Of a DNA stretch of 64,000 nt, positions 1 to 64,000 are shown piece after piece; position 1 is the first letter of the stretch; each line of letters begins with the position of its first letter. Origin of the DNA: Clostridia bacterium (GTDB lineage: Bacteria > Bacillota > Clostridia > Peptostreptococcales > Acidaminobacteraceae); assembly GCA_018399635.1 (NCBI GenBank), contig JAGYOH010000006.1:62001-126000 (forward strand), read 5' to 3'. A model generated the notes under the pieces. The model did no database searches and was not told the DNA's origin. It worked only from the letters and a program-made list of their open reading frames with translations. The position numbers were made by a program, and so were the translations under genes.

Positions 1-487
1 GTTCATCGCTGGTGATGACATGCTTCAGGCTGATACCGGGAATATCGGGGCGTGTCGGCACCGAGCCCGTGGCGATGAGGATGCGGTCGGACTCGAGCTG
101 CAGCTCTCCCTCCGGTGTGGTGACCTTCAAGCGGTTGGAGGAGAGGAAGGTGGCTTCCCCCGCGATCACTTCAACCTGGTTATCCCTCAGAAGTTGTTCC
201 ACTCCCTTGACCAGTTGGGAGACCACCTGGTCCTTCCTGGCCATGATTTTTGCAAAATCAATGGTGTAATGATCCACACTGATGCCGAAATCATCGATAT
301 GGCTGAGGGTGCTGAGGATTTCCGCATTTCTCAGCAGGGCCTTGGTTGGGATACAACCCCTGTTCAAACAGGTGCCTCCGATTTCAGCCTTTTCAATCAG
401 GGTCACCTTGGCACCGAGTTGTGCGCCCCGTATAGCGCCGACATAACCTGCGGTACCGCCGCCGATGATTATCAATTCCTTTTTCAT
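1..487 (-). CDS. lpdA: dihydrolipoamide dehydrogenase, N-terminal part (runs off window start)
   Basis: The flavoprotein E3 subunit re-oxidises lipoyl groups of 2-oxoacid dehydrogenase or glycine cleavage complexes. About 162 residues are visible. An FAD-binding Rossmann motif G9-x-G-x-x-G14 opens the protein. The redox-active disulfide motif GGTCLNRGCIPTK follows, with Cys40 and Cys45 in the spacing typical of class I pyridine-nucleotide disulfide reductases. A second FAD contact (ILIATGSVPTRP) lies near residue 145. The ATG at 487 is preceded by AAGGAGG. The C-terminal dimerisation domain lies outside the window, so mercuric or glutathione reductase relatives cannot be fully excluded, but the active-site signature fits Lpd. 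Confidence 0.88.
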   Translation of the reverse strand, partial: MKKELIIIGGGTAGYVGAIRGAQLGAKVTLIEKAEIGGTCLNRGCIPTKALLRNAEILSTLSHIDDFGISVDHYTIDFAKIMARKDQVVSQLVKGVEQLLRDNQVEVIAGEATFLSSNRLKVTTPEGELQLESDRILIATGSVPTRPDIPGISLKHVITSDE

Positions 488-634
488 AATACGACAAACC
501 TCCTTGAAGGGCGATTGCTACAAGAGAAATCAAAAGAAGATTTCTTAGAAGGACAAGCTTGTAACGGCTATCTTTAGTAACTATTTTACTAAGTTTTCGG
601 CATAAATGAAAGAAATTTACTCCTTTGGGACAAG

Positions 635-665
635 AAAAAACCTGTATTGCTCCTACAGGTTTTTT
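635..665 (-). terminator. intrinsic terminator
   Basis: AAAACCTGTA and TACAGGTTTT form a 10 bp stem with U-tracts on both strands. It lies 34 bases beyond the stop of the minus-strand gene ending at 699, and could work in either direction. Confidence 0.75.
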
Positions 666-698
666 GATGGATGCCAGTGGGTTGACCGGGAAAGCGGT

Positions 699-1670
699 TC
701 AATTCATGAGTTCACCGTTGTCTATGGTGATCTGCCCCTCGAAGACATAGGCGTTGTTCACGGCAAGAACTTTTTTAAAAAAGCCGATGGGGACGAAGGT
801 GCGATCTTCCACGATCACGGGTGCGGCACCCAGGACATGGTCTTGGCCCTCGGAGTCCCGGTAGAGGTCTTTCCCGATGGGAACCCTGATTTCCCTGTCC
901 AGGGTGACGATTCTATTTTCGCCGTCCCAGGCCACCTCAAAGCCCAGAGCTTCAGAAATGGCCCGCAGGGGCAGCATCACTTGACCTTGATCATCAAAAA
1001 AGGCGGGCGGTGCGTCGATGAATTGGTCCTCGACGACGATGGGCATTTCATCCACCTTGAGGGTGAACATCGTATTCGCATTTTCCTCCAGGACGACGAC
1101 TTCCAGGGGGGTGGTCTGGGCCGGTATGCTTCGGGTGGAGAAGGTATAGGTGACGATCAGATGGTGAGAAGCGATGTCTCCTTCATAGGGTCTGCCGTAT
1201 CGATCAGTGGCCGGCAGGTCCTCAGAAGGATTCAATTTGAGAAGGTCGTCTGAACTGGTCAGTTCTTCGTTGAAATAGTCCACCTTGACCTGGCGCGTGT
1301 CCTCCTTGACGACGATGACCTCCGCAGGATATCGGGGTGGATAGATCAGGGTGACAGGGACGTCGGACTTCAAGAATCCTTCGATCTCAGAGCCCACTTC
1401 AAGGAACTCTTCACCGACAAAATAGGTCATATCGGTCAGAGTGAAATAAAATATTCCGGAGTCTTCATGATTGACTTGCAGGCTGGTGATTTGCCCCCCC
1501 TCCTCCTCGATACTGACAACCTTTCCTGAAAAAGAGACGTAGACAGCCGGATTGCTCTCCGGATTTGCCGGGGGTGTTGTGAGGGCCTGGGATTGAATCA
1601 GGCTCAGAGGGGCACTGAGAATCATAATGCCCAGCATCAGAAGCCGTGTGATTTTTTTGCTGTTTTTCAT
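699..1670 (-). CDS. secreted protein with copper-amine-oxidase-N type domain
   Basis: This 323-residue protein is probably exported. An N-terminal signal peptide (MKNSKKITRLLMLGIMILSA) is followed by a beta-rich middle region of unknown role. The last ~110 residues carry the pattern of the Cu_amine_oxidN1 family (PF07833): VMLPLRAISEALGFEVAWD, then RTFVPIGFF. In Firmicutes this family is mostly found in cell-surface or wall-associated proteins and does not imply amine oxidase activity. The frame opens further upstream, but the ATG at 1670 has a good Shine-Dalgarno (CAGGAGGTAAT) and begins the signal peptide. It sits alone between two terminators. The substrate or partner is unknown. Confidence 0.75.
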   Translation of the reverse strand: MKNSKKITRLLMLGIMILSAPLSLIQSQALTTPPANPESNPAVYVSFSGKVVSIEEEGGQITSLQVNHEDSGIFYFTLTDMTYFVGEEFLEVGSEIEGFLKSDVPVTLIYPPRYPAEVIVVKEDTRQVKVDYFNEELTSSDDLLKLNPSEDLPATDRYGRPYEGDIASHHLIVTYTFSTRSIPAQTTPLEVVVLEENANTMFTLKVDEMPIVVEDQFIDAPPAFFDDQGQVMLPLRAISEALGFEVAWDGENRIVTLDREIRVPIGKDLYRDSEGQDHVLGAAPVIVEDRTFVPIGFFKKVLAVNNAYVFEGQITIDNGELMN

Positions 1671-1769
1671 CAATATTACCTCCTGTAGGCTGTTCTTTCT
1701 AGAGGTTAGACGACAGGGGATTTGATTTAGTTCAAGGATGAATGTCCCGACTTGGGGAAATAAAAAAAA

Positions 1770-1804
1770 CATTGCCGCAAAGGAACTCCTACTAAGCGGC
1801 AATG
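1770..1804 (-). terminator. terminator of the first cstA gene
   Basis: On the minus strand CATTGCCGC pairs with GCGGCAATG and is followed by eight T residues. It is placed between the cstA stop at 1897 and the next gene. Confidence 0.75.
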
Positions 1805-1896
1805 CCTATTCTCCTTGAAAATGGGTGGTTTTTCTGCTGGAGGTTGACACCTAATGAATAATTGTTTTGAAATGCGGTCAAAAAGCCATCAAGCTA

Positions 1897-3528
1897 CTAT
1901 TTGAGATTCTCCTTAGACGACAACAGGGTCGGAGAAAGGGTTTTTTTGGCTTCGAAAATGAGAATAATCGCCAAGATGAAGAGGGCGACGGGGAAGAAGA
2001 GCAGAACGGGGTTTGACAGATTCGCAAACATCAGGAGAATCAATGCGAGCAGTGTGACAGTAAACATGAAGATGATGGGAATGACGGCCATGGAGTAGTT
2101 TTTCCCGGTTTTTTTAAGCCAGAGAGCCAGGGTGAGAAGGGTCAAAGCGGCCAAAAGCTGGTTGGCTGATCCAAACAGCGGCCAGATGGCCTTCCACCCG
2201 TTGAAGGCCAGGGCACCACTGATGACCACGGTAATGGTGGTGGCGACGAATTTATCACCCATCAGGTTTGTCAGATTTGAAGTGACGGCTTTGGGGCTAG
2301 ATTCCACCTCGAAGAATTCCTGAAAAATGAATCTTGCCAGTCGGGTTGCCGTATCAAGGGTTGTCAAGGCAAAGGCTGAGATTGACAGGGTTACAAAGGT
2401 TTTGGCAATAGAGAAGCTCACTCCCATGGAAGCGATAAAGGTTCCCAGACCGTCGGCGAAAACATTCAGCGCTCCTCCGGCTCCCATCAACTCTGTGAGT
2501 CGTCCCTGAGATATGTAGGCGGCGGAAAGGATGGCCAATGTGGCCAGAACGCCCTCGATGAGCATTCCGCCATAACCGATCAACCTGATGTCGGATTCAT
2601 TGTCAAGCTGCTTGGAGGTGGTCCCGGAACCGACAAGAGAATGGAAACCTGAAATGGCACCGCAGGCTACCGTGATGAAAAGGATGGGGAACATAAAATT
2701 ATTGCCGATTCGAAAGCTTGTGAAGGCGGGAAGTTGAATCTCCGGTCGCATGAAAACAAGGCCTAGAATCCCACCTGCCAACATGGCGTACAGGATAAAG
2801 GAATTGAGATAGTCCCTCGGTTGCAGCAAAATCCAGACCGGTGTCACAGAGGCTACGAATATGTAAAGCAGTAAAATAATCATCCAGGTCTGTACGCTTA
2901 GGAGCAGCGGGAATCTCACTCCGGCCCAGATAATGGCAATCATCAAAACAACCCCGATTGCCGTTCCCAAGGTCAGATTCATGCCGCCTTTATAGACCAT
3001 AAGACCGAAAACCACTGCCAGGAGAATGAAAAGCATGGAGGCTGTTGCGGCAGAGGGGGTGGCTACAAATGAAATGGATACGATGTTGACGAAGGCTGCA
3101 ATGATCAGGATCAGGGTCAACCAGGCAAAAATGGCGAAGAGCTTCTTGCCTTTTATTCCCATGGTGTCGCCGATGACTTCACCGATGGATTTTCCATCAT
3201 GTCTGACCGAGGCGAAGAGGGACCCCATGTCATGGACGCCGCCAAAGAAAATTGATCCGATGATGATCCAGAGCAGCACAGGAAGCCAGCCGAACATGGC
3301 TGCGGTGATCGGGCCAATAATGGGGCCGGCCCCGGAGATGGAGGCAAAATGATGACCAAGCAGCACCGGCGCCTTTGCCGGAACGAAATCGACCCCGTCG
3401 GTTCTGGTATGGGCCGGGGTTTTTCTTTTGGGGTCGATACCCCATTGTTTTGATAACCATGCGCCATAGGTGGCGTAGGCAGTAAAAAATGCAATAATGA
3501 CGAACAGAATTAAGTAAAGTGAATTCAA
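1897..3528 (-). CDS. cstA: CstA family transporter (carbon starvation / pyruvate-peptide carrier), copy 1
   Basis: This 543-residue polytopic membrane protein belongs to the CstA family, whose E. coli members CstA and BtsT take up peptides or pyruvate under carbon limitation. The family blocks visible are an N-terminal TM followed by ATYGAWLSKQWG, the stretch VDFVPAKAPVLLGHHFASISGAGPI shortened here to LGHHFASISGAGPIIGP, FGGVHDMGSLFASVRH, and GAISGFHSLVGSGTTSKQL. About 14-16 hydrophobic segments are present. It is about two-thirds identical by eye to the paralogue at 5059-6684. A Shine-Dalgarno (TAGGAGGAG) precedes the ATG. Its upstream region shares TCAACCTG with the promoter of the other cstA operon, which hints at common control. 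The substrate is inferred from family only. Confidence 0.9.
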   Translation of the reverse strand: MNSLYLILFVIIAFFTAYATYGAWLSKQWGIDPKRKTPAHTRTDGVDFVPAKAPVLLGHHFASISGAGPIIGPITAAMFGWLPVLLWIIIGSIFFGGVHDMGSLFASVRHDGKSIGEVIGDTMGIKGKKLFAIFAWLTLILIIAAFVNIVSISFVATPSAATASMLFILLAVVFGLMVYKGGMNLTLGTAIGVVLMIAIIWAGVRFPLLLSVQTWMIILLLYIFVASVTPVWILLQPRDYLNSFILYAMLAGGILGLVFMRPEIQLPAFTSFRIGNNFMFPILFITVACGAISGFHSLVGSGTTSKQLDNESDIRLIGYGGMLIEGVLATLAILSAAYISQGRLTELMGAGGALNVFADGLGTFIASMGVSFSIAKTFVTLSISAFALTTLDTATRLARFIFQEFFEVESSPKAVTSNLTNLMGDKFVATTITVVISGALAFNGWKAIWPLFGSANQLLAALTLLTLALWLKKTGKNYSMAVIPIIFMFTVTLLALILLMFANLSNPVLLFFPVALFILAIILIFEAKKTLSPTLLSSKENLK

Positions 3529-3728
3529 ATTTGACTCCTCCTAAAACTATGTATTTTTTGGACGATGGTCCACCCAATATCAACCTCTAATGAGGTCAAG
3601 GACAGGTTGAGGATTATGCCAGAATCATATATATGTTAATCGGCTCAGTTAGTCGGGGGATTCACAAGTTAAATCTATGTAATGCCCTAAAATGATATTG
3701 ACTATCAATAACTCCACCGGAGATGGAC

Positions 3729-3763
3729 TTAAAAAAAAAACTCCGTGAGGGTTCTCACGGAGC
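3729..3763 (-). terminator. terminator of the arsA-like operon
   Basis: Minus-strand CTCCGTGAG and CTCACGGAG form a 9 bp stem with a short loop, followed by nine T residues, immediately after the arsA-like stop at 3771. Confidence 0.85.
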
Positions 3764-3770
3764 CTGGGTC

Positions 3771-4685
3771 CTAGGCTTCTTTGAAATATTCAGCAATCAA
3801 ATCGATGGTGTTTTTTCTGATATCGGAGTCGATCAGGGGAATCTTGATCAACTTCTTGTTGGGGAAGGATTTTTCGATGATATCCAGATAGACCTTTTCC
3901 TGTTCCTTTTTCTTCTGCCAGAATTCATTATTGAATTCCTCAGGCAGTATGCGGTTGATGATCAGGGCCTCGACGGGCAGATCGAATTTTTCCAGTTGTG
4001 CCACGGCTTTTTTGGTTTCCTCGATGGCCAGTTGTTCTGGATTGAGTACGAATCTCAAGGTCAGATCATTCCCGTCGATGAGGATCTTTTTGATTTCTCC
4101 AAAGCGCTTTTGCCGTTTTTCAAGAATTTCAAGGACGGGATCCTTCTCATCGTATTTCTTGCTCAGCATTTTGTTCATGCCGACGATGGATTTGCGTTTT
4201 TTGATCAGGGAAGCCATCCAGTCCTCGAGGAGTCCCGGCAGGGTGAGCAGTCTCAGGGTATGCCCCGTGGGAGCCGTATCGAAAATCATGACGTCGTAGT
4301 CGTCAAATTTTTCAATGATGATTTCAGCCATTTTATCAAATAGCGCTGATTCATGGGTTCCCGGGGAAACCATGGCGGCATCGAGCTGGGTGTTGATCTC
4401 ATCGATGATCACGTTGGATAGGATGGTCTTCATATTCTGCCGGATTTTGTCGATGTATAGAGAAGCTTCATACTCCGGATCGATTTCCAGGCCATAGAGG
4501 TTGTCCCGTACTTTGATGATTTCCCGACCGATTTTCATTTCCAGGACGTCGGAAATGGAGTGGGCGGGATCGGTGGATATGAGCAGGGTTCTGAGTCCCT
4601 TGTTGGCAAAGTGAATGCTGTTGGCGGTTGAGGACGTGGTTTTTCCCACTCCGCCCTTGCCGCCGTAAAAAATGATTTTAGCCAT
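3771..4685 (-). CDS. ArsA/GET3-like P-loop ATPase
   Basis: This is a 304-residue soluble ATPase of the ArsA/GET3 class of deviant Walker A proteins. The motif GGKGGVGKTT at residues 8-17 contains the signature lysine, the switch I-like STDPAHS follows near residue 38, and FDTAPTGHTLRLLTLPG near residue 150 is the family A-loop and switch II region. One ATPase domain is present, as in GET3 rather than double-length ArsA. No ars genes are nearby and the arsenic-binding cysteines are absent, so arsenite export is unlikely. It is co-transcribed with a small gene (4703-4990) and sits between two CstA transporters. A role in membrane protein handling or transporter control is only inferred from this position. 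Confidence 0.82.
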   Translation of the reverse strand: MAKIIFYGGKGGVGKTTSSTANSIHFANKGLRTLLISTDPAHSISDVLEMKIGREIIKVRDNLYGLEIDPEYEASLYIDKIRQNMKTILSNVIIDEINTQLDAAMVSPGTHESALFDKMAEIIIEKFDDYDVMIFDTAPTGHTLRLLTLPGLLEDWMASLIKKRKSIVGMNKMLSKKYDEKDPVLEILEKRQKRFGEIKKILIDGNDLTLRFVLNPEQLAIEETKKAVAQLEKFDLPVEALIINRILPEEFNNEFWQKKKEQEKVYLDIIEKSFPNKKLIKIPLIDSDIRKNTIDLIAEYFKEA

Positions 4686-4702
4686 TGATAGTCTTCCTCC
4701 TT

Positions 4703-4990
4703 CTAAGGATCCAAATCGTAATCCGCCCAGCGCTCTTCCCAGACACTTTTTCGATTCATCATCCGCTTGTCCCAGTCCGTGATTTCCGCATTGAGATAGG
4801 GCAGGAGTTCCAAAGTGTAGTAGCTGATGGGCAGGGGGATTCCGAGTAAATCCGAATAGCAGATCAAGAGGAAGTTGTCCATCTCCAAACGGGCTTCGGT
4901 CTGGACCAGTTCATAGGCTCTTCCCTTGAAGTCGGTGGCTCCTTGAAAGAAGAGTTTGAAATTTTCAAGAAAATTCTTTAAGGCGTTCAT
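4703..4990 (-). CDS. small protein paired with the ArsA/GET3-like ATPase
   Basis: This 95-residue protein has no motif that I can assign with certainty. It is mildly amphipathic, with one more hydrophobic stretch (LLGIPLPISYYTLELLPYL, near residues 48-66) and a charged C-terminus ending in YDLDP. It resembles the small companions of ArsA-type ATPases near cstA that are, from memory, annotated as cory-CC-star proteins; I could not check this. The ATG at 4990 has AGAAGGTG six bases upstream and is preferred to an in-frame GTG at 4999 that overlaps that Shine-Dalgarno. It ends 17 bases before arsA begins, so the two form one transcription unit. Confidence 0.65.
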   Translation of the reverse strand: MNALKNFLENFKLFFQGATDFKGRAYELVQTEARLEMDNFLLICYSDLLGIPLPISYYTLELLPYLNAEITDWDKRMMNRKSVWEERWADYDLDP

Positions 4991-5005
4991 TGTTTTCACC
5001 TTCTA

Positions 5006-5034
5006 AAAAGAGAGAAGCCATGGCTTCTCTCCTT
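5006..5034 (-). terminator. terminator of the second cstA gene
   Basis: On the minus strand GAGAGAAGCC and GGCTTCTCTC form a perfect 10 bp stem followed by TTTTTAG. It lies between the cstA stop (5059) and the next gene start (4990). Confidence 0.8.
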
Positions 5035-5058
5035 TGATAGTTGTGTGGATGACCGCTG

Positions 5059-6684
5059 TTACTCCTTGAGTTCCTTGGGGATCACTTTGAAGGCCTTTTG
5101 TGATTCGAGAATCAGTACGATGGCCAGGACAAAGAGTGCCACGGCGAAGAAGAGGAGAAGCGGGTTGCCCAGGTTTTGGACCATGAGAAGCACCAGGGCC
5201 ACAAGGGTGACACCGAACATGAAGACCATGGGATAACTGGCCATTCTGAACTCTTTGCCGGTTTGCTTCAACCAGACGGCCAGGGCCAGCAGGGTCAAGG
5301 CTGCAAGGAGTTGGTTGGCGGAACCGAAGATCGGCCAGATTCTTTTCCAACCGCTGAAGGCCAGGAAACCGCCGAGGACGACTGTGATCAGGGTGGCCAC
5401 ATATTTGTTGGTCATGATATTGGCGGCAGCGGCGGCGTTTGGATTTTTCTCAGGGTCTACTTCAAAGAACTCCTGGAAAATGAAGCGGGCCAAACGGGTA
5501 GCCGTGTCAAGAGAAGTCAGAGCGAAAGCGGAAACAGCCAGGGTGACGAAGGTTTTGGCCAGGGCGAAGTCAACGCCGAAGGCCGCCATGAAGGTACCCA
5601 GACCTGTAGCGAAGACATTCACAGGGCCGCCGGCGCCTGACAGTTCTCCAAGTTGGGCGGAAGTGACGTAGGCGGCGGTGATGATGGCCAGGGTTGCCAG
5701 AACACCCTCGATCAACATGGCGCCGTAGCCGACCAGTTTCACGTCTTTTTCAGAATCCAGCTGCTTGGAAGTGGTACCGGAACCAACCAGGGAATGGAAG
5801 CCTGAAATCGCCCCACAGGCGATGGTGACGAAGAGCATGGGGAACATCAGATTGTAGGTGCTGGGTGCGAATGAGGTCACTGCAGGGAGTTGAAGGGCTG
5901 GTCTCATCACGAGAAGTCCCACGACCCCGCCGATCAGCATGGCATAGAGCAGGAATGAGTTGAGATAATCCCTGGGTTGCAGGAGAATCCAGACCGGGGT
6001 TACTGAAGCGATGAAGATGTAGATGATCATGAGGACCATCCACATCTGAGCAGACAGGGCGATGGGGTACTGAACGCCCAGCCAGATGGAAAGGGCCAGC
6101 AGGGCAACCCCGACGACGGTGCCGACTGTAAGGTTGACGTTGCCTCTGTAAACCACCATCCCAAAACCGATTGCCAGAAGAATGAACAATAATGACGCGG
6201 TAGCTGCAGCGGGTGAAGCCACGAAGGCGTTGGCAACGATGTTGGTGAAGGCCGCAACAACAAGGAGAAGTGTCAACCAGGCAAATACCGCAAAGAGTTT
6301 CTTGCCCTTTGAGCCCATGGTATCCCCGATGACTTCACCGATGGATTTGCCACCATGTCGCACTGAGGCGAAAAGTGATCCCATGTCATGGACACCACCG
6401 AAGAAAATTGATCCGAGAACGATCCAAAGCATTACAGGAAGCCAGCCGAAGGCTGCTGCGATGATGGGGCCGTTGATGGGACCGGCACCTGCGATGGAAG
6501 CGAAGTGATGGCCGAGAACTACTGGCGCCTTTGCAGGAACGTAGTCTACGCCGTCGGTCATGGTATGGGCCGGTGTCTTGATTGAAGCATCAACCCCCCA
6601 TTTTTTTGCCAACCATGCGCCGTAGGTAGCGTAAGCCACAATAAAGGCTGCAAGCGCTCCTACGATTAGAAATACTGAATTCAT
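5059..6684 (-). CDS. cstA: CstA family transporter, copy 2
   Basis: This 541-residue CstA-family membrane carrier probably takes up pyruvate or peptides. It carries the same family blocks as the copy at 1897-3528: ATYGAWLAKKWG, APVVLGHHFASIAGAGPI, FGGVHDMGSLFASVRH and GAISGFHSLVGSGTTSKQL. Unlike copy 1, it lies directly behind a 178-residue gene whose stop it overlaps by four bases, and just downstream of the lytS/lytT two-component genes. In enterobacteria the LytS/LytTR-type systems BtsSR and YpdAB respond to pyruvate and control carriers, one of which (BtsT) is CstA-like, so this operon is the natural target of the local pair. A terminator follows the stop. Confidence 0.9.
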   Translation of the reverse strand: MNSVFLIVGALAAFIVAYATYGAWLAKKWGVDASIKTPAHTMTDGVDYVPAKAPVVLGHHFASIAGAGPINGPIIAAAFGWLPVMLWIVLGSIFFGGVHDMGSLFASVRHGGKSIGEVIGDTMGSKGKKLFAVFAWLTLLLVVAAFTNIVANAFVASPAAATASLLFILLAIGFGMVVYRGNVNLTVGTVVGVALLALSIWLGVQYPIALSAQMWMVLMIIYIFIASVTPVWILLQPRDYLNSFLLYAMLIGGVVGLLVMRPALQLPAVTSFAPSTYNLMFPMLFVTIACGAISGFHSLVGSGTTSKQLDSEKDVKLVGYGAMLIEGVLATLAIITAAYVTSAQLGELSGAGGPVNVFATGLGTFMAAFGVDFALAKTFVTLAVSAFALTSLDTATRLARFIFQEFFEVDPEKNPNAAAAANIMTNKYVATLITVVLGGFLAFSGWKRIWPIFGSANQLLAALTLLALAVWLKQTGKEFRMASYPMVFMFGVTLVALVLLMVQNLGNPLLLFFAVALFVLAIVLILESQKAFKVIPKELKE

Positions 6685-7217
6685 TCTTTTCCCTCCTTCA
6701 GGAATTTGAATTTTTCCAAGATTTCTTGGAAATTCTTTTTGTCCCTGTTGCCAAATCTATTGGTATAAACCTCTTTCGAGGTGGGGACCAGAATCACGAC
6801 CTTGAGCTTTGTCCAGCCATTGAGTCCGAAGTTGAAATTCTTGATGTAGTTCATTTTCTTTTTCAGATAATTCAGGGTTTCCGGTGACGGGGTATCCCGG
6901 GCGATCAGAAAGTAGGTGATATAGGTTTCCATGTGTTCTTCATCGACCTGTGTATAAAAATCCACGATTCCTTTAGTCATTTCAAGAAGGCTTTTGAGGT
7001 CCTCCAGGGTGACTTCAGGCATGGTTTTGTAGAAAAGATGATCATAATTGGAAAATGAATAATATTCCAGTTTTTTCGACATGAGATACTTTGCATTTCT
7101 GGCGTAAAAATGACCGTAAAAATCGAAATCCCAGCCCTCCACGGTATAAGGGGACTCAATGTCGTAGTTGTTGGTCAGATTTTGAATCATGTAGTCTCGG
7201 AATGCCTCATAAATCAT
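6681..7217 (-). CDS. conserved hypothetical protein upstream of cstA
   Basis: I do not recognise this 178-residue soluble protein. It is rich in Tyr, Phe and Lys, has no signal peptide or TM segment, and no metal or nucleotide motif is evident. Aromatic clusters such as WDFDFYGHFYARNAKYL near the N-terminus are conspicuous. Its stop overlaps the cstA start by four bases, which implies translational coupling, and it is the first gene behind the promoter at 7235-7270. An accessory or regulatory role for the transporter follows from position only. Confidence 0.6.
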   Translation of the reverse strand: MIYEAFRDYMIQNLTNNYDIESPYTVEGWDFDFYGHFYARNAKYLMSKKLEYYSFSNYDHLFYKTMPEVTLEDLKSLLEMTKGIVDFYTQVDEEHMETYITYFLIARDTPSPETLNYLKKKMNYIKNFNFGLNGWTKLKVVILVPTSKEVYTNRFGNRDKKNFQEILEKFKFLKEGKE

Positions 7218-7234
7218 AAGTTCACCTCACTTGT

Positions 7235-7270
7235 ATTATAATACAGAAAATAATTTTGTGCTTTGGGATT
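7235..7270 (-). promoter_or_regulatory. promoter of the hypothetical-cstA operon, probably activated
   Basis: A perfect -10 (TATAAT, 7240-7235 on the minus strand) has only a poor -35 (AAGCAC) 17 bases upstream, as expected for a promoter that needs an activator. Upstream on the same strand ATTCAACC and ATTCAATC occur 25 bp apart. These are candidate binding repeats for the neighbouring LytTR regulator, though they do not match the usual LytTR consensus well. Confidence 0.5.
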
Positions 7271-7311
7271 GAATCAATGGACAGGATTTCAGGTTGAATT
7301 GTACATTTTGA

Positions 7312-8055
7312 CTAGTAAATTGACATGATTTCCCTGAAATTGTTGGCGTTTGACCGGGCGACGGGAATCAACTCGTCATAGTGCTTCATTTTAAGGATGT
7401 AGCTGCGTTCCGTGGGTTCGATCTTTTCGATGAAATCGATGTTCACGATATAGCTGCGATGGGTTCTGAAAAATGAGGGATAGGTGATGTGTTCCTCCAG
7501 GGCGAGGAGGGTTCCGGGAAAGCTGTAGGTGTGGTCAAGGGTGTAGAGAATGACGGTCCCTTCCTCGGACTTGATGTAGATGATGGTTTCAAAACGCACC
7601 GGGACAAAATAACCGTGGTCATAGACCGATATGAAATCATTGTTGCTTTTGAGAGTGGAAATCATTTTTTTGATATTCTGCTGGTATTGGGGCCGGGGCA
7701 TTTGAAGGGCCTTGTGGAGGGCCTGGTCGAGGCGTTCCTGGCTGGTGGGCTTGAGCAGATAATCGACGGCATTGATATTGAAGGCTTCTATGGCGTAATT
7801 GTCATAGGCGGTGACAAAAATGATCTTGGTTTCCGGATAGTCGCCTAGAATCAGTTCGGCAATTTCAATCCCTGATTTTTTCGGCATTTCAATATCGAGA
7901 AAAACCAGATCCACCCTGTGATGCTTCAGGTATTCAATCAGCAACAAAGCATTGGTGAAGGTGGCCTTGATCTCAATATCCTGATAGTCGGACAGGAGGA
8001 ACTTCAGTTCTTCGATGGCCAGCATTTCATCATCTACAATGACAATTCTATACAT
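7312..8055 (-). CDS. LytTR-type response regulator
   Basis: This 247-residue DNA-binding response regulator has a receiver domain at residues 1-125, with acidic pocket Asp8/Asp9, phospho-acceptor Asp54 in LVFLDIEMP, and Lys in LLKPT. A LytTR domain follows at about 140-247 (SEEGTVILYTLDHTYSF, then FFRTHRSYIVNIDFIEKIEP). The start overlaps the end of the sensor kinase gene by eight bases, so the two form a classic LytS/LytR pair. It lies directly upstream of a cstA operon. By analogy with BtsR and YpdB it probably activates transport genes in response to an extracellular carbon source such as pyruvate. The ligand is not readable from the sequence. Confidence 0.88.
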   Translation of the reverse strand: MYRIVIVDDEMLAIEELKFLLSDYQDIEIKATFTNALLLIEYLKHHRVDLVFLDIEMPKKSGIEIAELILGDYPETKIIFVTAYDNYAIEAFNINAVDYLLKPTSQERLDQALHKALQMPRPQYQQNIKKMISTLKSNNDFISVYDHGYFVPVRFETIIYIKSEEGTVILYTLDHTYSFPGTLLALEEHITYPSFFRTHRSYIVNIDFIEKIEPTERSYILKMKHYDELIPVARSNANNFREIMSIY

Positions 8056-9742
8056 GAGCTTGATCTCCTATGGGGATTTCGATTCTGACAGTGGTGCCCT
8101 CGTAGGGTTTGCTGAAAATCCGGAGTCCTCTATTCTCCCCGTAAATCGTCTTGAGCCGCTTGTGGGTGTTGATGATGCCCACAGAACTTCTGGAATAGGT
8201 ATCGGTGAGGAGCTTTTCAATGGTGTCCTTACGCATGCCGATTCCGTTGTCGGTCACCTCGATGACGAGATTTTCGCCGTCCTCCTTGAAGAGGATGATG
8301 ATTTTTCCCTTTTCCCTTGAAGAGAAAATGCCGTGCTTGATGCTGTTTTCAACCAGGGGCTGGACGATAATGGGGGGAACCTTCAGATTGAGATTGGCAC
8401 TGATTTGAAACTCGATTTCAAGGTTGTCCTGGTAGCGGGCCTTTTCAATTTCCAGGTAGGACTTGACCTGGTTGAGCTCCTTCTCCAGGGTGACCTCCTC
8501 CTCCATCAGAGTGAGGTTGTGTCTGAAATAGTCTGCCAGGTTCACCAGCTGGCGCCTGGCGTTGTCGGGATCGATTCTGACCAGGGAATTGATGGTGTTG
8601 AGGGCATTGAAGAGGAAGTGGGGATTGATCTGGGCCTGCAGGGCCTTGAGCTCGGTCATGGCCAGGAGCTTCGTCTGATTTTCAAGTTTACTGAGTTCGA
8701 GCTGGGTGGAAAATAGCGAGGCGAGGCCCAGGACCAGTTCGAGATCGACCTGGCGGATATCGGCTTTTTTGGCGTTGTAGAACTTCAGGGTGCCGATGGT
8801 CTGGTTGTTGACCTTCAGGGGGGCGATCACCGCCGCCTGCAGGGTGCAGTGGCTTTGGTCACAACCGATATCGGCCTTGTCCAGGGCGATTTTGTAGGTG
8901 CCGGTCTGGATGACCTCCCGTGTCAGGCTGGTATGGATGGGATCATTGGTCAGATGGTGGTCGCTGGAAGCCCCGTAATGGGCGAGAATCCTTTCAGTGT
9001 CCGTGATGGCGATGGCGTCCACCTTGGCCACCTCATGGATGATCCGGGTGGTCTTCTCGGCGGCTTCAACCGTGAGACCCTTGCTGAGGAAGGGCAGGGT
9101 CTTGTTGGCGATCTTGAGGGCCATCTGAGCCCTGAATGCCGCCTGGGCGTCGTTTTGTCTTTTGATATTTTCGATGATGGCCACAATGATGGCGATTCCC
9201 ACCGAATTGATCACGATCATGGGAAAGGCGATGATTTCCACCAGGGCGAAGGCGTCGGCCAGGGGACGGGCGGTCAGAATGATGATGACCATCTGGAGAA
9301 ATTCTGTGACAAGCCCGACGACAAAGGCAAAAGGCACCTTGATGTCCGACTTGTAAAAGGCGTGACTGAGCAGACCGGCGACCAGTCCTTCAACCAGGGT
9401 GGAGAGACCGCAGGAAAAAGCGGTGAAACCGCCGATATCCATCAAAAATCGATGGCCGCCGGCGATGAGTCCCGACAGAATGCCCACCAGGGGACCGCCG
9501 ATGAGTCCGCCGATGACGACACCGATGACCCGGTTGTTCACAATGGCGCCCATATAGGGGATGCCGCTGTAGGTTCCGATGATTCCGATGATTCCAAAAT
9601 AGATGGACATGAGAATTTTCTCTTTGAAATGAAAAGTCTCGCTGTTCAGGGTCTTGCTGAAGACCCGGGTATTGGAAAACAGATAGGAAATGACAATGAT
9701 GATGGAAACCTTGGAGAGCAGTTCCCAGAAAAGTGCAACCAA
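8048..9742 (-). CDS. LytS-type sensor histidine kinase
   Basis: This 564-residue sensor kinase begins with about five to six TM segments of the 5TM-5TMR_LYT type (residues 1-190, including GVVIGGLIGGPLVGILSGL). A GAF domain follows (about 210-345; note CDQSHCTL). The His_kinase dimerisation motif QINPHFLFNALNTI holds the phospho-acceptor His near residue 370. An HATPase domain follows with NSIKHG and DNGIGM boxes. This is the architecture of LytS, BtsS and YpdA. It is co-transcribed with the LytTR regulator and points away from the Tm-1-like operon. The membrane part is the likely ligand sensor. Confidence 0.9.
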   Translation of the reverse strand: MVALFWELLSKVSIIIVISYLFSNTRVFSKTLNSETFHFKEKILMSIYFGIIGIIGTYSGIPYMGAIVNNRVIGVVIGGLIGGPLVGILSGLIAGGHRFLMDIGGFTAFSCGLSTLVEGLVAGLLSHAFYKSDIKVPFAFVVGLVTEFLQMVIIILTARPLADAFALVEIIAFPMIVINSVGIAIIVAIIENIKRQNDAQAAFRAQMALKIANKTLPFLSKGLTVEAAEKTTRIIHEVAKVDAIAITDTERILAHYGASSDHHLTNDPIHTSLTREVIQTGTYKIALDKADIGCDQSHCTLQAAVIAPLKVNNQTIGTLKFYNAKKADIRQVDLELVLGLASLFSTQLELSKLENQTKLLAMTELKALQAQINPHFLFNALNTINSLVRIDPDNARRQLVNLADYFRHNLTLMEEEVTLEKELNQVKSYLEIEKARYQDNLEIEFQISANLNLKVPPIIVQPLVENSIKHGIFSSREKGKIIILFKEDGENLVIEVTDNGIGMRKDTIEKLLTDTYSRSSVGIINTHKRLKTIYGENRGLRIFSKPYEGTTVRIEIPIGDQAHV

Positions 9743-9814
9743 AAAATCACCTCATTTACTATAGAATACCTTAAATGGCAGAGAAAATGGAACAAAAATA
9801 TTTAAGTGCTGGGA

Positions 9815-9835
9815 CTTGTTGGTATATATAACAAG
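9815..9835. promoter_or_regulatory. inverted repeat in the divergent promoter region
   Basis: CTTGTT-N9-AACAAG is centred on a TATATATAA stretch that could be the -10 of the Tm-1-like operon starting at 9871. The position suggests an operator for an unidentified regulator. Confidence 0.4.
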
Positions 9836-9870
9836 GAACGGATTCAAGTCAAAATTGAAAGGGGATTGTC

Positions 9871-11100
9871 ATGGAAAAATGCATCGCGATCATCGGCACC
9901 TTGGATACCAAGGGGCATGAATTCAGGTTCATCAAGGATGTAATCGAGGGGAACGGTCTCAAGACCCTGGTGATTGACACCGGAGTCATGGGGGAACCGG
10001 TTTTCCAGGCGGATATCGCCAGGGAGACGGTGGCCGGGGCGGGAGGAAAAGACCTTGAGGTCCTGCGCCGCAACAACCACCGGGGGGAAGCCATCGACGT
10101 GATGATGAAGGGGGCCAGGCGGGTTCTTGAGGAGCTTCATCAGTCTGGCAGAATTCAGGGAGTCATCAGCATGGGGGGTTCGGCGGGCACTACCATCGGC
10201 TCCTACGCCATGCAGGGGATGCCGGTGGGATTTCCCAAAATGATGGTTTCCACGGTGGCCTCGGGAGATACCAGTCCCTATGTGGATGTGAAGGACATCA
10301 CCATGATGTATTCCGTCGTGGATATCTCCGGCATCAACAGCCTTTCCAAGGTCATTCTCAGCAACGCGGCCGACGGCATCTCGGGGATGGTTCTTCTGGC
10401 CAAGGAGATTCCAATGGAAGAAAAGCCCTTGCTGGCGGCCACCATGTTCGGCGTCACGACGCCGGCGGTCACCACGGCCCGGGAGTTCCTTGAGGCCAGA
10501 GGATTCGAGGTCCTGGTCTTTCATGCCACCGGATCCGGCGGGCGGGCCATGGAGAGCCTTATCGAAGCCGGCTATATCAAAGGGGTGCTGGACCTCACCA
10601 CGACGGAGTGGTGCGATGAGTTGATGGGAGGCGTTCTAGGCGCCGGACCCCACCGGTTGGAGGCGGCTGGGAAAATGGGCATTCCCCAGGTGGTTTCCAC
10701 CGGCGCCCTGGACATGGTGAATTTCGGTCCCATGGCCTCGGTCCCGGACCAGTACAAAGACAGGAACCTTTACAAGCACAACGCCACCATCACCCTGATG
10801 CGGACCACACCGGAGGAGAACCGCCGGCTGGGTGAGGTCATTGCCGGGAAGCTGAACGGAGCCGGGGGAAAAACAGCCCTCTATCTTCCCTTGAAGGGGG
10901 TCTCCATGATCGACGTCCCGGGTCAGCCCTTTCATGACCCCGAGGCGGACCAGGTGCTTTTTGACACCTTGAAGGCCGGGGTGGACCAGAAAAAAGTTGA
11001 AATCGTGGCCCTGGACACGGATATCAATGACCCGGATTTCGCCATCGCCATGGCGAAGAGGCTGGTTGAAATGATGGAGGGACAAGCCAATGAGAATTGA
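9871..11100 (+). CDS. Tm-1-like ATP-binding domain protein (UPF0261 family)
   Basis: This 409-residue cytoplasmic protein belongs to the UPF0261/Tm-1-like family, named after the tomato virus-resistance protein with a related N-terminal domain. Typical elements are the opening [14 protein letters not shown], the glycine-rich [16 protein letters not shown] near residue 105, the [16 protein letters not shown] block that starts the second half, and the end motif TDINDPDFA. The biochemical role is not established. It overlaps the following TIM-barrel gene by 11 bases; in fungi the two modules are fused, so they very likely act together. The ATG follows AAAGGGGA with good spacing. Confidence 0.85.
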
Positions 11101-11917
11101 TCGCAGTGATGCCTTGAGGCGTTTAAGGGAACAGATCGACCAGGGAGTCGCCGTGATCGGCGCCGGCGCCGGTACCGGGATTTCGGCCAAGTCCGCCGAG
11201 GCTGGCGGCGTGGACATGATCATCATCTACAATTCAGGTCGCTACCGCATGGCGGGAAGAGGGTCTCTGGCGGGGCTGATGCCCTACGGCGACGCCAATG
11301 AAATCGTGGTGGACATGGCCAGGGAGGTCCTGACGGTGGTGAAGGACACGCCGGTTCTGGCGGGGGTCTGCGGCACGGACCCCTTCAGGGATATGGCCCA
11401 CTTCCTGCAGGAACTCAAGTCTCTGGGTTTCACCGGTGTCCAGAACTTCCCCACCGTGGGTTTGATCGATGGTGTATTCAGAGCGAATCTCGAGGAGACC
11501 GGCATGGGATACGACAAGGAAGTGGCGATGATTCAACAGGCCCATGAGCTGGGCCTGTTGACCACCCCCTATGTCTTCAATGAAGAAGACGCCGTCAAAA
11601 TGGCCCGGGCCGGCGCTGATGTGCTGGTGGCCCACATGGGACTCACCACCAAGGGGACCATCGGAGCCACCACTGCCCTGACCCTGGATGACGCCGTTGA
11701 AAGAATCCAGAAAATCGCCGATGCCGGCAGAGGGGTGAATCCGGACATCATGGTCATCTGTCATGGCGGGCCGGTGGCGGAGCCGGAGGATGCGGCCTAC
11801 GTGCTGGAGCGAACCAAGGGGGTCATCGGCTTCTTCGGCGCCTCCAGCGTGGAACGACTGCCTACCGAGGTGGCGATCAAGAATCAGGTGAAGGCCTTCA
11901 AAAATATCTCCGTGTGA
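11090..11917 (+). CDS. phosphoenolpyruvate hydrolase family / TIM-barrel partner of the Tm-1-like protein
   Basis: This 275-residue enzyme has the predicted TIM-barrel fold of PF09370 (TIM-barrel signal transduction, also annotated phosphoenolpyruvate hydrolase family). Indicators are [19 protein letters not shown] near the N-terminus, [42 protein letters not shown] and the C-terminal [11 protein letters not shown]. The family resembles phosphoenolpyruvate mutase-like and isocitrate lyase-like barrels, but its reaction is unproven. The start lies inside the end of the UPF0261 gene, so the pair is translationally coupled. A strong terminator follows. Substrate and pathway cannot be stated. Confidence 0.82.
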
Positions 11918-11926
11918 GTTTGCAAC

Positions 11927-11958
11927 AAAAAACCCCTGGTCTTGTCAACCAGGGGTTT
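11927..11958. terminator. bidirectional terminator between convergent genes
   Basis: AAACCCCTGGT and ACCAGGGGTTT form an 11 bp stem with U-rich flanks on both sides. It serves the plus-strand operon ending at 11917 and the minus-strand gene ending at 11961. Confidence 0.88.
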
Positions 11959-11960
11959 TG

Positions 11961-12323
11961 CTATTGGCTCAGCTTGTTGAGAATCAGATTCTTTCCTCCG
12001 ATGCTGATGTTCTCGGCCTCGATGAGGAGGGACTTGTCCCTGAGATCCAATGAGAAGTTGGGGACAGAGAAGATTTCCTCGAATTCATCCTCGGAGGACA
12101 CGAATTCCACAAAGCCCTCCTCGTAAAACTCGATGGAGCCCACTTCCTTGTCATCGGAGAGGGGAAGGTCGTCCTCGACGTATAAAAAGGACCGGACCCC
12201 GGAGAATTCGATGGGTGCAAGGTCGTTGAACTGCAATTTGATTTTCTGCTGGTTGACGGAAATATCGATCTGGTGGATCTTCTGATTCTTATATGAGGTT
12301 AAGAGAGAGCCCAGTTTATTCAT
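11961..12323 (-). CDS. small hypothetical protein
   Basis: This 120-residue acidic, predicted soluble protein is not recognisable to me. The sequence alternates charged and beta-prone stretches (IKLQFNDLAPIEFSG, VEFVSSEDEFEEIF), suggesting a small beta fold. The ATG at 12323 is chosen because AAAGGAGAA lies at correct distance upstream; the frame opens further up but lacks a ribosome site. It is monocistronic and convergent with the TIM-barrel gene. Confidence 0.55.
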   Translation of the reverse strand: MNKLGSLLTSYKNQKIHQIDISVNQQKIKLQFNDLAPIEFSGVRSFLYVEDDLPLSDDKEVGSIEFYEEGFVEFVSSEDEFEEIFSVPNFSLDLRDKSLLIEAENISIGGKNLILNKLSQ

Positions 12324-12411
12324 GAGGCACGGTTCTCCTTTCAGATTCTCGTGTGTTTGTTTATTATTATCACAAAGCGGTGGCAATTACAACACCCTGC
12401 CAAGAAATATT

Positions 12412-12440
12412 TTGAATTGTGAAAAGGGTTGTTGTATAAT
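12412..12440 (+). promoter_or_regulatory. metG operon promoter
   Basis: TTGAAT and a perfect TATAAT are separated by 17 bases just ahead of the T-box leader. Confidence 0.7.
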
Positions 12441-12446
12441 GGCCTA

Positions 12447-12710
12447 AAGCGATGAAGAGAAGAGTAGATTGTTTCAAGGTGATAGAGAGCCTGGGAAGGG
12501 TGGAAACCGGGCACTGAGAATGATTGAAGATGGCCTCTGAGCAGAGTGGATGAGCCTCTCTACCGGCAAATCCCTACGGTTGAGTGACCCCGTTATCGGT
12601 ACAGTGTCGTAAACACAAAGAGGCTTTCAGAGGAATCTGAGAGTGAATTAGGGTGGTACCGCGAATAGCTTCGCCCCTAGGGCTGAAGGTATTTTTTTAT
12701 TTTTTGCAAA
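12447..12710 (+). promoter_or_regulatory. T-box leader, methionine specific
   Basis: The leader has the conserved T-box AGGGTGGTACCGCG (12650-12663), which pairs with the acceptor end of uncharged tRNA, and a Stem I with GGCCTCTGAGC after the specifier. An ATG at 12530-12532 in the expected specifier position matches methionine and the downstream metG. A terminator stem (TTCGCCC / GGGCTGAA with one bulge) and a T-rich run to 12705 follow. Uncharged tRNA-Met should favour the antiterminator and raise expression of metG and probably tatD-rnmV-rsmA. Confidence 0.92.
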
Positions 12711-12723
12711 GAGGTGATTAGAA

Positions 12724-14634
12724 ATGAGCAAAGGAACCTATTATTTGTCAACCCCCATTTATTATCCCAGTTCAAAGCTGCATATCGGCCATACCTATAC
12801 CACGGTGGCGGCGGACGTGCTTGCCCGGATCAAAAGGGCCCAGGGCTATGAGGTCATGTTCATGACCGGCACTGATGAACACGGGGAAAAGATACTCAAC
12901 GTGGCCAAGGGAAAAGGATTGGAGCCCAAGGTGTATCTCGACCAGGTGGTCTCTGAAATCAAGGACCTCTGGGAAACCATGGAGATTTCCTACGATCACT
13001 TCATCCGTACGACGGACGAATACCATGAAAAGGCCGTACAGGAGATCTTTCAAAGGCTTTACGACAAGGGGGACATCTACAAGGGGGAGTACGAGGGCTG
13101 GTACTGCACACCCTGCGAGTCCTTCTGGACGGAATCCCAGCTCAAGGAGGGTCGTTGTCCGGACTGCGGCCGCGAAGTGGATAAAACCAAGGAAGAGACC
13201 TATTTCTTCAGACTGTCCAAATACCAGGATCGGCTCCAGAAACTTCTGGAGGAGACGGATTTTCTCCTGCCGAGAAGCCGGGTGAATGAGATGATCAACA
13301 ATTTCATCAAACCGGGGCTGGAGGATCTTTCCGTGAGTCGCACCAGCTTTGACTGGGGCATCAAGGTGCCCTTTGACGACAAGCATGTCATTTACGTGTG
13401 GATCGATGCCCTGAGCAACTACATCACCGGCCTTGGTTACCCTGAGGACAAGGGGGGGCTCTATGAAAAATTCTGGCCCGCCGACGTGCATTTTGTCGGG
13501 AAAGAAATCGTCCGCTTCCACACCATCATCTGGCCGGCGATTCTCATGGCCCTGGATGAGCCGGTGCCCAAAAGAGTATTCGGCCACGGCTGGATTCTTC
13601 TGGAGGGAGGCAAGATTTCCAAATCCAAGGGCAATGTGGTGGACCCGGTGGTCCTCATCGAGCGCTATGGCGTGGATGCCCTCAAGTACTTTCTGATGAG
13701 GGAATACACCTTTGGTCAGGACGGCCTCTTCACCAATGAAGTCCTGCTCAACCGGCTGAACTCCGACCTTGCCAACGACCTGGGCAATCTGGTCAGCCGG
13801 ACCATCGCCATGATCAAGAAATACAACGGCGGCACCATCGAAAAATCCGATTTTGTCACGTCTTTTGATGAAGGGTTGAAGCATCTGGGCACCGGCACCA
13901 AGGAAAAAGTGGCCGCCCATATCGATGAGATGGCCTTCAGTCACGGTCTGGAGGAAATCTGGAAATTCGTCGCCAGAACCAATAAATATATTGATGAAAC
14001 CACCCCCTGGATCGTGGCAAAGGATGAAAGCCGCAAAGCGGAGCTCAGGACCATTCTCTACAATCTGGCGGAGAGCATCCGGATCATCAGCGGTCTCATC
14101 AACCCCTTCATGCCTCATACCGCGGAGAAAATCTTCAAGGCCTTCAATATGGCGGAGGAACTCAAAGAATGGGATGCCACCACCACCTTCGGCCTGCTGC
14201 CTGACCAGACCAGGGTCAATGATCTCGAGGCGCTTTTCCCGAGGATTGACGTGGCGGAGGAATTGAAATACCTGAACAGCCTCAGCCAGCCCCAGGAGGA
14301 GAAAATCGAATTCAAGGAAGAAGTGACCATTGACGATTTCGACAGACTTGATCTCAGAGTGGCCAGGATCATTGGTGTAGAAAAGCATCCCAAGGCGGAC
14401 CGGTTGCTGGTCATCCAGCTGGAGGTGGGCAATACCAGGAGACAGGTGGTCTCCGGCATTGCCGAGCATTTCGAACCCGAAGCCCTGATCGGCCGGCAGG
14501 TGATTCTGGTCGCGAACCTGAAACCGGTCAAACTCAGAGGGATTGAAAGCCAGGGAATGATTCTGGCGGCAAGCCACGACAAGGCCCTCAAACTACTGAC
14601 TGCAGATATTGAATCCGGAACCCCGGTCACTTAA
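12724..14634 (+). CDS. metG: methionyl-tRNA synthetase
   Basis: This 636-residue class I synthetase charges tRNA-Met. HIGH is at residues 20-23 (KLHIGHTYTT) and KMSKS appears as KISKSKGNVV near residue 298. A zinc knuckle is formed by CTPC and CPDC around residues 127-147. The anticodon-binding helical domain follows, and the last ~110 residues are an EMAP/Trbp111-type tRNA-binding OB fold (FDRLDLRVARIIGVEKHPKADRLL) used for dimerisation. The length matches Bacillus-type MetS. It is the first gene behind a methionine T-box and is followed within 11 bases by tatD, an order also found near the origin in Bacillus. Confidence 0.97.
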   Translation: MSKGTYYLSTPIYYPSSKLHIGHTYTTVAADVLARIKRAQGYEVMFMTGTDEHGEKILNVAKGKGLEPKVYLDQVVSEIKDLWETMEISYDHFIRTTDEYHEKAVQEIFQRLYDKGDIYKGEYEGWYCTPCESFWTESQLKEGRCPDCGREVDKTKEETYFFRLSKYQDRLQKLLEETDFLLPRSRVNEMINNFIKPGLEDLSVSRTSFDWGIKVPFDDKHVIYVWIDALSNYITGLGYPEDKGGLYEKFWPADVHFVGKEIVRFHTIIWPAILMALDEPVPKRVFGHGWILLEGGKISKSKGNVVDPVVLIERYGVDALKYFLMREYTFGQDGLFTNEVLLNRLNSDLANDLGNLVSRTIAMIKKYNGGTIEKSDFVTSFDEGLKHLGTGTKEKVAAHIDEMAFSHGLEEIWKFVARTNKYIDETTPWIVAKDESRKAELRTILYNLAESIRIISGLINPFMPHTAEKIFKAFNMAEELKEWDATTTFGLLPDQTRVNDLEALFPRIDVAEELKYLNSLSQPQEEKIEFKEEVTIDDFDRLDLRVARIIGVEKHPKADRLLVIQLEVGNTRRQVVSGIAEHFEPEALIGRQVILVANLKPVKLRGIESQGMILAASHDKALKLLTADIESGTPVT

Positions 14635-14644
14635 AGGAGCCGCT

Positions 14645-15412
14645 ATGTTATTTGATTCTCATGCCCATATCAATGATCCCCGTTTTGACGGGGATCGCCA
14701 TGAAATGATTCAAAGGGCCCTTGAGGGAGGGGTGAAGTGGATCCTGGTCCCGGGAGCCTCCCTGGAGTCCTCGGTTTCCGGCGTCGCCCTGACCAAGGCC
14801 TACGAGTTTGTTTATGCCGCCGTGGGGGTCCATCCCCATGAGGCCAAAACCATGGATGACATGACCCTGGAAATGATCAGAGGCCTGGCCAAAAGTCCCA
14901 AGGTGAGGGCCATAGGAGAAATCGGACTGGATTTCTACTATGATTTTTCTCCCAGGGAAATCCAGAGGATCTGGTTCAAACGCCAGATTCAACTGGCGAG
15001 GAGCCTTGATCTGCCGGTGATCATCCATGACCGGGACGCCCATCAGGAGGTTTTTGACATGCTTGTGGCCCATGGAGCCTTTGACCACGGGGTCATCATG
15101 CACTGCTTCTCCGGTAGCAGGGAGCTTGCCCTGGATTACGTCAAAAAAGGCGCCTACATTTCCCTGGCGGGACCGGTGACCTTCAAAAACGCCAGGAAGG
15201 CCAGGGAAGTCGCCCTGGCGGTGCCCCTGGACCGCCTCCTGATTGAAACCGACAGTCCCTATCTGACGCCGGAACCCTTCAGGGGCAGGAGGAACGAACC
15301 GGACTATGTGCGCTTTGTCGCCATGGCCATTGCGGGAATCAAGGGCATATCCTTTGATGAACTCGGGGAAGCGACGGTGACGAATACCAAAAGAGCCCTG
15401 GGTATCAGGTGA
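14645..15412 (+). CDS. tatD: TatD family metal-dependent hydrolase / DNase
   Basis: This 255-residue TIM-barrel metallohydrolase of the TatD family has 3'-5' exonuclease activity in characterised members. Metal ligands appear as DSHAHIND at the start, GEIGLDFYY near residue 93, VIIHDRDA and MHCFSG in the middle, and ETDSPYLTPEPFRG near residue 201. The ATG at 14645 follows AAAGGAGC, and a longer open frame upstream has no ribosome site and overlaps metG. It lies in the metG-tatD-rnmV-rsmA operon. Confidence 0.93.
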   Translation: MLFDSHAHINDPRFDGDRHEMIQRALEGGVKWILVPGASLESSVSGVALTKAYEFVYAAVGVHPHEAKTMDDMTLEMIRGLAKSPKVRAIGEIGLDFYYDFSPREIQRIWFKRQIQLARSLDLPVIIHDRDAHQEVFDMLVAHGAFDHGVIMHCFSGSRELALDYVKKGAYISLAGPVTFKNARKAREVALAVPLDRLLIETDSPYLTPEPFRGRRNEPDYVRFVAMAIAGIKGISFDELGEATVTNTKRALGIR

Positions 15413-15416
15413 AAAA

Positions 15417-15962
15417 ATGAAGGAAAAAATCAGAGAAATCATTGTGGTTGAGGGTCGGGATGACCAGATCAACCTCAAACAATACGTGGAGGCGGAAATC
15501 ATCGTCACCCATGGCTACGGCATTCGTCCGGAAACCTTTGAGAGAATTCGCCTGGCAGCGGCGAAGAAGGGGATCATCATCTTCACGGATCCTGATTTTG
15601 CCGGGGAAGCCATCAGAAAACGGATCAATGAGAGGGTCCAGGGGGCCAAGCACGCCTTTATTTCGGTAGAAGAGGCCACCCGGGAAGAGGACATCGGCGT
15701 GGAGAACGCCTCGGAAGAGGCGATTCTGAGGGCTTTGCGAAGGGTGAGAACCTTTGAGGAGGACCGGGACCCCCTGTTTTCCAAGGGGGATCTCATGGAC
15801 GCCGGCCTTGTCGGCGAGGCCGATTCCGCCCGCAGACGCGACCGGCTGGGCCGGTACCTGGGGGTCGGTTATGCCAACGGCAAGCAGTTTTTATACCGGC
15901 TCAATCACTACGGAATCACCAGGGAGGAATTCGCCCGAGGCCTGGAAGAATTGGAGAAATGA
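15417..15962 (+). CDS. rnmV: ribonuclease M5
   Basis: This 181-residue Toprim nuclease performs the final maturation of 5S rRNA in Firmicutes. The Toprim glutamate is in IIVVEGRDDQINLK, and the DPD-type acidic pair is in IIIFTDPDFAGEAIRKRI. DIGVENASEEAI is the family block after the Toprim domain. The start lies four bases after the tatD stop and the stop almost abuts rsmA, matching the conserved rnmV-rsmA pair. Confidence 0.93.
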   Translation: MKEKIREIIVVEGRDDQINLKQYVEAEIIVTHGYGIRPETFERIRLAAAKKGIIIFTDPDFAGEAIRKRINERVQGAKHAFISVEEATREEDIGVENASEEAILRALRRVRTFEEDRDPLFSKGDLMDAGLVGEADSARRRDRLGRYLGVGYANGKQFLYRLNHYGITREEFARGLEELEK

Positions 15963-15963
15963 T

Positions 15964-16827
15964 ATGAAAAAGGTATCCCTTTCAGAAAAAATCAAAGAAA
16001 TCACCCTGGCTCACGGTTTCAGAATGTCGAAATCCCTTGGTCAGAATTTTTTGAAGGACCCCGAGGTTCTGGCGAATATCATCCAGGCCGCCCATCTGAA
16101 GACTGAGGACACGGTGGTGGAGGTGGGTCCCGGCATAGGGGTCATGACCCAGGCCATCGCCCGTGAGGCCGGACGGGTAGTGGCCATCGAGATCGACAAG
16201 GGCCTGATTCCGATTCTGGAAGAAACCCTGGAGGCCTATCCCGGTGTTGAAATCATCCATGAAGATATTCTCAAGGTGAACCTCGAGGAACTTCAGGGTC
16301 GCTGTTTTCCCGGAATCGCGCCAAAAGTCATCGCGAATCTTCCCTATTACATCACCACTCCCATCATCATGCATTTTTTGGAGTCCGCCATGAGCTTTCA
16401 ATCCATGATCGTCATGATGCAGAGGGAGGTGGCGGACCGGATCATGTCGGGACCGGGACACAAGACCTATGGGACGATTTCCGTAGCGGTGCAGTATTAC
16501 ACCAGGGTGGAGAAGGTGATGGAGGTTCCCAGGGGCGCCTTCCTGCCGGAACCCAAGGTGGATTCCATGGTGATCAGGCTGACGCCCCACCCGGTACCTC
16601 CGGTGGCACTCGATGACCACGACCATTTTTTCAGAACCATCAAGGCGGCCTTCAGTACCAGGAGAAAAACCCTTCTCAACGCCCTCAGCAACCATTTTGA
16701 CAAGGCCCTGGTGGCCAGGGCCCTGACGGAAGCCGGAATCGATCCTGTCAGAAGGGGAGAAACCCTGAGCATTGAGGAGTTCGCCCGCCTGAGCAACAGC
16801 CTTTATCGCATCAAAAAATCGTCCTAG
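15964..16827 (+). CDS. rsmA: 16S rRNA (adenine1518/1519-N6)-dimethyltransferase
   Basis: This 287-residue KsgA/RsmA enzyme dimethylates two adjacent adenines near the 3' end of 16S rRNA. The first region is KSLGQNFLKDPEVLANII. The SAM-binding motif I is VVEVGPGIGVMTQAIA, and the catalytic motif IV is ANLPYYITTPI. The C-terminal helical domain contains FFRTIKAAFSTRRKTLLNAL. The ATG at 15964 immediately follows the rnmV stop. Its stop codon is embedded in the terminator shared with recU. Confidence 0.95.
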   Translation: MKKVSLSEKIKEITLAHGFRMSKSLGQNFLKDPEVLANIIQAAHLKTEDTVVEVGPGIGVMTQAIAREAGRVVAIEIDKGLIPILEETLEAYPGVEIIHEDILKVNLEELQGRCFPGIAPKVIANLPYYITTPIIMHFLESAMSFQSMIVMMQREVADRIMSGPGHKTYGTISVAVQYYTRVEKVMEVPRGAFLPEPKVDSMVIRLTPHPVPPVALDDHDHFFRTIKAAFSTRRKTLLNALSNHFDKALVARALTEAGIDPVRRGETLSIEEFARLSNSLYRIKKSS

Positions 16828-16841
16828 AGGGACGATTTTTT
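16813..16841. terminator. bidirectional terminator containing both stop codons
   Basis: AAAAATCGTCC and GGACGATTTTT form an 11 bp stem. The loop CTAGAG carries the TAG of rsmA on the plus strand and of recU on the minus strand. Confidence 0.9.
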
Positions 16842-17363
16842 ATATGTGAGGTATTCGTTGAGCACCGGCAGGTAATTCAGAATTCCGGCGACTTCCCTCC
16901 GGATCCTGAAACGGGGTTCCATGGCCGTGTAGGGGATGGACCGCCGCCCCTTGTTTTTGGAAGCGGTGAAATAGGCCTCGATCTGTTCAAAGGGAATCAG
17001 ATAGTATTCGTCACAGAATTTGAAGTGAACGATGATGAAGGCAAGACCGCCCTGGTAGGTGAAATCCTTCATGTAGGTCACCTGGTGCTCGTGGATATTG
17101 TAAAGGGGGAGGTTCTTGAGATCGGTCTCCTTGGCATCGAAGGCCACGGGAATCCCCTGGACGATGCCGATGAAGTCCACGGTGGACTTTTTTTCAAAAA
17201 AACCCTTGGTGATCATTCCCCCCTGATCGATTTCCACCACCTTGATGGGTGTGCTGGCCTTGTCGATGAGGGCATACAGATGGTTCTTGTAATATTCATT
17301 GGTCAGGAGGAGCAGATCCTCCAGGGCATCTCCCCGATGACCTCTTGTTCGCCAAACCGTCAT
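16824..17363 (-). CDS. recU: Holliday junction resolvase RecU
   Basis: This 179-residue nuclease belongs to the RecU family, which resolves recombination intermediates in Firmicutes. The catalytic core is KSTVDFIGIVQG then VAFDAKETD (about residues 60-85), with the conserved Asp and Glu. The stretch HQVTYMKDFTYQGGLAFIIVHF is also typical. A longer open frame exists upstream, but the ATG at 17363 has GAGGTG at good distance and gives normal family length. It is convergent with rsmA and is not linked here to a penicillin-binding protein gene, unlike in Bacillus. Confidence 0.9.
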   Translation of the reverse strand: MTVWRTRGHRGDALEDLLLLTNEYYKNHLYALIDKASTPIKVVEIDQGGMITKGFFEKKSTVDFIGIVQGIPVAFDAKETDLKNLPLYNIHEHQVTYMKDFTYQGGLAFIIVHFKFCDEYYLIPFEQIEAYFTASKNKGRRSIPYTAMEPRFRIRREVAGILNYLPVLNEYLTYKKSSL

Positions 17364-17381
17364 GATTTCACCTCTTGATTC

Positions 17382-17411
17382 AATATACCATACCCGGGCC
17401 GGGATTGTGAA
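17382..17411 (-). promoter_or_regulatory. recU promoter
   Basis: On the minus strand TTCACA and TATATT are separated by 18 bases, about 20 bases upstream of the recU start. Confidence 0.45.
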
Positions 17412-17448
17412 TACAACTGTTGATACTCTGTGCACATGGCGGGTAAAC

Positions 17449-17540
17449 TGTGGATAAGTTGGGGTATACGAACAAAATTTCAGTAGAATACCCTTCAAAA
17501 GGGACTTTATGAACAAGTGTTTTGTGGATAGTGTGGATAA
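17449..17540. promoter_or_regulatory. DnaA-box cluster
   Basis: Two perfect copies of TGTGGATAA (reverse of TTATCCACA) occur at 17449-17457 and 17532-17540. A near match, TGTGGATAG, lies at 17523-17531 immediately next to the last one. No replication gene or AT-rich unwinding array accompanies them. They lie just upstream of the selenoprotein promoter. Confidence 0.55.
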
Positions 17541-17568
17541 GTTCTCTGAGAAAGGTTTTTTTGAGGTA

Positions 17569-17597
17569 TTGACAAAACCCCGATAGATGAATAGAAT
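17569..17597 (+). promoter_or_regulatory. promoter of the selenoprotein-glutaredoxin pair
   Basis: TTGACA and TAGAAT with a 17-base spacer sit 36 bases before the selenoprotein start. Confidence 0.75.
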
Positions 17598-17632
17598 AAT
17601 CAAAGACTATAAAAAAGTTCAGGGAGGATTTC

Positions 17633-17938
17633 ATGTCGATTCAAATCTCCGAGAGTGCCGTCAGGCGCATCAAGGAAATCCTGGCCGAAAGAAAAGAACA
17701 GGACGATCGATACGTTAGAATATTCCTGAAGGGATTTACTTGAGGGGGGCCGAGTTTCGGCATTTCTCTGGATGAGAGATACAAAGAGGACCTCGTATTT
17801 AATCAGGATGAAATCCGGTTCGCAGTAGAAGAATCACTTTTAGAGGATTATAAAGACTTTGAAATCGACTATTCCGATAATCGCTTGTCCAGTGGTTTTT
17901 TAGTCAGAGCCAGATGGGCTCCCCAAAGTCAATGTTGA
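17633..17938 (+). CDS. HesB-like (IscA-type) selenoprotein, UGA read as selenocysteine
   Basis: One frame opens with ATG (17633, preceded by AGGGAGGATTTC) and runs to TGA at 17936-17938, interrupted only by TGA at codon 37 (17741-17743). Reading that codon as Sec gives 101 residues. The local context FLKGFT-U-GGPSFGISLDE matches the region around the first conserved cysteine of A-type iron-sulfur carriers (IscA/HesB). The C-terminus has SSGFLVRARWAP and a final Cys. HesB-like selenoproteins are known in anaerobes. Right after the UGA, GCCGA-GTT-TCGGC (17749-17761) can form a small hairpin with a G-starting loop, as needed for a bacterial SECIS, although its loop is nearer the UGA than usual. 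A glutaredoxin follows 13 bases later. A sequencing error or nonsense mutation is the alternative, but conservation on both sides argues against decay. Confidence 0.85.
17744..17775 (+). promoter_or_regulatory. candidate bacterial SECIS element
   Basis: The stem GCCGA/TCGGC encloses the triloop GTT, with possible extension by flanking GAG/CTC pairing. It begins directly after the in-frame UGA at 17741. The UGA-to-loop distance (about 10 bases) is shorter than in well-studied elements, so the exact fold is uncertain. Confidence 0.5.
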
Positions 17939-17951
17939 GGAGGATTAAGAA

Positions 17952-18179
17952 ATGAAGAATGTTGTGATTTACACCAGCAATACCTGTGGGTATTGTCATG
18001 CGGCAAAGAAGTTTTTGGATTCCATGAGTGTCTCCTATACGGAAAAGAACGTTTCTGTGGATGCTGAAGCCAGAAAAGAACTGATCCAAAAGGGATTCAT
18101 GGGCGTTCCTGTGATCATCGTCGATGAAGAAGTCGTACAAGGCTTTGACAAGGTAAAATTACAGGAGTTGCTGGCCTAG
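17952..18179 (+). CDS. glutaredoxin-like protein
   Basis: This 75-residue thioredoxin-fold protein of the glutaredoxin/NrdH class has the redox motif CGYC near residues 12-15 (YTSNTCGYCHAAKKFL), a cis-proline loop GVPVIIVDEE and the terminal GFDKVKLQELL. Its length equals that of Clostridial YruB-type glutaredoxins. It sits 13 bases after the HesB-like selenoprotein and shares its promoter, suggesting that it reduces that protein or cooperates in iron-sulfur or selenium chemistry. A strong terminator follows. Confidence 0.9.
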   Translation: MKNVVIYTSNTCGYCHAAKKFLDSMSVSYTEKNVSVDAEARKELIQKGFMGVPVIIVDEEVVQGFDKVKLQELLA

Positions 18180-18190
18180 TCAATAATGAA

Positions 18191-18220
18191 CCCCCTTCTC
18201 AATGAGAAGGGGGTTTTTTA
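18191..18220 (+). terminator. terminator after the glutaredoxin gene
   Basis: CCCCCTTCTC and GAGAAGGGGG with loop AAT are followed by seven T residues. Confidence 0.9.
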
Positions 18221-18266
18221 TGCTTTGTTGCCAGAACCCTTGTGGCCTCAGTCATGAGAGGTTCAA
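18220..18266 (+). repeat. IS200/IS605-type end remnant, copy A
   Basis: TGCTTTGTTGCCAGAAC leads into an imperfect palindrome and ends with GAGGTTCAA. The same 17 bases and layout recur at 48973-49019. Ends of IS200/IS605 elements have such a subterminal hairpin followed by TTCAA-like ends. No transposase is present nearby. Confidence 0.45.
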
Positions 18267-18934
18267 ATGAAAAGTTCGTCTTCCAGGGCCTCGAGGTCGA
18301 CGATGGTAAATCGGGACTGGTCAAAATCAATCATGCCGAGTTTCTTCATGTGGTTCAGCTCCCTGGAGAGGGAGGGCCTTTCCACCGCAAGGTGTTCTGA
18401 GAGCCTTTTGCGGTTGAGGGAAATTTCAAAGCTGGTGGATTTTTTCTGCTTTGATTCCTCCATGAGATACATGGCGATTTTTTTCCGTAGGGTGCTCAGG
18501 GACAGAATCTTGACTTTGGCATTCATCTGGTAGAGTTTGTTGGAGAGCAGCATCAGGAAATTCTCCAGAAGAATGGGATGGTGGAGGAGTCCGTGGATAA
18601 GCTTGTCCTTTTTGATGAGGAGCAGGGTGGTGGGAGTCTTGGTCTGGACCGTCACCGGAAACTGGTTGTGGGTGGAAAAAATCATGGCCTCGGCAAAAAC
18701 CTCGGCGACCCCCAGTTCCATGTGGGTGATCACCTTGCCGCTGGGAAAGATCGTCTGCAGTTCAACAGCACCTTTTAAAATGATGGCGATGCTGTCACAG
18801 ACCTCTTCTTCGACAAAAACCAGAGAGTTCTTTTGATATTCTTGAATCTGGGTATCTATGAAACCCAGCAGGTGTTTGATCTGGGATTGGTTCAATCCCC
18901 TGAAGAGCAGGGACTTTTCCAGGATGGCAATCAT
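18263..18934 (-). CDS. Crp/Fnr family transcriptional regulator
   Basis: This 223-residue regulator has an N-terminal cyclic-nucleotide-binding-like beta barrel (about 15-120) and a C-terminal winged helix-turn-helix (about 150-215; NRKRLSEHLAVERPSLSRELNHMKKLGMI). The four-cysteine iron-sulfur signature of Fnr is absent, with only one Cys (residue 46). It is divergent from the hybrid cluster protein gene, with a palindromic site GTAACAGTTGTTAC in the shared region. It is therefore the likely activator of hcp, comparable in role to HcpR and related regulators of nitrosative stress. The ligand, possibly haem or NO, is unknown. Confidence 0.88.
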   Translation of the reverse strand: MIAILEKSLLFRGLNQSQIKHLLGFIDTQIQEYQKNSLVFVEEEVCDSIAIILKGAVELQTIFPSGKVITHMELGVAEVFAEAMIFSTHNQFPVTVQTKTPTTLLLIKKDKLIHGLLHHPILLENFLMLLSNKLYQMNAKVKILSLSTLRKKIAMYLMEESKQKKSTSFEISLNRKRLSEHLAVERPSLSRELNHMKKLGMIDFDQSRFTIVDLEALEDELFI

Positions 18935-18951
18935 GAAACCTCCTTAAAATA

Positions 18952-18965
18952 GTAACAGTTGTTAC
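18952..18965. promoter_or_regulatory. Crp/Fnr-type operator for hcp
   Basis: GTAACA-GT-TGTTAC is a perfect palindrome fitting the GTA-N8-TAC form. Its centre is about 42 bases upstream of the start site predicted from TATACT (18989-18994). That is the classic class II activator position relative to hcp, and the site is also close to the regulator's own start. Confidence 0.7.
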
Positions 18966-19027
18966 ATCAATCGACCTTACATATTCAGTATACTTGATTG
19001 AAAGGTAAAATTTAAGGAGGAAATGAA

Positions 19028-20656
19028 ATGAGTATGTTTTGTTATCAGTGTCAAGAGACTGCCAGGAATCAGGGGTGTACGGTCAGGGGTGTCTGCGGCA
19101 AGCCCTCGGATGTGGCAAATCTTCAAGACTTGTTGATTTATTTATCCAAGGGACTGGCCAGGGTGAACGTCATCGCCGAGAAGAACCAGGTCAAGCATCC
19201 GAGAATAGCCATCGCTCTCAAGGACAACCTCTTCACCACCATCACCAATGCCAACTTCGATAAAGAGGCGATTGTCAAAAAAATCAATACGACCCTGGAT
19301 TTGAGGGAGGCTCTCAAGAAGGAACTCCAGCTCGGTGATGAGGGGATGCCTGATGCCGTGACCTGGATTTCCAGGGATGTCAAGGCCATGGAGGCAAAAG
19401 CCGGGACCATCGGAGTGCTTTCCATCGAGGATGAGGACGTCCGGTCCCTCAAGGAACTCATCACCTACGGGCTGAAGGGAATCGCCGCCTACGGCGAACA
19501 CGCCTACAACCTCCATGAGATCGACGAAGAGGTGGACCATTTCATTCAAGACACCCTGTCCCTGCTCCTCGATGACGTTTCAGTGGAAGATCTGATCGGG
19601 CACACCTTGAAAACCGGCGAATGCGGTGTGAAGGTCATGGCCCTCCTTGACAAGGCCAATACCCGGGCTTATGGCAGCCCGGAGATCACCCAGGTGAACA
19701 TCGGCGTCAAGAATCTTCCGGGTATTCTGGTCAGCGGCCATGATCTCAAGGACTTTGAAATGCTGCTGGAGCAGACCAAGGACCAGGGCATCCACATCTA
19801 CACCCACAGTGAAATGCTTCCCGCCAACTACTATCCCAGGTTCAAGCAGTATGAACACTTTGTCGGCAATTACGGGAATGCCTGGTGGCAGCAGGACAAG
19901 GAATTCGATACCTTCAAGGGTCCCATATTGATGACCACCAACTGCATCGTGCCGGTGAAGGACAGCTACAAGGACCGGATCTACACCACGGGCTCTGCCG
20001 GATATCCCGGCGTGCCCCACATCGAGGCGGATGAAAAGGGTTACAAGGACTTCAGCGTGATCATCGAGCAGGCGAAAATATCCCAGTCCCCCGTCGAAAT
20101 TGAAAAGGGGACCATCACGGGCGGCTTCGCCCATGATCAAGTGGTGAAACTTGCCGACAAAATCGTGGATGCCGTCAAAACCGGTGCCATCAAGCAGTTC
20201 TTCGTCATGGCCGGCTGTGATGGCCGGATGAAGTCCAGGGACTACTATACCCAGTTTGCCCGGGCGTTGCCCAAGGACACCGTCATTCTAACCGCCGGCT
20301 GTGCGAAATACCGATACAACAAGCTTGATCTCGGGGACATCGGCGGTATTCCCAGGGTGCTTGATGCAGGCCAGTGCAACGATTCCTATTCTCTGGCGGT
20401 CATCGCCCTCAAGCTCAAGGAAATCTTCGAGCTCAATGATATCAACGAGCTGCCGATTTCCTACAATATCGCCTGGTATGAGCAGAAAGCAGTGATCGTT
20501 CTCCTGGCCCTGCTCAGTCTGGGTGTCAAGGATATCCACCTCGGGCCGACCCTGCCCGCCTTCCTTTCCCCGAACGTGGTCGATGTGTTGGTAGAGAATT
20601 TCGGGATTGCAGGCATCACGGATGTTGAAAGTGATCTGAAAATATTTTTGGGTTGA
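19028..20656 (+). CDS. hcp: hydroxylamine reductase / hybrid cluster protein
   Basis: This 542-residue metalloprotein carries a cubane Fe-S cluster and the hybrid Fe-S-O cluster. Family members reduce hydroxylamine in vitro and nitric oxide in vivo. The N-terminus [17 protein letters not shown] contains the cubane ligands in the short C-x2-C spacing of anaerobes. Later blocks [43 protein letters not shown] and [16 protein letters not shown] contain hybrid-cluster ligands. No hcr reductase gene follows, but rubredoxins and NADH-linked flavoproteins are nearby. Expression is probably driven by the divergent Crp/Fnr protein. Confidence 0.96.
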
Positions 20657-20700
20657 TGATTGAAGCACAAGACTTGAAAAGAGGATTTTAAAGGGGTTTC

Positions 20701-20722
20701 GGACCCTTTGAGGTCCTTTTTT
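20701..20722 (+). terminator. hcp terminator
   Basis: GGACC and GGTCC enclose CTTTGA and are followed by eight T residues. Confidence 0.75.
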
Positions 20723-20776
20723 TTAGAATCGCGCTTGTTAAACAATTCTCAATCCCTTGCAATCACTGGATTGAGG

Positions 20777-20806
20777 TTGATAAGTGCCACTTCAATAAGA
20801 TATAAT
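20777..20806 (+). promoter_or_regulatory. promoter of the CoA-disulfide reductase gene
   Basis: TTGATA and TATAAT are separated by 18 bases, roughly 95 bases before the start codon. Confidence 0.65.
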
Positions 20807-20904
20807 GGGTAGCGAAGAACTTCCAAGCAATCGCTGATGATGACCAGTCCCTTCGGGCCGTCCAGTGACAGAATTAATTTCTGATCAAATTTGAGGAGGA
20901 TGTC

Positions 20905-22650
20905 ATGTCAAAGAAAGTAATCGTCGTAGGCGGTGTTGCGGGTGGTGCCACAGCAGTAGCCCGTCTCAGAAGAGTCGATGATCATGCCGAGATCATCATG
21001 ATGGAAAAGGGTGAATTCATTTCCTTTGCGAACTGCGGTTTACCTTATTATGTGGGTGGGACCATCGAGGATAGGGAGTCCTTGCTGGTACAGACCCCGG
21101 AAGCGATGGAAAGTCGATTCAACGTTTCAGTCAGGACCTTCAATGAGGTCACCCGAATCGACAGGGAACAAAAGCTCGTCGAGGTCAAGAATCTGAAAAC
21201 CGGCGACAGCTATGAGGAAAGCTACGACACCCTGCTGCTTTCACCGGGCTCGGTACCGCTGAAACCACCGATTCCAGGAATCGACGCCCCCAATATTTTC
21301 ACCCTCTGGACGATTCCGGATGTGGATCAGATCAAAAGCTATGTGATGGAGAACGATATCAAGGAGGTTGCCGTCATCGGCGGTGGATTCATTGGCATCG
21401 AAATGGCGGAAAACTTCAGAGAACTCGGCATCAATGTGACCATCGTGGAAATGCTCGACCAGGTCATGGCGCCAATTGACTTTGACATGGCTCAGATCGT
21501 TCACCAGCATCTCAAGGACCACGGGGTCAATCTGGTACTGGGTGACGGGGTCGATCATTTTGAAAATGAAGGCAAGCAGACAGCCGTGGTCCTCAAAAGC
21601 GGCAACAAGGTCAAGGCGGACATGGTCATGCTGTCCATCGGCGTCAGACCCCAGACGGAACTGGCAAAGGCCGCCGGTCTCGAGGTGGGACCCAGAGGAC
21701 ATATCGTGGTGGATGATTACATGATGACCAGTGATGAGAACATCTACGCCATCGGAGACGCCATCGAGGTGGTGGACTACATCACCAAGACCAAAACCGC
21801 CGTTCCTCTGGCGGGACCTGCCAACAAGCAGGGCAGAATCGCAGCCAACAACATTCTTGGCGACAAGAAGGAAAAATACAAGGGGACTCAGGGAACCTCC
21901 ATTGCCAAGGTTTTTGATATTTCCGTGGCTTCGACGGGTCACAATGAAAAAATGCTCAAGCGCAACGGCCTGGAACTCAGAAAAGATTATCTGAAGATGG
22001 TCCTGCATCCCAAGCACCACGTGGATTACTATCCCGGTGCAGAGGCTATGACTCTGAAGGTGCTATTCGACAAAGCAGGCAAGATTCTCGGAGCCCAGGG
22101 TATCGGCGGAGAAGGTGTGGACAAGCGCATCGATATCATCGCCACCGCCATCCGTTTCGGTGCGACGGTCTATGATCTCAAGGAACTTGAACTGGCTTAT
22201 GCACCTCCCTACAACGGTGCCAAGGATCCTGTGAACTTTGTAGGTTTCTTCGGCGAAAATATTCTTGAAGGCATGATCGATCTGGTCTTCGCCGACGAGG
22301 TGATGGACCAGGATATGGAAAACACCATCTTCCTGGATGTCAGGGGTCCTGAAGAGGTGGCGGCAAGAGGGAAAATCGCCGGCTCTGTGAATATTCCCCT
22401 CGGCGTGTTGAGGGATCGACTGGGCGAGCTCGACGCTTCCAAGAAAATCATCGTTTACTGCATCATGGGAGTTTCCGGCTATGTGGCCAGCAGGATCCTG
22501 ATGCAGAATGGCTTCAATCAGGTCTACAACCTTGCCGGTGGCTATCAAAGCTATTCCATCGAATTCTGCCAGGAGGGATCCGACCTCAGCAGTTGCGGTG
22601 GTCGCGTTTATGAAAAAGCCGAATTCACCGAAGCCGGTGAAGCGGAGTAG
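20905..22650 (+). CDS. CoA-disulfide reductase / polysulfide reductase with C-terminal rhodanese domain
   Basis: This 581-residue flavoprotein begins with a dinucleotide fold (VVGGVAGG, residues 7-14) and the single redox cysteine Cys44 in SFANCGLPYYVGG, diagnostic of CoA-disulfide reductases and related NADH oxidases. A second dinucleotide fold lies near residue 155 (VAVIGGGFIGIEMAE). The last ~110 residues are a rhodanese domain with active-site Cys519 in VYCIMGVSGYVASR. Such CoADR-RHD fusions (for example Npsr in Shewanella) reduce CoA persulfides or polysulfide, which fits other sulfur-transfer genes here. It is monocistronic, with AGGAGG before the ATG and a hairpin after the stop. Confidence 0.92.
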   Translation: MSKKVIVVGGVAGGATAVARLRRVDDHAEIIMMEKGEFISFANCGLPYYVGGTIEDRESLLVQTPEAMESRFNVSVRTFNEVTRIDREQKLVEVKNLKTGDSYEESYDTLLLSPGSVPLKPPIPGIDAPNIFTLWTIPDVDQIKSYVMENDIKEVAVIGGGFIGIEMAENFRELGINVTIVEMLDQVMAPIDFDMAQIVHQHLKDHGVNLVLGDGVDHFENEGKQTAVVLKSGNKVKADMVMLSIGVRPQTELAKAAGLEVGPRGHIVVDDYMMTSDENIYAIGDAIEVVDYITKTKTAVPLAGPANKQGRIAANNILGDKKEKYKGTQGTSIAKVFDISVASTGHNEKMLKRNGLELRKDYLKMVLHPKHHVDYYPGAEAMTLKVLFDKAGKILGAQGIGGEGVDKRIDIIATAIRFGATVYDLKELELAYAPPYNGAKDPVNFVGFFGENILEGMIDLVFADEVMDQDMENTIFLDVRGPEEVAARGKIAGSVNIPLGVLRDRLGELDASKKIIVYCIMGVSGYVASRILMQNGFNQVYNLAGGYQSYSIEFCQEGSDLSSCGGRVYEKAEFTEAGEAE

Positions 22651-22678
22651 ATAAAAGATAGATAGAGAGATTTTTTGA

Positions 22679-22710
22679 GGGTGCGGACGAGGGCTGTCCG
22701 CTCCCTTTGT
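22679..22710 (+). terminator. weak terminator after the CoA-disulfide reductase gene
   Basis: GGG-GCGGAC and GTCCGC-CCC pair with one mismatch on each side, followed by TTTGT. The T-run is short, so read-through into the TlpA-like gene is possible. Confidence 0.5.
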
Positions 22711-22725
22711 ATAGGAGGATATTGA

Positions 22726-23304
22726 TTGAAAAAAAGATGGATTGGTTTTTTCATGATCATCATCATGGGAAGCATTTTGGCGGGTTGCAGTGAAGTCCAG
22801 GACATCGAGGAGGCACCGGCGGTCAATCATTCGGAAGAAGAGACCCGGGGGGAGGAAGTGGAAACCGTCGAGGAAGGCGCATTTCCGGGGATGAGGGCCT
22901 ATGATTTCATCCTTGAGGATTTTGAGGGGAATTCTGTCAGACTTTCCGACTACCGGGGAAAATCCGTCATGCTCTTTTTCTGGGCTTCCTGGTGTCCCTA
23001 CTGCGGAGAACAGATGAAGGTCATGAGCGAAATGTATCCCGATCTTGATGCCGGCCGCTACGTGATTCTCGGCGTCAACCTCATGGAGGCGGAGAAGAAT
23101 TCCGACGATGCCGTGATGAAAATCCAAGAAAAGCAGGCTCAATTCACCAATCTGATCGATGCGGAGAGTGAAGTGGCCCTGAAATACGGGGCCCGTACGA
23201 TTCCTCTGAGTGTTTTCATCGACCCTGAGGGCATCGTCAGTGCCAGTATCGTGGGGCCCTTGGACGAGGGCCAGATCATGGCCCAGTTCATGGCGGCGAA
23301 TTAA
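22726..23304 (+). CDS. TlpA/ResA-like thioredoxin-fold lipoprotein
   Basis: This 192-residue exported lipoprotein has signal sequence and lipobox ILAGC, then an acidic linker. A redoxin domain follows with CPYC (Cys90, Cys93 in FFWASWCPYCGEQM) and the cis-Pro region RTIPLSVFIDPEG. Such proteins transfer electrons to extracytoplasmic disulfides. The start is TTG at 22726, placed after TAGGAGGATA; no ATG is available nearby. It follows the CoA-disulfide reductase gene after a weak hairpin and is closed by a strong terminator. Confidence 0.88.
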   Translation: MKKRWIGFFMIIIMGSILAGCSEVQDIEEAPAVNHSEEETRGEEVETVEEGAFPGMRAYDFILEDFEGNSVRLSDYRGKSVMLFFWASWCPYCGEQMKVMSEMYPDLDAGRYVILGVNLMEAEKNSDDAVMKIQEKQAQFTNLIDAESEVALKYGARTIPLSVFIDPEGIVSASIVGPLDEGQIMAQFMAAN

Positions 23305-23312
23305 TTGTGTCA

Positions 23313-23351
23313 AAAGAAAGACCCTCGACCTTGCCAGGTCGAGGGTCTTTT
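23313..23351 (+). terminator. terminator of the TlpA-like gene
   Basis: AAAGACCCTCGACCT and AGGTCGAGGGTCTTT form a perfect 15 bp stem. Its end overlaps the first base pairs of the long direct repeat. Confidence 0.92.
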
Positions 23352-23445
23352 GATTCTCTTGCCGGAAAAACTCTTGACCACCCATGCGAGGGGAAAGAGC
23401 AAGACCCGTCAATGAATTGACCTTTTTCAAGAAGGATGATAAAAT
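23347..23445. repeat. 98-99 bp direct repeat, left copy (probable long target-site duplication)
   Basis: This segment recurs at 26666-26763 with one indel and one substitution. Both copies contain a promoter-like TTGACC-N17-TAAAAT and end at the last base of that -10. The copies directly flank inverted repeats of an IS-like island. Confidence 0.85.
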
Positions 23446-23463
23446 CCCGCGTTTGACACTTGT
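23446..23463 (+). repeat. left terminal inverted repeat of the IS1634-like element
   Basis: CCCGCG-TTTGACACTTGT corresponds to the reverse complement of 26646-26665, with a two-base insertion in the right copy. Confidence 0.75.
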
Positions 23464-23512
23464 AAGACGACAGAAGCTCTGAACCCCTTGCAATCAAGCT
23501 GTCCAGAGCTTT

Positions 23513-23886
23513 TTAAGGGCCTTGTTTTTTGCGTACCTTTTTACTCAGCTTCGTCTGTTTGAATATTTTTTGCCTGTTTTTTGTGCTGACAATCTCATAG
23601 TCGGTATTGAACCCGAAGGACTGGTGCAGGGCGTCAGTGAAATCGGTTCTGGTGTAGGTCGGCACATAGCCTTCAGCGGGAACGTGGTAGAAGTTCATTT
23701 CCCTGAGTTGTGTGATGATCTGCGAGTTGGTGATGGCTTCACTGAGTTGTTTCTCCAGGTACCGGTAGAGCACCAGGGCCAAAAAACAGGTCGTGAAGTG
23801 GGCCTTGATGCGGTCATCCCGGCTCAGATAGACGGGTCTGGCCCTGAAATCGGTCTTCAGGAGCCGGAAGTTCTCTTCAATCTCTT
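23513..23886 (-). pseudogene. IS1634-like transposase, C-terminal fragment
   Basis: Minus-strand translation gives about 124 residues of the C-terminal end of an IS4-superfamily, IS1634-like transposase: EIEENFRLLKTDFRARP (with the third catalytic acid of the DDE triad), YLSRDDRIKAHFTT, ALVLYRYLEKQL and a lysine-rich tail. The normal stop is retained, but the protein is cut at about 23886, where the sequence switches to IstB coding on the opposite strand. Roughly three quarters of the transposase is missing and no start is present. Confidence 0.85.
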
Positions 23887-24085
23887 ATCCAACAGAAAGG
23901 ATAAGGGAAGCATCATCATCACATCAAATCTAACCTTTGATCGATGGAATGAAATCTTCAATGATACGGTCCTGACAGGCACACTAGTTGACCGGTTGGC
24001 TCACAAAGCACATATTCTGGATATCTCTAGAGAGATGAGTCATCGCTTTGAGGAAACAATCTCTTGGCTTAAGAATCAAGAATAA
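23884..24085 (+). pseudogene. istB: IS21-family IstB ATPase, C-terminal fragment
   Basis: About 66 residues match the end of IstB, the helper ATPase of IS21 transposition: KGSIIITSNLTFDRWNEIF, DRLAHKAHILDI and SHRFEETISWLKNQE. The Walker motifs and istA are absent. The 3' flank holds two GTGGACCA copies (24087 and 24111), resembling the multiple terminal repeats of IS21 elements. The fragment joins the IS1634-like remnant directly. Confidence 0.8.
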
Positions 24086-24086
24086 G

Positions 24087-24118
24087 GTGGACCATTTTTC
24101 AACTGATCGAGTGGACCA
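24087..24118. repeat. IS21-like terminal repeats
   Basis: GTGGACCA occurs at 24087-24094 and again at 24111-24118, just after the istB stop, as at the end of an IS21 element. Confidence 0.45.
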
Positions 24119-24180
24119 AATTTGGGTTGACAAATACACCAGAAAAGCGATTTTGCCATTTTGAGTTCAAAAATGAAAAC

Positions 24181-24242
24181 AACCCACCAATATACCGTCT
24201 CAGTCCAGAGTTTTCCGATGCTAGAGACTTTATTGGTGGGTT
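24181..24242. repeat. long imperfect hairpin between IS debris and abiEii
   Basis: AACCCACCAATA and TATTGGTGGGTT (12 bp perfect) enclose a second stem, GTCTC/GAGAC. There is no U-tract at its ends, so it is not a standard terminator for the abiEii gene ending at 24304. It may be a structured transcript or a DNA site. Confidence 0.55.
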
Positions 24243-24303
24243 ATTTGATAGGTTGAAAATAGAATAGCCCACCCTATGAATGGTGAACTATTGCAATCTG
24301 AAT

Positions 24304-25401
24304 CTATGAAGTTTCTTCTGCAGTTTTCTGACTGAGTATCTCGATGCTCTTGTACCAATAAAAATACGCTTCAGGATCAAATTTCATGATTATTTTGAAT
24401 TTCGTGAAATCAGGATGTTCTATCACTAGCTCTCTCAAATCTACTTTTGGATCAAACTTCTCAACATCTGCAATTTCGTGTTTTATTAAAAGTGATAGGT
24501 ACGCGGCTTTGGATGCACTGTTAATTGCGCTCTCTACTATATAGTTTCTAGAGAAAATGTAATCCTTTATCCTATTGACTCCCAGCTGTAACTGATCATA
24601 AACGCCTTTTTCGATCCGACCTCTTTCACTTAAAATTCTAGAGGTTTCAAAAATATCTTCAAGAACGTCTCTATACGATAACTCCTCATCTCGTTCACGA
24701 TAGATTAGTTCCTGCTGTGCCATCTGTTTGAATGTCTGGCTCACTGTATTGACATCATTCATTTCATCAAACAAGTTACCTACGTCAAAGAGCTGTTTGA
24801 TGATTTCCAACTCTTTACTCTTTCCGTAAGGGATACCTGTAGTATTTGGTGCATAAGCTGTCAATTTATCACCTAAAATACAATCCACGCTCGGCACATG
24901 AACCTGGACTGATGGTTCAGAGTATTCTATAAAACTACAGTTTATGGTCTTCTCAATCACATCTACATAATGGCTTTTTTCGTATAGAATATCCAAAAGG
25001 ATGTAGTTCTCATCTTCATTAAGTGACGATGTGTAGAATGCTTTATAGTGGGCTTTTGGGACTTCGTTATTTCCACTTCTTACACTCTCTTCAAAATGGG
25101 TGAAGATACCGCTCTTTTCAATAATTTCAGTAAGAATGTTGTCCATGTCGACTTCATGCTTTTGCTTCTCAATAATAATGTCGATGTCTATCGAGAATCT
25201 GTGCATCTGATTAAGAAGAAGGAGTAGCGAGGTTCCCCCTTTGAAAATAAATTCCAAATCTGTTTTTGCTAGTTCTTCTAACAGATGAAAAGCTTTAGTT
25301 ACTTTTTCGATAAGTGTTGGATCCGCTTTCTTCTTACCTCTTTTGTAATCAGTGCTCTTTTTCACAATCCATTCTTTTGTGTATGTCGTCTCGTGTATCA
25401 T
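24304..25401 (-). CDS. abiEii: AbiEii/AbiGii-type nucleotidyltransferase toxin
   Basis: This 365-residue protein has the DNA polymerase beta-like nucleotidyltransferase signature of AbiEii toxins: FKGGTSLLLLLNQMHRFSID (about residues 55-74) followed by IDI, giving the GG-x-S...R-x-S-x-D-x-D layout. A later block GDKLTAYAPNTTGIPYGK contains the conserved KxxA region. AbiEii is the toxin of a type IV toxin-antitoxin system that can abort phage infection. The ATG at 25401 follows GAGGTGATTT and lies nine bases after the abiEi stop. Its codon use is AT-rich compared with flanking genes, supporting acquisition by transfer. Confidence 0.85.
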   Translation of the reverse strand: MIHETTYTKEWIVKKSTDYKRGKKKADPTLIEKVTKAFHLLEELAKTDLEFIFKGGTSLLLLLNQMHRFSIDIDIIIEKQKHEVDMDNILTEIIEKSGIFTHFEESVRSGNNEVPKAHYKAFYTSSLNEDENYILLDILYEKSHYVDVIEKTINCSFIEYSEPSVQVHVPSVDCILGDKLTAYAPNTTGIPYGKSKELEIIKQLFDVGNLFDEMNDVNTVSQTFKQMAQQELIYRERDEELSYRDVLEDIFETSRILSERGRIEKGVYDQLQLGVNRIKDYIFSRNYIVESAINSASKAAYLSLLIKHEIADVEKFDPKVDLRELVIEHPDFTKFKIIMKFDPEAYFYWYKSIEILSQKTAEETS

Positions 25402-25410
25402 CAAATCACC

Positions 25411-26160
25411 TCATATTAATAGTTCATCTTCATCAATGCTCGTTTCCTCTTTTAAGAAAGAGATTAGTTTATTTTTTATATGCCTCTTGTGTGCATACTG
25501 CTTTAATGTTGACTGGTTGACATTATAAGTATTAAAAAGCTCCTGGTAAATACTCTTAAGCTCTGCTCCTTGATAAGTGACAAACAGTTCATCGTCTACA
25601 AATAGATCAACCATGATTTTTTCAACAGTTGGCACAATGATGTTTTGAATTTCTTGTAGCGGAGAAGTTACTGTCAGGTTCTTAATGATGATGCTCGTTT
25701 GCCCAGCACTGATATAATGCGCCACTTCATGTTTCCCTGGATTTAAGAAAACATTTTTTTGTGATTCTTGCAGAAAAGCAAAAACTGCTGAAGCGGCGTC
25801 TTTATCAACTTCCACTATAACACTACTAGAAAATGCTTGATGAACCATAAGATTATTTAGCCAGGAAGTCTCCCATATGCACATGTCAACATAGGGGAAT
25901 TGATTTTGAACTTTTAAAAACAGATTTTTAAGCTTTTTGCTCACAGTAGGTTCGAAGTCTTTCTTGCTTTTGGTTGCATAGACTCCTCGCTTTAATGTGT
26001 GAATGACCCCATCATTTTTTAATGCATAGACACGCCATCGGAATGTATTCTTCTTTAAGTTTGGATCGTATTTTTGGTAAAAATGATACAGATCATCACT
26101 AGTGAACGGTTTATTGCCAAAGACATTTTTTATTTCTTCAGCTCTTAATTTGTCATTCAT
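25411..26160 (-). CDS. abiEi: AbiEi-type antitoxin / autorepressor
   Basis: This 249-residue protein is the likely antitoxin of the AbiE pair. The N-terminus contains a winged helix-turn-helix type region (FTSDDLYHFYQKYDPNLKKN, then LKNDGVIHTLKRGVYATKSK), the usual AbiEi DNA-binding wing. The larger C-terminal domain of AbiEi family form (WETSWLNNLMVHQAF) follows. In characterised systems AbiEi represses its own promoter through two inverted repeats, and exactly two such sites occur upstream. The ATG at 26160 is chosen because AAGAGGG precedes it by eight bases. It is AT-rich and co-transcribed with abiEii. Confidence 0.8.
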   Translation of the reverse strand: MNDKLRAEEIKNVFGNKPFTSDDLYHFYQKYDPNLKKNTFRWRVYALKNDGVIHTLKRGVYATKSKKDFEPTVSKKLKNLFLKVQNQFPYVDMCIWETSWLNNLMVHQAFSSSVIVEVDKDAASAVFAFLQESQKNVFLNPGKHEVAHYISAGQTSIIIKNLTVTSPLQEIQNIIVPTVEKIMVDLFVDDELFVTYQGAELKSIYQELFNTYNVNQSTLKQYAHKRHIKNKLISFLKEETSIDEDELLI

Positions 26161-26186
26161 CTCAAGCAACCCTCTTTTCCTGAAAC

Positions 26187-26227
26187 CAACATTTGGAGCA
26201 ATTTTCATTTTCGCTCCGTTTGTTTGA
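26187..26227. promoter_or_regulatory. abiE operator 1 (41 bp repeat with inverted repeat)
   Basis: The repeat contains GGAGC at 26195-26199 and GCTCC at 26213-26217. It matches 26274-26314 over 41 bases with one mismatch. It lies between the -10 and the abiEi start codon. Confidence 0.7.
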
Positions 26228-26235
26228 TTTATATC

Positions 26236-26264
26236 AGTATACATCAAATACCAAAATTAAGCAA
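26236..26264 (-). promoter_or_regulatory. abiE promoter
   Basis: On the minus strand TTGCTT and TATACT are spaced by 17 bases. It sits exactly between the two operator repeats. Confidence 0.65.
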
Positions 26265-26272
26265 GAATCGAA

Positions 26273-26479
26273 TCAACATTTGGAGCGATTTTCATTTTCG
26301 CTCCGTTTGTTTGAAATATTGACAAACCCACCAAGTGCCTTGATCACTACAATCAGGCTACCGGTGATCGTCAAGTAAGATGTCATAAAACCTGTAGTTA
26401 CAACTGACCCATCATGATATGGATTCATTAATTGTGAACTTCCTGAGAAAATTAACTCTCTAGTGTAATTCTCATTCAT
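26273..26479 (-). CDS. possible small membrane peptide upstream of abiE (doubtful)
   Basis: This 68-residue frame has one hydrophobic stretch (TGFMTSYLTITGSLIVVIKAL). Its 3' end runs into the second abiE operator repeat, which is unusual for a real gene. Another 32-residue frame (26570-26472) overlaps its start by eight bases. Neither has a convincing ribosome binding site. They may be remnants of genes lost during assembly of the island. Confidence 0.25.
   Translation of the reverse strand: MNENYTRELIFSGSSQLMNPYHDGSVVTTGFMTSYLTITGSLIVVIKALGGFVNISNKRSENENRSKC
26274..26314. promoter_or_regulatory. abiE operator 2 (41 bp repeat with inverted repeat)
   Basis: GGAGCGA and TCGCTCC (26282-26304) form a perfect 7 bp inverted repeat with a nine-base centre. 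It lies upstream of the abiE -35 and 87 bp from operator 1. Confidence 0.7.
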
Positions 26480-26604
26480 GATCCCTATTTTTCCCGTTCA
26501 TAAAAGCCAGGATTTCATCATGGCTCTTCTCGCTGTTTATGAATGCATGCACTAGCTCTTTTCCTTCCATATCACGCAATAAGAATATGAAAAATTTGAC
26601 AAAA

Positions 26605-26627
26605 AAATAAGCCTCTGAGAGGCTTAC
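26605..26627 (-). terminator. minus-strand terminator inside the right end of the island
   Basis: Minus-strand AAGCCTCT and AGAGGCTT form an 8 bp stem followed by seven T residues. It could block transcription entering the island from the right end. Confidence 0.6.
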
Positions 26628-26645
26628 AGTGATTTTTTTTATGCC

Positions 26646-26665
26646 ACAAGTGTCAAAGTCCCGGG
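26646..26665 (-). repeat. right terminal inverted repeat of the IS1634-like element
   Basis: ACAAGTGTCAAA plus GTCCCGGG mirrors the left end at 23446-23463 and directly abuts the right direct repeat. Confidence 0.75.
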
Positions 26666-26763
26666 CTTTTGATTCTCTTGCCGGAAAAACTCTTGACCAC
26701 CCATGCGAGGGGAAAGAGCAAGACCCGCAATGAATTGACCTTTTTCAAGAAGAATGATAAAAT
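26666..26763. repeat. 98-99 bp direct repeat, right copy, carrying the rubredoxin promoter
   Basis: This copy is one base shorter than 23347-23445. Its last bases are TAAAAT (26758-26763), 17 bases after TTGACC (26735-26740), so an intact promoter remains in front of the rubredoxin operon. Confidence 0.85.
26735..26763 (+). promoter_or_regulatory. promoter of the oxygen-defence operon
   Basis: TTGACC-N17-TAAAAT lies about 98 bases before the first rubredoxin start. A duplicate of the same promoter is at 23417-23445. Confidence 0.65.
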
Positions 26764-26860
26764 AAATGTAATTAGTACAACTTTGGAATGAAATTTTTCA
26801 TTATTTTTTATCTACATGGGTATCATACAAGTACATCAATCTAAAAGTGAGGTGAAAACA

Positions 26861-27025
26861 ATGCAAAAGTATATCTGTACGGCCTGCAGCTACATCTATG
26901 ATCCCGAAATCGGTGATGAAGATGGCGGTATCGCACCGGGTACGGCCTTCGAAGACATCCCGGAGGATTGGATTTGTCCGGTATGTGGCGTCAGCAAAGA
27001 TTTGTTCGAACCCTATGAAGGTTAA
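26861..27025 (+). CDS. rubredoxin 1
   Basis: This 54-residue mononuclear iron electron carrier has metal ligands in CTACSYIYD and CPVCG, with the conserved [19 protein letters not shown] core. The ATG at 26861 follows GTGAGGTGAAA; the frame extends upstream but only the family-length protein is expected. It heads the operon with a second rubredoxin, a Fur-family regulator, superoxide reductase, ferritin and rubrerythrin, and probably donates electrons to the last enzymes. Confidence 0.95.
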
Positions 27026-27043
27026 TCAAAGGAGGAATAGAAA

Positions 27044-27202
27044 ATGAAATATGTTTGTACGGCTTGTCAGTATGTGTATGACCCTGAATTGGGAGATATC
27101 GATGGCGGCATTGCACCGGGTACGGCGTTTGAAGACATTCCCGAGGACTGGGTCTGCCCCGTATGCGGCGTTGGAAAGGATATGTTCGAGCTCGTAGAGT
27201 AG
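27044..27202 (+). CDS. rubredoxin 2
   Basis: This 52-residue rubredoxin has ligands CTACQYVYD and CPVCG and the same [19 protein letters not shown] core as its neighbour, so the pair arose by tandem duplication. The ATG has AAGGAGGAAT upstream. It is 18 bases after the first copy. The differing tails (GKDMFELVE against [10 protein letters not shown]) suggest different partners, which is speculative. Confidence 0.95.
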
Positions 27203-27221
27203 GTTGAAAGGATGTTCTTTT

Positions 27222-27647
27222 ATGAATAAAAAGACAATTGACAATGTCGGTGATTATTTGAAATCCAATGGAATAAAACCATCTTTTCAGAGGATTCGAA
27301 TTTTTGAATATCTGTTGAATTCAAAAGAACATCCGAAGGTTGATGATATTTACCGTGAATTGATCCAGGAAATCCCGACCTTGTCCAAAACCACTGTCTA
27401 CAATACCCTTAACCTCTTTATGGAAAAGGGTATTGTTCACCTGGTGACCATTGAAGGTACGGAGAATCGATATGATGTGAATATCGAGGACCACGGGCAT
27501 TTCAAATGTGAGGTCTGTGGCAGGGTTTTTGATTTCGAGATTCTCGAAGGCGACCTCAAGACTGACCTTCCTGAGGGTTTTGTCATCTCTCAGAAGGACC
27601 TTTTCTTTAGGGGAACCTGTGCCGACTGCAGCCGGAAAAAAAATTAG
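27222..27647 (+). CDS. Fur/PerR family regulator
   Basis: This 141-residue ferric-uptake-type regulator has an N-terminal winged helix ([31 protein letters not shown]) and a C-terminal metal-binding half with [10 protein letters not shown] and a final CADC. The two CxxC pairs form the structural zinc site found in PerR. Its place inside an oxidative-stress operon argues for a peroxide-sensing PerR. A regulatory Asp or His set is compatible but cannot be proven here. It probably controls its own operon. Confidence 0.88.
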
Positions 27648-27657
27648 GAGTGTTGAT

Positions 27658-28041
27658 ATGCCAAAAAGATTGGAAGTCTACAAATGTGAAAAATGCGGAA
27701 ACATTGTCCAGGTCCACGAGGGTACCGAATATCCTCTGGTTTGCTGTGGACAGGAAATGACACTTTTGGAGGAACAAAACGCGGACCAGACCACTGAGAA
27801 GCATGTTCCCCTGATAGAAAAAATCGATGGCGGATACAAGGTTACCGTAGGTTCCACCATCCATCCCATGACGGAAGCTCACTATATTCAGTGGATTCAG
27901 CTGATCACTGATCAGGACGAGGTGCTGACCGCCTACCTCAAGCCGGAACAAGAACCGGTGGCGATTTTCAAGACCGATGCCCAAAAGGTCACGGCACGAG
28001 AGTTCTGCAATATCCACGGTTTGTGGAAAAACGAAGCCTAA
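27658..28041 (+). CDS. desulfoferrodoxin / superoxide reductase
   Basis: This 127-residue class I (2Fe) superoxide reductase has an N-terminal desulforedoxin-type FeCys4 domain (YKCEKCGN, then VCCGQEM). The catalytic SOR domain contains the EKHVP motif, [12 protein letters not shown] and CNIHGLWKN, providing the four His and one Cys that bind the active iron. It reduces superoxide to peroxide using rubredoxin electrons. The ATG at 27658 follows TAGGAGTG just after the Fur-type gene. Confidence 0.96.
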
Positions 28042-28060
28042 TCAAAAAGAGGAGGATTCC

Positions 28061-28570
28061 ATGATCAGTCAAAAAATGCAAGAGGCCATCAATGCCCAAA
28101 TCAACGAAGAACTCTTTTCATCCTACTTGTACCTGTCCATGTCCGCATTTTTTGAGGACATGAGTCTGACGGGTTTTGCCAACTGGATGAGAATCCAGGC
28201 CCAGGAAGAACAGTTCCATGCCATGAAATTCTTTGACTATCTGAGTGAAAGAGGTGGCCGGGTCGAACTGCTGGCCATCGAAAAGCCGGAAAAGAACTGG
28301 CCGGACATTGTGACGGTTTTTGAAGAGACTTATAAACACGAGCAGCACATCACCGCCAAGATCAATGAACTGGTCAGCATCGCCGCTGATGAAAAAGACT
28401 ACGCCTCTGGCAATTTCCTGCAGTGGTATGTGGGCGAGCAGGTCGAGGAGGAGGCAGCCGCTTCAGAGATCCTCGAGCAGATCAAGTTTTTAGGTGAAAA
28501 CAAACACGGGATTTTGATGCTTGACCGTGAATTTAAATCCAGGACCTTTCAACCTCCCGTGGAGGCTTGA
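28061..28570 (+). CDS. ftnA: ferritin
   Basis: This 169-residue non-haem ferritin stores iron and oxidises Fe(II). The ferroxidase ligands are in NEELFSSYLYLSM, AQEEQFHAMKFFDYL and the later QVEEEAAASEIL block. The length is typical of bacterial FtnA. A strong Shine-Dalgarno (AGAGGAGG) precedes the ATG. Removal of free iron complements superoxide and peroxide reduction by its neighbours. Confidence 0.94.
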   Translation: MISQKMQEAINAQINEELFSSYLYLSMSAFFEDMSLTGFANWMRIQAQEEQFHAMKFFDYLSERGGRVELLAIEKPEKNWPDIVTVFEETYKHEQHITAKINELVSIAADEKDYASGNFLQWYVGEQVEEEAAASEILEQIKFLGENKHGILMLDREFKSRTFQPPVEA

Positions 28571-28601
28571 ATGAATGAACTGAATGAGGGGAGTACGGTC
28601 A

Positions 28602-29177
28602 ATGAAGAGTATTAAAGGTACAGTTACAGAACAAAACCTGTTGAAATCCTTTGCAGGGGAATCCCAGGCCCGGCAGCGGTATGTGATGTTTGCCGAAAAG
28701 GCCAGGGAGGAAGGCTATGAGCAGATTGCCAGTTTTTTTGAAGAAACCGCCGACAATGAGAGGGTACATGCCGCGAGATTTTTCGGATACCTTGAAGGAG
28801 GAATGGTGACCATCGAAGCCGCCTATCCCGCCGGAAAAGTGGGAACGACCCTGGAGAACCTCCTTGAGGCGGCTGCGGGAGAGAACGAAGAGCATACGGA
28901 TCTGTATCCCGCCTTTGCCAAGGTGGCCAAGGAAGAGGGCTTTTCAGAAATCGCTTCCGCATGGCTCATGATCGCCAAGGTCGAGGTGGAGCATGAGAAG
29001 AGGTATTTGAAACTGGCCCAGAACATAAAGGAGGGCAAGGTCTTCAAAAGAGATTCCGCTGTTCGATGGAAATGCGAGCTCTGCGGTTATGTGCATGAAG
29101 GACCGGAGGCGCCGGCTGTCTGTCCCTCCTGTCTGCAGAAGCAGGACCAGTTTGGCTTGAAGGAATCCAACTACTAG
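28602..29177 (+). CDS. rubrerythrin
   Basis: This 191-residue peroxide reductase has a diiron four-helix bundle (ESQARQRYVMFAEKAREEG, EETADNERVHAARFF, ENEEHTDLYPAFAKVA, KVEVEHEKRYLKL) followed by a C-terminal rubredoxin-like FeCys4 domain with CELCG and CPSC. The ATG at 28602 is preferred to an in-frame ATG 18 bases earlier because GAGGGGAG then sits at normal distance. It is the last gene of the oxygen-defence operon. Confidence 0.95.
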   Translation: MKSIKGTVTEQNLLKSFAGESQARQRYVMFAEKAREEGYEQIASFFEETADNERVHAARFFGYLEGGMVTIEAAYPAGKVGTTLENLLEAAAGENEEHTDLYPAFAKVAKEEGFSEIASAWLMIAKVEVEHEKRYLKLAQNIKEGKVFKRDSAVRWKCELCGYVHEGPEAPAVCPSCLQKQDQFGLKESNY

Positions 29178-29247
29178 AAAAGAAATTATCTGGAGAAGGC
29201 CGGTTGAGGCTTCAGGAGTCAACGGTCTTTCTCTTTTTGGGCCTGGT

Positions 29248-29276
29248 TTGACACGGCGGTTCTTTTTTAGTACAAT
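29248..29276 (+). promoter_or_regulatory. promoter of the glycine betaine transporter operon
   Basis: TTGACA-N17-TACAAT is a strong promoter lying 283 bases before the first start codon, so the transcript has a long leader. Confidence 0.65.
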
Positions 29277-29282
29277 GAGTTG

Positions 29283-29558
29283 GTAGGAAAATTTTATAAA
29301 AACATGAAGTAGATTGTCGAGGAGTATTCCTTTCGCAGCTTTTCCAAGGATGAAATCACAATTGAAAAATGCTTTTAGAACTGGAGTCTGCATAGGTTCT
29401 GATCCCTTTATTTTCAGGACATGTGCTTTCAATAATCGTATTGAAAAAAGTTGATTTGATCATCAACTGAAAGACATTCTAACTCTATTTTTTTTAGAGT
29501 TAGATTTTTTTTAGAAAATTGTACTTGTCGAAATTTAAGTGAAGGTGGTGTAAGTCAT
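29283..29558 (+). promoter_or_regulatory. long structured leader of the glycine betaine transporter operon
   Basis: This stretch holds no gene. It contains a hairpin TTTCAATA-ATCG-TATTGAAA (29427-29446), a weaker GTTGAT/ATCAAC pairing near 29450-29468, and then a terminator-like stem. It could be an attenuating leader or riboswitch; I do not recognise a known class, and a ydaO (c-di-AMP) element is not apparent. Confidence 0.4.
29479..29512 (+). terminator. terminator-like hairpin within the transporter leader
   Basis: CTAACTCTA and TAGAGTTAG form a perfect 9 bp stem followed by eight T residues, 47 bases before the opuAA start. It would stop transcription before the genes unless regulated. 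Confidence 0.7.
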
Positions 29559-30752
29559 ATGAGCAAAGTTTCCGTAAAAAATCTGTACATGATCTACGGC
29601 AACCATCCCAAAAAACCCCTGGCCCTGGTCAAGGAAGGAATCTCAAAAGAGGAACTCCTTGAAAAGACGGGTCATGGCATCGGGGTGAACAATGTCAGCT
29701 TTGAGGTTGAAGAAGGTGAAACCTTCGTCGTGATGGGACTCTCCGGCAGTGGCAAGTCCACCCTGATCCGGTGCCTGAACCGGCTGATAGAACCGACGGC
29801 GGGAGAGATTCTCATCGATGGCCAGAATATCGTCGGTTGCTCCAAGGAAACCCTTCTGGAAATCAGAAGGAAGAAGGTGGCCATGGTATTCCAGCATTTC
29901 GCCCTCTTTCCCCATCGCAATATCTGGAACAATGTGGCCTATGGGCTGGAGGTCCAGAACATGCCTCTCGAGGACAGGCGGGACAAGGCCTTTGAATCCC
30001 TTGAAGCGGTCGGCCTCAAGGGATATGAGGAGTCCATGCCCACCCAGCTCAGCGGCGGCATGCAACAGCGGGTCGGTCTGGCCCGGGCCCTGGCGACGGA
30101 TGCGGACATTCTATTGATGGATGAAGCCTTCAGCGCCCTTGATCCCCTGATTCGAAAGGAAATGCAGGATGAACTACTGACCCTGCAGGCCAACATGAAA
30201 AAGACCATCATCTTCATTACCCACGACCTGGATGAAGCCTTGAAAATCGGTGACCGCATCGCCATCATGAAGGACGGGGTGGTGGTGCAGATCGGTACCC
30301 CGGAGGAGATTCTCAACAAGCCTGCGGATGCCTATGTCAAAGAGTTCCTCCAGGATGTCAACCGGGTGAAGGTGGTGGCGGCTTCCTCCATCATGAAAAA
30401 GCCTGATGCCATTGTTTCCTCCAAGGACGGCACCCGGGTGGCGGTGAGAAAGATGAAGGAATCGGGGATTTCAAGCATCTTCGTGGTGGACAAGGATCGG
30501 CGGCTGCAGGGTATCATCACCATTGACGATGCCCTGGAATTGCTGAAGCAGGAGATTCACAGCATCGAGTCCATCATCATAGACGAGGTCCACAGGACCT
30601 CCCCTGAAACCCCCATCATCGACCTGCTGCCCACGGCGATCAACACCAAATACCCGATAGCCGTCACCAGTGAAGACAATCGACTGATTGGAATCATCGT
30701 CAGGGTTTCTGTGCTGGCCGGCATTCTGGGAGAGGAGGATTCAGATGAATAA
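29559..30752 (+). CDS. opuAA: glycine betaine/proline ABC transporter ATP-binding protein
   Basis: This 397-residue ATPase energises uptake of betaine-type osmoprotectants. Walker A is GLSGSGKST, the signature is LSGGMQQRVGLARAL, and Walker B is ILLMDEAFSALDP. The N-terminal extension and the two C-terminal CBS domains (about 275-390; ISSIFVVDKDRRLQGIITIDDAL) are the usual OpuAA/ProV arrangement and sense ionic strength in OpuA. The gene overlaps the permease gene by eight bases. Confidence 0.94.
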   Translation: MSKVSVKNLYMIYGNHPKKPLALVKEGISKEELLEKTGHGIGVNNVSFEVEEGETFVVMGLSGSGKSTLIRCLNRLIEPTAGEILIDGQNIVGCSKETLLEIRRKKVAMVFQHFALFPHRNIWNNVAYGLEVQNMPLEDRRDKAFESLEAVGLKGYEESMPTQLSGGMQQRVGLARALATDADILLMDEAFSALDPLIRKEMQDELLTLQANMKKTIIFITHDLDEALKIGDRIAIMKDGVVVQIGTPEEILNKPADAYVKEFLQDVNRVKVVAASSIMKKPDAIVSSKDGTRVAVRKMKESGISSIFVVDKDRRLQGIITIDDALELLKQEIHSIESIIIDEVHRTSPETPIIDLLPTAINTKYPIAVTSEDNRLIGIIVRVSVLAGILGEEDSDE

Positions 30753-31572
30753 AATTCCAATCGGAGATTATTTCGAAATGTTCATTGACTGGCTGATGGA
30801 CAATTTTGAACCGGTATTCGAAGGCATCAAAAGCGGAATTCTCTGGGTCATCGGCGGCTTTGAAACCGCCCTGCTGTCCGTGCCTTCCCTGGTCATGATT
30901 GCAATCATTTCATTGATCGCCTGGAAGGTGGCCAAGCGCCGGGTTGCCATTTTCACCCTTCTGGGACTCCTGCTCATCGACAACTTGAATCTCTGGGACA
31001 AGACCATGGAATCCCTGGCCCTGGTATTCACCGCCACGGTGATCGCCCTGGTCATCGGCATTCCCATGGGAATCTGGATGGCCAGAAAGGATGGGGTCGA
31101 TCGGACCATGCGGCCGATTCTGGACTTCATGCAGACCATGCCCGCCTTTGTCTATCTGATTCCAGCCGTGATTTTCTTTGATCTCGGGAAGGTGCCGGGG
31201 GCTTTTTCCACGATTATTTTCGCCATGCCCCCCGTGGTAAGACTCACCAATCTGGGAATCAGACAAGTGCCCAAGGAGGTGGTGGAGGCTTCAAAATCCT
31301 TCGGTTCCACCTCCAAGCAGCTCCTCTTGAAGGTGCAGTTGCCCCTGGCCACCCCCACCATACTGGCCGGGGTCAATCAAACCATCATGCTGGCCCTGTC
31401 CATGGTGGTGATATCCGCCATGATCGGTGCCAGGGGACTTGGTGAAGAGGTTCTGAAGGGCGTCACCCAGATGCAGATCGGCAAAGGCTTTGAAGGCGGT
31501 GTCGCCGTGGTCATTCTTGCCATGATACTCGACCGCATCACCCAGGCCCTGGGAACGTCAAGTACGAAATAG
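30745..31572 (+). CDS. opuAB: glycine betaine ABC transporter permease
   Basis: This 275-residue inner-membrane permease of the ProW/OpuAB type has about six TM segments and the typical MQTMPAFVYLIPAVIFFDLG and EVVEASKSFGSTSKQLLLKV (coupling helix) stretches, plus MVVISAMIGARGLGEEVL near the end. The ATG at 30745 follows GAGAGGAGG inside the ATPase gene. It is coupled with the ATPase upstream and the binding protein downstream. Confidence 0.94.
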   Translation: MNKIPIGDYFEMFIDWLMDNFEPVFEGIKSGILWVIGGFETALLSVPSLVMIAIISLIAWKVAKRRVAIFTLLGLLLIDNLNLWDKTMESLALVFTATVIALVIGIPMGIWMARKDGVDRTMRPILDFMQTMPAFVYLIPAVIFFDLGKVPGAFSTIIFAMPPVVRLTNLGIRQVPKEVVEASKSFGSTSKQLLLKVQLPLATPTILAGVNQTIMLALSMVVISAMIGARGLGEEVLKGVTQMQIGKGFEGGVAVVILAMILDRITQALGTSSTK

Positions 31573-31644
31573 TTTGCTTGGGGAACGAAGGGGAGGGTCC
31601 CCTGAGGTCCCTGAAATAAATAAAAATTCAAAGGAGATGAGACC

Positions 31645-32562
31645 ATGAAGAAAAATTTAATGATGTCAACCATTCTGATCCTGGTACTGTTGCTGGGAGG
31701 AGTACTGTTAACGGGCTGTGCTCAGGAGGAACCTGCACCTTCGGAGGAACCTGCACCTTCGGAGGAACCTGCCGAGGCGCCCAAGGAAGTCGCCCTGGGC
31801 TATGTCAACTGGGCTGAAGGGGTTGCCATGACCTTTCTGGCTGAAGCCATTCTAGAGGATCACATGGGCTACGAGGTTGAGGCCACCATGGCTGATGTGG
31901 CACCGATCTTCACCTCCGTCGCCAACGGCGGCACCGATGCCTTCATGGACGGCTGGTTGCCCGTCACCCATGAGAGTTATATGGAGGAATTCGGCGAGGA
32001 CCTGGTAGACCTCGGCTACAACAATGAAGGGGCTCGAATCGGCCTGGTGGTTCCGGCCTATATGGATATCGATACCATTGAAGAACTCAATGACGTGGTG
32101 GCGGATCTTGAAGGTCAGATCATCGGGATCGACTCCGGTGCGGGAATCATGGGGGCTGCCGAGACGGCCATTGCCGAGTACGGCCTTGATCTGGAACTGA
32201 TTCCGGGAAGCGGTCCCACCATGACGGCCTCCCTGGACAAGGCCATCGAGCGGGAAGAAGCCATTGTGGTCACCGGATGGGCACCCCACTGGAAATTCGC
32301 CCGATATGACCTCAAATTCCTGGAGGATTCCAAGGGAGTCTTCGGGGATATCGAGAACATTCACACCATCGCCCGTGTCGGACTCGAAGAAGAAATGCCG
32401 GAGGTGGCTCAGTTCCTCAAGAACTTCTACCTTGATTCCCAGCAACTGGGTGACCTGATGGGTGCCTTTGCTGATGCCGGTGACGCCGACGAGCTTGAAA
32501 CCGCCCGGGCCTGGATGGCCGAAAACGAAGAGCTTGTCATGAGCTGGATTCCTGAACAATAG
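31645..32562 (+). CDS. opuAC: glycine betaine-binding lipoprotein
   Basis: This 305-residue substrate-binding lipoprotein has a signal peptide with lipobox LLTGC, followed by a linker in which EEPAPS is repeated (encoded at about 31726-31767). The OpuAC-type domain starts at VALGYVNWAEGVAMTF and includes DAFMDGWLPVTHESYMEE and VVTGWAPHWKFARYDLKFL, whose tryptophans form the quaternary-ammonium cage. A separate Shine-Dalgarno (AAAGGAGATG) precedes the ATG, and a terminator follows. Confidence 0.94.
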   Translation: MKKNLMMSTILILVLLLGGVLLTGCAQEEPAPSEEPAPSEEPAEAPKEVALGYVNWAEGVAMTFLAEAILEDHMGYEVEATMADVAPIFTSVANGGTDAFMDGWLPVTHESYMEEFGEDLVDLGYNNEGARIGLVVPAYMDIDTIEELNDVVADLEGQIIGIDSGAGIMGAAETAIAEYGLDLELIPGSGPTMTASLDKAIEREEAIVVTGWAPHWKFARYDLKFLEDSKGVFGDIENIHTIARVGLEEEMPEVAQFLKNFYLDSQQLGDLMGAFADAGDADELETARAWMAENEELVMSWIPEQ

Positions 32563-32581
32563 GAGTATATTTCAAAGAGAA

Positions 32582-32612
32582 GGCTCCGATCATTTGATCG
32601 GGGCCTTTTTTT
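32582..32612 (+). terminator. terminator of the opuA operon
   Basis: GGCTCCGATCA and TGATCGGGGCC form an 11 bp stem with one G-T pair, followed by seven T residues. Confidence 0.85.
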
Positions 32613-32626
32613 GGACAGGGACCCTG

Positions 32627-33172
32627 TCACTGCCCCTTGATTTCATCGATGCCCCTGTTGGCCAGGGCGTCCACCCGGTGGTTGTAGGTGGAGATCTCCT
32701 TGAAGCGGGCATAGCTGACCGGTGGGTTGTAGGCGTTGTATTTTTCGAACCATTTTTTCATGTCGGACTCCGAGTCCTTTTTCAAGTGTCCCTTGACCCG
32801 ATGAAAGCTGACCTTGCTGAAGGATTCGACATCCCGGATCAGCCGCTTCCATAGGTCCTGGTTTTCAACGGGTTTTTTTCCCGCGGTCATCCAGTGGTTC
32901 TTTTGCCATTTTTTGTACCAGCCCTTGTTGAAGCACTCCACCAGATATGAACTGTCCGAATAGATGTCGACTTCCAGGTCTTTTTCCTTGAGGGCTTCCA
33001 GGGCTTCAATCAGAGCGGTCATTTCCATCCGGTTGTTGGTGGTGTTTTTTTGAGAGCCATAGAGTTCCCGCTCCTGGCCGTTGAATTCCAGGATGGCTCC
33101 CCAGCCGCCGAAATTCTCCTTCGACTGATTGTTCGAGCAACCGCCGTCGGTATAGATATTCACTTTTTTCAT
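32627..33172 (-). CDS. rnhA: ribonuclease HI
   Basis: This 181-residue enzyme cleaves RNA in RNA-DNA hybrids. The catalytic acids are Asp9 (IYTDGGC), Glu near residue 50 (NNRMEMTALIEAL), Asp near 72 (IYSDSSYL) and Asp near 168 (NHRVDALAN). The basic handle region WYKKWQKNHWMT is present. It is longer than E. coli RNase HI because of an insertion between the third and fourth catalytic blocks (DSESDMKKWFEKYNAYNPP), a form seen in some Clostridia. It is monocistronic and opposite to its neighbours. Confidence 0.93.
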   Translation of the reverse strand: MKKVNIYTDGGCSNNQSKENFGGWGAILEFNGQERELYGSQKNTTNNRMEMTALIEALEALKEKDLEVDIYSDSSYLVECFNKGWYKKWQKNHWMTAGKKPVENQDLWKRLIRDVESFSKVSFHRVKGHLKKDSESDMKKWFEKYNAYNPPVSYARFKEISTYNHRVDALANRGIDEIKGQ

Positions 33173-33216
33173 AAGTCACCTCGGTTGATTGGATTGAGAT
33201 ACGTGAGAATGTTTAA

Positions 33217-33236
33217 CATTTGGAGCAAAACAAATG
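33217..33236. promoter_or_regulatory. palindromic operator candidate of the mrp operon
   Basis: CATTTG-N8-CAAATG lies six bases upstream of the -35 of the mrp promoter. Fur-family and DUF134 regulators encoded at the end of the operon are candidates to bind it. Confidence 0.45.
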
Positions 33237-33242
33237 AAAGGA

Positions 33243-33270
33243 TTGACACGTTCCATGCAAGGAGTATAAT
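33243..33270 (+). promoter_or_regulatory. promoter of the mrp-nifX-like operon
   Basis: TTGACA-N16-TATAAT, both consensus hexamers, 33 bases before the mrp start. Confidence 0.8.
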
Positions 33271-33303
33271 TTTAATAGCATATGCCAATAAGGAGGAAAA
33301 ACA

Positions 33304-34122
33304 ATGACAGTCGAATTACCAACTAAAAACGTACCCTTGAAAGAAAAACCCAACAAGCATTCCAAGATTAATCATATCATAGCTGTGATGAGTGGGAAAG
33401 GCGGTGTCGGAAAATCATCCGTGGCGGCTCTGACCGCCATCGCTCTGAGAGACCAGGGATTCAGTGTCGGGATTCTGGATGCTGATATCACGGGGCCGAG
33501 CATTCCAAAGATTTTTGGCCTCGACGGCCAGCGCAGCAGTTACTCCGACAAGGGAATCCGTCCCATTGAAACCGCCCTCAAGGGCATCAAGGTCATTTCC
33601 ATCAACGTGATTCTTGAGGATGAAGAAGCGGCTGTCATCTGGAGAGCCCCCTTGATCACCCAGACCATCAAGCAGTTTTTCACCGAGGTTGAATGGGGAG
33701 AGCTGGACTACCTGGTCATCGATCTGCCGCCGGGAACCGGAGATGTTCCCCTGACCATCATGCAGTCCATTCCCCTCAACGGCATCATGATCGTCACATC
33801 ACCCCAGGACCTGGTAAGGCTGATCGTGAAGAAATCGGTGAACATGTCCAAAACCATGAGGATTCCGGTGCTGGGCATCGTCGAGAACATGGCTTACTTC
33901 AAATGTCCTGACTCGGGGATCAAGTACAATATCTTCGGAGAAGGCAAGGTTCAAAGTGCTGCTGAAGAAATGGGCCTGACCCTGATGGGACAACTGCCCA
34001 TCGACCCCGAACTGGTAAGATTGACCGATAGCGGAAGAATTGAAGAGTATCCTTCAACGAATCCGGAATTCAAAGAAATTTTTTCAGACAAGGTTCTGGA
34101 AATCATTGGAGGTATCAAATAA
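33304..34122 (+). CDS. Mrp/NBP35-type P-loop ATPase
   Basis: This 272-residue ATPase of the Mrp (ApbC/NBP35) family acts as an iron-sulfur cluster carrier in relatives. The deviant Walker A is MSGKGGVGKSS (residues 29-39), followed by DADITGPSIPKIFG, a switch region LVIDLPPGTGD, and VENMAYF. The C-terminal CxxC that bridges clusters between subunits is reduced to Cys201-Pro-Asp-Ser204 here, so the classical site has lost one ligand. It begins an operon with NifX-like and ferredoxin-MinD genes. The next gene starts at its stop. Confidence 0.88.
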   Translation: MTVELPTKNVPLKEKPNKHSKINHIIAVMSGKGGVGKSSVAALTAIALRDQGFSVGILDADITGPSIPKIFGLDGQRSSYSDKGIRPIETALKGIKVISINVILEDEEAAVIWRAPLITQTIKQFFTEVEWGELDYLVIDLPPGTGDVPLTIMQSIPLNGIMIVTSPQDLVRLIVKKSVNMSKTMRIPVLGIVENMAYFKCPDSGIKYNIFGEGKVQSAAEEMGLTLMGQLPIDPELVRLTDSGRIEEYPSTNPEFKEIFSDKVLEIIGGIK

Positions 34123-34490
34123 TGAAAATTGTTTTGACGGCCAAAGGCAAAGAATCATCTTCTCCCGTTGATGAAAGATTCGGTCGTGCGGAGTATTTCA
34201 TCCTGTACGATGATGCGGCACAAACCTACAGCGTGATCAACAATCCCGGTCAATATGAAAATTCCGGTGCCGGAGTGAAGGCTTCCCAGATTGTCATCGA
34301 TGCCGGTGCCGAGGTTGTAATCACCGGCAGTCTTGGCCCCAAGGCCTTCATGGTCCTCAGAGATGCCGGAATCAGAGGGTATCAGAATTATTCAGGAACT
34401 CTTGAAGAAATGGTTGCGGCCTTCAAGGAAGAAAAACTACAGGAACTGCTTACCCCGGGGGAAGAGGTAAAGACAAGAGGGAGATCATAG
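34122..34490 (+). CDS. NifX/NafY-type dinitrogenase cofactor-binding domain protein, copy 1
   Basis: This 122-residue protein belongs to the dinitrogenase iron-molybdenum cofactor family (NifX/NafY/C-terminal NifB), whose members bind metal clusters. Recognisable features are VDERFGRAEYFILYDDA near residue 20 and IVIDAGAEVVITGSLGPKAF near residue 57. No nif structural genes are visible, which is common for this family in Clostridia. It overlaps mrp by one base and the next gene by one base, so all are tightly coupled. Confidence 0.85.
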   Translation: MKIVLTAKGKESSSPVDERFGRAEYFILYDDAAQTYSVINNPGQYENSGAGVKASQIVIDAGAEVVITGSLGPKAFMVLRDAGIRGYQNYSGTLEEMVAAFKEEKLQELLTPGEEVKTRGRS

Positions 34491-35335
34491 TGAAAATTGC
34501 AGTACTCAGCGGAAAGGGTGGCACCGGAAAGACCACGGTGTCCACCAACCTTGCCTATGCCATGGGAATCGACTACGTGGATTTTGACGTGGAGGAACCC
34601 AACGGTCATATATTTTTGAAGCCCCGGGACTTGAAAGAGTCCGACGTGAACATCATGACCCCGGTCATCGACCAGGACCGATGCACCTTGTGCAATATCT
34701 GTGTCGAGACCTGCCAGTTCAACGCCCTGGTCAACACCGGGAAGCGAATTCTGGTTTTTGAGGATCTTTGTCACGGCTGCGGCGCCTGTTCCCTGGCCTG
34801 TCCGGAGAAAGCCATCTCGGAGTATCCCAGGAAAATCGGCGTGCTCTTCGAGGGCACCTATGAAAAAGCGGATTTTTTCAGCGGCAGAATGGCCCTGAAC
34901 GAACCCATGGCCGGCCCGATCATTTCTGAGATCAAACGAAGGATTCCCAAGGGAAGAGACCATATCGTGGACTGTTCGCCGGGAACCTCCTGTAATGTGG
35001 TCAAGGGGGTGGATGGGGCGGATTATGCCATCATGGTGACGGAGCCATCGGTTTTCGGCCTTCATGATTTGAAACTGGCGGTGGAATTGGTGGAGGAAAT
35101 GGACATTCCCATGGGCATCATCATCAATCGATCGAATGAATACGACCCTTTGATCGAGGACTACGCCAAGGATTCAAATCTGAGGATTCTGGGAAAAATC
35201 CCCTTCAGCAAGGCTGCGGCGAAAATTTATTCTGAAGGAAAGCTCCTCATCGAGGAACCGGCAATCAAGGAAATTTTTGAAGGCATCAAGAAACAGGTTT
35301 TAGAGGAGGTCGACCATGCAATTAGTCATTCTTAG
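34490..35335 (+). CDS. MinD-like ATPase with two 4Fe-4S motifs, copy 1
   Basis: This 281-residue P-loop ATPase has LSGKGGTGKTT (residues 6-16) and an inserted ferredoxin domain. Cys65, 68, 71 and 75, then Cys94, 97, 100 and 104, form two Cx2Cx2Cx3C motifs for 4Fe-4S clusters. A switch region DCSPGTSCNVV follows. Such proteins occur next to NifX-like genes in many anaerobes and are believed to handle metal clusters, but no reaction is proven. The start is GTG, overlapping the preceding stop by one base. It is paralogous to the next gene. Confidence 0.87.
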   Translation: MKIAVLSGKGGTGKTTVSTNLAYAMGIDYVDFDVEEPNGHIFLKPRDLKESDVNIMTPVIDQDRCTLCNICVETCQFNALVNTGKRILVFEDLCHGCGACSLACPEKAISEYPRKIGVLFEGTYEKADFFSGRMALNEPMAGPIISEIKRRIPKGRDHIVDCSPGTSCNVVKGVDGADYAIMVTEPSVFGLHDLKLAVELVEEMDIPMGIIINRSNEYDPLIEDYAKDSNLRILGKIPFSKAAAKIYSEGKLLIEEPAIKEIFEGIKKQVLEEVDHAISHS

Positions 35336-36188
35336 CGGCAAGGGGGGCACTGGAAAAACCACCCTGGTTTCATCCTTCGCCCACCTTTCCGGAAGGGACA
35401 CCATCAAGGTGGATTGTGACGTGGATGCTTCCAATCTCCACTTGATGTTTGAAGGAAGGGATGTCGACAAGCGACCTTTTTCAGGTTCAAAAAAAGCCAT
35501 CATCGATCCTGAGGCCTGCATCAATTGTGGCAGGTGCCAGGCGGTATGCCGCTTCGATGCCATTGAGCAGGGGGAGAAGTCCTACCAGGTCATTGAGAGA
35601 AGTTGTGAGGGATGCAATGCCTGCCGGGTGGTCTGTCCCGCGGATGCCATCAGGCTGGAAGAGGAAGATTCAGGAGAAATGATCATGACGATCCTGAAGG
35701 ATGACAGTTATCTGTCCCGGGCCAATCTCTTCCCGGGAGCCGACGGCTCGGGGAAACTCATCAGTGAGATCAGAAAGGCCTCTCTTGAACTGGAAAATGC
35801 CAGAGAAAAGCTGATCATCATCGACGGTTCGCCGGGGATAGGCTGTCCGGTCATGTCCTCCATCACCGGTGTTGAATACGGCATCATTGTCACGGAACCG
35901 ACCCAGTCGGGTTTTGAGGATTTCAAGAGGATCTACGAGGTGGCCAGGCATTTCAGAGTGAAGAGCTACGTGGTCATCAACAAATTTGACCTCAACCCGG
36001 CAATGAGTGATCAAATCGAGGAGTACTGCCGGTCGAAGGAACTGAAGGTTTTGGGAAAAATTCCCTACGATCCCGTGGTGAATCAATCAAACTTTGAGTC
36101 TAAACCCTTAGTAGTATATAATGAATCTATAGCAGGAGATGAAATCAAGAAGATTTGGGATTCAATAAAATCTGAAATGGGGGTTTAA
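35316..36188 (+). CDS. MinD-like ATPase with two 4Fe-4S motifs, copy 2
   Basis: This 290-residue paralogue of the preceding protein has LSGKGGTGKTT at the N-terminus, ferredoxin motifs CINCGRCQAVC and CEGCNACRVVC, and IIDGSPGIGCPVMSS as the switch II region. The start ATG at 35316 lies 20 bases inside the preceding gene and follows AGAGGAGG. The two copies probably form a heterodimer, as is the rule for this gene pair in anaerobes. This is inference from context. Confidence 0.87.
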   Translation: MQLVILSGKGGTGKTTLVSSFAHLSGRDTIKVDCDVDASNLHLMFEGRDVDKRPFSGSKKAIIDPEACINCGRCQAVCRFDAIEQGEKSYQVIERSCEGCNACRVVCPADAIRLEEEDSGEMIMTILKDDSYLSRANLFPGADGSGKLISEIRKASLELENAREKLIIIDGSPGIGCPVMSSITGVEYGIIVTEPTQSGFEDFKRIYEVARHFRVKSYVVINKFDLNPAMSDQIEEYCRSKELKVLGKIPYDPVVNQSNFESKPLVVYNESIAGDEIKKIWDSIKSEMGV

Positions 36189-36191
36189 TTC

Positions 36192-36554
36192 ATGATTGTT
36201 GCCATTGCGAAGGAAGGAAACGAAGTTTCAAAGCACTTTGGACATTGCAAGGGATTCGAAATACTGCGACTTGAAAACGGACTGGTTGGGGATTTTCACT
36301 ATCTTGAGAATCCGGGTCATCGTCCCGGTTATCTGCCGGAATTTTTGAAGGACCAGGGGGTCGAGGTCATCATATCGGGAGGTATGGGGGCTTCAGCCCA
36401 GGAAATGTTCCGAAGGAGCGGCATAGAGGTGGTGGTCGGTGCCGAGGGGGAGATTCTTGAAGTCATCAACAAGTATGTCAAGGGTGAACTCGAGTCGTCG
36501 GAAGAGATTTGTGAAGAGCACATGCATGCAGGAGAACATCATCACGAAAAGTGA
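36192..36554 (+). CDS. NifX/NafY-type protein with His-rich tail, copy 2
   Basis: This 120-residue member of the dinitrogenase cofactor family has VSKHFGHCKGFEIL at the N-terminus and VEVIISGGMGASAQEMFRR near residue 60. The C-terminal tail EEHMHAGEHHHEK is rich in His and probably binds metal. Shortly downstream of the second ferredoxin-MinD gene, it completes a symmetrical set of two NifX-like proteins and two ATPases. Confidence 0.85.
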   Translation: MIVAIAKEGNEVSKHFGHCKGFEILRLENGLVGDFHYLENPGHRPGYLPEFLKDQGVEVIISGGMGASAQEMFRRSGIEVVVGAEGEILEVINKYVKGELESSEEICEEHMHAGEHHHEK

Positions 36555-36566
36555 GGAAGTGAAAAT

Positions 36567-37004
36567 ATGGATCGTTTGACGGAAATCGAACTGATTCTCA
36601 AAGAAAAGAATTATAAATTGACTTTTTCAAGAAGAGAAATTCTAAAGTGTTTTCTTGAGGAAGAGAAGCATCTGAAGGCAGAGGATATTTATTATGCGGT
36701 CAAGAAAGAAGGCATAAGTCTGCCGACGGTCTACAGGAATATTGAAGTCCTCAAAAAAAACGATATCATTTCTGAGATCAGTATCAACGGGGATCGATTC
36801 TTCGAATTGAAAACCTTCAGCCGAAAGCGGGTTCATTTCCACTTCAAATGCAAGAACTGCAGCAGAATCATAGAGTACTTCGACACGGATCTGGTGGTGA
36901 ATCTGATCGACATCAAAAACGAAATTGAAAAACGGTATGACAAAAAAGTCGATAACATCGACATCGTCTTCGAGGGCACCTGCAGAGAATGTGAGGATCA
37001 ATAA
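36567..37004 (+). CDS. Fur family regulator
   Basis: This 145-residue regulator has the Fur winged helix (LTFSRREILKCFLE, SLPTVYRNIEVLKKNDII) and a metal-binding half with HFHFKCKNC and a final CREC. It is the penultimate gene of the mrp/NifX-like operon and probably links its expression to iron or another metal. It is clearly distinct from the PerR-like gene at 27222. GTGAGGAAGTG precedes the ATG. Confidence 0.88.
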   Translation: MDRLTEIELILKEKNYKLTFSRREILKCFLEEEKHLKAEDIYYAVKKEGISLPTVYRNIEVLKKNDIISEISINGDRFFELKTFSRKRVHFHFKCKNCSRIIEYFDTDLVVNLIDIKNEIEKRYDKKVDNIDIVFEGTCRECEDQ

Positions 37005-37447
37005 TGTCAAGACCGACCAAGCCCAGAAGGGTGGCGGACCTGCCCGTTTACACTCATTTCAAGCCGGCAGGAATTCCCTTCATCAAACTCAAGGAAATCG
37101 ATCTGAAAATCGAGGAACTCGAGGCCATGCGGCTCAAGGATATCGAGGAGCTCTCCCAGGAAGACTGTGCACAAAAGATGGGAATCTCAAGGCAGACCTT
37201 CCAACTGATCATTGATGAAGCCAGAAAAAAAATCGCCCAGGCCTTGATTGAAGGACTGGCCATTCGGATCGAGGGGGGCAATTACACCCTGAATCTTTGT
37301 CAGTTCGAGTGCCTGGCGTGTGGTGCAATCTACACCGGCCCTTATGAGCAACTGATCCACCAGTGTCCCTCCTGCGGCTCCTATGAATCGAGGTGCAGGG
37401 GGCAGGAGGAATTCTGTACCAATACTTGTATGAAAGCCAAAAAATAG
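37004..37447 (+). CDS. DUF134 family putative DNA-binding protein
   Basis: This 147-residue protein has the DUF134 signature: an N-terminal SRPTKPRRVADLPVYTHFKP and a sigma-70 region 4-like helix-turn-helix (LEAMRLKDIEELSQEDCA, MGISRQTFQLIIDEARKKIA). The C-terminal part carries Cys clusters (CLACGAIYTGP, CPSCGSYESRC) likely to bind zinc or an iron-sulfur cluster. The start overlaps the fur stop by one base. DUF134 genes often accompany NifX-like genes. Function is unproven, but regulation of this operon is likely. Confidence 0.85.
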   Translation: MSRPTKPRRVADLPVYTHFKPAGIPFIKLKEIDLKIEELEAMRLKDIEELSQEDCAQKMGISRQTFQLIIDEARKKIAQALIEGLAIRIEGGNYTLNLCQFECLACGAIYTGPYEQLIHQCPSCGSYESRCRGQEEFCTNTCMKAKK

Positions 37448-37448
37448 C

Positions 37449-37482
37449 AGGAGCAGGTTCTTATGAACCTGCTCCTCTTCTT
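37449..37482 (+). terminator. terminator of the mrp operon
   Basis: AGGAGCAGGTTC and GAACCTGCTCCT form a perfect 12 bp stem followed by CTTCTTTT. Confidence 0.85.
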
Positions 37483-37505
37483 TTCAAGGCGGTCGCTGGC
37501 TTGTA

Positions 37506-38723
37506 TTAAAGCTTGGCCTTGATGGCTTCCTTTGCGGGTAGTCCCTGGATCACTTCAACCACTTTTTTATCTTTGACGATGGCCACTGCCGGGAAATCCT
37601 TGATGCCGAGTCGATCGGCAATGCCTGTGGACTTGTAGACGTCCACGATATTGATTTTCGCATCGACTTCGTCATCCAGTTGCTCCATGGTGGTCAGGTA
37701 AGCTCTTGAATCGCCGTCAATCGCATTGTAGATGTAGGATACGGAGAGGTTCTCCGTGAGAATCTGCTCTTCGAAGATTTCACTCTCGGCAATGTATTTT
37801 TCAGTAGCAAAACCGGCGATGGCGCCATCACCGACAGCGGTGGCCACCTGCTTGAGGTATTTTTCAGTGACATCACCACAGGCGAAAACACCCTGGATAT
37901 TGGTTTCCATGTTTCGGGTGACATTGACATAGCCGCGATCGGTCATATCAACGATGCCCTTGAAGATATCGGTGTTGGGCAGGTAGCCGATGAACTCAAA
38001 GCAGGTATCCGCTTCGATGGGGACCAGCTCGTCGGTTTTGATGTTTTTGAGCACGACGCGGGAAAGATGATCTTCCCCCTCGAAGCGCTCGACCACACTG
38101 TTCCACACGAACTCCATTTTCGGATTGTTGAGGGCGGCTTCCTTGGCGATTTCATTGCAGTCCATGATGCCTTCATCATGAAGGACTGAAACAATGACTT
38201 TTTTAGCGAATTTGGTGAGGAAGGTGCCTTCTTCAATGGCGGCGTCTCCTGATCCGATGACGACAACCACCTTGTCGGTATTGGCAGCGGCATCACAGGT
38301 GGCACAGAAGGAGATACCCTTGTCATAAAGGAAAATGTCCTCATTCTCGGCACCCGTGGTACGAGGTCTCCCTCCGGCGGCGATGATGACCACCTTGGCT
38401 TCAAAAATGTTTCTGAAGGTTTCAACCCGTTTCACTTCGCCGTCCAGCTCCACCTTCTGCACATCGGTTCCCTTGAATTTCACGCCAAACTTTTTAGCCT
38501 GCTCCTGGAACAATTTCATCAGGCCGAGACCCGTGGTACCCTCGGGGAATCCGGGATAGTTTTCAATTTCATTGGTGTAGGTAGCAAGGCCACCCACCAG
38601 GGCTTTTTCAATCAGCAGGGTGTTGAGTCGGGCACGACCGCAATAGATACCGGCTGTCAGTCCGGCAGCACCCCCACCGATGATCACGACATCATATTGT
38701 TCTACTTTTTTTTCTCTAGGCAT
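37506..38723 (-). CDS. thioredoxin reductase-like flavoprotein with C-terminal thioredoxin-like domain
   Basis: This 405-residue protein has a TrxB-type flavoprotein (residues 8-310) with VVIIGGGAAGLTAG, the redox pair Cys140-x-x-Cys143 in SFCATCDAAA, and the NADPH fold VVVIGSGDAAIEEG. An extra ~90-residue C-terminal domain resembles thioredoxin (INIVDVYKSTGIADRLGIKDFPAVAIVKDKK, cis-Pro in DFPAV) but lacks a CxxC. The ATG at 38723 follows GGAGGAGAAG. It is the last gene of the YeeE-TusA locus on the minus strand, so reduction of a sulfur or selenium carrier is a better guess than general thioredoxin reduction. Confidence 0.88.
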   Translation of the reverse strand: MPREKKVEQYDVVIIGGGAAGLTAGIYCGRARLNTLLIEKALVGGLATYTNEIENYPGFPEGTTGLGLMKLFQEQAKKFGVKFKGTDVQKVELDGEVKRVETFRNIFEAKVVIIAAGGRPRTTGAENEDIFLYDKGISFCATCDAAANTDKVVVVIGSGDAAIEEGTFLTKFAKKVIVSVLHDEGIMDCNEIAKEAALNNPKMEFVWNSVVERFEGEDHLSRVVLKNIKTDELVPIEADTCFEFIGYLPNTDIFKGIVDMTDRGYVNVTRNMETNIQGVFACGDVTEKYLKQVATAVGDGAIAGFATEKYIAESEIFEEQILTENLSVSYIYNAIDGDSRAYLTTMEQLDDEVDAKINIVDVYKSTGIADRLGIKDFPAVAIVKDKKVVEVIQGLPAKEAIKAKL

Positions 38724-38737
38724 AGCTTCTCCTCCAT

Positions 38738-39289
38738 CTACATAAAGTATTTGACTAGCAGTTTGCTTCCGAAAAAGGCTCCGATAAAGAGGAATACGCC
38801 AAAGACCCAACCTGAAAGACTGAAGGAGGCGATTCCGCTGTAGAGAGCACCGATATTGCAACCAAAGCCCAGTCTCGCACCGTAGCCCATCATGAATCCA
38901 CCAAGGATGGCGGCGATGACCTGTTTTTTGGTTTTGATTTTTTTGATTTTGAACTCTGATGCGATCAAAGTCGCCAGAAGGGCTCCTGCGATGACGCCGA
39001 CGTTTCTGATGGATCCGCCATCATTCAGGAAGCCTTTCTCCAAAGTCGCCTGGGCGCCTGCACTGCTGAAATAGTACCACTTGTCCACGCTGCCACCGAA
39101 GGCTTCGTAAATCCAGGCACCCCAGTTGGCCAGGGGTCCGGAAACCCCCCAGGGATTGCCTGTCGAGGCCAGGGTGAAAATTTGAAAGACGGACAAGAGA
39201 ATAGCTCCAACGACATAAGGGTAGGCGGTCTTGAACCACATTTTGTAATACTTGTTGCTCTTTAAATCATCAAAGACTTTAGCACTCAC
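38738..39289 (-). CDS. YeeE/YedE family permease, half 1
   Basis: This 183-residue membrane protein of the YeeE/YedE (sulfur transport) family takes up thiosulfate in characterised homologues and is linked to selenium in others. It has four to five TM segments and the family signature GYGARLGFGCNIGALYSGI with a conserved Cys. It is only half the length of one-piece YeeE; the other half is at 39819-40532, and together they should form one pore. The GTG start at 39289 is chosen because GGGAGGTC lies at correct distance upstream. Confidence 0.85.
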   Translation of the reverse strand: MSAKVFDDLKSNKYYKMWFKTAYPYVVGAILLSVFQIFTLASTGNPWGVSGPLANWGAWIYEAFGGSVDKWYYFSSAGAQATLEKGFLNDGGSIRNVGVIAGALLATLIASEFKIKKIKTKKQVIAAILGGFMMGYGARLGFGCNIGALYSGIASFSLSGWVFGVFLFIGAFFGSKLLVKYFM

Positions 39290-39306
39290 TTTGTGACCTC
39301 CCTCAA

Positions 39307-39534
39307 TTACTTGGTTTTTTCGATGAATACTTCCCATTCTCCATCTTCAATTTCTTCAATCTCCACATTGTAGCCCTGGGCTCTTGCCCACTCGGGAACG
39401 TTTTTCATGGCACAGGAGTGGTCGATCTGTACGATCAGAAGATCCCCGATTTCCAGGTCAACCATTGCTTTTTCCGCTTTTACCAAAGGAACAGGACAAG
39501 CCTCTCCGAAACAATCCAATACAACTTCTTTCAT
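39307..39534 (-). CDS. TusA-like sulfur carrier, tandem copy 1
   Basis: This 75-residue protein of the TusA/SirA family has the CPxP motif (DCFGEACPVPLVKAE, with Cys8 and Cys13) where a persulfide is formed, and a second conserved region DHSCAMKNVPEWA. The protein is identical to the product of 39566-39793. TusA-like proteins accept sulfur brought in by YeeE permeases, and it lies between the two YeeE halves. The ATG has GAGGATC upstream. Confidence 0.92.
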   Translation of the reverse strand: MKEVVLDCFGEACPVPLVKAEKAMVDLEIGDLLIVQIDHSCAMKNVPEWARAQGYNVEIEEIEDGEWEVFIEKTK

Positions 39535-39565
39535 TTTATGATCCTCCTCTTGATTTTTATTTGAA

Positions 39566-39793
39566 TTACTTGGTTTTTTCGATGAATACTTCCCACTCAC
39601 CGTCTTCAATTTCTTCAATCTCCACATTGTAGCCCTGGGCTCTTGCCCACTCGGGAACGTTTTTCATGGCACAGGAGTGATCGATCTGTACGATCAGAAG
39701 ATCCCCGATTTCCAGGTCAACCATTGCTTTTTCCGCCTTTACCAAAGGAACAGGACAAGCCTCTCCGAAACAATCCAATACAACTTCTTTCAT
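39566..39793 (-). CDS. TusA-like sulfur carrier, tandem copy 2
   Basis: This is a 75-residue TusA-family protein, identical in sequence to the copy at 39307-39534, although the genes differ at five synonymous positions. CPVP and DHSCAM motifs are present. It is transcribed just after the larger YeeE half. Complete identity at the protein level with silent divergence suggests selection on sequence or dosage. Confidence 0.92.
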   Translation of the reverse strand: MKEVVLDCFGEACPVPLVKAEKAMVDLEIGDLLIVQIDHSCAMKNVPEWARAQGYNVEIEEIEDGEWEVFIEKTK

Positions 39794-39818
39794 TTTATAA
39801 TCCTCCTTTTAATGTTGT

Positions 39819-40532
39819 TCAATGACCGCTTTGGCCATCCGAATGTTTGACTTCCCATTTGTCTGCGATGATGAAGAGTACCACGATCAAAGCCAGTTGT
39901 GCGAATAATGCGCCGAACCATCCGAGATAGTCAGGCAGGAAGACGGCGGTTCCCTTGGAAATCACCTTGTCCTGCCACCAACCCATGTCATGGGCACCGA
40001 CCAGGGAGCCCAGAATGAAAAAGGTCAGGGAGAGCAGCTGCATGACGAATCCTTCACCAACCCGCATCAGGGTTCCGGAAGCGCAGCCTCCGGCGATGAC
40101 CATGCCGATGCCGAATACGACGGCCCCAATGGCAGTGGCGAAGCTGATGGGTACCACGTATCCCATTCCAGGAATGGGAAGACCTTGTACGAAGGCGCCG
40201 TATTTGATGGCCCAGAATCCGATGGAAGTGATGGCCAGGGCAACCAGAACGGCTCTGAGAACGCTGGTGACTCCGGTCAATAGCGGGTCTCGCATGGATG
40301 CTGTGAAACAGAATCTGGATCGCTGAAGAGAAAAGCCGAAAGCAATCCCGGTCATCCACATGATTCCTAAGTTGGGTTCCTTCGAAGTCAGCCAGGCCCC
40401 GAGAAGAATATAGATAACGAAGGTCGCGATTCCATGGGGAATCAAGTTTTTCTTGGGCTTTCTCGTTCTGCCTGAGTCCCTTGAGGCGGATCTTCTTTGT
40501 GATAGTGAACTTGTAGCATTTGTTTCAGACAA
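39819..40532 (-). CDS. YeeE/YedE family permease, half 2
   Basis: This 237-residue membrane protein has about six TM segments and the YeeE/YedE signatures GFSLQRSRFCFTASMRD and GGCASGTLMRVGEG with conserved Cys. An N-terminal basic, Ser-rich segment (about 30 residues) precedes the first TM. Together with the half at 38738 it makes up a split thiosulfate- or selenium-type importer. TTG at 40532 is the likely start since AAAGGGGTGA lies upstream; an in-frame ATG at 40577 without a good ribosome site is the alternative. It is divergent from a LysR regulator. Confidence 0.8.
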   Translation of the reverse strand: MSETNATSSLSQRRSASRDSGRTRKPKKNLIPHGIATFVIYILLGAWLTSKEPNLGIMWMTGIAFGFSLQRSRFCFTASMRDPLLTGVTSVLRAVLVALAITSIGFWAIKYGAFVQGLPIPGMGYVVPISFATAIGAVVFGIGMVIAGGCASGTLMRVGEGFVMQLLSLTFFILGSLVGAHDMGWWQDKVISKGTAVFLPDYLGWFGALFAQLALIVVLFIIADKWEVKHSDGQSGH

Positions 40533-40712
40533 GTAATTCACCCCTTTTATTCGTTTTATTATTAACAATCTTTTCATGTATATCTTACCACAGTTGATAA
40601 ATTTTTAACCATCTATTTCTGTGATACAATATAATAAATACTGATATCAAGAATGAATATAATTTTGTAATATGATATAATTTTCATAAGCGAATCAACC
40701 GGGAGTGATGAA

Positions 40713-41609
40713 ATGCATATTGAATGCTTCGCATATTTTTACAAGGTGGCCATGGCGAAAAGCATCTCCAAGGTCGCCGGCAGTTCCCATATATCCCAGT
40801 CGGCTCTCAGTCAACAGATACAGAAGCTTGAAGAGAGTCTCGGACACCAATTGCTGATCCGCAGCAACAAGGGAGTGGAGCTGACCCAGATTGGTGATAT
40901 CGTTTTCAAATATTCCGACAATATCATCCGCACCTACAACAAGATGGTGGAGGAGATCAGCAATTACGAGAACAATACCCAGAAGCTTCATATTGAGGCC
41001 TGCTGGCCCATCGCCACCTATGCCCTGCCCTGTACCCTCTATGATATGAAAAAGAAGTACATGGCCCACAACTATATTCTTAAATCCAATTCTTCAAGGA
41101 TGATTGAGCAGAACATCCTCAATAACATCAGCGATCTGGGATTCATCTACGGGGAACCTCAGGACAAGAATCTCACCAGCTATGAGATCGGCTACGATGA
41201 TATCGTTCTGGTGGCCCCCTTTGAAATGGACATTCCTGATAAAATCTCGGTCAAGGAGCTGTTTTCCTATCAACTGGTGATGCTTGAGGACAATCTGAGG
41301 GTGAAACGGTTCATTCGATCCCACCTCATGAGCATCGGCTTCAAGTTTGAAGAGCTCAATATCCTTTTTGACATGGATACGGCTGAAGCAGTGAAATCCT
41401 CCCTGAGCCAGGGGGTGGGCCTTTCCTTCCTGCCCTATATTTCCGTAAAAAAAGAGCTGTATCGCAAACAGCTCAAAACCATTAAAATCACGGATATGGA
41501 TATCAGATATCCCGTCTATCTGGTCTACAAAAAAGAAGCCAATCAAAGTGAAGTCTTGATGGAATTCGTCAAATCCTTTATGGAAACAGGAAAGAAGAGC
41601 TTTTGTTAG
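40713..41609 (+). CDS. LysR family transcriptional regulator
   Basis: This 298-residue regulator has an N-terminal winged helix-turn-helix (FYKVAMAKSISKVAGSSHISQ and SALSQQIQKLEESLG) and a C-terminal effector-binding domain. It is divergent from the YeeE-TusA operon, with about 180 AT-rich bases between the two starts, including TATAAT at 40676-40681 on its own side. The position fits a LysR-type activator of sulfur or selenium uptake. The effector is unknown. Confidence 0.9.
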   Translation: MHIECFAYFYKVAMAKSISKVAGSSHISQSALSQQIQKLEESLGHQLLIRSNKGVELTQIGDIVFKYSDNIIRTYNKMVEEISNYENNTQKLHIEACWPIATYALPCTLYDMKKKYMAHNYILKSNSSRMIEQNILNNISDLGFIYGEPQDKNLTSYEIGYDDIVLVAPFEMDIPDKISVKELFSYQLVMLEDNLRVKRFIRSHLMSIGFKFEELNILFDMDTAEAVKSSLSQGVGLSFLPYISVKKELYRKQLKTIKITDMDIRYPVYLVYKKEANQSEVLMEFVKSFMETGKKSFC

Positions 41610-41615
41610 CTCTTC

Positions 41616-41834
41616 TTAATTTTCCCTGAAGATCAGAATTTCCCATACGCCTCTGAGGGGTTCGTTGACGGTGTACGTCAAACCGTAAAGGGGCAGGAGG
41701 GTCTCTAGGGAAGCAAACACGCAACTGTGGTCCGTGACCAATTGGATATCCTCCTTCAGGGGGGTATCCAGAATTTTTTTGAGTCTGAGAACGGGAACGG
41801 GGCATATTTCTCCAAGACAGTCCAAGATAATCAT
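41616..41834 (-). CDS. TusA/YedF-like small protein
   Basis: This 72-residue protein of the TusA family has the CPxP motif in DCLGEICPVPVLRLKK (Cys6 and Cys11) and TDHSCVFASL in place of DHSCAMKN. It is more divergent than the two tandem copies at 39.3-39.8 kb and closer to YedF-type proteins. It is convergent with the lysR gene, with only six bases between the stops. Its relation to the YeeE locus is likely but not proven. Confidence 0.85.
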   Translation of the reverse strand: MIILDCLGEICPVPVLRLKKILDTPLKEDIQLVTDHSCVFASLETLLPLYGLTYTVNEPLRGVWEILIFREN

Positions 41835-41890
41835 AAAATTCTCCTAATTGATATATTTTTAACTATATTGTAGCATAGAGAGGAAAAAGT

Positions 41891-42601
41891 ATGAAGGTTT
41901 CTGTGGTAATACCGGTATACAACAGTGAAAAATCCATTGCCGAGCTCAGTCGCCGCCTGATGAAGACCCTTGAAGGGGAGGCATTCGAAATCATCATGGT
42001 GGATGACGGAAGTTCGGATGGGTCAAGAGCGCTCATCAAGACCCTGGCCGGGGGGCATGGGGAAATCCGGTACATCTTCTTTGACCGGAATTACGGGCAG
42101 CAGGCGGCCATTTTCGCCGGTCTCCGGAAATCGTCAGGAGAGGCGGTCATCACCCTGGATGATGACCTGCAGCATGCCCCGGAGGATATCCCCATGATTC
42201 TGGCATTGTTGGAGGAATACGAAGGGGTTTTCGCCTTTCCTGAAATGAAGCCCCACTCCGGTTATCGAAAACTCGGGTCCTGGATGACCCATCGTCTCTT
42301 CAACCGGCTCTTTTCCAAGGACAAGGGACTGAGAATCAGTTCCTTTCGCGGCATCAGAAGAGCTCTGGTCGACAAAATGATTGCCGAGGAAACCGCCTTC
42401 GTTTACATTTCGGCCCTGATGATCCGCCATTCCCACCGGCTCAAGACGATTTATCACCAACAGCATCAAAGGAAGCACGGGGATTCGAATTACAGCTTCA
42501 AGAAATTGCTGGCCCTTTACCTGAAGATTTTGATTCATTACGGTCCTTTGAGGGGGATGAAAAGCAGCAGGCCCCTCTACAGGATCATTGAGGAGAATTA
42601 A
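41891..42601 (+). CDS. family 2 glycosyltransferase
   Basis: This 236-residue inverting GT-A glycosyltransferase has KVSVVIPVYNSEKSI at the start, nucleotide-binding DDGSSDGSR near residue 38, and the metal-binding LDDDLQHAPEDIP near residue 91, as in DPM1/GtrB-like enzymes that use polyprenyl phosphate. The two C-terminal TM segments of ArnC and GtrB are absent. Its stop is immediately followed by the GTG of an ATP-grasp gene, so it begins an operon with an ABC importer. The acceptor is unknown. Confidence 0.85.
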   Translation: MKVSVVIPVYNSEKSIAELSRRLMKTLEGEAFEIIMVDDGSSDGSRALIKTLAGGHGEIRYIFFDRNYGQQAAIFAGLRKSSGEAVITLDDDLQHAPEDIPMILALLEEYEGVFAFPEMKPHSGYRKLGSWMTHRLFNRLFSKDKGLRISSFRGIRRALVDKMIAEETAFVYISALMIRHSHRLKTIYHQQHQRKHGDSNYSFKKLLALYLKILIHYGPLRGMKSSRPLYRIIEEN

Positions 42602-43807
42602 GTGGATAAAGTACTCGTACTAGGGGCAGGACACTGCCAGGTCAATCTGATCAAGGCCCTCAAGCAACGGGGTTGTACCGTGGTGGTGGCGGACTACTAT
42701 GAAAACTCCCCCGGCAAGGCCCTGGCTGACAAGGGCCACCTGGTGAGCACCTTCGATGAGGAAGGCGTTCTCAAGGTCGCCAGGGAAGAAGGGGTGAAGG
42801 CCCTCTTCACCCTGGGGACGGACCAGCCGGTCCGGACCATGGGCTACGTGGGTGAAAAACTAGGACTGAGAAATTTTCTGACCTATGACAAGGCCCTTGA
42901 TCTGACCGATAAAAAGCGCATGAAACTGACATTCACCCGGCATCAGATTCCTACGGCGGCCTATCAGTTCATCGGCAGACAGATTCGCCCTGAAGAGATT
43001 CATCTCAAGTATCCTCTGGTGATCAAGCCTCTGGATTCCCAGGGACAGCGGGGCGTCTTCCTGGTCCGTGATTTCCAGGAGCTCCAGGCGGCAATCCCCG
43101 TGTCCTTCAACTTCACCCGCCAGGAGGAGGTCCTTCTCGAGGACTTCTACCCCTCGGATGAAATCACCGTCAGTGGCTGGGTCAAGGATGGAAAAACCAC
43201 GATCTTCACCGTGGTGGACAGAGAGACCTTCAATGAAGGAAACCATATCGGCATCTGCAGAGGGCACCGGTATCCCAGTCGGTTTTTTGACGCCATGAAG
43301 GATGAAATCACCGCCCTAACCCATAAGATTGTCAGGGACTTCGAGATTCCAGAGGGTCCCATCTACTTTCAATTCCTCATCGGAGCCGAGGGTGTCAAGG
43401 TCAATGAAATCGCCGCCAGAATCGGAGGCGCCTATGAGGACGAGTATATCCCTCTGGTCACCGGCGTTGATATGCTCAAGCTGCTGATCGAGGAGACTCT
43501 TGAACCGGGGGAGTCCCTGGAGTTTGACCAGGCGTCGCTTTTCAAGGTCCGGACCCATGCCTACATTCACCTCCTCTTCGCCCCTCAAGGGAAAATCATG
43601 GCCCTGCCCCGGCTTGAAGGGATCCAGGGGGTCAGGAGGAGCCGGTTCTTTGTCAGGACGGGCATGGTGCTGCCCCCCATAGAAAACGCCACCCAGCGGA
43701 TCGGCTATGCCATGGTGTTCGCAGCGGATTCCCGGGAACTCGAGCAGAGGAACCGGCATTTCATGAGCGTCTATCAGGAGCAATTGGAGGTTGACAGTGA
43801 AGGCTAG
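42602..43807 (+). CDS. ATP-grasp family ligase-like protein
   Basis: This 401-residue enzyme has a preATP-grasp Rossmann domain (VLVLGAGHCQVNLIKALKQ) and an ATP-grasp fold (LVIKPLDSQGQRGVFLV, then VKVNEIAARIGGAYEDEYI with Mg-binding residues). It resembles PurK/PurT and carbamoyl-phosphate synthase-like ligases that join a carboxylate to an amine or other nucleophile. It is GTG-started, directly after a GT2 gene, and overlaps a substrate-binding lipoprotein gene by 11 bases. The substrate is not known. Confidence 0.8.
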   Translation: MDKVLVLGAGHCQVNLIKALKQRGCTVVVADYYENSPGKALADKGHLVSTFDEEGVLKVAREEGVKALFTLGTDQPVRTMGYVGEKLGLRNFLTYDKALDLTDKKRMKLTFTRHQIPTAAYQFIGRQIRPEEIHLKYPLVIKPLDSQGQRGVFLVRDFQELQAAIPVSFNFTRQEEVLLEDFYPSDEITVSGWVKDGKTTIFTVVDRETFNEGNHIGICRGHRYPSRFFDAMKDEITALTHKIVRDFEIPEGPIYFQFLIGAEGVKVNEIAARIGGAYEDEYIPLVTGVDMLKLLIEETLEPGESLEFDQASLFKVRTHAYIHLLFAPQGKIMALPRLEGIQGVRRSRFFVRTGMVLPPIENATQRIGYAMVFAADSRELEQRNRHFMSVYQEQLEVDSEG

Positions 43808-44732
43808 AAAACGATGGATCATCGGCCTGATACTTCTGACCCTTTTGTCAGGATGTCATCAGACGGAAAAGAAGACGGTAAGAATCGCCCAGCAATACGG
43901 GCTGGCCTATGCCCCCCTGCAGATCGCCGAGGAGCTGGACCTGATAGAAAAGCACCTGCCCGGTTATGACATCGAGTGGGTGAAAATGATCAACACCGCC
44001 GGCATCCGGGAAGCCATGCTTTCCGGGGACCTTGACGTGGGATTCATGGGAATTCCGCCATTTCTCATCGGCCTGGACAAGGGGATGGACTGGCGGATTT
44101 TCAGAGCCCTTGCCCGGTCTCCGGTGGGACTCACCTACGATACCGGAAGAATCTCCTCCCTGGAGGATATCGGCCCCGATCAGAGGATCGCCCTGCCACA
44201 ACCGGGTTCCATACAGCATATTCTGCTGAACATGTACATTGAAAACCACTATCCAGAGGGACTGGATCTTGAGAATTATCTGACGACCCTTTCCCATCCC
44301 GACGGGCAGATGGCCCTTTTGAGCGGGACCCAGATTGCCGCGCATTTCACCTCCCCCCCTTATCTGTTCGAAGAGCTCAATGAGGAGGGGATCGCCCTGC
44401 TCATCGACGGAGAAGAGGCCTTTGGAGGGGAGTTCACCTTCATTGTCGGTGTCTTGAAGGACGGCGGGATGGATTCCCGGATCGTCGAAGGCATTGACCG
44501 GGCCATCGACGAGGCCGCTTCCCTCATACAAAACGAGCCTGCAAGGGCGGTTGAAATTCTTGCGCCGGTCTACGAGCTTCCCCAAGCCCTGCTCCAAGGT
44601 TATCTCGAGGAGGAGGGAATGGACTACGCCAAAGAGGTCAGGGGCATCGAGGGATTCAACCGGTTCATGGCGGCCCAGGGCATGATTGCCAGAGTGCTCG
44701 GGGCGGAGGAGTTTTATTATGAAAAGGAATAA
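43797..44732 (+). CDS. NMT1/SsuA-type ABC substrate-binding lipoprotein
   Basis: This 311-residue lipoprotein has a signal peptide and lipobox LLSGC, then a NMT1/THI5/SsuA-like domain (VRIAQQYGLAYAPLQIAEEL; DVGFMGIPPFLIGL). Relatives bind sulfonates, nitrate, bicarbonate, taurine or thiamine precursors. GTG at 43797 is preferred to TTG at 43791 because TTGGAGG sits at proper distance. It overlaps both neighbours, so GT2, ATP-grasp and transporter genes form one transcript. Confidence 0.88.
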   Translation: MKARKRWIIGLILLTLLSGCHQTEKKTVRIAQQYGLAYAPLQIAEELDLIEKHLPGYDIEWVKMINTAGIREAMLSGDLDVGFMGIPPFLIGLDKGMDWRIFRALARSPVGLTYDTGRISSLEDIGPDQRIALPQPGSIQHILLNMYIENHYPEGLDLENYLTTLSHPDGQMALLSGTQIAAHFTSPPYLFEELNEEGIALLIDGEEAFGGEFTFIVGVLKDGGMDSRIVEGIDRAIDEAASLIQNEPARAVEILAPVYELPQALLQGYLEEEGMDYAKEVRGIEGFNRFMAAQGMIARVLGAEEFYYEKE

Positions 44733-45477
44733 CCTGGTCTATCTCATCATCCTCGCCCTCTTCTGGGAAGTCACGGCGATGATCCTGGACAGTCCCCAGC
44801 TCATGCCCTCCCTGGTGGCGGTTTTCAAGACCCTGTATCTTGAGCTGGTCAAAGGAAAACTCTGGCTGTACAGCCTGTATTCCCTTTTGAGCATCTTGAT
44901 CGGCCTCGCCGCCAGTCTTGTCCTGGCCCTGGGGATCACGATTCTAAGCACCCGGTTCCTCTGGGTCATGGATTTCTTTCAATTCTTGAACACCCTCTTC
45001 CACCCCCTGCCCGGCATTGCCATTCTGCCCCTGCTGATTCTGTGGCTGGGAGTAGGATACGAGGCCGTCATTTTTCTGATCATCCATTCGGTGCTCTGGC
45101 CGGTGCTGACCAATCTGTTTACCGCCCTTGAGACCTTTCCCAAAACCCTCTCCATGGTGGGGGACAACTATGAGATGGGGCTTGTGAGGAAGTTCGTTTT
45201 CCTCTACCTGCCCGGCATCATGCCTCAATTCATTGCCGGTGTCAAAACCGGCTGGGCCCGGGCCTTCAGAGCGGTGATCAGCGCTGAGATGTTTTTCGGA
45301 GCCATCGGTGCCACCGGAGGACTTGGCTGGTTTCTGGTAAAAAAAAGAGCCTTCATGGATACGACGGGAGTGTTCGCGGGCATCGTGATGATTCTGGTCC
45401 TGGGAGTAATTTTTGAGAATATCGTGCTCAAGGGGCTGGAAAACAAGACCACGGTGAAATGGGGGTTCAAATCATGA
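44719..45477 (+). CDS. SsuC/TauC-type ABC transporter permease
   Basis: This 252-residue permease with about six TM segments is of the binding-protein-dependent type for nitrate/sulfonate importers. The coupling helix lies near GDNYEMGLVRKFVFLYLPG and is followed by the permease motif around FIAGVKTGWARAFRAVISAEM. The ATG at 44719 lies in the end of the binding-protein gene, which it overlaps by 14 bases. Confidence 0.88.
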   Translation: MKRNNLVYLIILALFWEVTAMILDSPQLMPSLVAVFKTLYLELVKGKLWLYSLYSLLSILIGLAASLVLALGITILSTRFLWVMDFFQFLNTLFHPLPGIAILPLLILWLGVGYEAVIFLIIHSVLWPVLTNLFTALETFPKTLSMVGDNYEMGLVRKFVFLYLPGIMPQFIAGVKTGWARAFRAVISAEMFFGAIGATGGLGWFLVKKRAFMDTTGVFAGIVMILVLGVIFENIVLKGLENKTTVKWGFKS

Positions 45478-46181
45478 TTCTGGCTTTGGAAAACGTCACA
45501 AAAAGATTTGGCGACACAGTGATTTTTGAAAACCTCAGTCTGTCCATCTCTCCCGGTGAGCTGGTCACGGTGGTGGGACGGACGGGGGTGGGGAAAAGCA
45601 CCCTGCTGGGGCTTCTGGGTTCCTTCATCAAGGCGGATGAAGGCCGGGTGGTTTTCCAGGAGAAGGAGGTCAAAAGGCCGGATCAGGAAAGGGTCATCAT
45701 TTTTCAGACCTTTGACCAGCTCCTGCCCTGGCGGAGCGTCAGGGACAATATCCTCTTTCCCCTGCAACAGACCAAAAAAGAGGGCTTCGATATGCTTGAA
45801 GTCCTCAAGGCCCTGCATCTGGAGGGAACTGAAGACCTGTACCCCCATCAGCTTTCAGGGGGAATGAAGCAGCGGGTGGCCATGGCCAGGGGGCTGATTT
45901 CCAGGCCCAAGGTCCTCCTCATGGACGAACCCTTCGGGTCCCTCGACCCCAATACCAGAAGCACCCTCCAGCTTGAGCTCCTGCGCCTCTGGGAACAATA
46001 CGGCATCACCGTGGTCTTTGTGACCCACGATGTGACGGAGGCCCTGTTTCTGGGGGACAGAACCCTGATTGTCACCGCCTCGGGGATCCAGGAGATTCCC
46101 AATCCCCTGATGCGACCCCGGGACAAGGAAGCCATGAATTTCAGAATCTTCGAGAGTGAACTGGTTCAATATATCAAATAG
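45474..46181 (+). CDS. SsuB/TauB-type ABC transporter ATP-binding protein
   Basis: This 235-residue ATPase has Walker A GRTGVGKST, signature LSGGMKQRVAMARGL, Walker B VLLMDEPFGSLDP and the H-loop FVTHD. The Q-loop is IFQTFDQLLPWRSV, where LPW is typical of nitrate/sulfonate/taurine systems. ATGA overlaps the permease stop. A GC-rich hairpin with five T residues follows. Confidence 0.9.
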   Translation: MILALENVTKRFGDTVIFENLSLSISPGELVTVVGRTGVGKSTLLGLLGSFIKADEGRVVFQEKEVKRPDQERVIIFQTFDQLLPWRSVRDNILFPLQQTKKEGFDMLEVLKALHLEGTEDLYPHQLSGGMKQRVAMARGLISRPKVLLMDEPFGSLDPNTRSTLQLELLRLWEQYGITVVFVTHDVTEALFLGDRTLIVTASGIQEIPNPLMRPRDKEAMNFRIFESELVQYIK

Positions 46182-46182
46182 G

Positions 46183-46203
46183 TCCCCTGCAGGGGCTTTT
46201 TGA
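46183..46203 (+). terminator. terminator of the GT2-ATP-grasp-ABC operon
   Basis: CCCCTGCAGGGG folds as a short palindromic hairpin followed by CTTTTT. The stem is short, so termination may be partial. Confidence 0.55.
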
Positions 46204-46403
46204 AGGTGGAGGTGAGGCGGGAGGTTTCGAAATACACAGGCCTGGCCGCGGGGTTGATTCGGGCCGTCACGGCAGTATCTTCAATCGGATTCCAGAAAGT
46301 TCTTAACCCAAAAATAACTTTTTCAACATATTTTCAAAGCCTGCGGAGATTATAGTATCAGTGAGAACACCATATTAAAGGCTTGGCAGGACAAGGAGGT
46401 TAT

Positions 46404-47546
46404 ATGAGGGTTGCGGTTGTGACGGATACTTTTTTTCCGCAGGTCAACGGGGTCACCAAAACATTGAATCGCATGCAAGAGTATATGGAGAAGAATGACA
46501 TCACCCATAAATTCTTCATTCCGGAATTCCAGAATGACGATGAAGAAGCCATGGAACGGGTCATTTCCTTCAAGAGCATCAATTTTTTTCTATATCCGGA
46601 ATTACAGATTGCATTACCTTTTAATCATGTTTTGACTGAAGAGCTCAATGCTTTTGAACCAGAAATCATCCACGTCATCACGCAGGGACCGCTTGGCTTC
46701 ATGGGTCTTCAATACGGCTTGAAACACGATATTCCAGTGGTAGCAAGCTATACGACGGATTTTCCAAACTACTTGAAGTTTTATGGCCTGGGACTCTTTG
46801 AAAAACCGGTCTGGCTCTACCTTGAGTATTTTCACAACAACGCCCTGCTCAATTATGTGCCGTCACGATACTCCTTCGACCAGTTGGAGCAGCACGGTAT
46901 CAGAAACAAGATGATCTGGGGCAGAGGCATCGATGTCAGCCGTTTCACCCCCCAGAAGCGGCGAAGCGACCTGCGGCGGACAATCGCACCCGGCGGTGAG
47001 AAAATCATGCTTTATGCGGGGCGTTTATCCAAAGAGAAGAAAGTGGATGTTCTTATCGAAGCAACGCAAATGCTGAAAGACGAGGGCCAGGCCGTAAAAC
47101 TGGTTCTGGTGGGGGATGGACCACACAGACAGGAACTCCAGAGTCTCAAGGTCCCGGAGGTTTATTTTGCCGGCTATCAATCTGGTGAAGAGCTTCAAGC
47201 GTATTTTGCTTCGGCGGATCTCTTTGTCTTTGCATCCGAGAACGAAACCTACGGCAACGTGATTCTTGAAGCCATGGCTTCGGGTCTGCCGGTGGTGTCC
47301 GTCAACTCAGGTGGAGTCCGTGAAAATCTGATCGACGGCACCAACGGGATTGCCATCGAAACCAACAAGCCTGCTGAATTCGCCCGGAAGATCCAGAAAT
47401 TACTGTCTGACGAGGCGGCTATAGAGAAACTCGGCAGGAATGCATGGCAACATGCTCAGAATAAAGATTGGGAAAACCTGTTCCATCTACTTTATGACAG
47501 TTATCTGAAAATCAGACTCCAGTATCAGGAGTCACGCACGGCATGA
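46404..47546 (+). CDS. family 4 glycosyltransferase
   Basis: This 380-residue GT-B glycosyltransferase has an N-terminal MRVAVVTDTFFPQVNGVTKT (the glycine loop of GT4 mannosyl- or glucosyltransferases of the diacylglycerol type) and a C-terminal nucleotide-sugar site with YAGRLSKEKKVDVLIEA, SENETYGNVILEAMASGLPV and the ExFG-like catalytic loop. MgtA, MgdA and similar glycolipid synthases are relatives. AAGGAGGT precedes the ATG. The UDP-glucose dehydrogenase gene follows after 24 bases, so transfer of glucuronic acid or glucose to a lipid is possible. Confidence 0.87.
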   Translation: MRVAVVTDTFFPQVNGVTKTLNRMQEYMEKNDITHKFFIPEFQNDDEEAMERVISFKSINFFLYPELQIALPFNHVLTEELNAFEPEIIHVITQGPLGFMGLQYGLKHDIPVVASYTTDFPNYLKFYGLGLFEKPVWLYLEYFHNNALLNYVPSRYSFDQLEQHGIRNKMIWGRGIDVSRFTPQKRRSDLRRTIAPGGEKIMLYAGRLSKEKKVDVLIEATQMLKDEGQAVKLVLVGDGPHRQELQSLKVPEVYFAGYQSGEELQAYFASADLFVFASENETYGNVILEAMASGLPVVSVNSGGVRENLIDGTNGIAIETNKPAEFARKIQKLLSDEAAIEKLGRNAWQHAQNKDWENLFHLLYDSYLKIRLQYQESRTA

Positions 47547-47570
47547 TGAATTGAAGTGAGGTGGCAAGGG

Positions 47571-48905
47571 ATGAAAAGAATTTCTGTAGTGGGCACTGGG
47601 TATGTCGGCCTGGTGGTGGGAACTTGCATGGCTGATTTTGGACGACAGGTCATTTGTCTTGACAAGAACGAGTCGATCATTTCAGATTTGAACAAGGGTG
47701 TCGTGCCGATTTTCGAACCCGGTCTTGAAGACATCATAGAGAGAAACCTCTATTATAAACGATTGGAGTTCACGGCAGACTCGGCCTACGCCATAGAAAA
47801 TGCAGAGGTCATTTTTGTTGCAGTGGGCACACCTCCCTTGGAGGATGGCGATGTAGACCTGCAGTACGTCTTTGCTGTTGCCGATGAAATCGGTCAACTA
47901 ATGAATGGGTACAAAACCGTCGTGATGAAATCAACGGTGCCGGTGGGGACGGCTGGACTGATCCGTCAACGGATCGAGAAGCAGCTGGAGCTGCGTGGTG
48001 TGGCCTATGGCTTTGACGTGGTTTCAAATCCAGAGTTCTTGAGAGAAGGGGCTGCTGTCTATGATTTCACCCACCCTGACCGGATTGTGCTGGGGGTAGA
48101 GAATGACAGAGCATTAAGGGTCATGGAAGATGTTTACCGTGTATTGTTCTTGAATGATACACCTTTTGAAATCACTGACAATGAAACGGCGGAAATGATT
48201 AAATATGCGTCGAATGCCTTCCTGGCGGTGAAGATCAGCTACATCAATGAAATTGCAAACCTCTGTGATCGTGCCGGTGCCGATGTGCACAAGGTTGCCA
48301 AAGCGATGGGTCGTGACGGACGGATCAGTCCGAAATTCTTGCATCCCGGTCCGGGTTATGGGGGCAGTTGTTTCCCGAAGGATACAAAGGCTTTGGCCAG
48401 GCTCGGGAGAGCGCTCGGTTCTCCGGTTCACTTGATCGAGCAAGCCATCGTGTCCAATGAGAATCAAATCGTCAAGATGGTCGACAAGGTGTTGTCGGCG
48501 GTGGGTGACCTAAAAGAAAAAAAAATCGCGCTTCTAGGACTCACCTTCAAACCGAAGACCGATGATATTCGTGAAGCTCCGGCCCTGGCTATCATGGAAA
48601 GACTCATCGAGGCCGGTGCCCTGATGAGAGTCTTCGATCCCGAGGGAATGCAGAATACGATGAAGCGATACGGCCATCTTGATATGGCGATCACTTATTG
48701 TCAGAATGAATATGAAGCCTGTGAAGGCGCGGATGCACTGATTATCGCAACAGAATGGCATCAGTTCAGATACATGGATTTACCCAGAATCAAAAGTCAT
48801 ATGGATGGCAACTACTTCTTCGATCTTCGGAATGTCTATGAAAGAAGGGAAGTGGAAATCTTCGGATTCGAGTATCACTGCGTCGGCCGCCCCAAAGGTT
48901 CCTGA
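47571..48905 (+). CDS. ugd: UDP-glucose 6-dehydrogenase
   Basis: This 444-residue NAD-dependent enzyme oxidises UDP-glucose to UDP-glucuronate. The Rossmann motif is VVGTGYVG (residues 6-13), and the catalytic Cys267 is in GYGGSCFPKDT. SNPEFLREGAAVYDF and LGLTFKPKTDDIREAPAL are family blocks. The ATG at 47571 is preferred over an earlier in-frame start because GGTGGCAAGGG precedes it. It is co-transcribed with the GT4 gene, so UDP-glucuronate is probably the donor for that or a nearby glycosyltransferase. Confidence 0.94.
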   Translation: MKRISVVGTGYVGLVVGTCMADFGRQVICLDKNESIISDLNKGVVPIFEPGLEDIIERNLYYKRLEFTADSAYAIENAEVIFVAVGTPPLEDGDVDLQYVFAVADEIGQLMNGYKTVVMKSTVPVGTAGLIRQRIEKQLELRGVAYGFDVVSNPEFLREGAAVYDFTHPDRIVLGVENDRALRVMEDVYRVLFLNDTPFEITDNETAEMIKYASNAFLAVKISYINEIANLCDRAGADVHKVAKAMGRDGRISPKFLHPGPGYGGSCFPKDTKALARLGRALGSPVHLIEQAIVSNENQIVKMVDKVLSAVGDLKEKKIALLGLTFKPKTDDIREAPALAIMERLIEAGALMRVFDPEGMQNTMKRYGHLDMAITYCQNEYEACEGADALIIATEWHQFRYMDLPRIKSHMDGNYFFDLRNVYERREVEIFGFEYHCVGRPKGS

Positions 48906-48972
48906 GGGGGTATCCTTCCCTCATGGTGCCTGGTCCGGCATCTCGACAATGGGCTGGAATCCCAATAGATTC

Positions 48973-49019
48973 ATGCTTTGTTGCCAGAACACCCGCGACT
49001 TCAGTCGTGAATGTTTCAA
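48973..49019 (+). repeat. IS200/IS605-type end remnant, copy B
   Basis: TGCTTTGTTGCCAGAAC matches copy A (18220) exactly over the first 17 bases. It is followed by a hairpin CGCGACTTCAGTCGTG and ends in GTTTCAA. No transposase is nearby. Confidence 0.45.
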
Positions 49020-49045
49020 GCCTGTCATCGGCGTCAAAAAAGTTC

Positions 49046-49069
49046 AATAGCCCCCGCCTGGGGGCTATT
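49046..49069. terminator. bidirectional terminator
   Basis: AATAGCCCCC and GGGGGCTATT form a perfect 10 bp stem. It serves the minus-strand gene ending at 49065 (its stop lies in the stem) and perhaps ugd. Confidence 0.8.
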
Positions 49070-50564
49070 TGACTTGGTAGACCTTCACCTCGTAGGGTCT
49101 GTCCTCGATGTACCTTACGATTCTCATGCCGTAGACGGGGCTTTCAAAGGAGGCCGCCAGGGTGCATTCTTCCTCGAGGAAGGTCTTCATCTGATGGTAG
49201 TAGGGATGGAGATTCCCGTACAAATCATTCCACAGGGGCCGTTTTTCATAGATGAAATCCATTTCCTCCGGGTAGAGGATGTATTCAATGCCCCGCTCTC
49301 TGATGTAATCCTCGAAGGTGGTGTCCTCTTGAAGGTGGTCCAGGTTGCGGTAGTCGTAGAAATTTTCCGGATTGAAGGCGAAGAGGGCGTTGAGATTGCC
49401 CAGGACTCTCGCATCCGGCGGCAGAAGGTCCGAAATTTCCTCAAGGTAGGCGTCATAGGTTTGGGAATAGAAGTGGCCGTCGATGTTCTGCCAGGCGCTG
49501 AAGCCCGTATAGACAAGGACCAGGCCCAGGACCAGGCCGGTGACCCCCCGGTGATTCAGCCTGGCCAGGGCCAGGCCCAGGACTCCCAGGTAGAGGGGGA
49601 GGGTGAAGATGATGCTGGTCTGGTTGTAGCGGCCGACGAGGACCAGGCCCAGGTGGAGCATGAACAGGGCCAGGAGGGGAAAGGGACTGATTCTTCTTCT
49701 GATGACAAGCCAGGCGTTGAGGAGGGTGCCGGCGCCGAAGATCAGAAAGAACCCGCGGATATCCGGGGTGTAGTAGGTTCCGGAAACTCCGTAGTAGAGT
49801 TTCTGGTAAAAGGGTTTCATTTGCAGTAACTTGTCAAAAAGACTCATGCCGACACCCAGCTCTGAGCCGTAGTTGAAATAATGGGGGATGAACTTTGGAT
49901 CAAGGGCCAGACTGAAGAGGACGAAGGCGAGGGCCAGGCTCCCCGTAGTGCCGATGAAAAGCAGGATTTTTTTAAAGTCCCTGCCGAGAAGCCAGTAGGC
50001 GAAGACCGGCATGAAGATGAGAAAGCTGTTGGGATGGAGGCCTATGGCCAGGCCTGAAATCAAGCCTGAAACCACCGGGGAGGCGGGTCGGGCCTTGTGG
50101 AGGTAGGTGAGGTTGAGCAGCATGATGAAGAAGAGGACGGCCTCCTGCCTTGCCATATGGGACATATAGATGAACTGGATATTGAACATCAATGCCAGGG
50201 TCAGGGTCAAAGCCAGGCCTTTTTTTCGAGTCAGGGTTTTCATCAGATCAAAGAAAAGCACCAGGCCCCCCATGGCAAAGCACCAGGATATCAGGCGGAG
50301 GGTGAAGATCCTGAAGCCCAGGAGTTTAATGAAGAAAATTTGAATGCCGTTGAAGAGGATTTTGACGGCATGGGGATAACGCGGATAAAGATCGAAGAAG
50401 GATTCCGTGGTTTTCAAGGTGTTTTCCGTAATCATGGTCTGACTCAGACCGGCCAGCCAGGCCTCATCGGAATGGACAAAGGGGAAGTCCGTGAGGAAAA
50501 ACAAACTGGTCACGGCGTAAAGGACCAGTCCGAAAAGGAGTAAATGAGAAGTTTTTACATTCAA
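49065..50564 (-). CDS. GT-C fold membrane glycosyltransferase (PMT/ArnT-like)
   Basis: This 499-residue protein has about 10-11 TM segments in the N-terminal 370 residues and a soluble C-terminal domain. The short motif HSDEAWLAGL after the first TM matches the Asp-Glu metal site of GT-C enzymes that use polyprenyl-linked sugars (PMT, ArnT, GT83/GT39). LGFRIFTLRLISW and HMARQEAVLFFIMLLNL occur in the following loops. Donor and acceptor are not deducible. It stands alone on the minus strand beside ugd and GT4, suggesting work on cell-envelope glycans. Confidence 0.78.
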   Translation of the reverse strand: MNVKTSHLLLFGLVLYAVTSLFFLTDFPFVHSDEAWLAGLSQTMITENTLKTTESFFDLYPRYPHAVKILFNGIQIFFIKLLGFRIFTLRLISWCFAMGGLVLFFDLMKTLTRKKGLALTLTLALMFNIQFIYMSHMARQEAVLFFIMLLNLTYLHKARPASPVVSGLISGLAIGLHPNSFLIFMPVFAYWLLGRDFKKILLFIGTTGSLALAFVLFSLALDPKFIPHYFNYGSELGVGMSLFDKLLQMKPFYQKLYYGVSGTYYTPDIRGFFLIFGAGTLLNAWLVIRRRISPFPLLALFMLHLGLVLVGRYNQTSIIFTLPLYLGVLGLALARLNHRGVTGLVLGLVLVYTGFSAWQNIDGHFYSQTYDAYLEEISDLLPPDARVLGNLNALFAFNPENFYDYRNLDHLQEDTTFEDYIRERGIEYILYPEEMDFIYEKRPLWNDLYGNLHPYYHQMKTFLEEECTLAASFESPVYGMRIVRYIEDRPYEVKVYQVK

Positions 50565-50789
50565 AGGGATACCTCCAGTCAGAGGGTATTAAAATTTCTT
50601 ATAGCCTGTAATTCAGTATATCACAGTTGTTTTACTGAAATATCAGATCTAACTATGATAAAAATTTAACTAACATAAGAAAATATTATAACAAAAATCC
50701 AATAAAGAGGGTATAATGATATTGTCAATTGATACATTATTAACAATCTTTCGCACAATCAATCTTTTTAAATTTTACGGAGGGGTAAA

Positions 50790-51704
50790 ATGAAGAAACT
50801 AATATTTCTATTTTTGATGATGGTGGTTTTAATGATCGGAGTCACAGGATGTACGGCGGGGGTCAACAGTGACCTTGGCACACACATCATTTCAGCAGAA
50901 GACGCCTTGGAAAGAGTAGCGGCAGGGGCCTGGCTCGTCGATGCTCAAAACAACGCGGAAGCCTATCAGGAGAAACATGTCGTGGGGGCGGTTTCCATTA
51001 CTCGGGACAAGATCACCACCTCCGAGCCGGTTCCCAATTCCCTGATTGATCTTGAAACTTTTGAAGAGGTGATGGCCGCGGCCGGCATTGCCAATGACAC
51101 CGAAGTGATCATCTACGACAACAACAAGACCATGGATTCGGGTCGCCTCTTCTGGACCATGGTGAGCTACGGCCATGAAAACGTCAAGGTAGTCAGCGGA
51201 GGACTTCAGGCCCTCATTGATGCGGGAGCGGCAACCGGGACTGAAAGCCCGACGGTCACCCCCTCTGCCTATACGGGGGCACCGCTTGACATGACCTACT
51301 ACGCCAGCATCGATGATGTGATCGATCAGCTGAACTACCCGGATCCAAACACGGTGATTCTGGATACCAGAACACCGGAAGAATTTGAAGCCGGCACGAT
51401 TCCCACTTCGATACTGATTCCCTTTACAGACAACCTGTATGAGGACGGCACCATGATGCCGGCGCAGCAGATCAGAATCATGTACAAGAAGGCGGGAATT
51501 GAAGAAGACGACACCATCATTGCCTACTGCAAGACCTCTGTCAGAGCGGCACAAACCTTTGTAGCACTCAAGAGTGCCGGTTATGAGAAGGTGAAGGTTT
51601 ATGACGGGGCCTATACCGAATGGTCAAGCGATCCGGCACTGCCGGTCCAGATGCCGGAAGGTGAAGCGGCACCAGTGATTTCCAATGTTCAGGATGCATC
51701 ATAA
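50790..51704 (+). CDS. two-domain rhodanese lipoprotein (thiosulfate sulfurtransferase-like)
   Basis: This 304-residue exported lipoprotein (lipobox GVTGC) has two rhodanese domains, about residues 30-160 and 170-295. The N-terminal domain has no active-site Cys (IIYDNNKTMDSGRLFW), as is usual in two-domain thiosulfate sulfurtransferases. The C-terminal one carries Cys247 in IAYCKTSVRAAQTF. It acts outside the membrane and may transfer sulfane sulfur. TACGGAGGGG precedes the ATG. The next gene begins 28 bases downstream and encodes a four-rhodanese lipoprotein. Confidence 0.88.
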   Translation: MKKLIFLFLMMVVLMIGVTGCTAGVNSDLGTHIISAEDALERVAAGAWLVDAQNNAEAYQEKHVVGAVSITRDKITTSEPVPNSLIDLETFEEVMAAAGIANDTEVIIYDNNKTMDSGRLFWTMVSYGHENVKVVSGGLQALIDAGAATGTESPTVTPSAYTGAPLDMTYYASIDDVIDQLNYPDPNTVILDTRTPEEFEAGTIPTSILIPFTDNLYEDGTMMPAQQIRIMYKKAGIEEDDTIIAYCKTSVRAAQTFVALKSAGYEKVKVYDGAYTEWSSDPALPVQMPEGEAAPVISNVQDAS

Positions 51705-51732
51705 ATAAATTGAAAAATTTGGGGAGGATCCT

Positions 51733-53508
51733 ATGAAAAAATTCAAGTTTTTACCACTGATTCTGATTTTCGCAATGTTGTTTATTGCAGGTTGCGGCGC
51801 CCAGGAAGCACCGGCACCGGAAGAAGCAAAGCCGATCATCGAGAAGACCGAGACGGATCCGGCGCCTGCCGACGGCGGCCAGACTGAAACCGACAAAGTT
51901 GCCGGGGTTGCCATCGCCCACCTGGCTGAGAAGCCCAGTGACAACTACATGATCTCAGCAGCCAGCCTGATTGAAAAGATGACAGCAGGAGAGAGCATGA
52001 CCATTCTTGACATCCGTCAGGCGGATGCCTACGAGGCAGGTCATCTCAAGGGAGCCATGAACCTGTCCTGGGGTCCTGATTTCGCCCGGGGACTCAAAGA
52101 TCTCCCCGCAGACCAGACCATCTACGCCTACTGCTACTCCGGACAGACCTGTGCCCAGGCCATCGCCACCATGAACATGCTGGGCTTTGATGCCAAATCA
52201 ATTTCCCTCGGCTGGAATTTCGGTATCAGCCAGACGGAGGGCTATGAAGCCTTTACTGAAACAGAAACCAACCCCCTTGGCACCGAAAATCCCCTTGATT
52301 TTGATCCTGAGGTTTTCGCCGCCATCGATGCCTACTATCAAGAGCTTGCTGAGGTAGCCGGCACCACCTTCGCCAACCACAAAATCAGCGAAGCGGATGC
52401 CAATGCCAATCTCGACAACCCTGATTTCTACTTCCTCTCGATCCGACAGGAAGCCGACTACAACGAAGCCCACATTCCCGGAGCAAAAAATATTCCCTGG
52501 GGCAATGACATGGTCAACGCCTTCGACACCCTGCCCAAGGACAAGAATATCGTGGTCAACTGCTACACCGGCCAGACGGCGGGTCAAACCGTGGCTGTCC
52601 TGAGACTGCTGGGTTACAATGCCGTTTCTGTGAACGGCGGCATCGGTACCCCGGCGAATGGCGATATCGGATACGGAAAATCCTTCGATACGGTTTCCAC
52701 CATCGAAGAGGATGCCGCTGCCGTTCTCAACAACAAACCAGAGCACAACTACATGATCGGCGCTGAAGCCCTCTTCCCCATGATCGACACTCAGGAAGAC
52801 ATGTTGATTCTGGACATTCGTCAGAACGACGTGTACACCGCGGGTCATCTGACTGGAGCCGTCAATGCACCCTGGGGACCTGGATTTGCTGAAGCCATCG
52901 AGAAGCTGCCCATGGATAAACCCATTTACGTGAACTGCTACTCTGGACAGACGGCAGGACAAGCCGTAGGCGTGCTCAATGCCCTGGGCTTTGAAGCCTA
53001 CTCCATCCGTTACGGCTGGAATCTTGGCATCAGCCAGACTGAAGGCTACGAAGCCTATACCGAAGAAACCGTCAACGAACTCAAAGACCACGGCGCCGAG
53101 ATCAATGAGCACAAGCTCACTGCCGGCAAAGCCTATTTTGAGGGATTGGCAGCAGTGGCAGGTACCACCTTCGCCAATTACAAAATCAGTGAAGAGGATA
53201 CCTACAAGGCCGCCATGGCTGATGACGGGACCATCTTCCTGGATATCCGCCAGAACGATGTCTACACGGAAGGCCATATCCCCGGAGCCATCAATGTTCC
53301 CTGGGGTACCGAAATGGTGGCTGGATTCAAGGATCTGCCCAAGGATGCCAAAATCGTAGTCAACTGCTACAGCGGTCAGACGGCGGGGCAAACCGTCGGT
53401 ATCATGAGACTCATGGGCTTTGACGCCGTATCCGTCAATGCCGGGATGGGAACACCTGTCACGGCACCTGCAGGATACGCCAACCAGGGATTTGAACTGG
53501 TACAATAA
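51733..53508 (+). CDS. four-rhodanese-domain lipoprotein
   Basis: This 591-residue exported lipoprotein (lipobox FIAGC followed by a Pro/Ala/Glu linker) contains four tandem rhodanese domains. The active-site cysteines are Cys134, Cys277, Cys402 and Cys545, each in a CYSGQT or CYTGQT loop. Spacing alternates 143, 125 and 143 residues, and linkers (AGTTFANHKISE, AGTTFANYKISE) recur, so the protein arose by duplication of a two-domain unit. All four loops keep Cys, unlike ordinary two-domain enzymes. It is probably co-transcribed with the previous gene. A surface sulfane-sulfur carrier or relay is a reasonable guess. Confidence 0.9.
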   Translation: MKKFKFLPLILIFAMLFIAGCGAQEAPAPEEAKPIIEKTETDPAPADGGQTETDKVAGVAIAHLAEKPSDNYMISAASLIEKMTAGESMTILDIRQADAYEAGHLKGAMNLSWGPDFARGLKDLPADQTIYAYCYSGQTCAQAIATMNMLGFDAKSISLGWNFGISQTEGYEAFTETETNPLGTENPLDFDPEVFAAIDAYYQELAEVAGTTFANHKISEADANANLDNPDFYFLSIRQEADYNEAHIPGAKNIPWGNDMVNAFDTLPKDKNIVVNCYTGQTAGQTVAVLRLLGYNAVSVNGGIGTPANGDIGYGKSFDTVSTIEEDAAAVLNNKPEHNYMIGAEALFPMIDTQEDMLILDIRQNDVYTAGHLTGAVNAPWGPGFAEAIEKLPMDKPIYVNCYSGQTAGQAVGVLNALGFEAYSIRYGWNLGISQTEGYEAYTEETVNELKDHGAEINEHKLTAGKAYFEGLAAVAGTTFANYKISEEDTYKAAMADDGTIFLDIRQNDVYTEGHIPGAINVPWGTEMVAGFKDLPKDAKIVVNCYSGQTAGQTVGIMRLMGFDAVSVNAGMGTPVTAPAGYANQGFELVQ

Positions 53509-53518
53509 TCGTGAGAGG

Positions 53519-53549
53519 AGATGGCGCTTTTTCAAGCGCCATTTTTTTT
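53519..53549 (+). terminator. terminator of the rhodanese operon
   Basis: ATGGCGCTT and AAGCGCCAT form a 9 bp stem followed by eight T residues. Confidence 0.88.
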
Positions 53550-53559
53550 ATTCACAATT

Positions 53560-53672
53560 TGTGGACAAGTTCATGATAAATGTGGATGAAAAGGCACTGG
53601 AATATGAAGCTTTGATTAACAACATGTTAATATCCACAGTCCTGTTGAGGAATCAGGGGATTTTGTGGATAA
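53560..53672. promoter_or_regulatory. second DnaA-box cluster
   Basis: The perfect box TGTGGATAA is at 53664-53672. Single-mismatch boxes are TGTGGACAA (53560-53568), TGTGGATGA (53581-53589) and ATATCCACA (53630-53638). They lie just ahead of a TATAAT at 53703-53708 that should drive the riboswitch transcript. Confidence 0.5.
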
Positions 53673-53724
53673 AGATTTTTACCCGGCAAAGCCGAAATGT
53701 GTTATAATACCCTTGTCAATTGAA

Positions 53725-53885
53725 TAGCAGTTTTCTGGTTGTCCCGATGGACATAAGAAGGAAGCCCGGTGAAATTCCGGCACGGTCCCGCCACTGTAAA
53801 AGTCGAACAGACTTGAAGTCAGATACTTGCCAGTTAACCGAGTTACACAATTCTCACGAGGATGGGAACGTGCTTTAAAATATTT
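53725..53885 (+). promoter_or_regulatory. cobalamin riboswitch 1
   Basis: Conserved core elements are GGTGAAATTCCGGCACGG, CCCGCCACTGTAA, a box near AGTCAGATACTTGCC, and a 3' part with the ACGAGGATGGG-like end. The element precedes btuF-btuC-btuD-like genes. A terminator follows at 53892-53917. Confidence 0.92.
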
Positions 53886-53891
53886 TAAGGT

Positions 53892-53917
53892 GCTTTCCAG
53901 ATGGAAAGCTTTTTTTA
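53892..53917 (+). terminator. riboswitch-linked terminator in front of btuF
   Basis: GCTTTCC and GGAAAGC with loop AGAT are followed by seven T residues. Confidence 0.8.
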
Positions 53918-53955
53918 TTTTGAAGCCTTCTTGTCAAAAAAAGGAGGTCATTTTC

Positions 53956-54903
53956 ATGAAGAGAAAATCAGGATTGTTGTTGCTGCTTGCGGGTGCCTTG
54001 TTCCTGTCGGGATGTGCCCCGGAACCGGTGGTTGAGGTCGCTCCGGAAGAGCCGGCTCATCAGGAAGCCGTCCAGGAGGAGGCGTCATTGTATCCCATGA
54101 CGGTGGTGGACAGTTATGGCCGGGAGGTCATTCTAGAGAGGCAACCCCAACGCGTGATTGCCATGGCCCCCTCCATCACTGAGACCGTTTTCGCCCTTGG
54201 GGCCCAGTCCCGGCTGGTGGGCCGGACGGAATACTGTGATTATCCCGAGGAGGCCGCGGAGATTCCCACCGCCGGCAGCCTGATGACCCCCAACATGGAG
54301 CGGATCATCGAGCTTGAGCCGGATCTGGTCATCGCCTCCACCCATTTCCCCGAGGAGGCGGTGAAGACTCTGGAGGGACTCGGCATCGATGTCGTGGTGT
54401 TTGTGCCCCAGGAATCCTTTGAAGGGACTTACAAGGTGATTGAATCGGTGGGCAGGGTCCTCGGCAGGGTCGATGAGGCCTTGGCCATTCGTGAAGCCAT
54501 TGAGGACAAGGTCCTCGAGGTCAGAGAGCGGGTTGAAGGACTGCCCGGGAAAAGGGTCTACTTTGTCGTGGGCTTCGGTGAATACGGCGATTTCACCGCC
54601 GGAGGGGACACCTTCATCAATGAAATGATCGAGATGGCCGGTGGGGAGAATATTGCCGGAGATGTCGAAGGCTGGGGATATTCCCTTGAAAAAATCATTG
54701 AGAAGGATCCGGAGGTGATCATCATCACGAAATTTTTCGGCCTCAAGGAGGCTTTTGAAACGACACCCAACTACATGGACTTGAATGCCGTGAAGAATGG
54801 AGAGCTCCACGGTCTTGACATCAATGAAATCGAGCGTCAGGGTCCGAGAAGCGGCCTGGGTCTTGAGAGCCTGGCGAAGGCCATTCACGGAGACCTCTAC
54901 TGA
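53956..54903 (+). CDS. btuF: corrinoid ABC transporter substrate-binding lipoprotein (BtuF-like)
   Basis: This 315-residue lipoprotein (lipobox FLSGC, then a Pro/Glu linker) belongs to the periplasmic-binding-protein type II helical backbone family. APSITETVFALGAQSRLVG, YCDYPEEA and IIELEPDLVIAS are characteristic of BtuF and iron-siderophore binding proteins. The preceding cobalamin riboswitch identifies a corrinoid as the substrate. The ATG at 53956 follows AAAGGAGG. It is the first gene of a btuFCD-like operon. Confidence 0.92.
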   Translation: MKRKSGLLLLLAGALFLSGCAPEPVVEVAPEEPAHQEAVQEEASLYPMTVVDSYGREVILERQPQRVIAMAPSITETVFALGAQSRLVGRTEYCDYPEEAAEIPTAGSLMTPNMERIIELEPDLVIASTHFPEEAVKTLEGLGIDVVVFVPQESFEGTYKVIESVGRVLGRVDEALAIREAIEDKVLEVRERVEGLPGKRVYFVVGFGEYGDFTAGGDTFINEMIEMAGGENIAGDVEGWGYSLEKIIEKDPEVIIITKFFGLKEAFETTPNYMDLNAVKNGELHGLDINEIERQGPRSGLGLESLAKAIHGDLY

Positions 54904-54908
54904 ATCAA

Positions 54909-55955
54909 ATGAGGGAAAGTACACGTGGCCGCAGAAAATTCAGACTGCTGGTGGCAGGATACGGGCTGCTGGCCCTGGTGATTCTCATGGGCCTGGTGAC
55001 TCAGGGAACCGTCAGGATTCCCCTCAGCGACATCATCAGGGTCCTGGGGGAGGAACTCTCCTTGATCCCGTCAACGCTCGATGACGGCGGTACCCAGGAG
55101 GCTTATCGGGTCATCCTCCTGAAACTCAGGATTCCCAGAGTGGTGATGGCCTTTATCGTGGGGGCGGCCCTGGCCACCTCAGGTCTGATTTTTCAGGGAA
55201 TTTTCATCAACCCCATGGCTGAGCCCTATGTGCTGGGGGTTTCCTCCGGTGCGGCCTTCGGAGCGACGGTGGTTGCCATATTCGGAATCGGTGGCAGTTT
55301 CCTGGGGTTCAGCATGGTTTCACTGGGTGCTTTCCTGGGGGCGCTCCTGACCTCCTTTCTGGTCTTCACCATCGCCCAGGGGAACCGGTCCAATCAGATG
55401 ACGGTGCTCCTGCTCTCGGGAATCGCCATCAGTTTTTTTCTTTCTTCCCTGATTTCCCTGATGATGACCCTCAACCGGGACGTCATCGAGAATATTTTCT
55501 TCTGGACCATGGGGAGCGTGTCGACGGCGACCTGGGACAAGATTTTTTCCGTGGGGACCGGCATCACCCTGGGAATCGGCATCTTCATCTATTACGCCCA
55601 GGAGCTCAACATCATCCTCACCGGCGAGGACAGCGCCAAGGCCCTTGGGGTCAATGTGAAGCGGGTCAGAAGCATCCTGCTGTACACGGCTTCCCTGGTC
55701 ACCGCCCTGGCGGTGTCGGTGAGCGGCATCATCGGATTCGTGGGGCTGATCGTTCCCCACGGGGTGAGACTCTTGTTCGGCGCCGACAACCGGCGGCTCC
55801 TGCCCCTGACCGCGATCACTGGCGGGCTTTTCCTGAGCATCACCGACATGATCGGTCGTACGGTGGTGCCTCCCATGGAGATTCCTCTAGGGGTCATGAC
55901 GGCCCTGCTGGGTACCCCCTACTTTATCTATCTACTGGTTAGAAGGAAGAGGTGA
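54909..55955 (+). CDS. btuC: corrinoid ABC transporter permease (BtuC-like)
   Basis: This 348-residue FecCD/BtuC-type permease has about ten TM segments. Family blocks are LRIPRVVMAFIVGAALATSG, NPMAEPYVLGVSSGAAFG and GFVGLIVPHGVRLLFG, the latter being the coupling region to the ATPase. It starts five bases after btuF and overlaps btuD. Its specificity for corrinoid comes from the riboswitch upstream of the operon. Confidence 0.93.
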   Translation: MRESTRGRRKFRLLVAGYGLLALVILMGLVTQGTVRIPLSDIIRVLGEELSLIPSTLDDGGTQEAYRVILLKLRIPRVVMAFIVGAALATSGLIFQGIFINPMAEPYVLGVSSGAAFGATVVAIFGIGGSFLGFSMVSLGAFLGALLTSFLVFTIAQGNRSNQMTVLLLSGIAISFFLSSLISLMMTLNRDVIENIFFWTMGSVSTATWDKIFSVGTGITLGIGIFIYYAQELNIILTGEDSAKALGVNVKRVRSILLYTASLVTALAVSVSGIIGFVGLIVPHGVRLLFGADNRRLLPLTAITGGLFLSITDMIGRTVVPPMEIPLGVMTALLGTPYFIYLLVRRKR

Positions 55956-56746
55956 ATGCTTTGAATCAAGAAGCCTACAGAATCAGCAATCTATCCTTTG
56001 GCTACAATGACGAGGTCATGATTCTCGAAGACATATCCACGGCCCTGCCCAGGGGGAAGGTCACGGGTATCATCGGACCCAACGGTTCAGGGAAAACCAC
56101 CCTCATCAAGAACCTGTCCAGAGTGCTTTCTCCTGACAAGGGGAGCATTTTCGTGCTGGGCAAGGCGCTGACGGGATACCGTCAAAGAGAACTTGCCCTG
56201 GTGACCGGGATGGTCTTTCAAGAAAAGGAGACCACCTTCGAGTTTTCGGTTTTCGATCTGGTGATGATGGGGAGATATCCCTATAAAAAGAAGTTCGAGA
56301 TGGAAAATGACGAAGACCGGCTGAAGGTTCTGGAGGCCCTGGAAAAGACCGATGTCCTTGAACTCAAGGACAAGTGCTTTACAGCCCTCAGCGGCGGGGA
56401 AAAGCAGCGGGTGATGATTGCGAGGGCCCTGGCCCAGGAACCCGAAATCCTTATTCTGGATGAACCCATCGCCCATCTTGACCTCCACCACCAGGTGGAG
56501 ATTCTGAATCTCGTCCGGCGGCTGGTCAAGGAAAAGCAAATCTCCGTCTTGATGATTCTTCACGATCTCAATTTCGCCTACGGCTTCTGCGATGAAGTGG
56601 TGCTGCTCAAATCAGGCCGGATTTACAAACAGGGCGACCCCCGGCAGGTGATCACCAAGGAGAACATCAAGCAGGTCTACGAAGCCGATATCGATATCAT
56701 TCTGGACCACCGCACCAACCGCCACCATATCATTCCCGCCTATTGA
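55952..56746 (+). CDS. btuD: corrinoid ABC transporter ATP-binding protein (BtuD-like)
   Basis: This 264-residue ATPase of the FepC/BtuD class has Walker A GPNGSGKTT, signature LSGGEKQRVMIARAL and Walker B ILILDEPIAHLDL. GTG at 55952, overlapping the btuC stop, is the annotated start; TTG at 55961 with GAGGTG upstream is an equal alternative, changing three residues. It ends the operon. No clear terminator follows before the next riboswitch promoter. Confidence 0.92.
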   Translation: MNALNQEAYRISNLSFGYNDEVMILEDISTALPRGKVTGIIGPNGSGKTTLIKNLSRVLSPDKGSIFVLGKALTGYRQRELALVTGMVFQEKETTFEFSVFDLVMMGRYPYKKKFEMENDEDRLKVLEALEKTDVLELKDKCFTALSGGEKQRVMIARALAQEPEILILDEPIAHLDLHHQVEILNLVRRLVKEKQISVLMILHDLNFAYGFCDEVVLLKSGRIYKQGDPRQVITKENIKQVYEADIDIILDHRTNRHHIIPAY

Positions 56747-56792
56747 CATCGCTTGCTGAAGGGGCGGACTATCACGTAATGAAATAACCGGC

Positions 56793-56821
56793 TTGTATTG
56801 CAGAGGATGGTTTCGTATAAT
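56793..56821 (+). promoter_or_regulatory. promoter of the second cobalamin-controlled operon
   Basis: TTGTAT and TATAAT are separated by 17 bases, just before the riboswitch. Confidence 0.7.
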
Positions 56822-56837
56822 AAGAGCGAATGAATCA

Positions 56838-57025
56838 GTAGATTCTGGTGTCCATGAGAGACCCAACAAGGGAATTGAGTGAAAATCTCAAGCTGTCCCA
56901 GCAACCGTAAGACGGACGAAAATCACAAGACCACTGTCAGAGGATTGACGGGAAGGGTGATGACTAGGAGGATGTCGAGCCGGTAGACCTGCCAGAATCA
57001 GTTGAGAGCAAACTCCTGGGGATGG
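56838..57025 (+). promoter_or_regulatory. cobalamin riboswitch 2
   Basis: Core blocks AAGGGAATTGAGTGAAAATC, CCCAGCAACCGTAA, CCACTGTC, GACGGGAAGG and GTAGACCTGCC follow each other in the order of a classical cobalamin element. The downstream genes are not a standard biosynthesis set, so the riboswitch is strong evidence that they relate to corrinoids. Confidence 0.93.
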
Positions 57026-57051
57026 GTGGGAAGGTCTTGATGTGCAAACAA

Positions 57052-57086
57052 GACTCGTTTCCCCGAGGGGAAATGAGTTTTTTATT
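57052..57086 (+). terminator. riboswitch 2 terminator
   Basis: ACTCGTTTCCCC and GGGGAAATGAGT form a 12 bp stem with one mismatch, followed by six T residues. Confidence 0.85.
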
Positions 57087-57100
57087 GGGAGGAAACAGAA

Positions 57101-57631
57101 GTGAAATACCGAAAAATCAACGATGTGAGATGCGCCTACCCTTTTTTATATGATGAGGATTCGAGAAGTGATTTCGAGGTTCTTTCGGACCAGATCACCG
57201 TTGAAATCGCCCTGGTGATCGCCCAGGTGAAGGCAGAGGAGGTTTTCTCTGAAATCCTCCGGGATCTTGAGATATTCAGGGAAAAGACCATGGATCTCAA
57301 TGGGTCCATCCGGGGCAGAATCGGGATTTCCACCGGGGATCTGGAGTACGCCATCCGGCGATACGACCACTACAACGCCATGACCAAGGCCTACATCGGC
57401 GGCTTTCTCCTTCCCTCGGGAAGTCTGGCGGCCCTTGGCGCCCATCGGGTGAGGGGGATGTTCAAGGCCCTGGTGAGGGTGATGAAAGGGGTGGAGGATG
57501 AGGGTTTTGAAGTCCCTGAGAGACTCTTTGACTATGCCAATGTCCTGTCGAATCTTTTTTTCGTCATGGCCAGCGGAATCAATCATTTAGAGGGTCACCC
57601 GCCAATACCCTATGAAACCAAGAATTATTAG
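57101..57631 (+). CDS. unknown protein under cobalamin riboswitch control
   Basis: I do not recognise this 176-residue soluble, helix-rich protein. Conserved-looking parts are VRCAYPFLYDEDSRSDFEVL at the N-terminus and a central RRYDHYNAMTKAYIGGFLLPSG. No Walker motif, TM or signal is visible, and it lacks the TGDxG motif of PduO and the cysteines of EutT. A role as a cobalamin adenosyltransferase or corrinoid-handling protein is only suggested by the riboswitch and the next two genes. AGGAGGAAA precedes the GTG start. Confidence 0.6.
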   Translation: MKYRKINDVRCAYPFLYDEDSRSDFEVLSDQITVEIALVIAQVKAEEVFSEILRDLEIFREKTMDLNGSIRGRIGISTGDLEYAIRRYDHYNAMTKAYIGGFLLPSGSLAALGAHRVRGMFKALVRVMKGVEDEGFEVPERLFDYANVLSNLFFVMASGINHLEGHPPIPYETKNY

Positions 57632-57642
57632 GAGATGGGAAA

Positions 57643-58695
57643 ATGAGGAAAAAATTTATTGCGATTATCGGTGTCGGTCTTGCCGTCTGGATACTTCTGA
57701 GCGGTTACAATCATTTTTTCGGTCCTGAAATCACCCTGGGGGAGAAAAACGTCACCCTTGAGATCGTCAATGAAAAAACAGGTCAGGACAGGACCGTGAC
57801 GGCCACCACCGAGGGAGAAACCCTGTATGACCTGCTGCTTGAAGAAGAGGAAGATCTGGGTGTGGTCTTTGAAAAATATGATTTCGGTTACATGGTGGAG
57901 GGGCTTCTGGGTTACCGGACCACGGTGGAGGCCCAGGAGTATTTTCATCTCACCGTCAACGGCGAGGATGCCATGACGGGTCCCGAAGGGATTCCCCTGG
58001 CCGAGGGGGATGTTTACAATTATACCCTGAGAAGCTACGGCGATTTTTCTGCTTCGGAACCCACTCGGGAGGAGAAGACCCTCACCCTGGAGATTGTCAA
58101 TGACAGGACCGGAGATGGTTTTTCCCGGGAACTGACGACCCAGGAGGAGACCCTTTATGATCTGCTGCTGACGGTGGAAGGGTCTGCCGGAGTGGTCTTC
58201 AAGGAAACGGATTCCAAAGCCGAGATTTCAGGTCTCATGAATTATGTGCCCGGGGCGGAGGAGTATTTCCATATTCTCATCGACGGCGAGGATGCCAAAG
58301 CCGGTCTCAAGCTGATTCCCCTGGTGGAGGGGGGGCGGTACAGGCTTGAGCTGAGGCGCTTTGACGGGGAAAAACCCACCCCTGCCGACGCACTTGGAAA
58401 AGCCATTACTTTCAAGGTGATTCACGAAGAGGCCAAGATTGATTTTTCCATGGCAGCCTTGACTGAAAAGGACAACCTCTACGACTGGCTGATTGAAAAT
58501 GAAGACGATCTGCAAGTGGTGCTGGAGGAATACGATTTCGGCGCCGTGGTCACCGGTCTTCTGGGGGAGGTTGCCAGAGAAGAAAAGCAGGAGTACTATC
58601 ACCTCACCATTGACGGTGAGGATGCCGTGACCGGGCCCGGGCAGGTCCAGTTGACAGATGGCGGGGTTTATCAGTTCGAGCTGAGAACCTACTGA
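57643..58695 (+). CDS. triple DUF4430 (transcobalamin beta-domain-like) surface protein
   Basis: This 350-residue protein has an N-terminal hydrophobic anchor (IAIIGVGLAVWILLSGY, no lipobox) and three repeats of about 90-100 residues, at roughly 36-125, 145-232 and 252-350. Each repeat shows the order TLEIVN, TLYDLL, a VVFEKYDFG-like stretch, then YFHLTVNGEDAMTGPEGIPL and a GDVYNYTL-like end. This is the DUF4430 pattern, related to the C-terminal beta domain of transcobalamin and intrinsic factor. With the cobalamin riboswitch upstream and an ECF S component overlapping its stop, it is a good candidate for extracellular corrinoid capture. Binding is not shown. Confidence 0.82.
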   Translation: MRKKFIAIIGVGLAVWILLSGYNHFFGPEITLGEKNVTLEIVNEKTGQDRTVTATTEGETLYDLLLEEEEDLGVVFEKYDFGYMVEGLLGYRTTVEAQEYFHLTVNGEDAMTGPEGIPLAEGDVYNYTLRSYGDFSASEPTREEKTLTLEIVNDRTGDGFSRELTTQEETLYDLLLTVEGSAGVVFKETDSKAEISGLMNYVPGAEEYFHILIDGEDAKAGLKLIPLVEGGRYRLELRRFDGEKPTPADALGKAITFKVIHEEAKIDFSMAALTEKDNLYDWLIENEDDLQVVLEEYDFGAVVTGLLGEVAREEKQEYYHLTIDGEDAVTGPGQVQLTDGGVYQFELRTY

Positions 58696-59189
58696 TGAAG
58701 CCCAAGGATATCACCACGGTAGCCATTCTGTCGGCCTCACTCACGGCCGGGAAGCTGGCCCTCAGCGCCGTTCCCAATATTGAAATCGTATCCTTTCTCC
58801 TGGTGATTTTCACCGTGGTTTTCGGGGTGAGGAAGACCCTGCTCACCGCCCTGATCTTCACCACCACTGAAATGCTGATCTACGGCTTCGGCATATGGAT
58901 CCTGGGTTATTATCTCATCTGGCCCACCTTGATTGTGATGACGGCCCTCCTCAAACCCTTTCTCAAATCGGAGTATGGTTACGCCGTCCTGTCGGGTCTT
59001 TTCGGTCTTCTTTTTGGACTGCTGTTCGCCCTGTTCGAGTCCCTCTTCTACGGAATCGGTTATGGGATCACCTACTGGATTCGGGGGATTCCCTTCGACC
59101 TCTTGCACGGGGGGTCCAATTTCGTGGTGATGCTGGTGCTTTTCAGACCCATCACCCGGTCGGTGTTGAAAATCAAAGAAAAATCCTGA
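58695..59189 (+). CDS. ECF transporter S component, probable corrinoid specificity
   Basis: This 164-residue membrane protein with five to six TM segments resembles S components of ECF vitamin transporters (TTVAILSASLTAGKLALSAVP start; IEIVSFLLVIFTVVFG; GITYWIRGIPFDLLHGGSN near the end). S components bind the vitamin and share a general EcfAAT module, which is not encoded here. The start overlaps the DUF4430 stop by one base, and both lie under a cobalamin riboswitch, so B12 or cobinamide is the probable ligand. Confidence 0.85.
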   Translation: MKPKDITTVAILSASLTAGKLALSAVPNIEIVSFLLVIFTVVFGVRKTLLTALIFTTTEMLIYGFGIWILGYYLIWPTLIVMTALLKPFLKSEYGYAVLSGLFGLLFGLLFALFESLFYGIGYGITYWIRGIPFDLLHGGSNFVVMLVLFRPITRSVLKIKEKS

Positions 59190-59192
59190 GGA

Positions 59193-59216
59193 CATCGAAA
59201 TGATGTCTTTTTTTGT
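59193..59216 (+). terminator. terminator of the second corrinoid operon
   Basis: GACATC and GATGTC with loop GAAAT are followed by seven T residues. Confidence 0.7.
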
Positions 59217-59254
59217 CCATATTGGGATACAATTGGCTTAAAGGGGGATTGAGG

Positions 59255-59842
59255 ATGAAGGGACTCAGAGAAATTGCGGCACTCATGAATCATCTTGAGG
59301 TTCTTTGGGCCTTGGGAGCCTCGTCGGTACTCTATTTCAACGGGCACCCGAGAATGCCTCAGGACTATGACATCTTTGTGAGATTCGAGGATTACCCCAG
59401 GGTCTACCAGGCCTTCAAGAAAATCGGCACTGAAATTCCGGTGAAGGAAAAGGGCGGCTTGTACAATACCCAGGGGTTTTCGAAATTCACCTGCTTTTCA
59501 GCCAAGGTGGACCTCATCGGGGGCTTCAATATTTTTCATGCCGAGGGGGAGTACCGGCTGATTCTGGACGAAAAATCCGTGGATCGTGTGGTCCGAGTGG
59601 ACTCAGAACCGGTGAGGGTCATGGCCCTCGAGGATTGGTTCATCCTCTACGGACTGATTCCGGGGCGTGAGGAAAAATCAAAGTGGGCTTTTGAAGCAAT
59701 GAAAAAGAAAAAGGAAAATCTCAATACAGGCCTGCTTGAACGGGCACTCTTGCTGGAACTGCCCCGGGGCATGAAAGAAAGCATCAAAGAAATCCTGGAG
59801 GATGGGTTAGTGAATCAGGGTAAAGGGGTAATAGATGATTAA
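59255..59842 (+). CDS. nucleotidyltransferase-fold protein
   Basis: This 195-residue protein has a pattern suggesting the polymerase beta-type nucleotidyltransferase fold: GASSVLYFNGHPRMPQDYDIF near residue 22, with a glycine-serine pair and the Asp-x-Asp acidic motif (DYDIF). VDLIGGFNIF near residue 85 could be the third acidic strand. The function is unknown; it may act on RNA or antibiotics, or be an AbiEii-like orphan. The ATG at 59255 follows GATTGAGG. An upstream in-frame start overlaps the previous terminator. Confidence 0.6.
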   Translation: MKGLREIAALMNHLEVLWALGASSVLYFNGHPRMPQDYDIFVRFEDYPRVYQAFKKIGTEIPVKEKGGLYNTQGFSKFTCFSAKVDLIGGFNIFHAEGEYRLILDEKSVDRVVRVDSEPVRVMALEDWFILYGLIPGREEKSKWAFEAMKKKKENLNTGLLERALLLELPRGMKESIKEILEDGLVNQGKGVIDD

Positions 59843-59866
59843 CTAATCAAGAAAGTGGGTGGTGAC

Positions 59867-60133
59867 ATGAATTATGCGACATTCATCGACCTGGCTCAGA
59901 TTGAATTTGATTTGTCGACGCTGTTGACCAAGGAAGATTACCTGCTTGGAGAATATATCATGTTCAATGTGGAACTGGACCATTTCACCTTCACCGTCAG
60001 CGGTGTCGTGGTGGACAAGGAACTCGTCGGGGATCAGAATCTGTACTTCGTCGATTTGATCGAGGATCACGAGGAATTGAAGGATATGCTGAACCAGTAC
60101 GGTCATCGGCGGTATTCCAACAGACACAATTAG
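59867..60133 (+). CDS. small hypothetical protein
   Basis: This 88-residue acidic protein has no recognisable domain. It is predicted to be mostly beta with an acidic C-terminal helix (LVGDQNLYFVDLIEDHEEL). It follows the nucleotidyltransferase-like gene by 24 bases and may be co-transcribed with it. The ATG at 59867 has GTGGGTGGTG upstream. The tyrS leader begins just after it. Confidence 0.5.
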   Translation: MNYATFIDLAQIEFDLSTLLTKEDYLLGEYIMFNVELDHFTFTVSGVVVDKELVGDQNLYFVDLIEDHEELKDMLNQYGHRRYSNRHN

Positions 60134-60135
60134 GC

Positions 60136-60163
60136 TTGACAACCTTCCTCCATTTGCTATGAT
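60136..60163 (+). promoter_or_regulatory. tyrS promoter
   Basis: TTGACA and TATGAT are separated by 16 bases ahead of the T-box leader. Confidence 0.65.
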
Positions 60164-60169
60164 AAAAAA

Positions 60170-60396
60170 AAGAGCAGCGGCGTTGAAAAGATGAGTAGCT
60201 TTCGGTGGGAGAATCAAGAGAGTGGGATGGCCGGTGAAAATCCCAACAAAATCGCAGAGTGAATTACGGTCTTTGAGCCCCCATGGGAAACCATGGCGTC
60301 CCTTCACGCGTTAAGTGGAGTGAGGCATCCTGGGTGATGCAAAAAAGGTGGTACCACGGGAACCCTCGTCCTTTACCGGACGACGGTTCCTTTTTT
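60170..60396 (+). promoter_or_regulatory. T-box leader, tyrosine specific
   Basis: The T-box AGGTGGTACCACGG is at 60346-60359. The specifier TAC (60265-60267, in GAATTACGGTCTTTGAGC) matches tyrosine and the downstream tyrS. The terminator GGAACC-TCGTCC / GGACGA-GGTTCC with six T residues ends at 60396. Uncharged tRNA-Tyr should allow read-through. Confidence 0.93.
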
Positions 60397-60417
60397 GATT
60401 GAATAGGAGGATGAATG

Positions 60418-61647
60418 ATGAGTAAAAATGTACTGGATGTATTGGAAGAAAGAGGTTTTATCGAGCAACTGACCCACCCTGAGGAAATTCGCGAATTGCT
60501 GGAAAAGGAAAAGGTCACCTTTTATATCGGTTTTGATCCCACGGCGGACAGCCTGCATATCGGTCACTACATTCAAATCATGGTCATGAGCATCATGCAG
60601 CAGCACGGTCACCGCCCCATCGCCCTGCTCGGCGGCGGCACCACCATGGTGGGGGATCCGAGTGACCGGACCGGCATGCGGCAGATGATGACCTTTGAAA
60701 CCATCAATCACAATGCCATGCAGTTCAAGAAGGTCTTTGAGAAATTCCTGGATTTCAGTGAAGGCAAGGCCGTCATGGTCAACAATGCGGACTGGTTGAT
60801 GGACTTGAACTACATTGAATTCCTCAGGGAGGTGGGGGTTCATTTTTCAGTGAACCGCATGCTCGGCGCCGAGGCCTACAAGAACCGGATGGAACGGGGC
60901 CTGACCTTTCTTGAATTCAACTATATGATCATGCAGGCCTATGATTTTTTGGTCTTGAATCAGAAGTACGGCTGTAAAATGCAGTTTGGCGGGAATGACC
61001 AGTGGTCGAATATTCTCGCCGGGACGGAGCTCATCCGGAAGAAGGACCAGAAGGAGGCCTTCGGCATGACCTTCACCCTGCTCACCAACAGTGAAGGTAA
61101 AAAAATGGGAAAAACTGAAAAGGGGGCCCTGTGGCTGGATGCCGACAAGACCTCTCCCTATGATTTCTACCAGTACTGGCGCAACGTGGATGATGCGGAT
61201 GTGAAAACCTGCCTCAGCCTCCTGACCTTCATTCCCATGGCGGAGGTGAATGCCCTCAGCGCCCTTGAGGGTTCCGAAATCAACCGGGCGAAGGAGCGCC
61301 TGGCCTATGAGGTCACGGAGATGGTCCACGGCACCCAGGCGGCCCGGGAAGCCGAGTCCGCCGCCAAGGCTCTCTTTGGCGGGGGTGAGGATCTGAGCAA
61401 GGTGCCCACGGTCAAAGTGTCGGCGAAAAGAATCGAAGAAGGTCTCAATCTCATCGAGCTGATGCTGGAAAGCGACATCATCAAGACCAAGTCCGAGGGC
61501 AGAAGACTCATCGAGCAGAAGGGGGTCTACCTCGGGGATGCCACCATCGAAAGCCACGAATACAACCTTTTGCCCGGGGATTTCGAGGGGGGCATGGCCA
61601 TGTTGAGAAAAGGCAAGAAGAAGTACTATAAAATCGAGTTGATATAA
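60418..61647 (+). CDS. tyrS: tyrosyl-tRNA synthetase
   Basis: This 409-residue class I synthetase has HIGH at residues 47-50 ([11 protein letters not shown]), a [11 protein letters not shown] block, and KMGKT in place of KMSKS near residue 230. A C-terminal S4 RNA-binding domain follows ([20 protein letters not shown]). It is of the TyrZ-like shape rather than the B. stearothermophilus TyrS type, judged from KMGKT. The ATG at 60418 has AGGAGG seven bases upstream; ATG at 60415 is only four bases away. Confidence 0.96.
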
Positions 61648-62181
61648 ATGGACCGGGTGATGGGAAGGGTCCAGAGGATCCTGCAGACCAGGGAAAAGGG
61701 AAAGCCCAGAATCGCCCTGGATCAAGGAGAATTCATTGAAGGCAGGGGTCTTGCGGGGGATCGGCTTTTTGATCTCAAACCCGAGATTCCGGTCCTGGCC
61801 GTCGATCAAAGACGCAGGCTGGATGAGGCGGAGGATGAGGGTCTGTGCTTTAGGCGTTTTGTTGAAACCCTGTCGGTGAGTCTTGAGGGCGGGCTGCCGA
61901 AAGCCGGGGAGAGGCTCAAAATCGGTCAGGCCCTCTTCGAGGTCAGCACCAGGAGAAAAAGCTGCTTTTCTGAATGTCTCCTGGTGAAGGAGAAGAAAGA
62001 CTGCCCCTTGAGAGAAGGGGTGGTCTACCTCAAGGTCATCGCATCGGGCAGGGTGGCGGTGGGATCCGATATCATCCATCTGGGGGAGGAAACTCATGAT
62101 CAAGGTCACGGGCCTGGAAAAAACCTTTCACATCGGCAAGAGGGAAATGAAGAAGAAGGCTCTTCACAAGAGGACCGTTGA
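61648..62181 (+). CDS. MOSC domain protein
   Basis: This 177-residue protein looks like a small MOSC-domain protein (sulfur carrier domain of molybdenum cofactor sulfurase relatives). ALDQGEFIEGRGLAGDR, ETLSVSLEG and a Cys cluster FSECLLVKEKKDCPL support it. It begins directly after the tyrS stop. The last ~28 residues (from about HDQGHGPGKNL) are compositionally odd and lie in an 86-base overlap with the ABC gene, so the true C-terminus may be near residue 150 if a frameshift is present. It may work in sulfur or molybdenum cofactor transfer. Confidence 0.68.
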   Translation: MDRVMGRVQRILQTREKGKPRIALDQGEFIEGRGLAGDRLFDLKPEIPVLAVDQRRRLDEAEDEGLCFRRFVETLSVSLEGGLPKAGERLKIGQALFEVSTRRKSCFSECLLVKEKKDCPLREGVVYLKVIASGRVAVGSDIIHLGEETHDQGHGPGKNLSHRQEGNEEEGSSQEDR

Positions 62182-62872
62182 GGCTGTCAGAGGCATAGAC
62201 TTTGAGGTGAAGCCGGGGGAAATCTACGGGCTGCTCGGACCCAACGGGGCGGGAAAAACCACCACCCTCCGGTGCATTTCCACCCTGATGCGACCCACCG
62301 CGGGCACTGTCGAGGTAGGTGGGCTCAATACGGTCTCGGCGGGGGAAAGGGTCAGGGAAAGGATCAGTTTTCTCACCAACGACCTGAAACTCGACGAGCA
62401 CTTTTCACCGGATTTCACCATGAAATTTTTTGGAGAACTGCGGCAGATGTCTCCAAAGGCCATCGAGGAAAGAAAGGACGTTCTTTTTGAGGCGCTGAGA
62501 ATCACGGGCTTCAAGAATCAGCCCATCAAGGAATTCTCCACCGGCATGCGGCAGAAACTGGCCATTGCAGTGAGTCTTCTCCATGATCCGGAGGTGGTCG
62601 TCTTCGACGAACCCACCAACGGCCTCGATGTCATCACGGCAAGGACTGTCACGGAGTTGTTGCTGGCCATGAAGCAGGACAAGAAGACCATTCTGGTGTC
62701 AACCCACGAAATGTCGGTGGCAGAGGGGCTCTGCGACCGCATCGGGATTCTCATATCGGGAAGCCTGGTCATGGAGGGGACTCTTGAGCACATTTTGAAG
62801 ACCACCGGGACGAGATCCCTGGCGGATGCTTTTTTCTGGCTCTACAAGGAATATGGTGGGGAAAATGGATAA
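62096..62872 (+). CDS. ABC-type exporter ATP-binding protein (NatA-like)
   Basis: This 258-residue ATPase has Walker A GPNGAGKTT, an ABC signature of the FSTGMRQKLAIAVSLL type (STGM instead of SGGQ), Walker B VVVFDEPTNGLDV and an H-loop VSTHE. It is typical of ABC-2 exporters such as NatA (sodium efflux) and drug exporters. GGGGGAGGAAACTC precedes the ATG at 62096, which lies within the MOSC gene. The permease gene overlaps the stop. Confidence 0.88.
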   Translation: MIKVTGLEKTFHIGKREMKKKALHKRTVEAVRGIDFEVKPGEIYGLLGPNGAGKTTTLRCISTLMRPTAGTVEVGGLNTVSAGERVRERISFLTNDLKLDEHFSPDFTMKFFGELRQMSPKAIEERKDVLFEALRITGFKNQPIKEFSTGMRQKLAIAVSLLHDPEVVVFDEPTNGLDVITARTVTELLLAMKQDKKTILVSTHEMSVAEGLCDRIGILISGSLVMEGTLEHILKTTGTRSLADAFFWLYKEYGGENG

Positions 62873-64000
62873 ACGATTGCTGAGCATTGTCAGAAAAGAA
62901 CTGAGGAGAGTATTCACGGACCGTCGTCTGGTCATGACGGTGCTGATCCTGCCGGGACTGAGCATCGCGCTCATCTACTCCGTCATGGGGATGATCACAG
63001 GGGATATGAATTCCCAGAGGGATCTGCACACCTATCGACTGGTGGTGCATGAGGCACCCGGAAACTTTTCAGACTACCTGGAGGGTCGCTGTGAAGACCG
63101 CTTCCTGCTGACTGAAAAGGAGGATTCAGGTGATGCGCTGGAGGCTTCTCTGGAGGCCCTGAGGGCGGAAACCGTCGACGGGGTCCTGGTGTTCGATGAA
63201 GGCTTTGAAAAAAGACTTGAGGATTTCAAGAGGGCGGATTCGAATCCCAATGTCAATGTCTTTTACAATCCGGTGAGCGACTACTCGGGGGATGCCTATC
63301 GGTGGCTGACCACGGAGATTCTGCCGGAATACCGGGAAGCCATCCTGGGTGAGCGTCTGGGCAACCCCGCCTATGCCCGGGTGTTCACCGTCAATCAGGA
63401 CAACTTGAACCCCTCGGTGGCCTCCGAGGAAAAAATCAGCAGCATGATCCTGGGGTCACTGATGCCGATATTCATCTCGATTTTTCTTTTTGCAGGGGCC
63501 ATGAATATCGGCATCGACATGCTTGCCGGTGAAAAGGAGCGGGGAACCCTGGCGACCATCCTGCTCACCCCGGTGAAGCGGGAAACCGTGGCCCTGGGCA
63601 AGATGATCAGCCTGGCGATCGTGGCCATGGGATCCACCATTTCCTCTCTTGCGGGGATTCTGGTCACCCTGCCCCTGTCTTCAAGTCTTTTCGGGGGGAT
63701 CGACATGGCGGACATCTCGGTGAGCCTGGATCAGTGGCTGTTTCTCGGGGCCGCCCTGGTCCTCCTGGCAGGAGTCTACGTGACCCTGATTCTCAGCCTG
63801 TCCATGATCGCCAGTTCGGTGAAGGAGGCGGGGGCCTACGTCACCCCGGTCTACATGGTGGTCCTGGTCAGCGGCATGATGGCCGCCATGGGCTTCGGCG
63901 GGGATCACTTGAGGAATTATCTCATTCCCGTATTCGGGAACGTCCTGGTACTCAGGGATATTTTCGTTGATGAAGTGACCTGGTGGGGTTTTCTGACCAA
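62865..64000 (+). CDS. ABC-2 type permease (NatB-like), truncated by window end
   Basis: This open frame continues past the window edge; 378 residues are visible. It has an N-terminal TM (LVMTVLILPGLSIALIYSVMG), then a ~180-residue extracytoplasmic loop with acidic character, followed by the NatB block MPIFISIFLFAGAMNIGIDM, GEKERGTLATILLTPVKRE and further TMs. This is the domain order of the ABC-2/NatB permeases. ATG at 62865 overlaps the stop of the ATPase gene. Export substrate (sodium, drugs or peptides) is unknown. Confidence 0.88.
   Translation, partial: MDKRLLSIVRKELRRVFTDRRLVMTVLILPGLSIALIYSVMGMITGDMNSQRDLHTYRLVVHEAPGNFSDYLEGRCEDRFLLTEKEDSGDALEASLEALRAETVDGVLVFDEGFEKRLEDFKRADSNPNVNVFYNPVSDYSGDAYRWLTTEILPEYREAILGERLGNPAYARVFTVNQDNLNPSVASEEKISSMILGSLMPIFISIFLFAGAMNIGIDMLAGEKERGTLATILLTPVKRETVALGKMISLAIVAMGSTISSLAGILVTLPLSSSLFGGIDMADISVSLDQWLFLGAALVLLAGVYVTLILSLSMIASSVKEAGAYVTPVYMVVLVSGMMAAMGFGGDHLRNYLIPVFGNVLVLRDIFVDEVTWWGFLT

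Follow-up and report, generated by a model that had tools for sequence, protein, structure and literature searches.

The window, the whole stretch of 64,000 nucleotides analysed here, corresponds to positions 62001-126000 of contig C33 in a 2.36-Mb genome assembly of 36 contigs and 95.55% completeness. It contains a HesB-like reading frame of 102 codons including the stop, which runs in one frame from an ATG at 17633 to a TGA stop at 17936-17938. Sequence and translation give the TGA at 17741-17743 as the sole break inside this frame. The single internal TGA and the strong ribosome site of the original prediction are both confirmed. The stop codon is separated by 13 bases from the ATG of a glutaredoxin gene (17952). 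The promoter-like box, the GGAGG ahead of the HesB-like gene, this 13-base gap and the terminator-like hairpin beyond the glutaredoxin together give the pair the appearance of a two-gene transcription unit. The features of the locus are as follows.

16824-17363, minus strand: RecU, divergent upstream neighbour (PF03838, 177 bits)
17569-17597, plus strand: sigma-70-like promoter TTGACA-17-TAGAAT, 11 of 12 consensus matches, by consensus only
17623-17627, plus strand: Shine-Dalgarno GGAGG, read from the sequence, 5 nt 5' of the HesB-like ATG
17633-17938, plus strand: predicted gene of a HesB-like selenoprotein of 101 aa, carrying Sec37 in UGGP and Cys101 at the C-terminus
17741-17743, plus strand: in-frame UGA, codon 37 (predicted Sec37), aligned with the first cluster cysteine of IscA
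17749-17761, plus strand: first hairpin, GCCGA-GUU-UCGGC, loop 10 nt from the UGA
17762-17780, plus strand: second hairpin, a bSECIS-type stem-loop, AUUUCUC-UGGAU-GAGAGAU, register and pairing conserved across Sec genes
17952-18179, plus strand: glutaredoxin (CGYC), YruB-like (PF00462, 68.1 bits; TIGR02196, 79.9 bits, under the cut-off of 88.55)
18188-18216, plus strand: terminator-like hairpin at the end of the two-gene unit, 13 pairs, loop of 3, T tail
19028-20656, plus strand: hcp, hybrid cluster protein (hydroxylamine reductase; NF003658, 836 bits), nearby, outside the operon
20905-22650, plus strand: CoA-disulfide reductase-rhodanese fusion (TIGR03385, 512 bits, under 578.8; PF00581, 53 bits)

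The whole HesB-like frame scores 28.3 bits against PF01521, over the Pfam gathering score of 26.3, which places it in the A-type/HesB domain family. Homology is found on both sides of the TGA, as had been claimed: the 64 residues after it, taken alone, match NF038090 (E 6.3e-11), and the 36 residues before it give a weak match to PF01521 (E 0.047). Against the same-genus copy L011 (genome G001), dN is 0.30 and dS 1.7 before the TGA and dN is 0.14 and dS 1.8 after it, with dS near saturation in both parts. The protein lies below both curated NCBIfam cut-offs (TIGR01911, 52.6 versus 66.35 bits; NF038090, 65.1 versus 85 bits), which are annotation thresholds rather than biological traits, and 9 further homologues with a single-cysteine tail and one with a multi-cysteine tail (defined below) do likewise, making 11 of 11 proteins scored. 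No table-11 ORF of at least 60 aa occurs in this frame in the ORF list, which together with the sub-cut-off scores is consistent with the expectation that a standard gene caller would miss the gene. Given the 11 low scores, such HesB-like genes may often lack an annotation or carry a wrong one.

Elsewhere in the window there is a T-box leader (12443-12681) just 5' of an ORF at 12724 that by eye resembles a methionyl-tRNA synthetase, and two cobalamin riboswitches (53719-53848 and 56829-57010) lie about 3 kb apart.

The in-frame UGA and the stem-loops after it

The genome contains the selenocysteine machinery on which the prediction of a 101-residue Sec protein depended. The selC gene, with anticodon UCA, scores 72.6 bits (gathering score 47), and a profile search of the genome placed selB, selA and selD, all over their cut-offs, at C34:79189-83540, the four genes lying together within about 6 kb of that contig. 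The selD gene itself carries one in-frame TGA. HesB-like homologues are present in 36 of 41 genomes (the genome itself and 40 relatives). An E. coli IscA sequence served as the reference for the first cluster cysteine of IscA. Among the best matches of 30 genomes, the window's own included, 22 of the 30 aligned loci carry TGA in this column and the other 8 carry Cys. Neither a missing machinery nor a homologue with a stop or an ordinary non-cysteine residue there was found to speak against the predicted selenoprotein.

Two hairpins follow the UGA. The bacterial SECIS model, as described in PMC13188914, has a small loop 16-37 nt from the UGA with a G in the first two loop positions and an energy of -7.5 kcal/mol or lower. 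The second hairpin, with a 7-pair stem 19-37 nt after the UGA and the loop UGGAU 25 nt from it, fits this published model in position, loop composition and conservation, while in a constrained scan its energy of -6.9 kcal/mol misses the -7.5 criterion; thus the proposed SECIS element stands as to place and conservation and falls short in energy. In the same scan 47 of 69 Sec genes and also 3 of 17 Cys genes attain -7.5 kcal/mol. A 50-nt stretch that takes in the two hairpins folds at -13.6 kcal/mol and is unexceptional by itself (z -1.49; 21 of 200 shuffles fold as well), as is the stretch of the second hairpin alone (z -1.07; 32 of 200). Since the window's own folding energy is unremarkable, the case for the stem-loop is a comparative one.

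Of 57 distinct single-tail Sec genes, 52 can form at least 5 of the 7 pairs of the second hairpin, as can 9 of 9 multi-Cys-tail Sec genes, as against 1 of 17 Cys genes, and the mean is 5.84 of 7 pairs in the 57 single-tail Sec genes versus 2.65 in the 17 Cys homologues. Sliding one arm of the stem by 1-3 nt lowers the mean to 2.30-3.63 pairs. Permutation of synonymous codons within the same column gives a null of 5.32 (sd 0.06), and 5.84 was reached in 0 of 2000 trials, a result that is no strict probability because the permutation takes no account of relatedness. The outermost pair is often unformed.

The first hairpin overlies the codons of a conserved GGP-x-F-G motif and is also flagged by a terminator scan. 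Its full set of 5 pairs survives in 10 of the 57 single-tail Sec genes, in 1 of the 9 Sec genes with a multi-Cys tail and in 2 of the 17 Cys genes; 4 or more of the 5 survive in 35 of the 57 single-tail Sec genes and in 7 of the 17 Cys genes. Because of this poorer retention and a loop only 10 nt from the UGA, outside the 16-37 nt of the model, it is the less likely SECIS element, and it may have a helper role (17749-17761). It is probably the stem-loop that the original prediction saw just after the TGA: hairpins are indeed present there, but the one that matters is the second and not the nearest.

From these sequence comparisons it is very nearly certain that 17633-17938 encodes a HesB-like selenoprotein of predicted A-type fold, in which UGA37 is read as Sec by means of the stem-loop 19-37 nt downstream and the cell's own SelA, SelB, SelC and SelD. 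With the known UxGP motif (here UGGP), the predicted product is a new protein of a family already catalogued.

Selenocysteine and the single-cysteine tail

We compared 88 distinct HesB-like proteins, 67 from loci found with HesB and 21 from loci found with the glutaredoxin. The loci read were the best match per genome, the best 30 at most for searches with longer lists, together with chosen stretches among the relatives; loci L138-L152 were excluded from all counts. A tail without CxC or CxxC within the last 16 residues was called single. By this definition 59 of the 88 proteins have a single tail, and all 59 have Sec as well as a Cys at most 2 residues from the C-terminus; 58 have one Cys within the last 20 residues and L122 ends in CC. 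A multi-Cys, CxxC-type tail is found in 28 of the 88, where the motif residue is Cys in 17, Sec in 10 and, in one protein, the Cys of CSGQ. L137 is a diverged homologue that lacks a C-terminal Cys and whose TGA lies in the motif URGA. Neither L137 nor the CSGQ protein, one of the copies at L059 (multi-Cys tail, counted in the 28), has U/C-x-GP, and both were left out of the tree.

In the tree of 86 proteins, 57 single-tail proteins group together with support of 98/91, on a short alignment in which many forks are unresolved. The single-tail copies of L030 and L039 fall in another group of the tree, each adjoining a Cys, multi-tail copy at the same locus. Tentatively, a protein that has lost the CxxC tail also uses Sec, and these tandem copies outside the main clade suggest that the two changes may have coincided on more than one occasion. 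The columns of Sec37 and Cys101 are invariant (30 of 30) in alignment A3, which comprises the window protein and 29 of the 31 HesB genes at glutaredoxin loci, was not selected by tail and omits L076 and L082 as near copies of L074 and L081. Alignment A1 was chosen for UGGP without a CxxC tail, hence its invariant Sec is no evidence.

The loci L030, L039, L058 and L120 have two HesB-like copies each, one with Sec and one with Cys, and form natural Sec/Cys exchange pairs. The window's genome has a second HesB-like copy (C35:13474-13734, L051), of the multi-tail CxxC type and with a TGA and stem-loop, whose flanking ORFs by eye resemble a LysR-type regulator and PurL.

The AlphaFold model of the window protein has a pLDDT of 86.9 and its best PDB matches are IscA and SufA, while the C-terminus is poorly predicted (pLDDT of 50 at residue 101). 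DsrR of Allochromatium vinosum (PDB 2k4z), presumably tied to the dsr sulfur genes, is a weaker fold match (E 1.1e-3). A-type Fe-S carriers have three cluster cysteines, C35, C99 and C101 in E. coli IscA, and the window protein has only Sec37 and Cys101. Because the C-terminal Cys pair of IscA is thereby reduced to one Cys, we do not file the protein as an A-type carrier in spite of its predicted fold. The homology to such carriers and the Sec at their first Cys, both in the original prediction, stand, and an ordinary three-cysteine role is doubtful. Since Sec37 and Cys101 are its only conserved chalcogen residues, the protein is likelier to act in redox chemistry or sulfur transfer than as a three-cysteine Fe-S carrier.

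The glutaredoxin gene and its surroundings

The closest solved structure to the window glutaredoxin is cGrx1 of Clostridium oremlandii (7c10, E 2.5e-25). By profile search of the HesB-found loci, 18 of the 38 single-tail genes and 0 of the 28 multi-Cys-tail genes have a YruB-like glutaredoxin no more than 800 nt downstream, leaving 20 of the 38 single-tail genes without one in that range. The link depends on the search (15 of 21 single-tail genes in the relatives versus 3 of 17 class-wide), and by tblastn a glutaredoxin is 3' of 15 of 19 UGGP single-tail genes at the loci of the relatives search. In the reverse direction, a UGGP gene is found in the fetched flanks of 31 of 46 named glutaredoxin loci, within about 0.75 kb upstream of the glutaredoxin in 30 of the 31. 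Both genes were placed by profile search; mechanical ORF calls sometimes missed one or the other. Conservation of the gene pair supports the predicted link between the HesB-like protein and the glutaredoxin 13 bases downstream.

The pairing is not strict. No HesB gene occurs in the fetched flanks of 15 of the 46 loci, 14 of which have at least 820 nt of upstream sequence (L077 has none), indicating that neither gene strictly needs the other. Family-model matches are found in 11 of these 15 genomes, at 76.5 bits or less. Presence of the Sec machinery does not discriminate among the 46 glutaredoxin genomes, as SelA is over its cut-off in 45 with or without an adjacent HesB gene and the remaining match is partial. 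At L065 and L066 the glutaredoxin is 89% and 85% identical to the window's, RecU lies upstream and the fetched flank (only 823 nt in L066) has no HesB gene, an apparent loss of HesB in close relatives. A glutaredoxin 96% identical to the window's is in a record titled 'delta proteobacterium ML8_F1'; the other named loci are from Clostridia, Clostridiales, Tissierellia and Bacillota, with genera such as Fusibacter, Acidaminobacter and Geosporobacter.

Neighbouring genes were taken as mechanical ORFs clustered by blastp, uncurated. The RecU cluster is present in 26 of the 46 glutaredoxin loci, often in conserved position. In Fusibacter-type loci a longer CoA-disulfide reductase homologue is directly 3' of the glutaredoxin. 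A gene of this type comes next after the glutaredoxin in 13 of 46 loci, every one with a HesB gene, and a CsoR-family repressor is encoded downstream in 13 of 46, 12 of them in common with the former and all HesB-bearing. Rhodanese, TusA and DsrE2 domains are fused in both members of the reductase cluster scanned (L083, L074); that of L082 is cut by the contig end. The window is without this arrangement beside its HesB-glutaredoxin pair, and its own CoA-disulfide reductase lies 2.7 kb past the glutaredoxin, beyond a CRP-type regulator and hcp. Further neighbours include a PLP-enzyme gene in 6 of 46 loci, by eye of cysteine-synthase type, and a hexapeptide-transferase gene in 10 of 46, by eye of serine-acetyltransferase type. 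A small hydrophobic protein with a Cys motif is encoded between the HesB and glutaredoxin genes in 9 of 31 loci (L087, L089, L096, L098, L099, L100, L102, L103 and L104); of the three scanned, those of L087 and L100 have no Pfam match at 1e-5 and that of L104 has one (given below).

Proposed function and known systems

We favour, with a probability of about 0.6 for the whole explanation including Sec decoding, a Sec-Cys redox protein that is recycled by the glutaredoxin and possibly handles persulfides. Sec37 would be the nucleophile, acting on a substrate that is oxidised or carries sulfane sulfur. Cys101 at the mobile C-terminus would resolve Sec37 by forming a selenenylsulfide, and the CGYC glutaredoxin, from the same predicted transcription unit, would reduce the Sec37-Cys101 pair, by analogy with the reduction of the selenoprotein MsrA of Clostridium oremlandii by glutaredoxin. 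A persulfide as substrate is the weakest and a speculative step, suggested by what neighbours the pair in Fusibacter-type loci, the CoA-disulfide-reductase/rhodanese/TusA/DsrE2 enzyme and the CsoR-family repressor. Counted against the explanation are the thin class-wide glutaredoxin link, the -6.9 kcal/mol hairpin and the disruption of a HesB-like gene in M. maripaludis, which left nitrogen fixation unimpaired (an unpublished observation cited in an excerpt of PMC11097638). A wider proposal is decidedly tentative: HesB proteins with a single-Cys tail may form an obligatorily Sec-containing branch, in which the A-type fold would have exchanged Fe-S carriage for redox chemistry on sulfane sulfur, and the HesB selenoprotein, the glutaredoxin, the CoA-disulfide-reductase/rhodanese/TusA/DsrE2 enzyme and a dithiol CsoR-family repressor would constitute a selenium-dependent persulfide-handling system of anaerobic Clostridia.

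An unlikely alternative, though the strongest of the others, is a Sec-containing A-type carrier or scaffold in which Sec37 and Cys101, possibly from the two subunits of a dimer, would be the ligands of an Fe-S cluster or of Fe and the glutaredoxin would aid cluster transfer. It would agree with the fold and its IscA and SufA matches, with Sec37 at the first IscA cysteine and Cys101 near the C-terminal ones, and with the partnership of IscA-type proteins and Fe-S glutaredoxins in cluster transfer elsewhere; moreover, 10 of 46 loci have ferredoxin-type (Fer4) genes close to the pair, and the protein between the two genes in L104 matches Fer4_5 (PF12801, a 4Fe-4S domain). However, all 59 single-tail proteins have one tail Cys (two adjacent in L122) in place of CxC/CxxC, the adjacent gene encodes a dithiol CGYC glutaredoxin of cGrx1/YruB type rather than a CGFS monothiol one, and no isc or suf family was found among the neighbour proteins scanned, a minority of the clusters.

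Less probable again is a role in the binding or delivery of a metal(loid) or of a selenium species, with Sec as ligand and the CsoR-family regulator as metal sensor. A His before the second Cys is part of the ligand pattern of copper-type CsoR proteins, and 8 of 13 CsoR-family neighbours keep one, four residues ahead of that Cys; yet it is missing in 5 of 13, whereas the two Cys are conserved in 13 of 13. The copper sensor RicR is the best NCBIfam match, far below cut-off, of two CsoR-type neighbours scanned (the cluster members domain-scanned were L083, L097 and L106), and metal-ligand roles have been suggested for other small Sec proteins (PMC13188914, in excerpt). Against a metal-binding role, the neighbours carry sulfurtransferase and disulfide-reductase domains, and no transporter family was found among those scanned, again a minority of the clusters. 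Finally, a HesB pseudogene made by nonsense mutation, or a contig error, would explain why so short a gene has one in-frame stop and why its 36 codons before the TGA are weak alone. This reading is ruled out because many other genomes, that of the same-genus L011 among them, have their TGA at exactly this column and because selection acts downstream of the TGA (low dN), besides the complete Sec machinery and the conserved stem-loop.

HesB-like selenoproteins have been catalogued since at least 2005 (PMC1088965); a list of 2006 (PMC1794560) includes those of an Alkaliphilus and a Symbiobacterium, and Table 1 of PMC13188914 gives the family with the UxGP motif, each as excerpted. Mutagenesis and 75Se labelling revealed the M. 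maripaludis member (work cited in PMC11097638), and the function of this archaeal protein was called unclear in 2024 in the excerpted text of the same paper. The window protein shares with the known family (TIGR01911) the A-type fold, Sec in UxGP at the first IscA cysteine and a Sec-using host, and differs in its sub-cut-off scores, single C-terminal Cys and glutaredoxin operon. No description of this operon, or of the rule tying Sec to the single-Cys tail, was found in the literature searched, whose coverage did not extend to Haft and Tolstoy 2025. The glutaredoxin neighbour, this tie and the sulfur-handling neighbours make the function of HesB-like proteins testable with two small proteins.

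With IscA, ErpA and SufA the window protein has the fold and a full-length alignment in common, and it differs from them by Sec in place of the first Cys and one tail Cys instead of the C-x-C pair. The window glutaredoxin weakly matches the C-terminal part of the HUGP/GUXX-star fusion selenoprotein (NF045501; 44.3 bits, cut-off 325). The window's HesB-like protein and glutaredoxin are separate genes, and the idea that they are a split version of this fusion ('HesB-UGP') was dropped because the HesB protein has no NF045501 match at E 0.001.

cGrx1 (7c10/7c12) is both the closest solved relative of the window glutaredoxin and a precedent for regenerating a Sec enzyme. C. oremlandii cGrx1 natively contains Sec (PMC7642778), and the MsrA selenoprotein of the same organism is efficiently reduced by glutaredoxin and not by thioredoxin (PMC4479559), both according to excerpts. 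The Sec of cGrx1 is in UPxC, whereas the window glutaredoxin has CGYC, and the substrate here would not be MsrA.

The Fusibacter-type loci also resemble a system of Enterococcus faecalis whose repressor, CstR, we take to be a CsoR-family member. In that organism a rhodanese-domain CoA persulfide reductase is controlled by the dithiol repressor CstR (PMC9405070), in a description whose excerpted text mentions neither a Sec protein nor a glutaredoxin. Common to both are the CoA-disulfide-reductase-rhodanese enzyme and the dithiol repressor, and the two scanned Fusibacter-type enzymes add TusA and DsrE2 domains.
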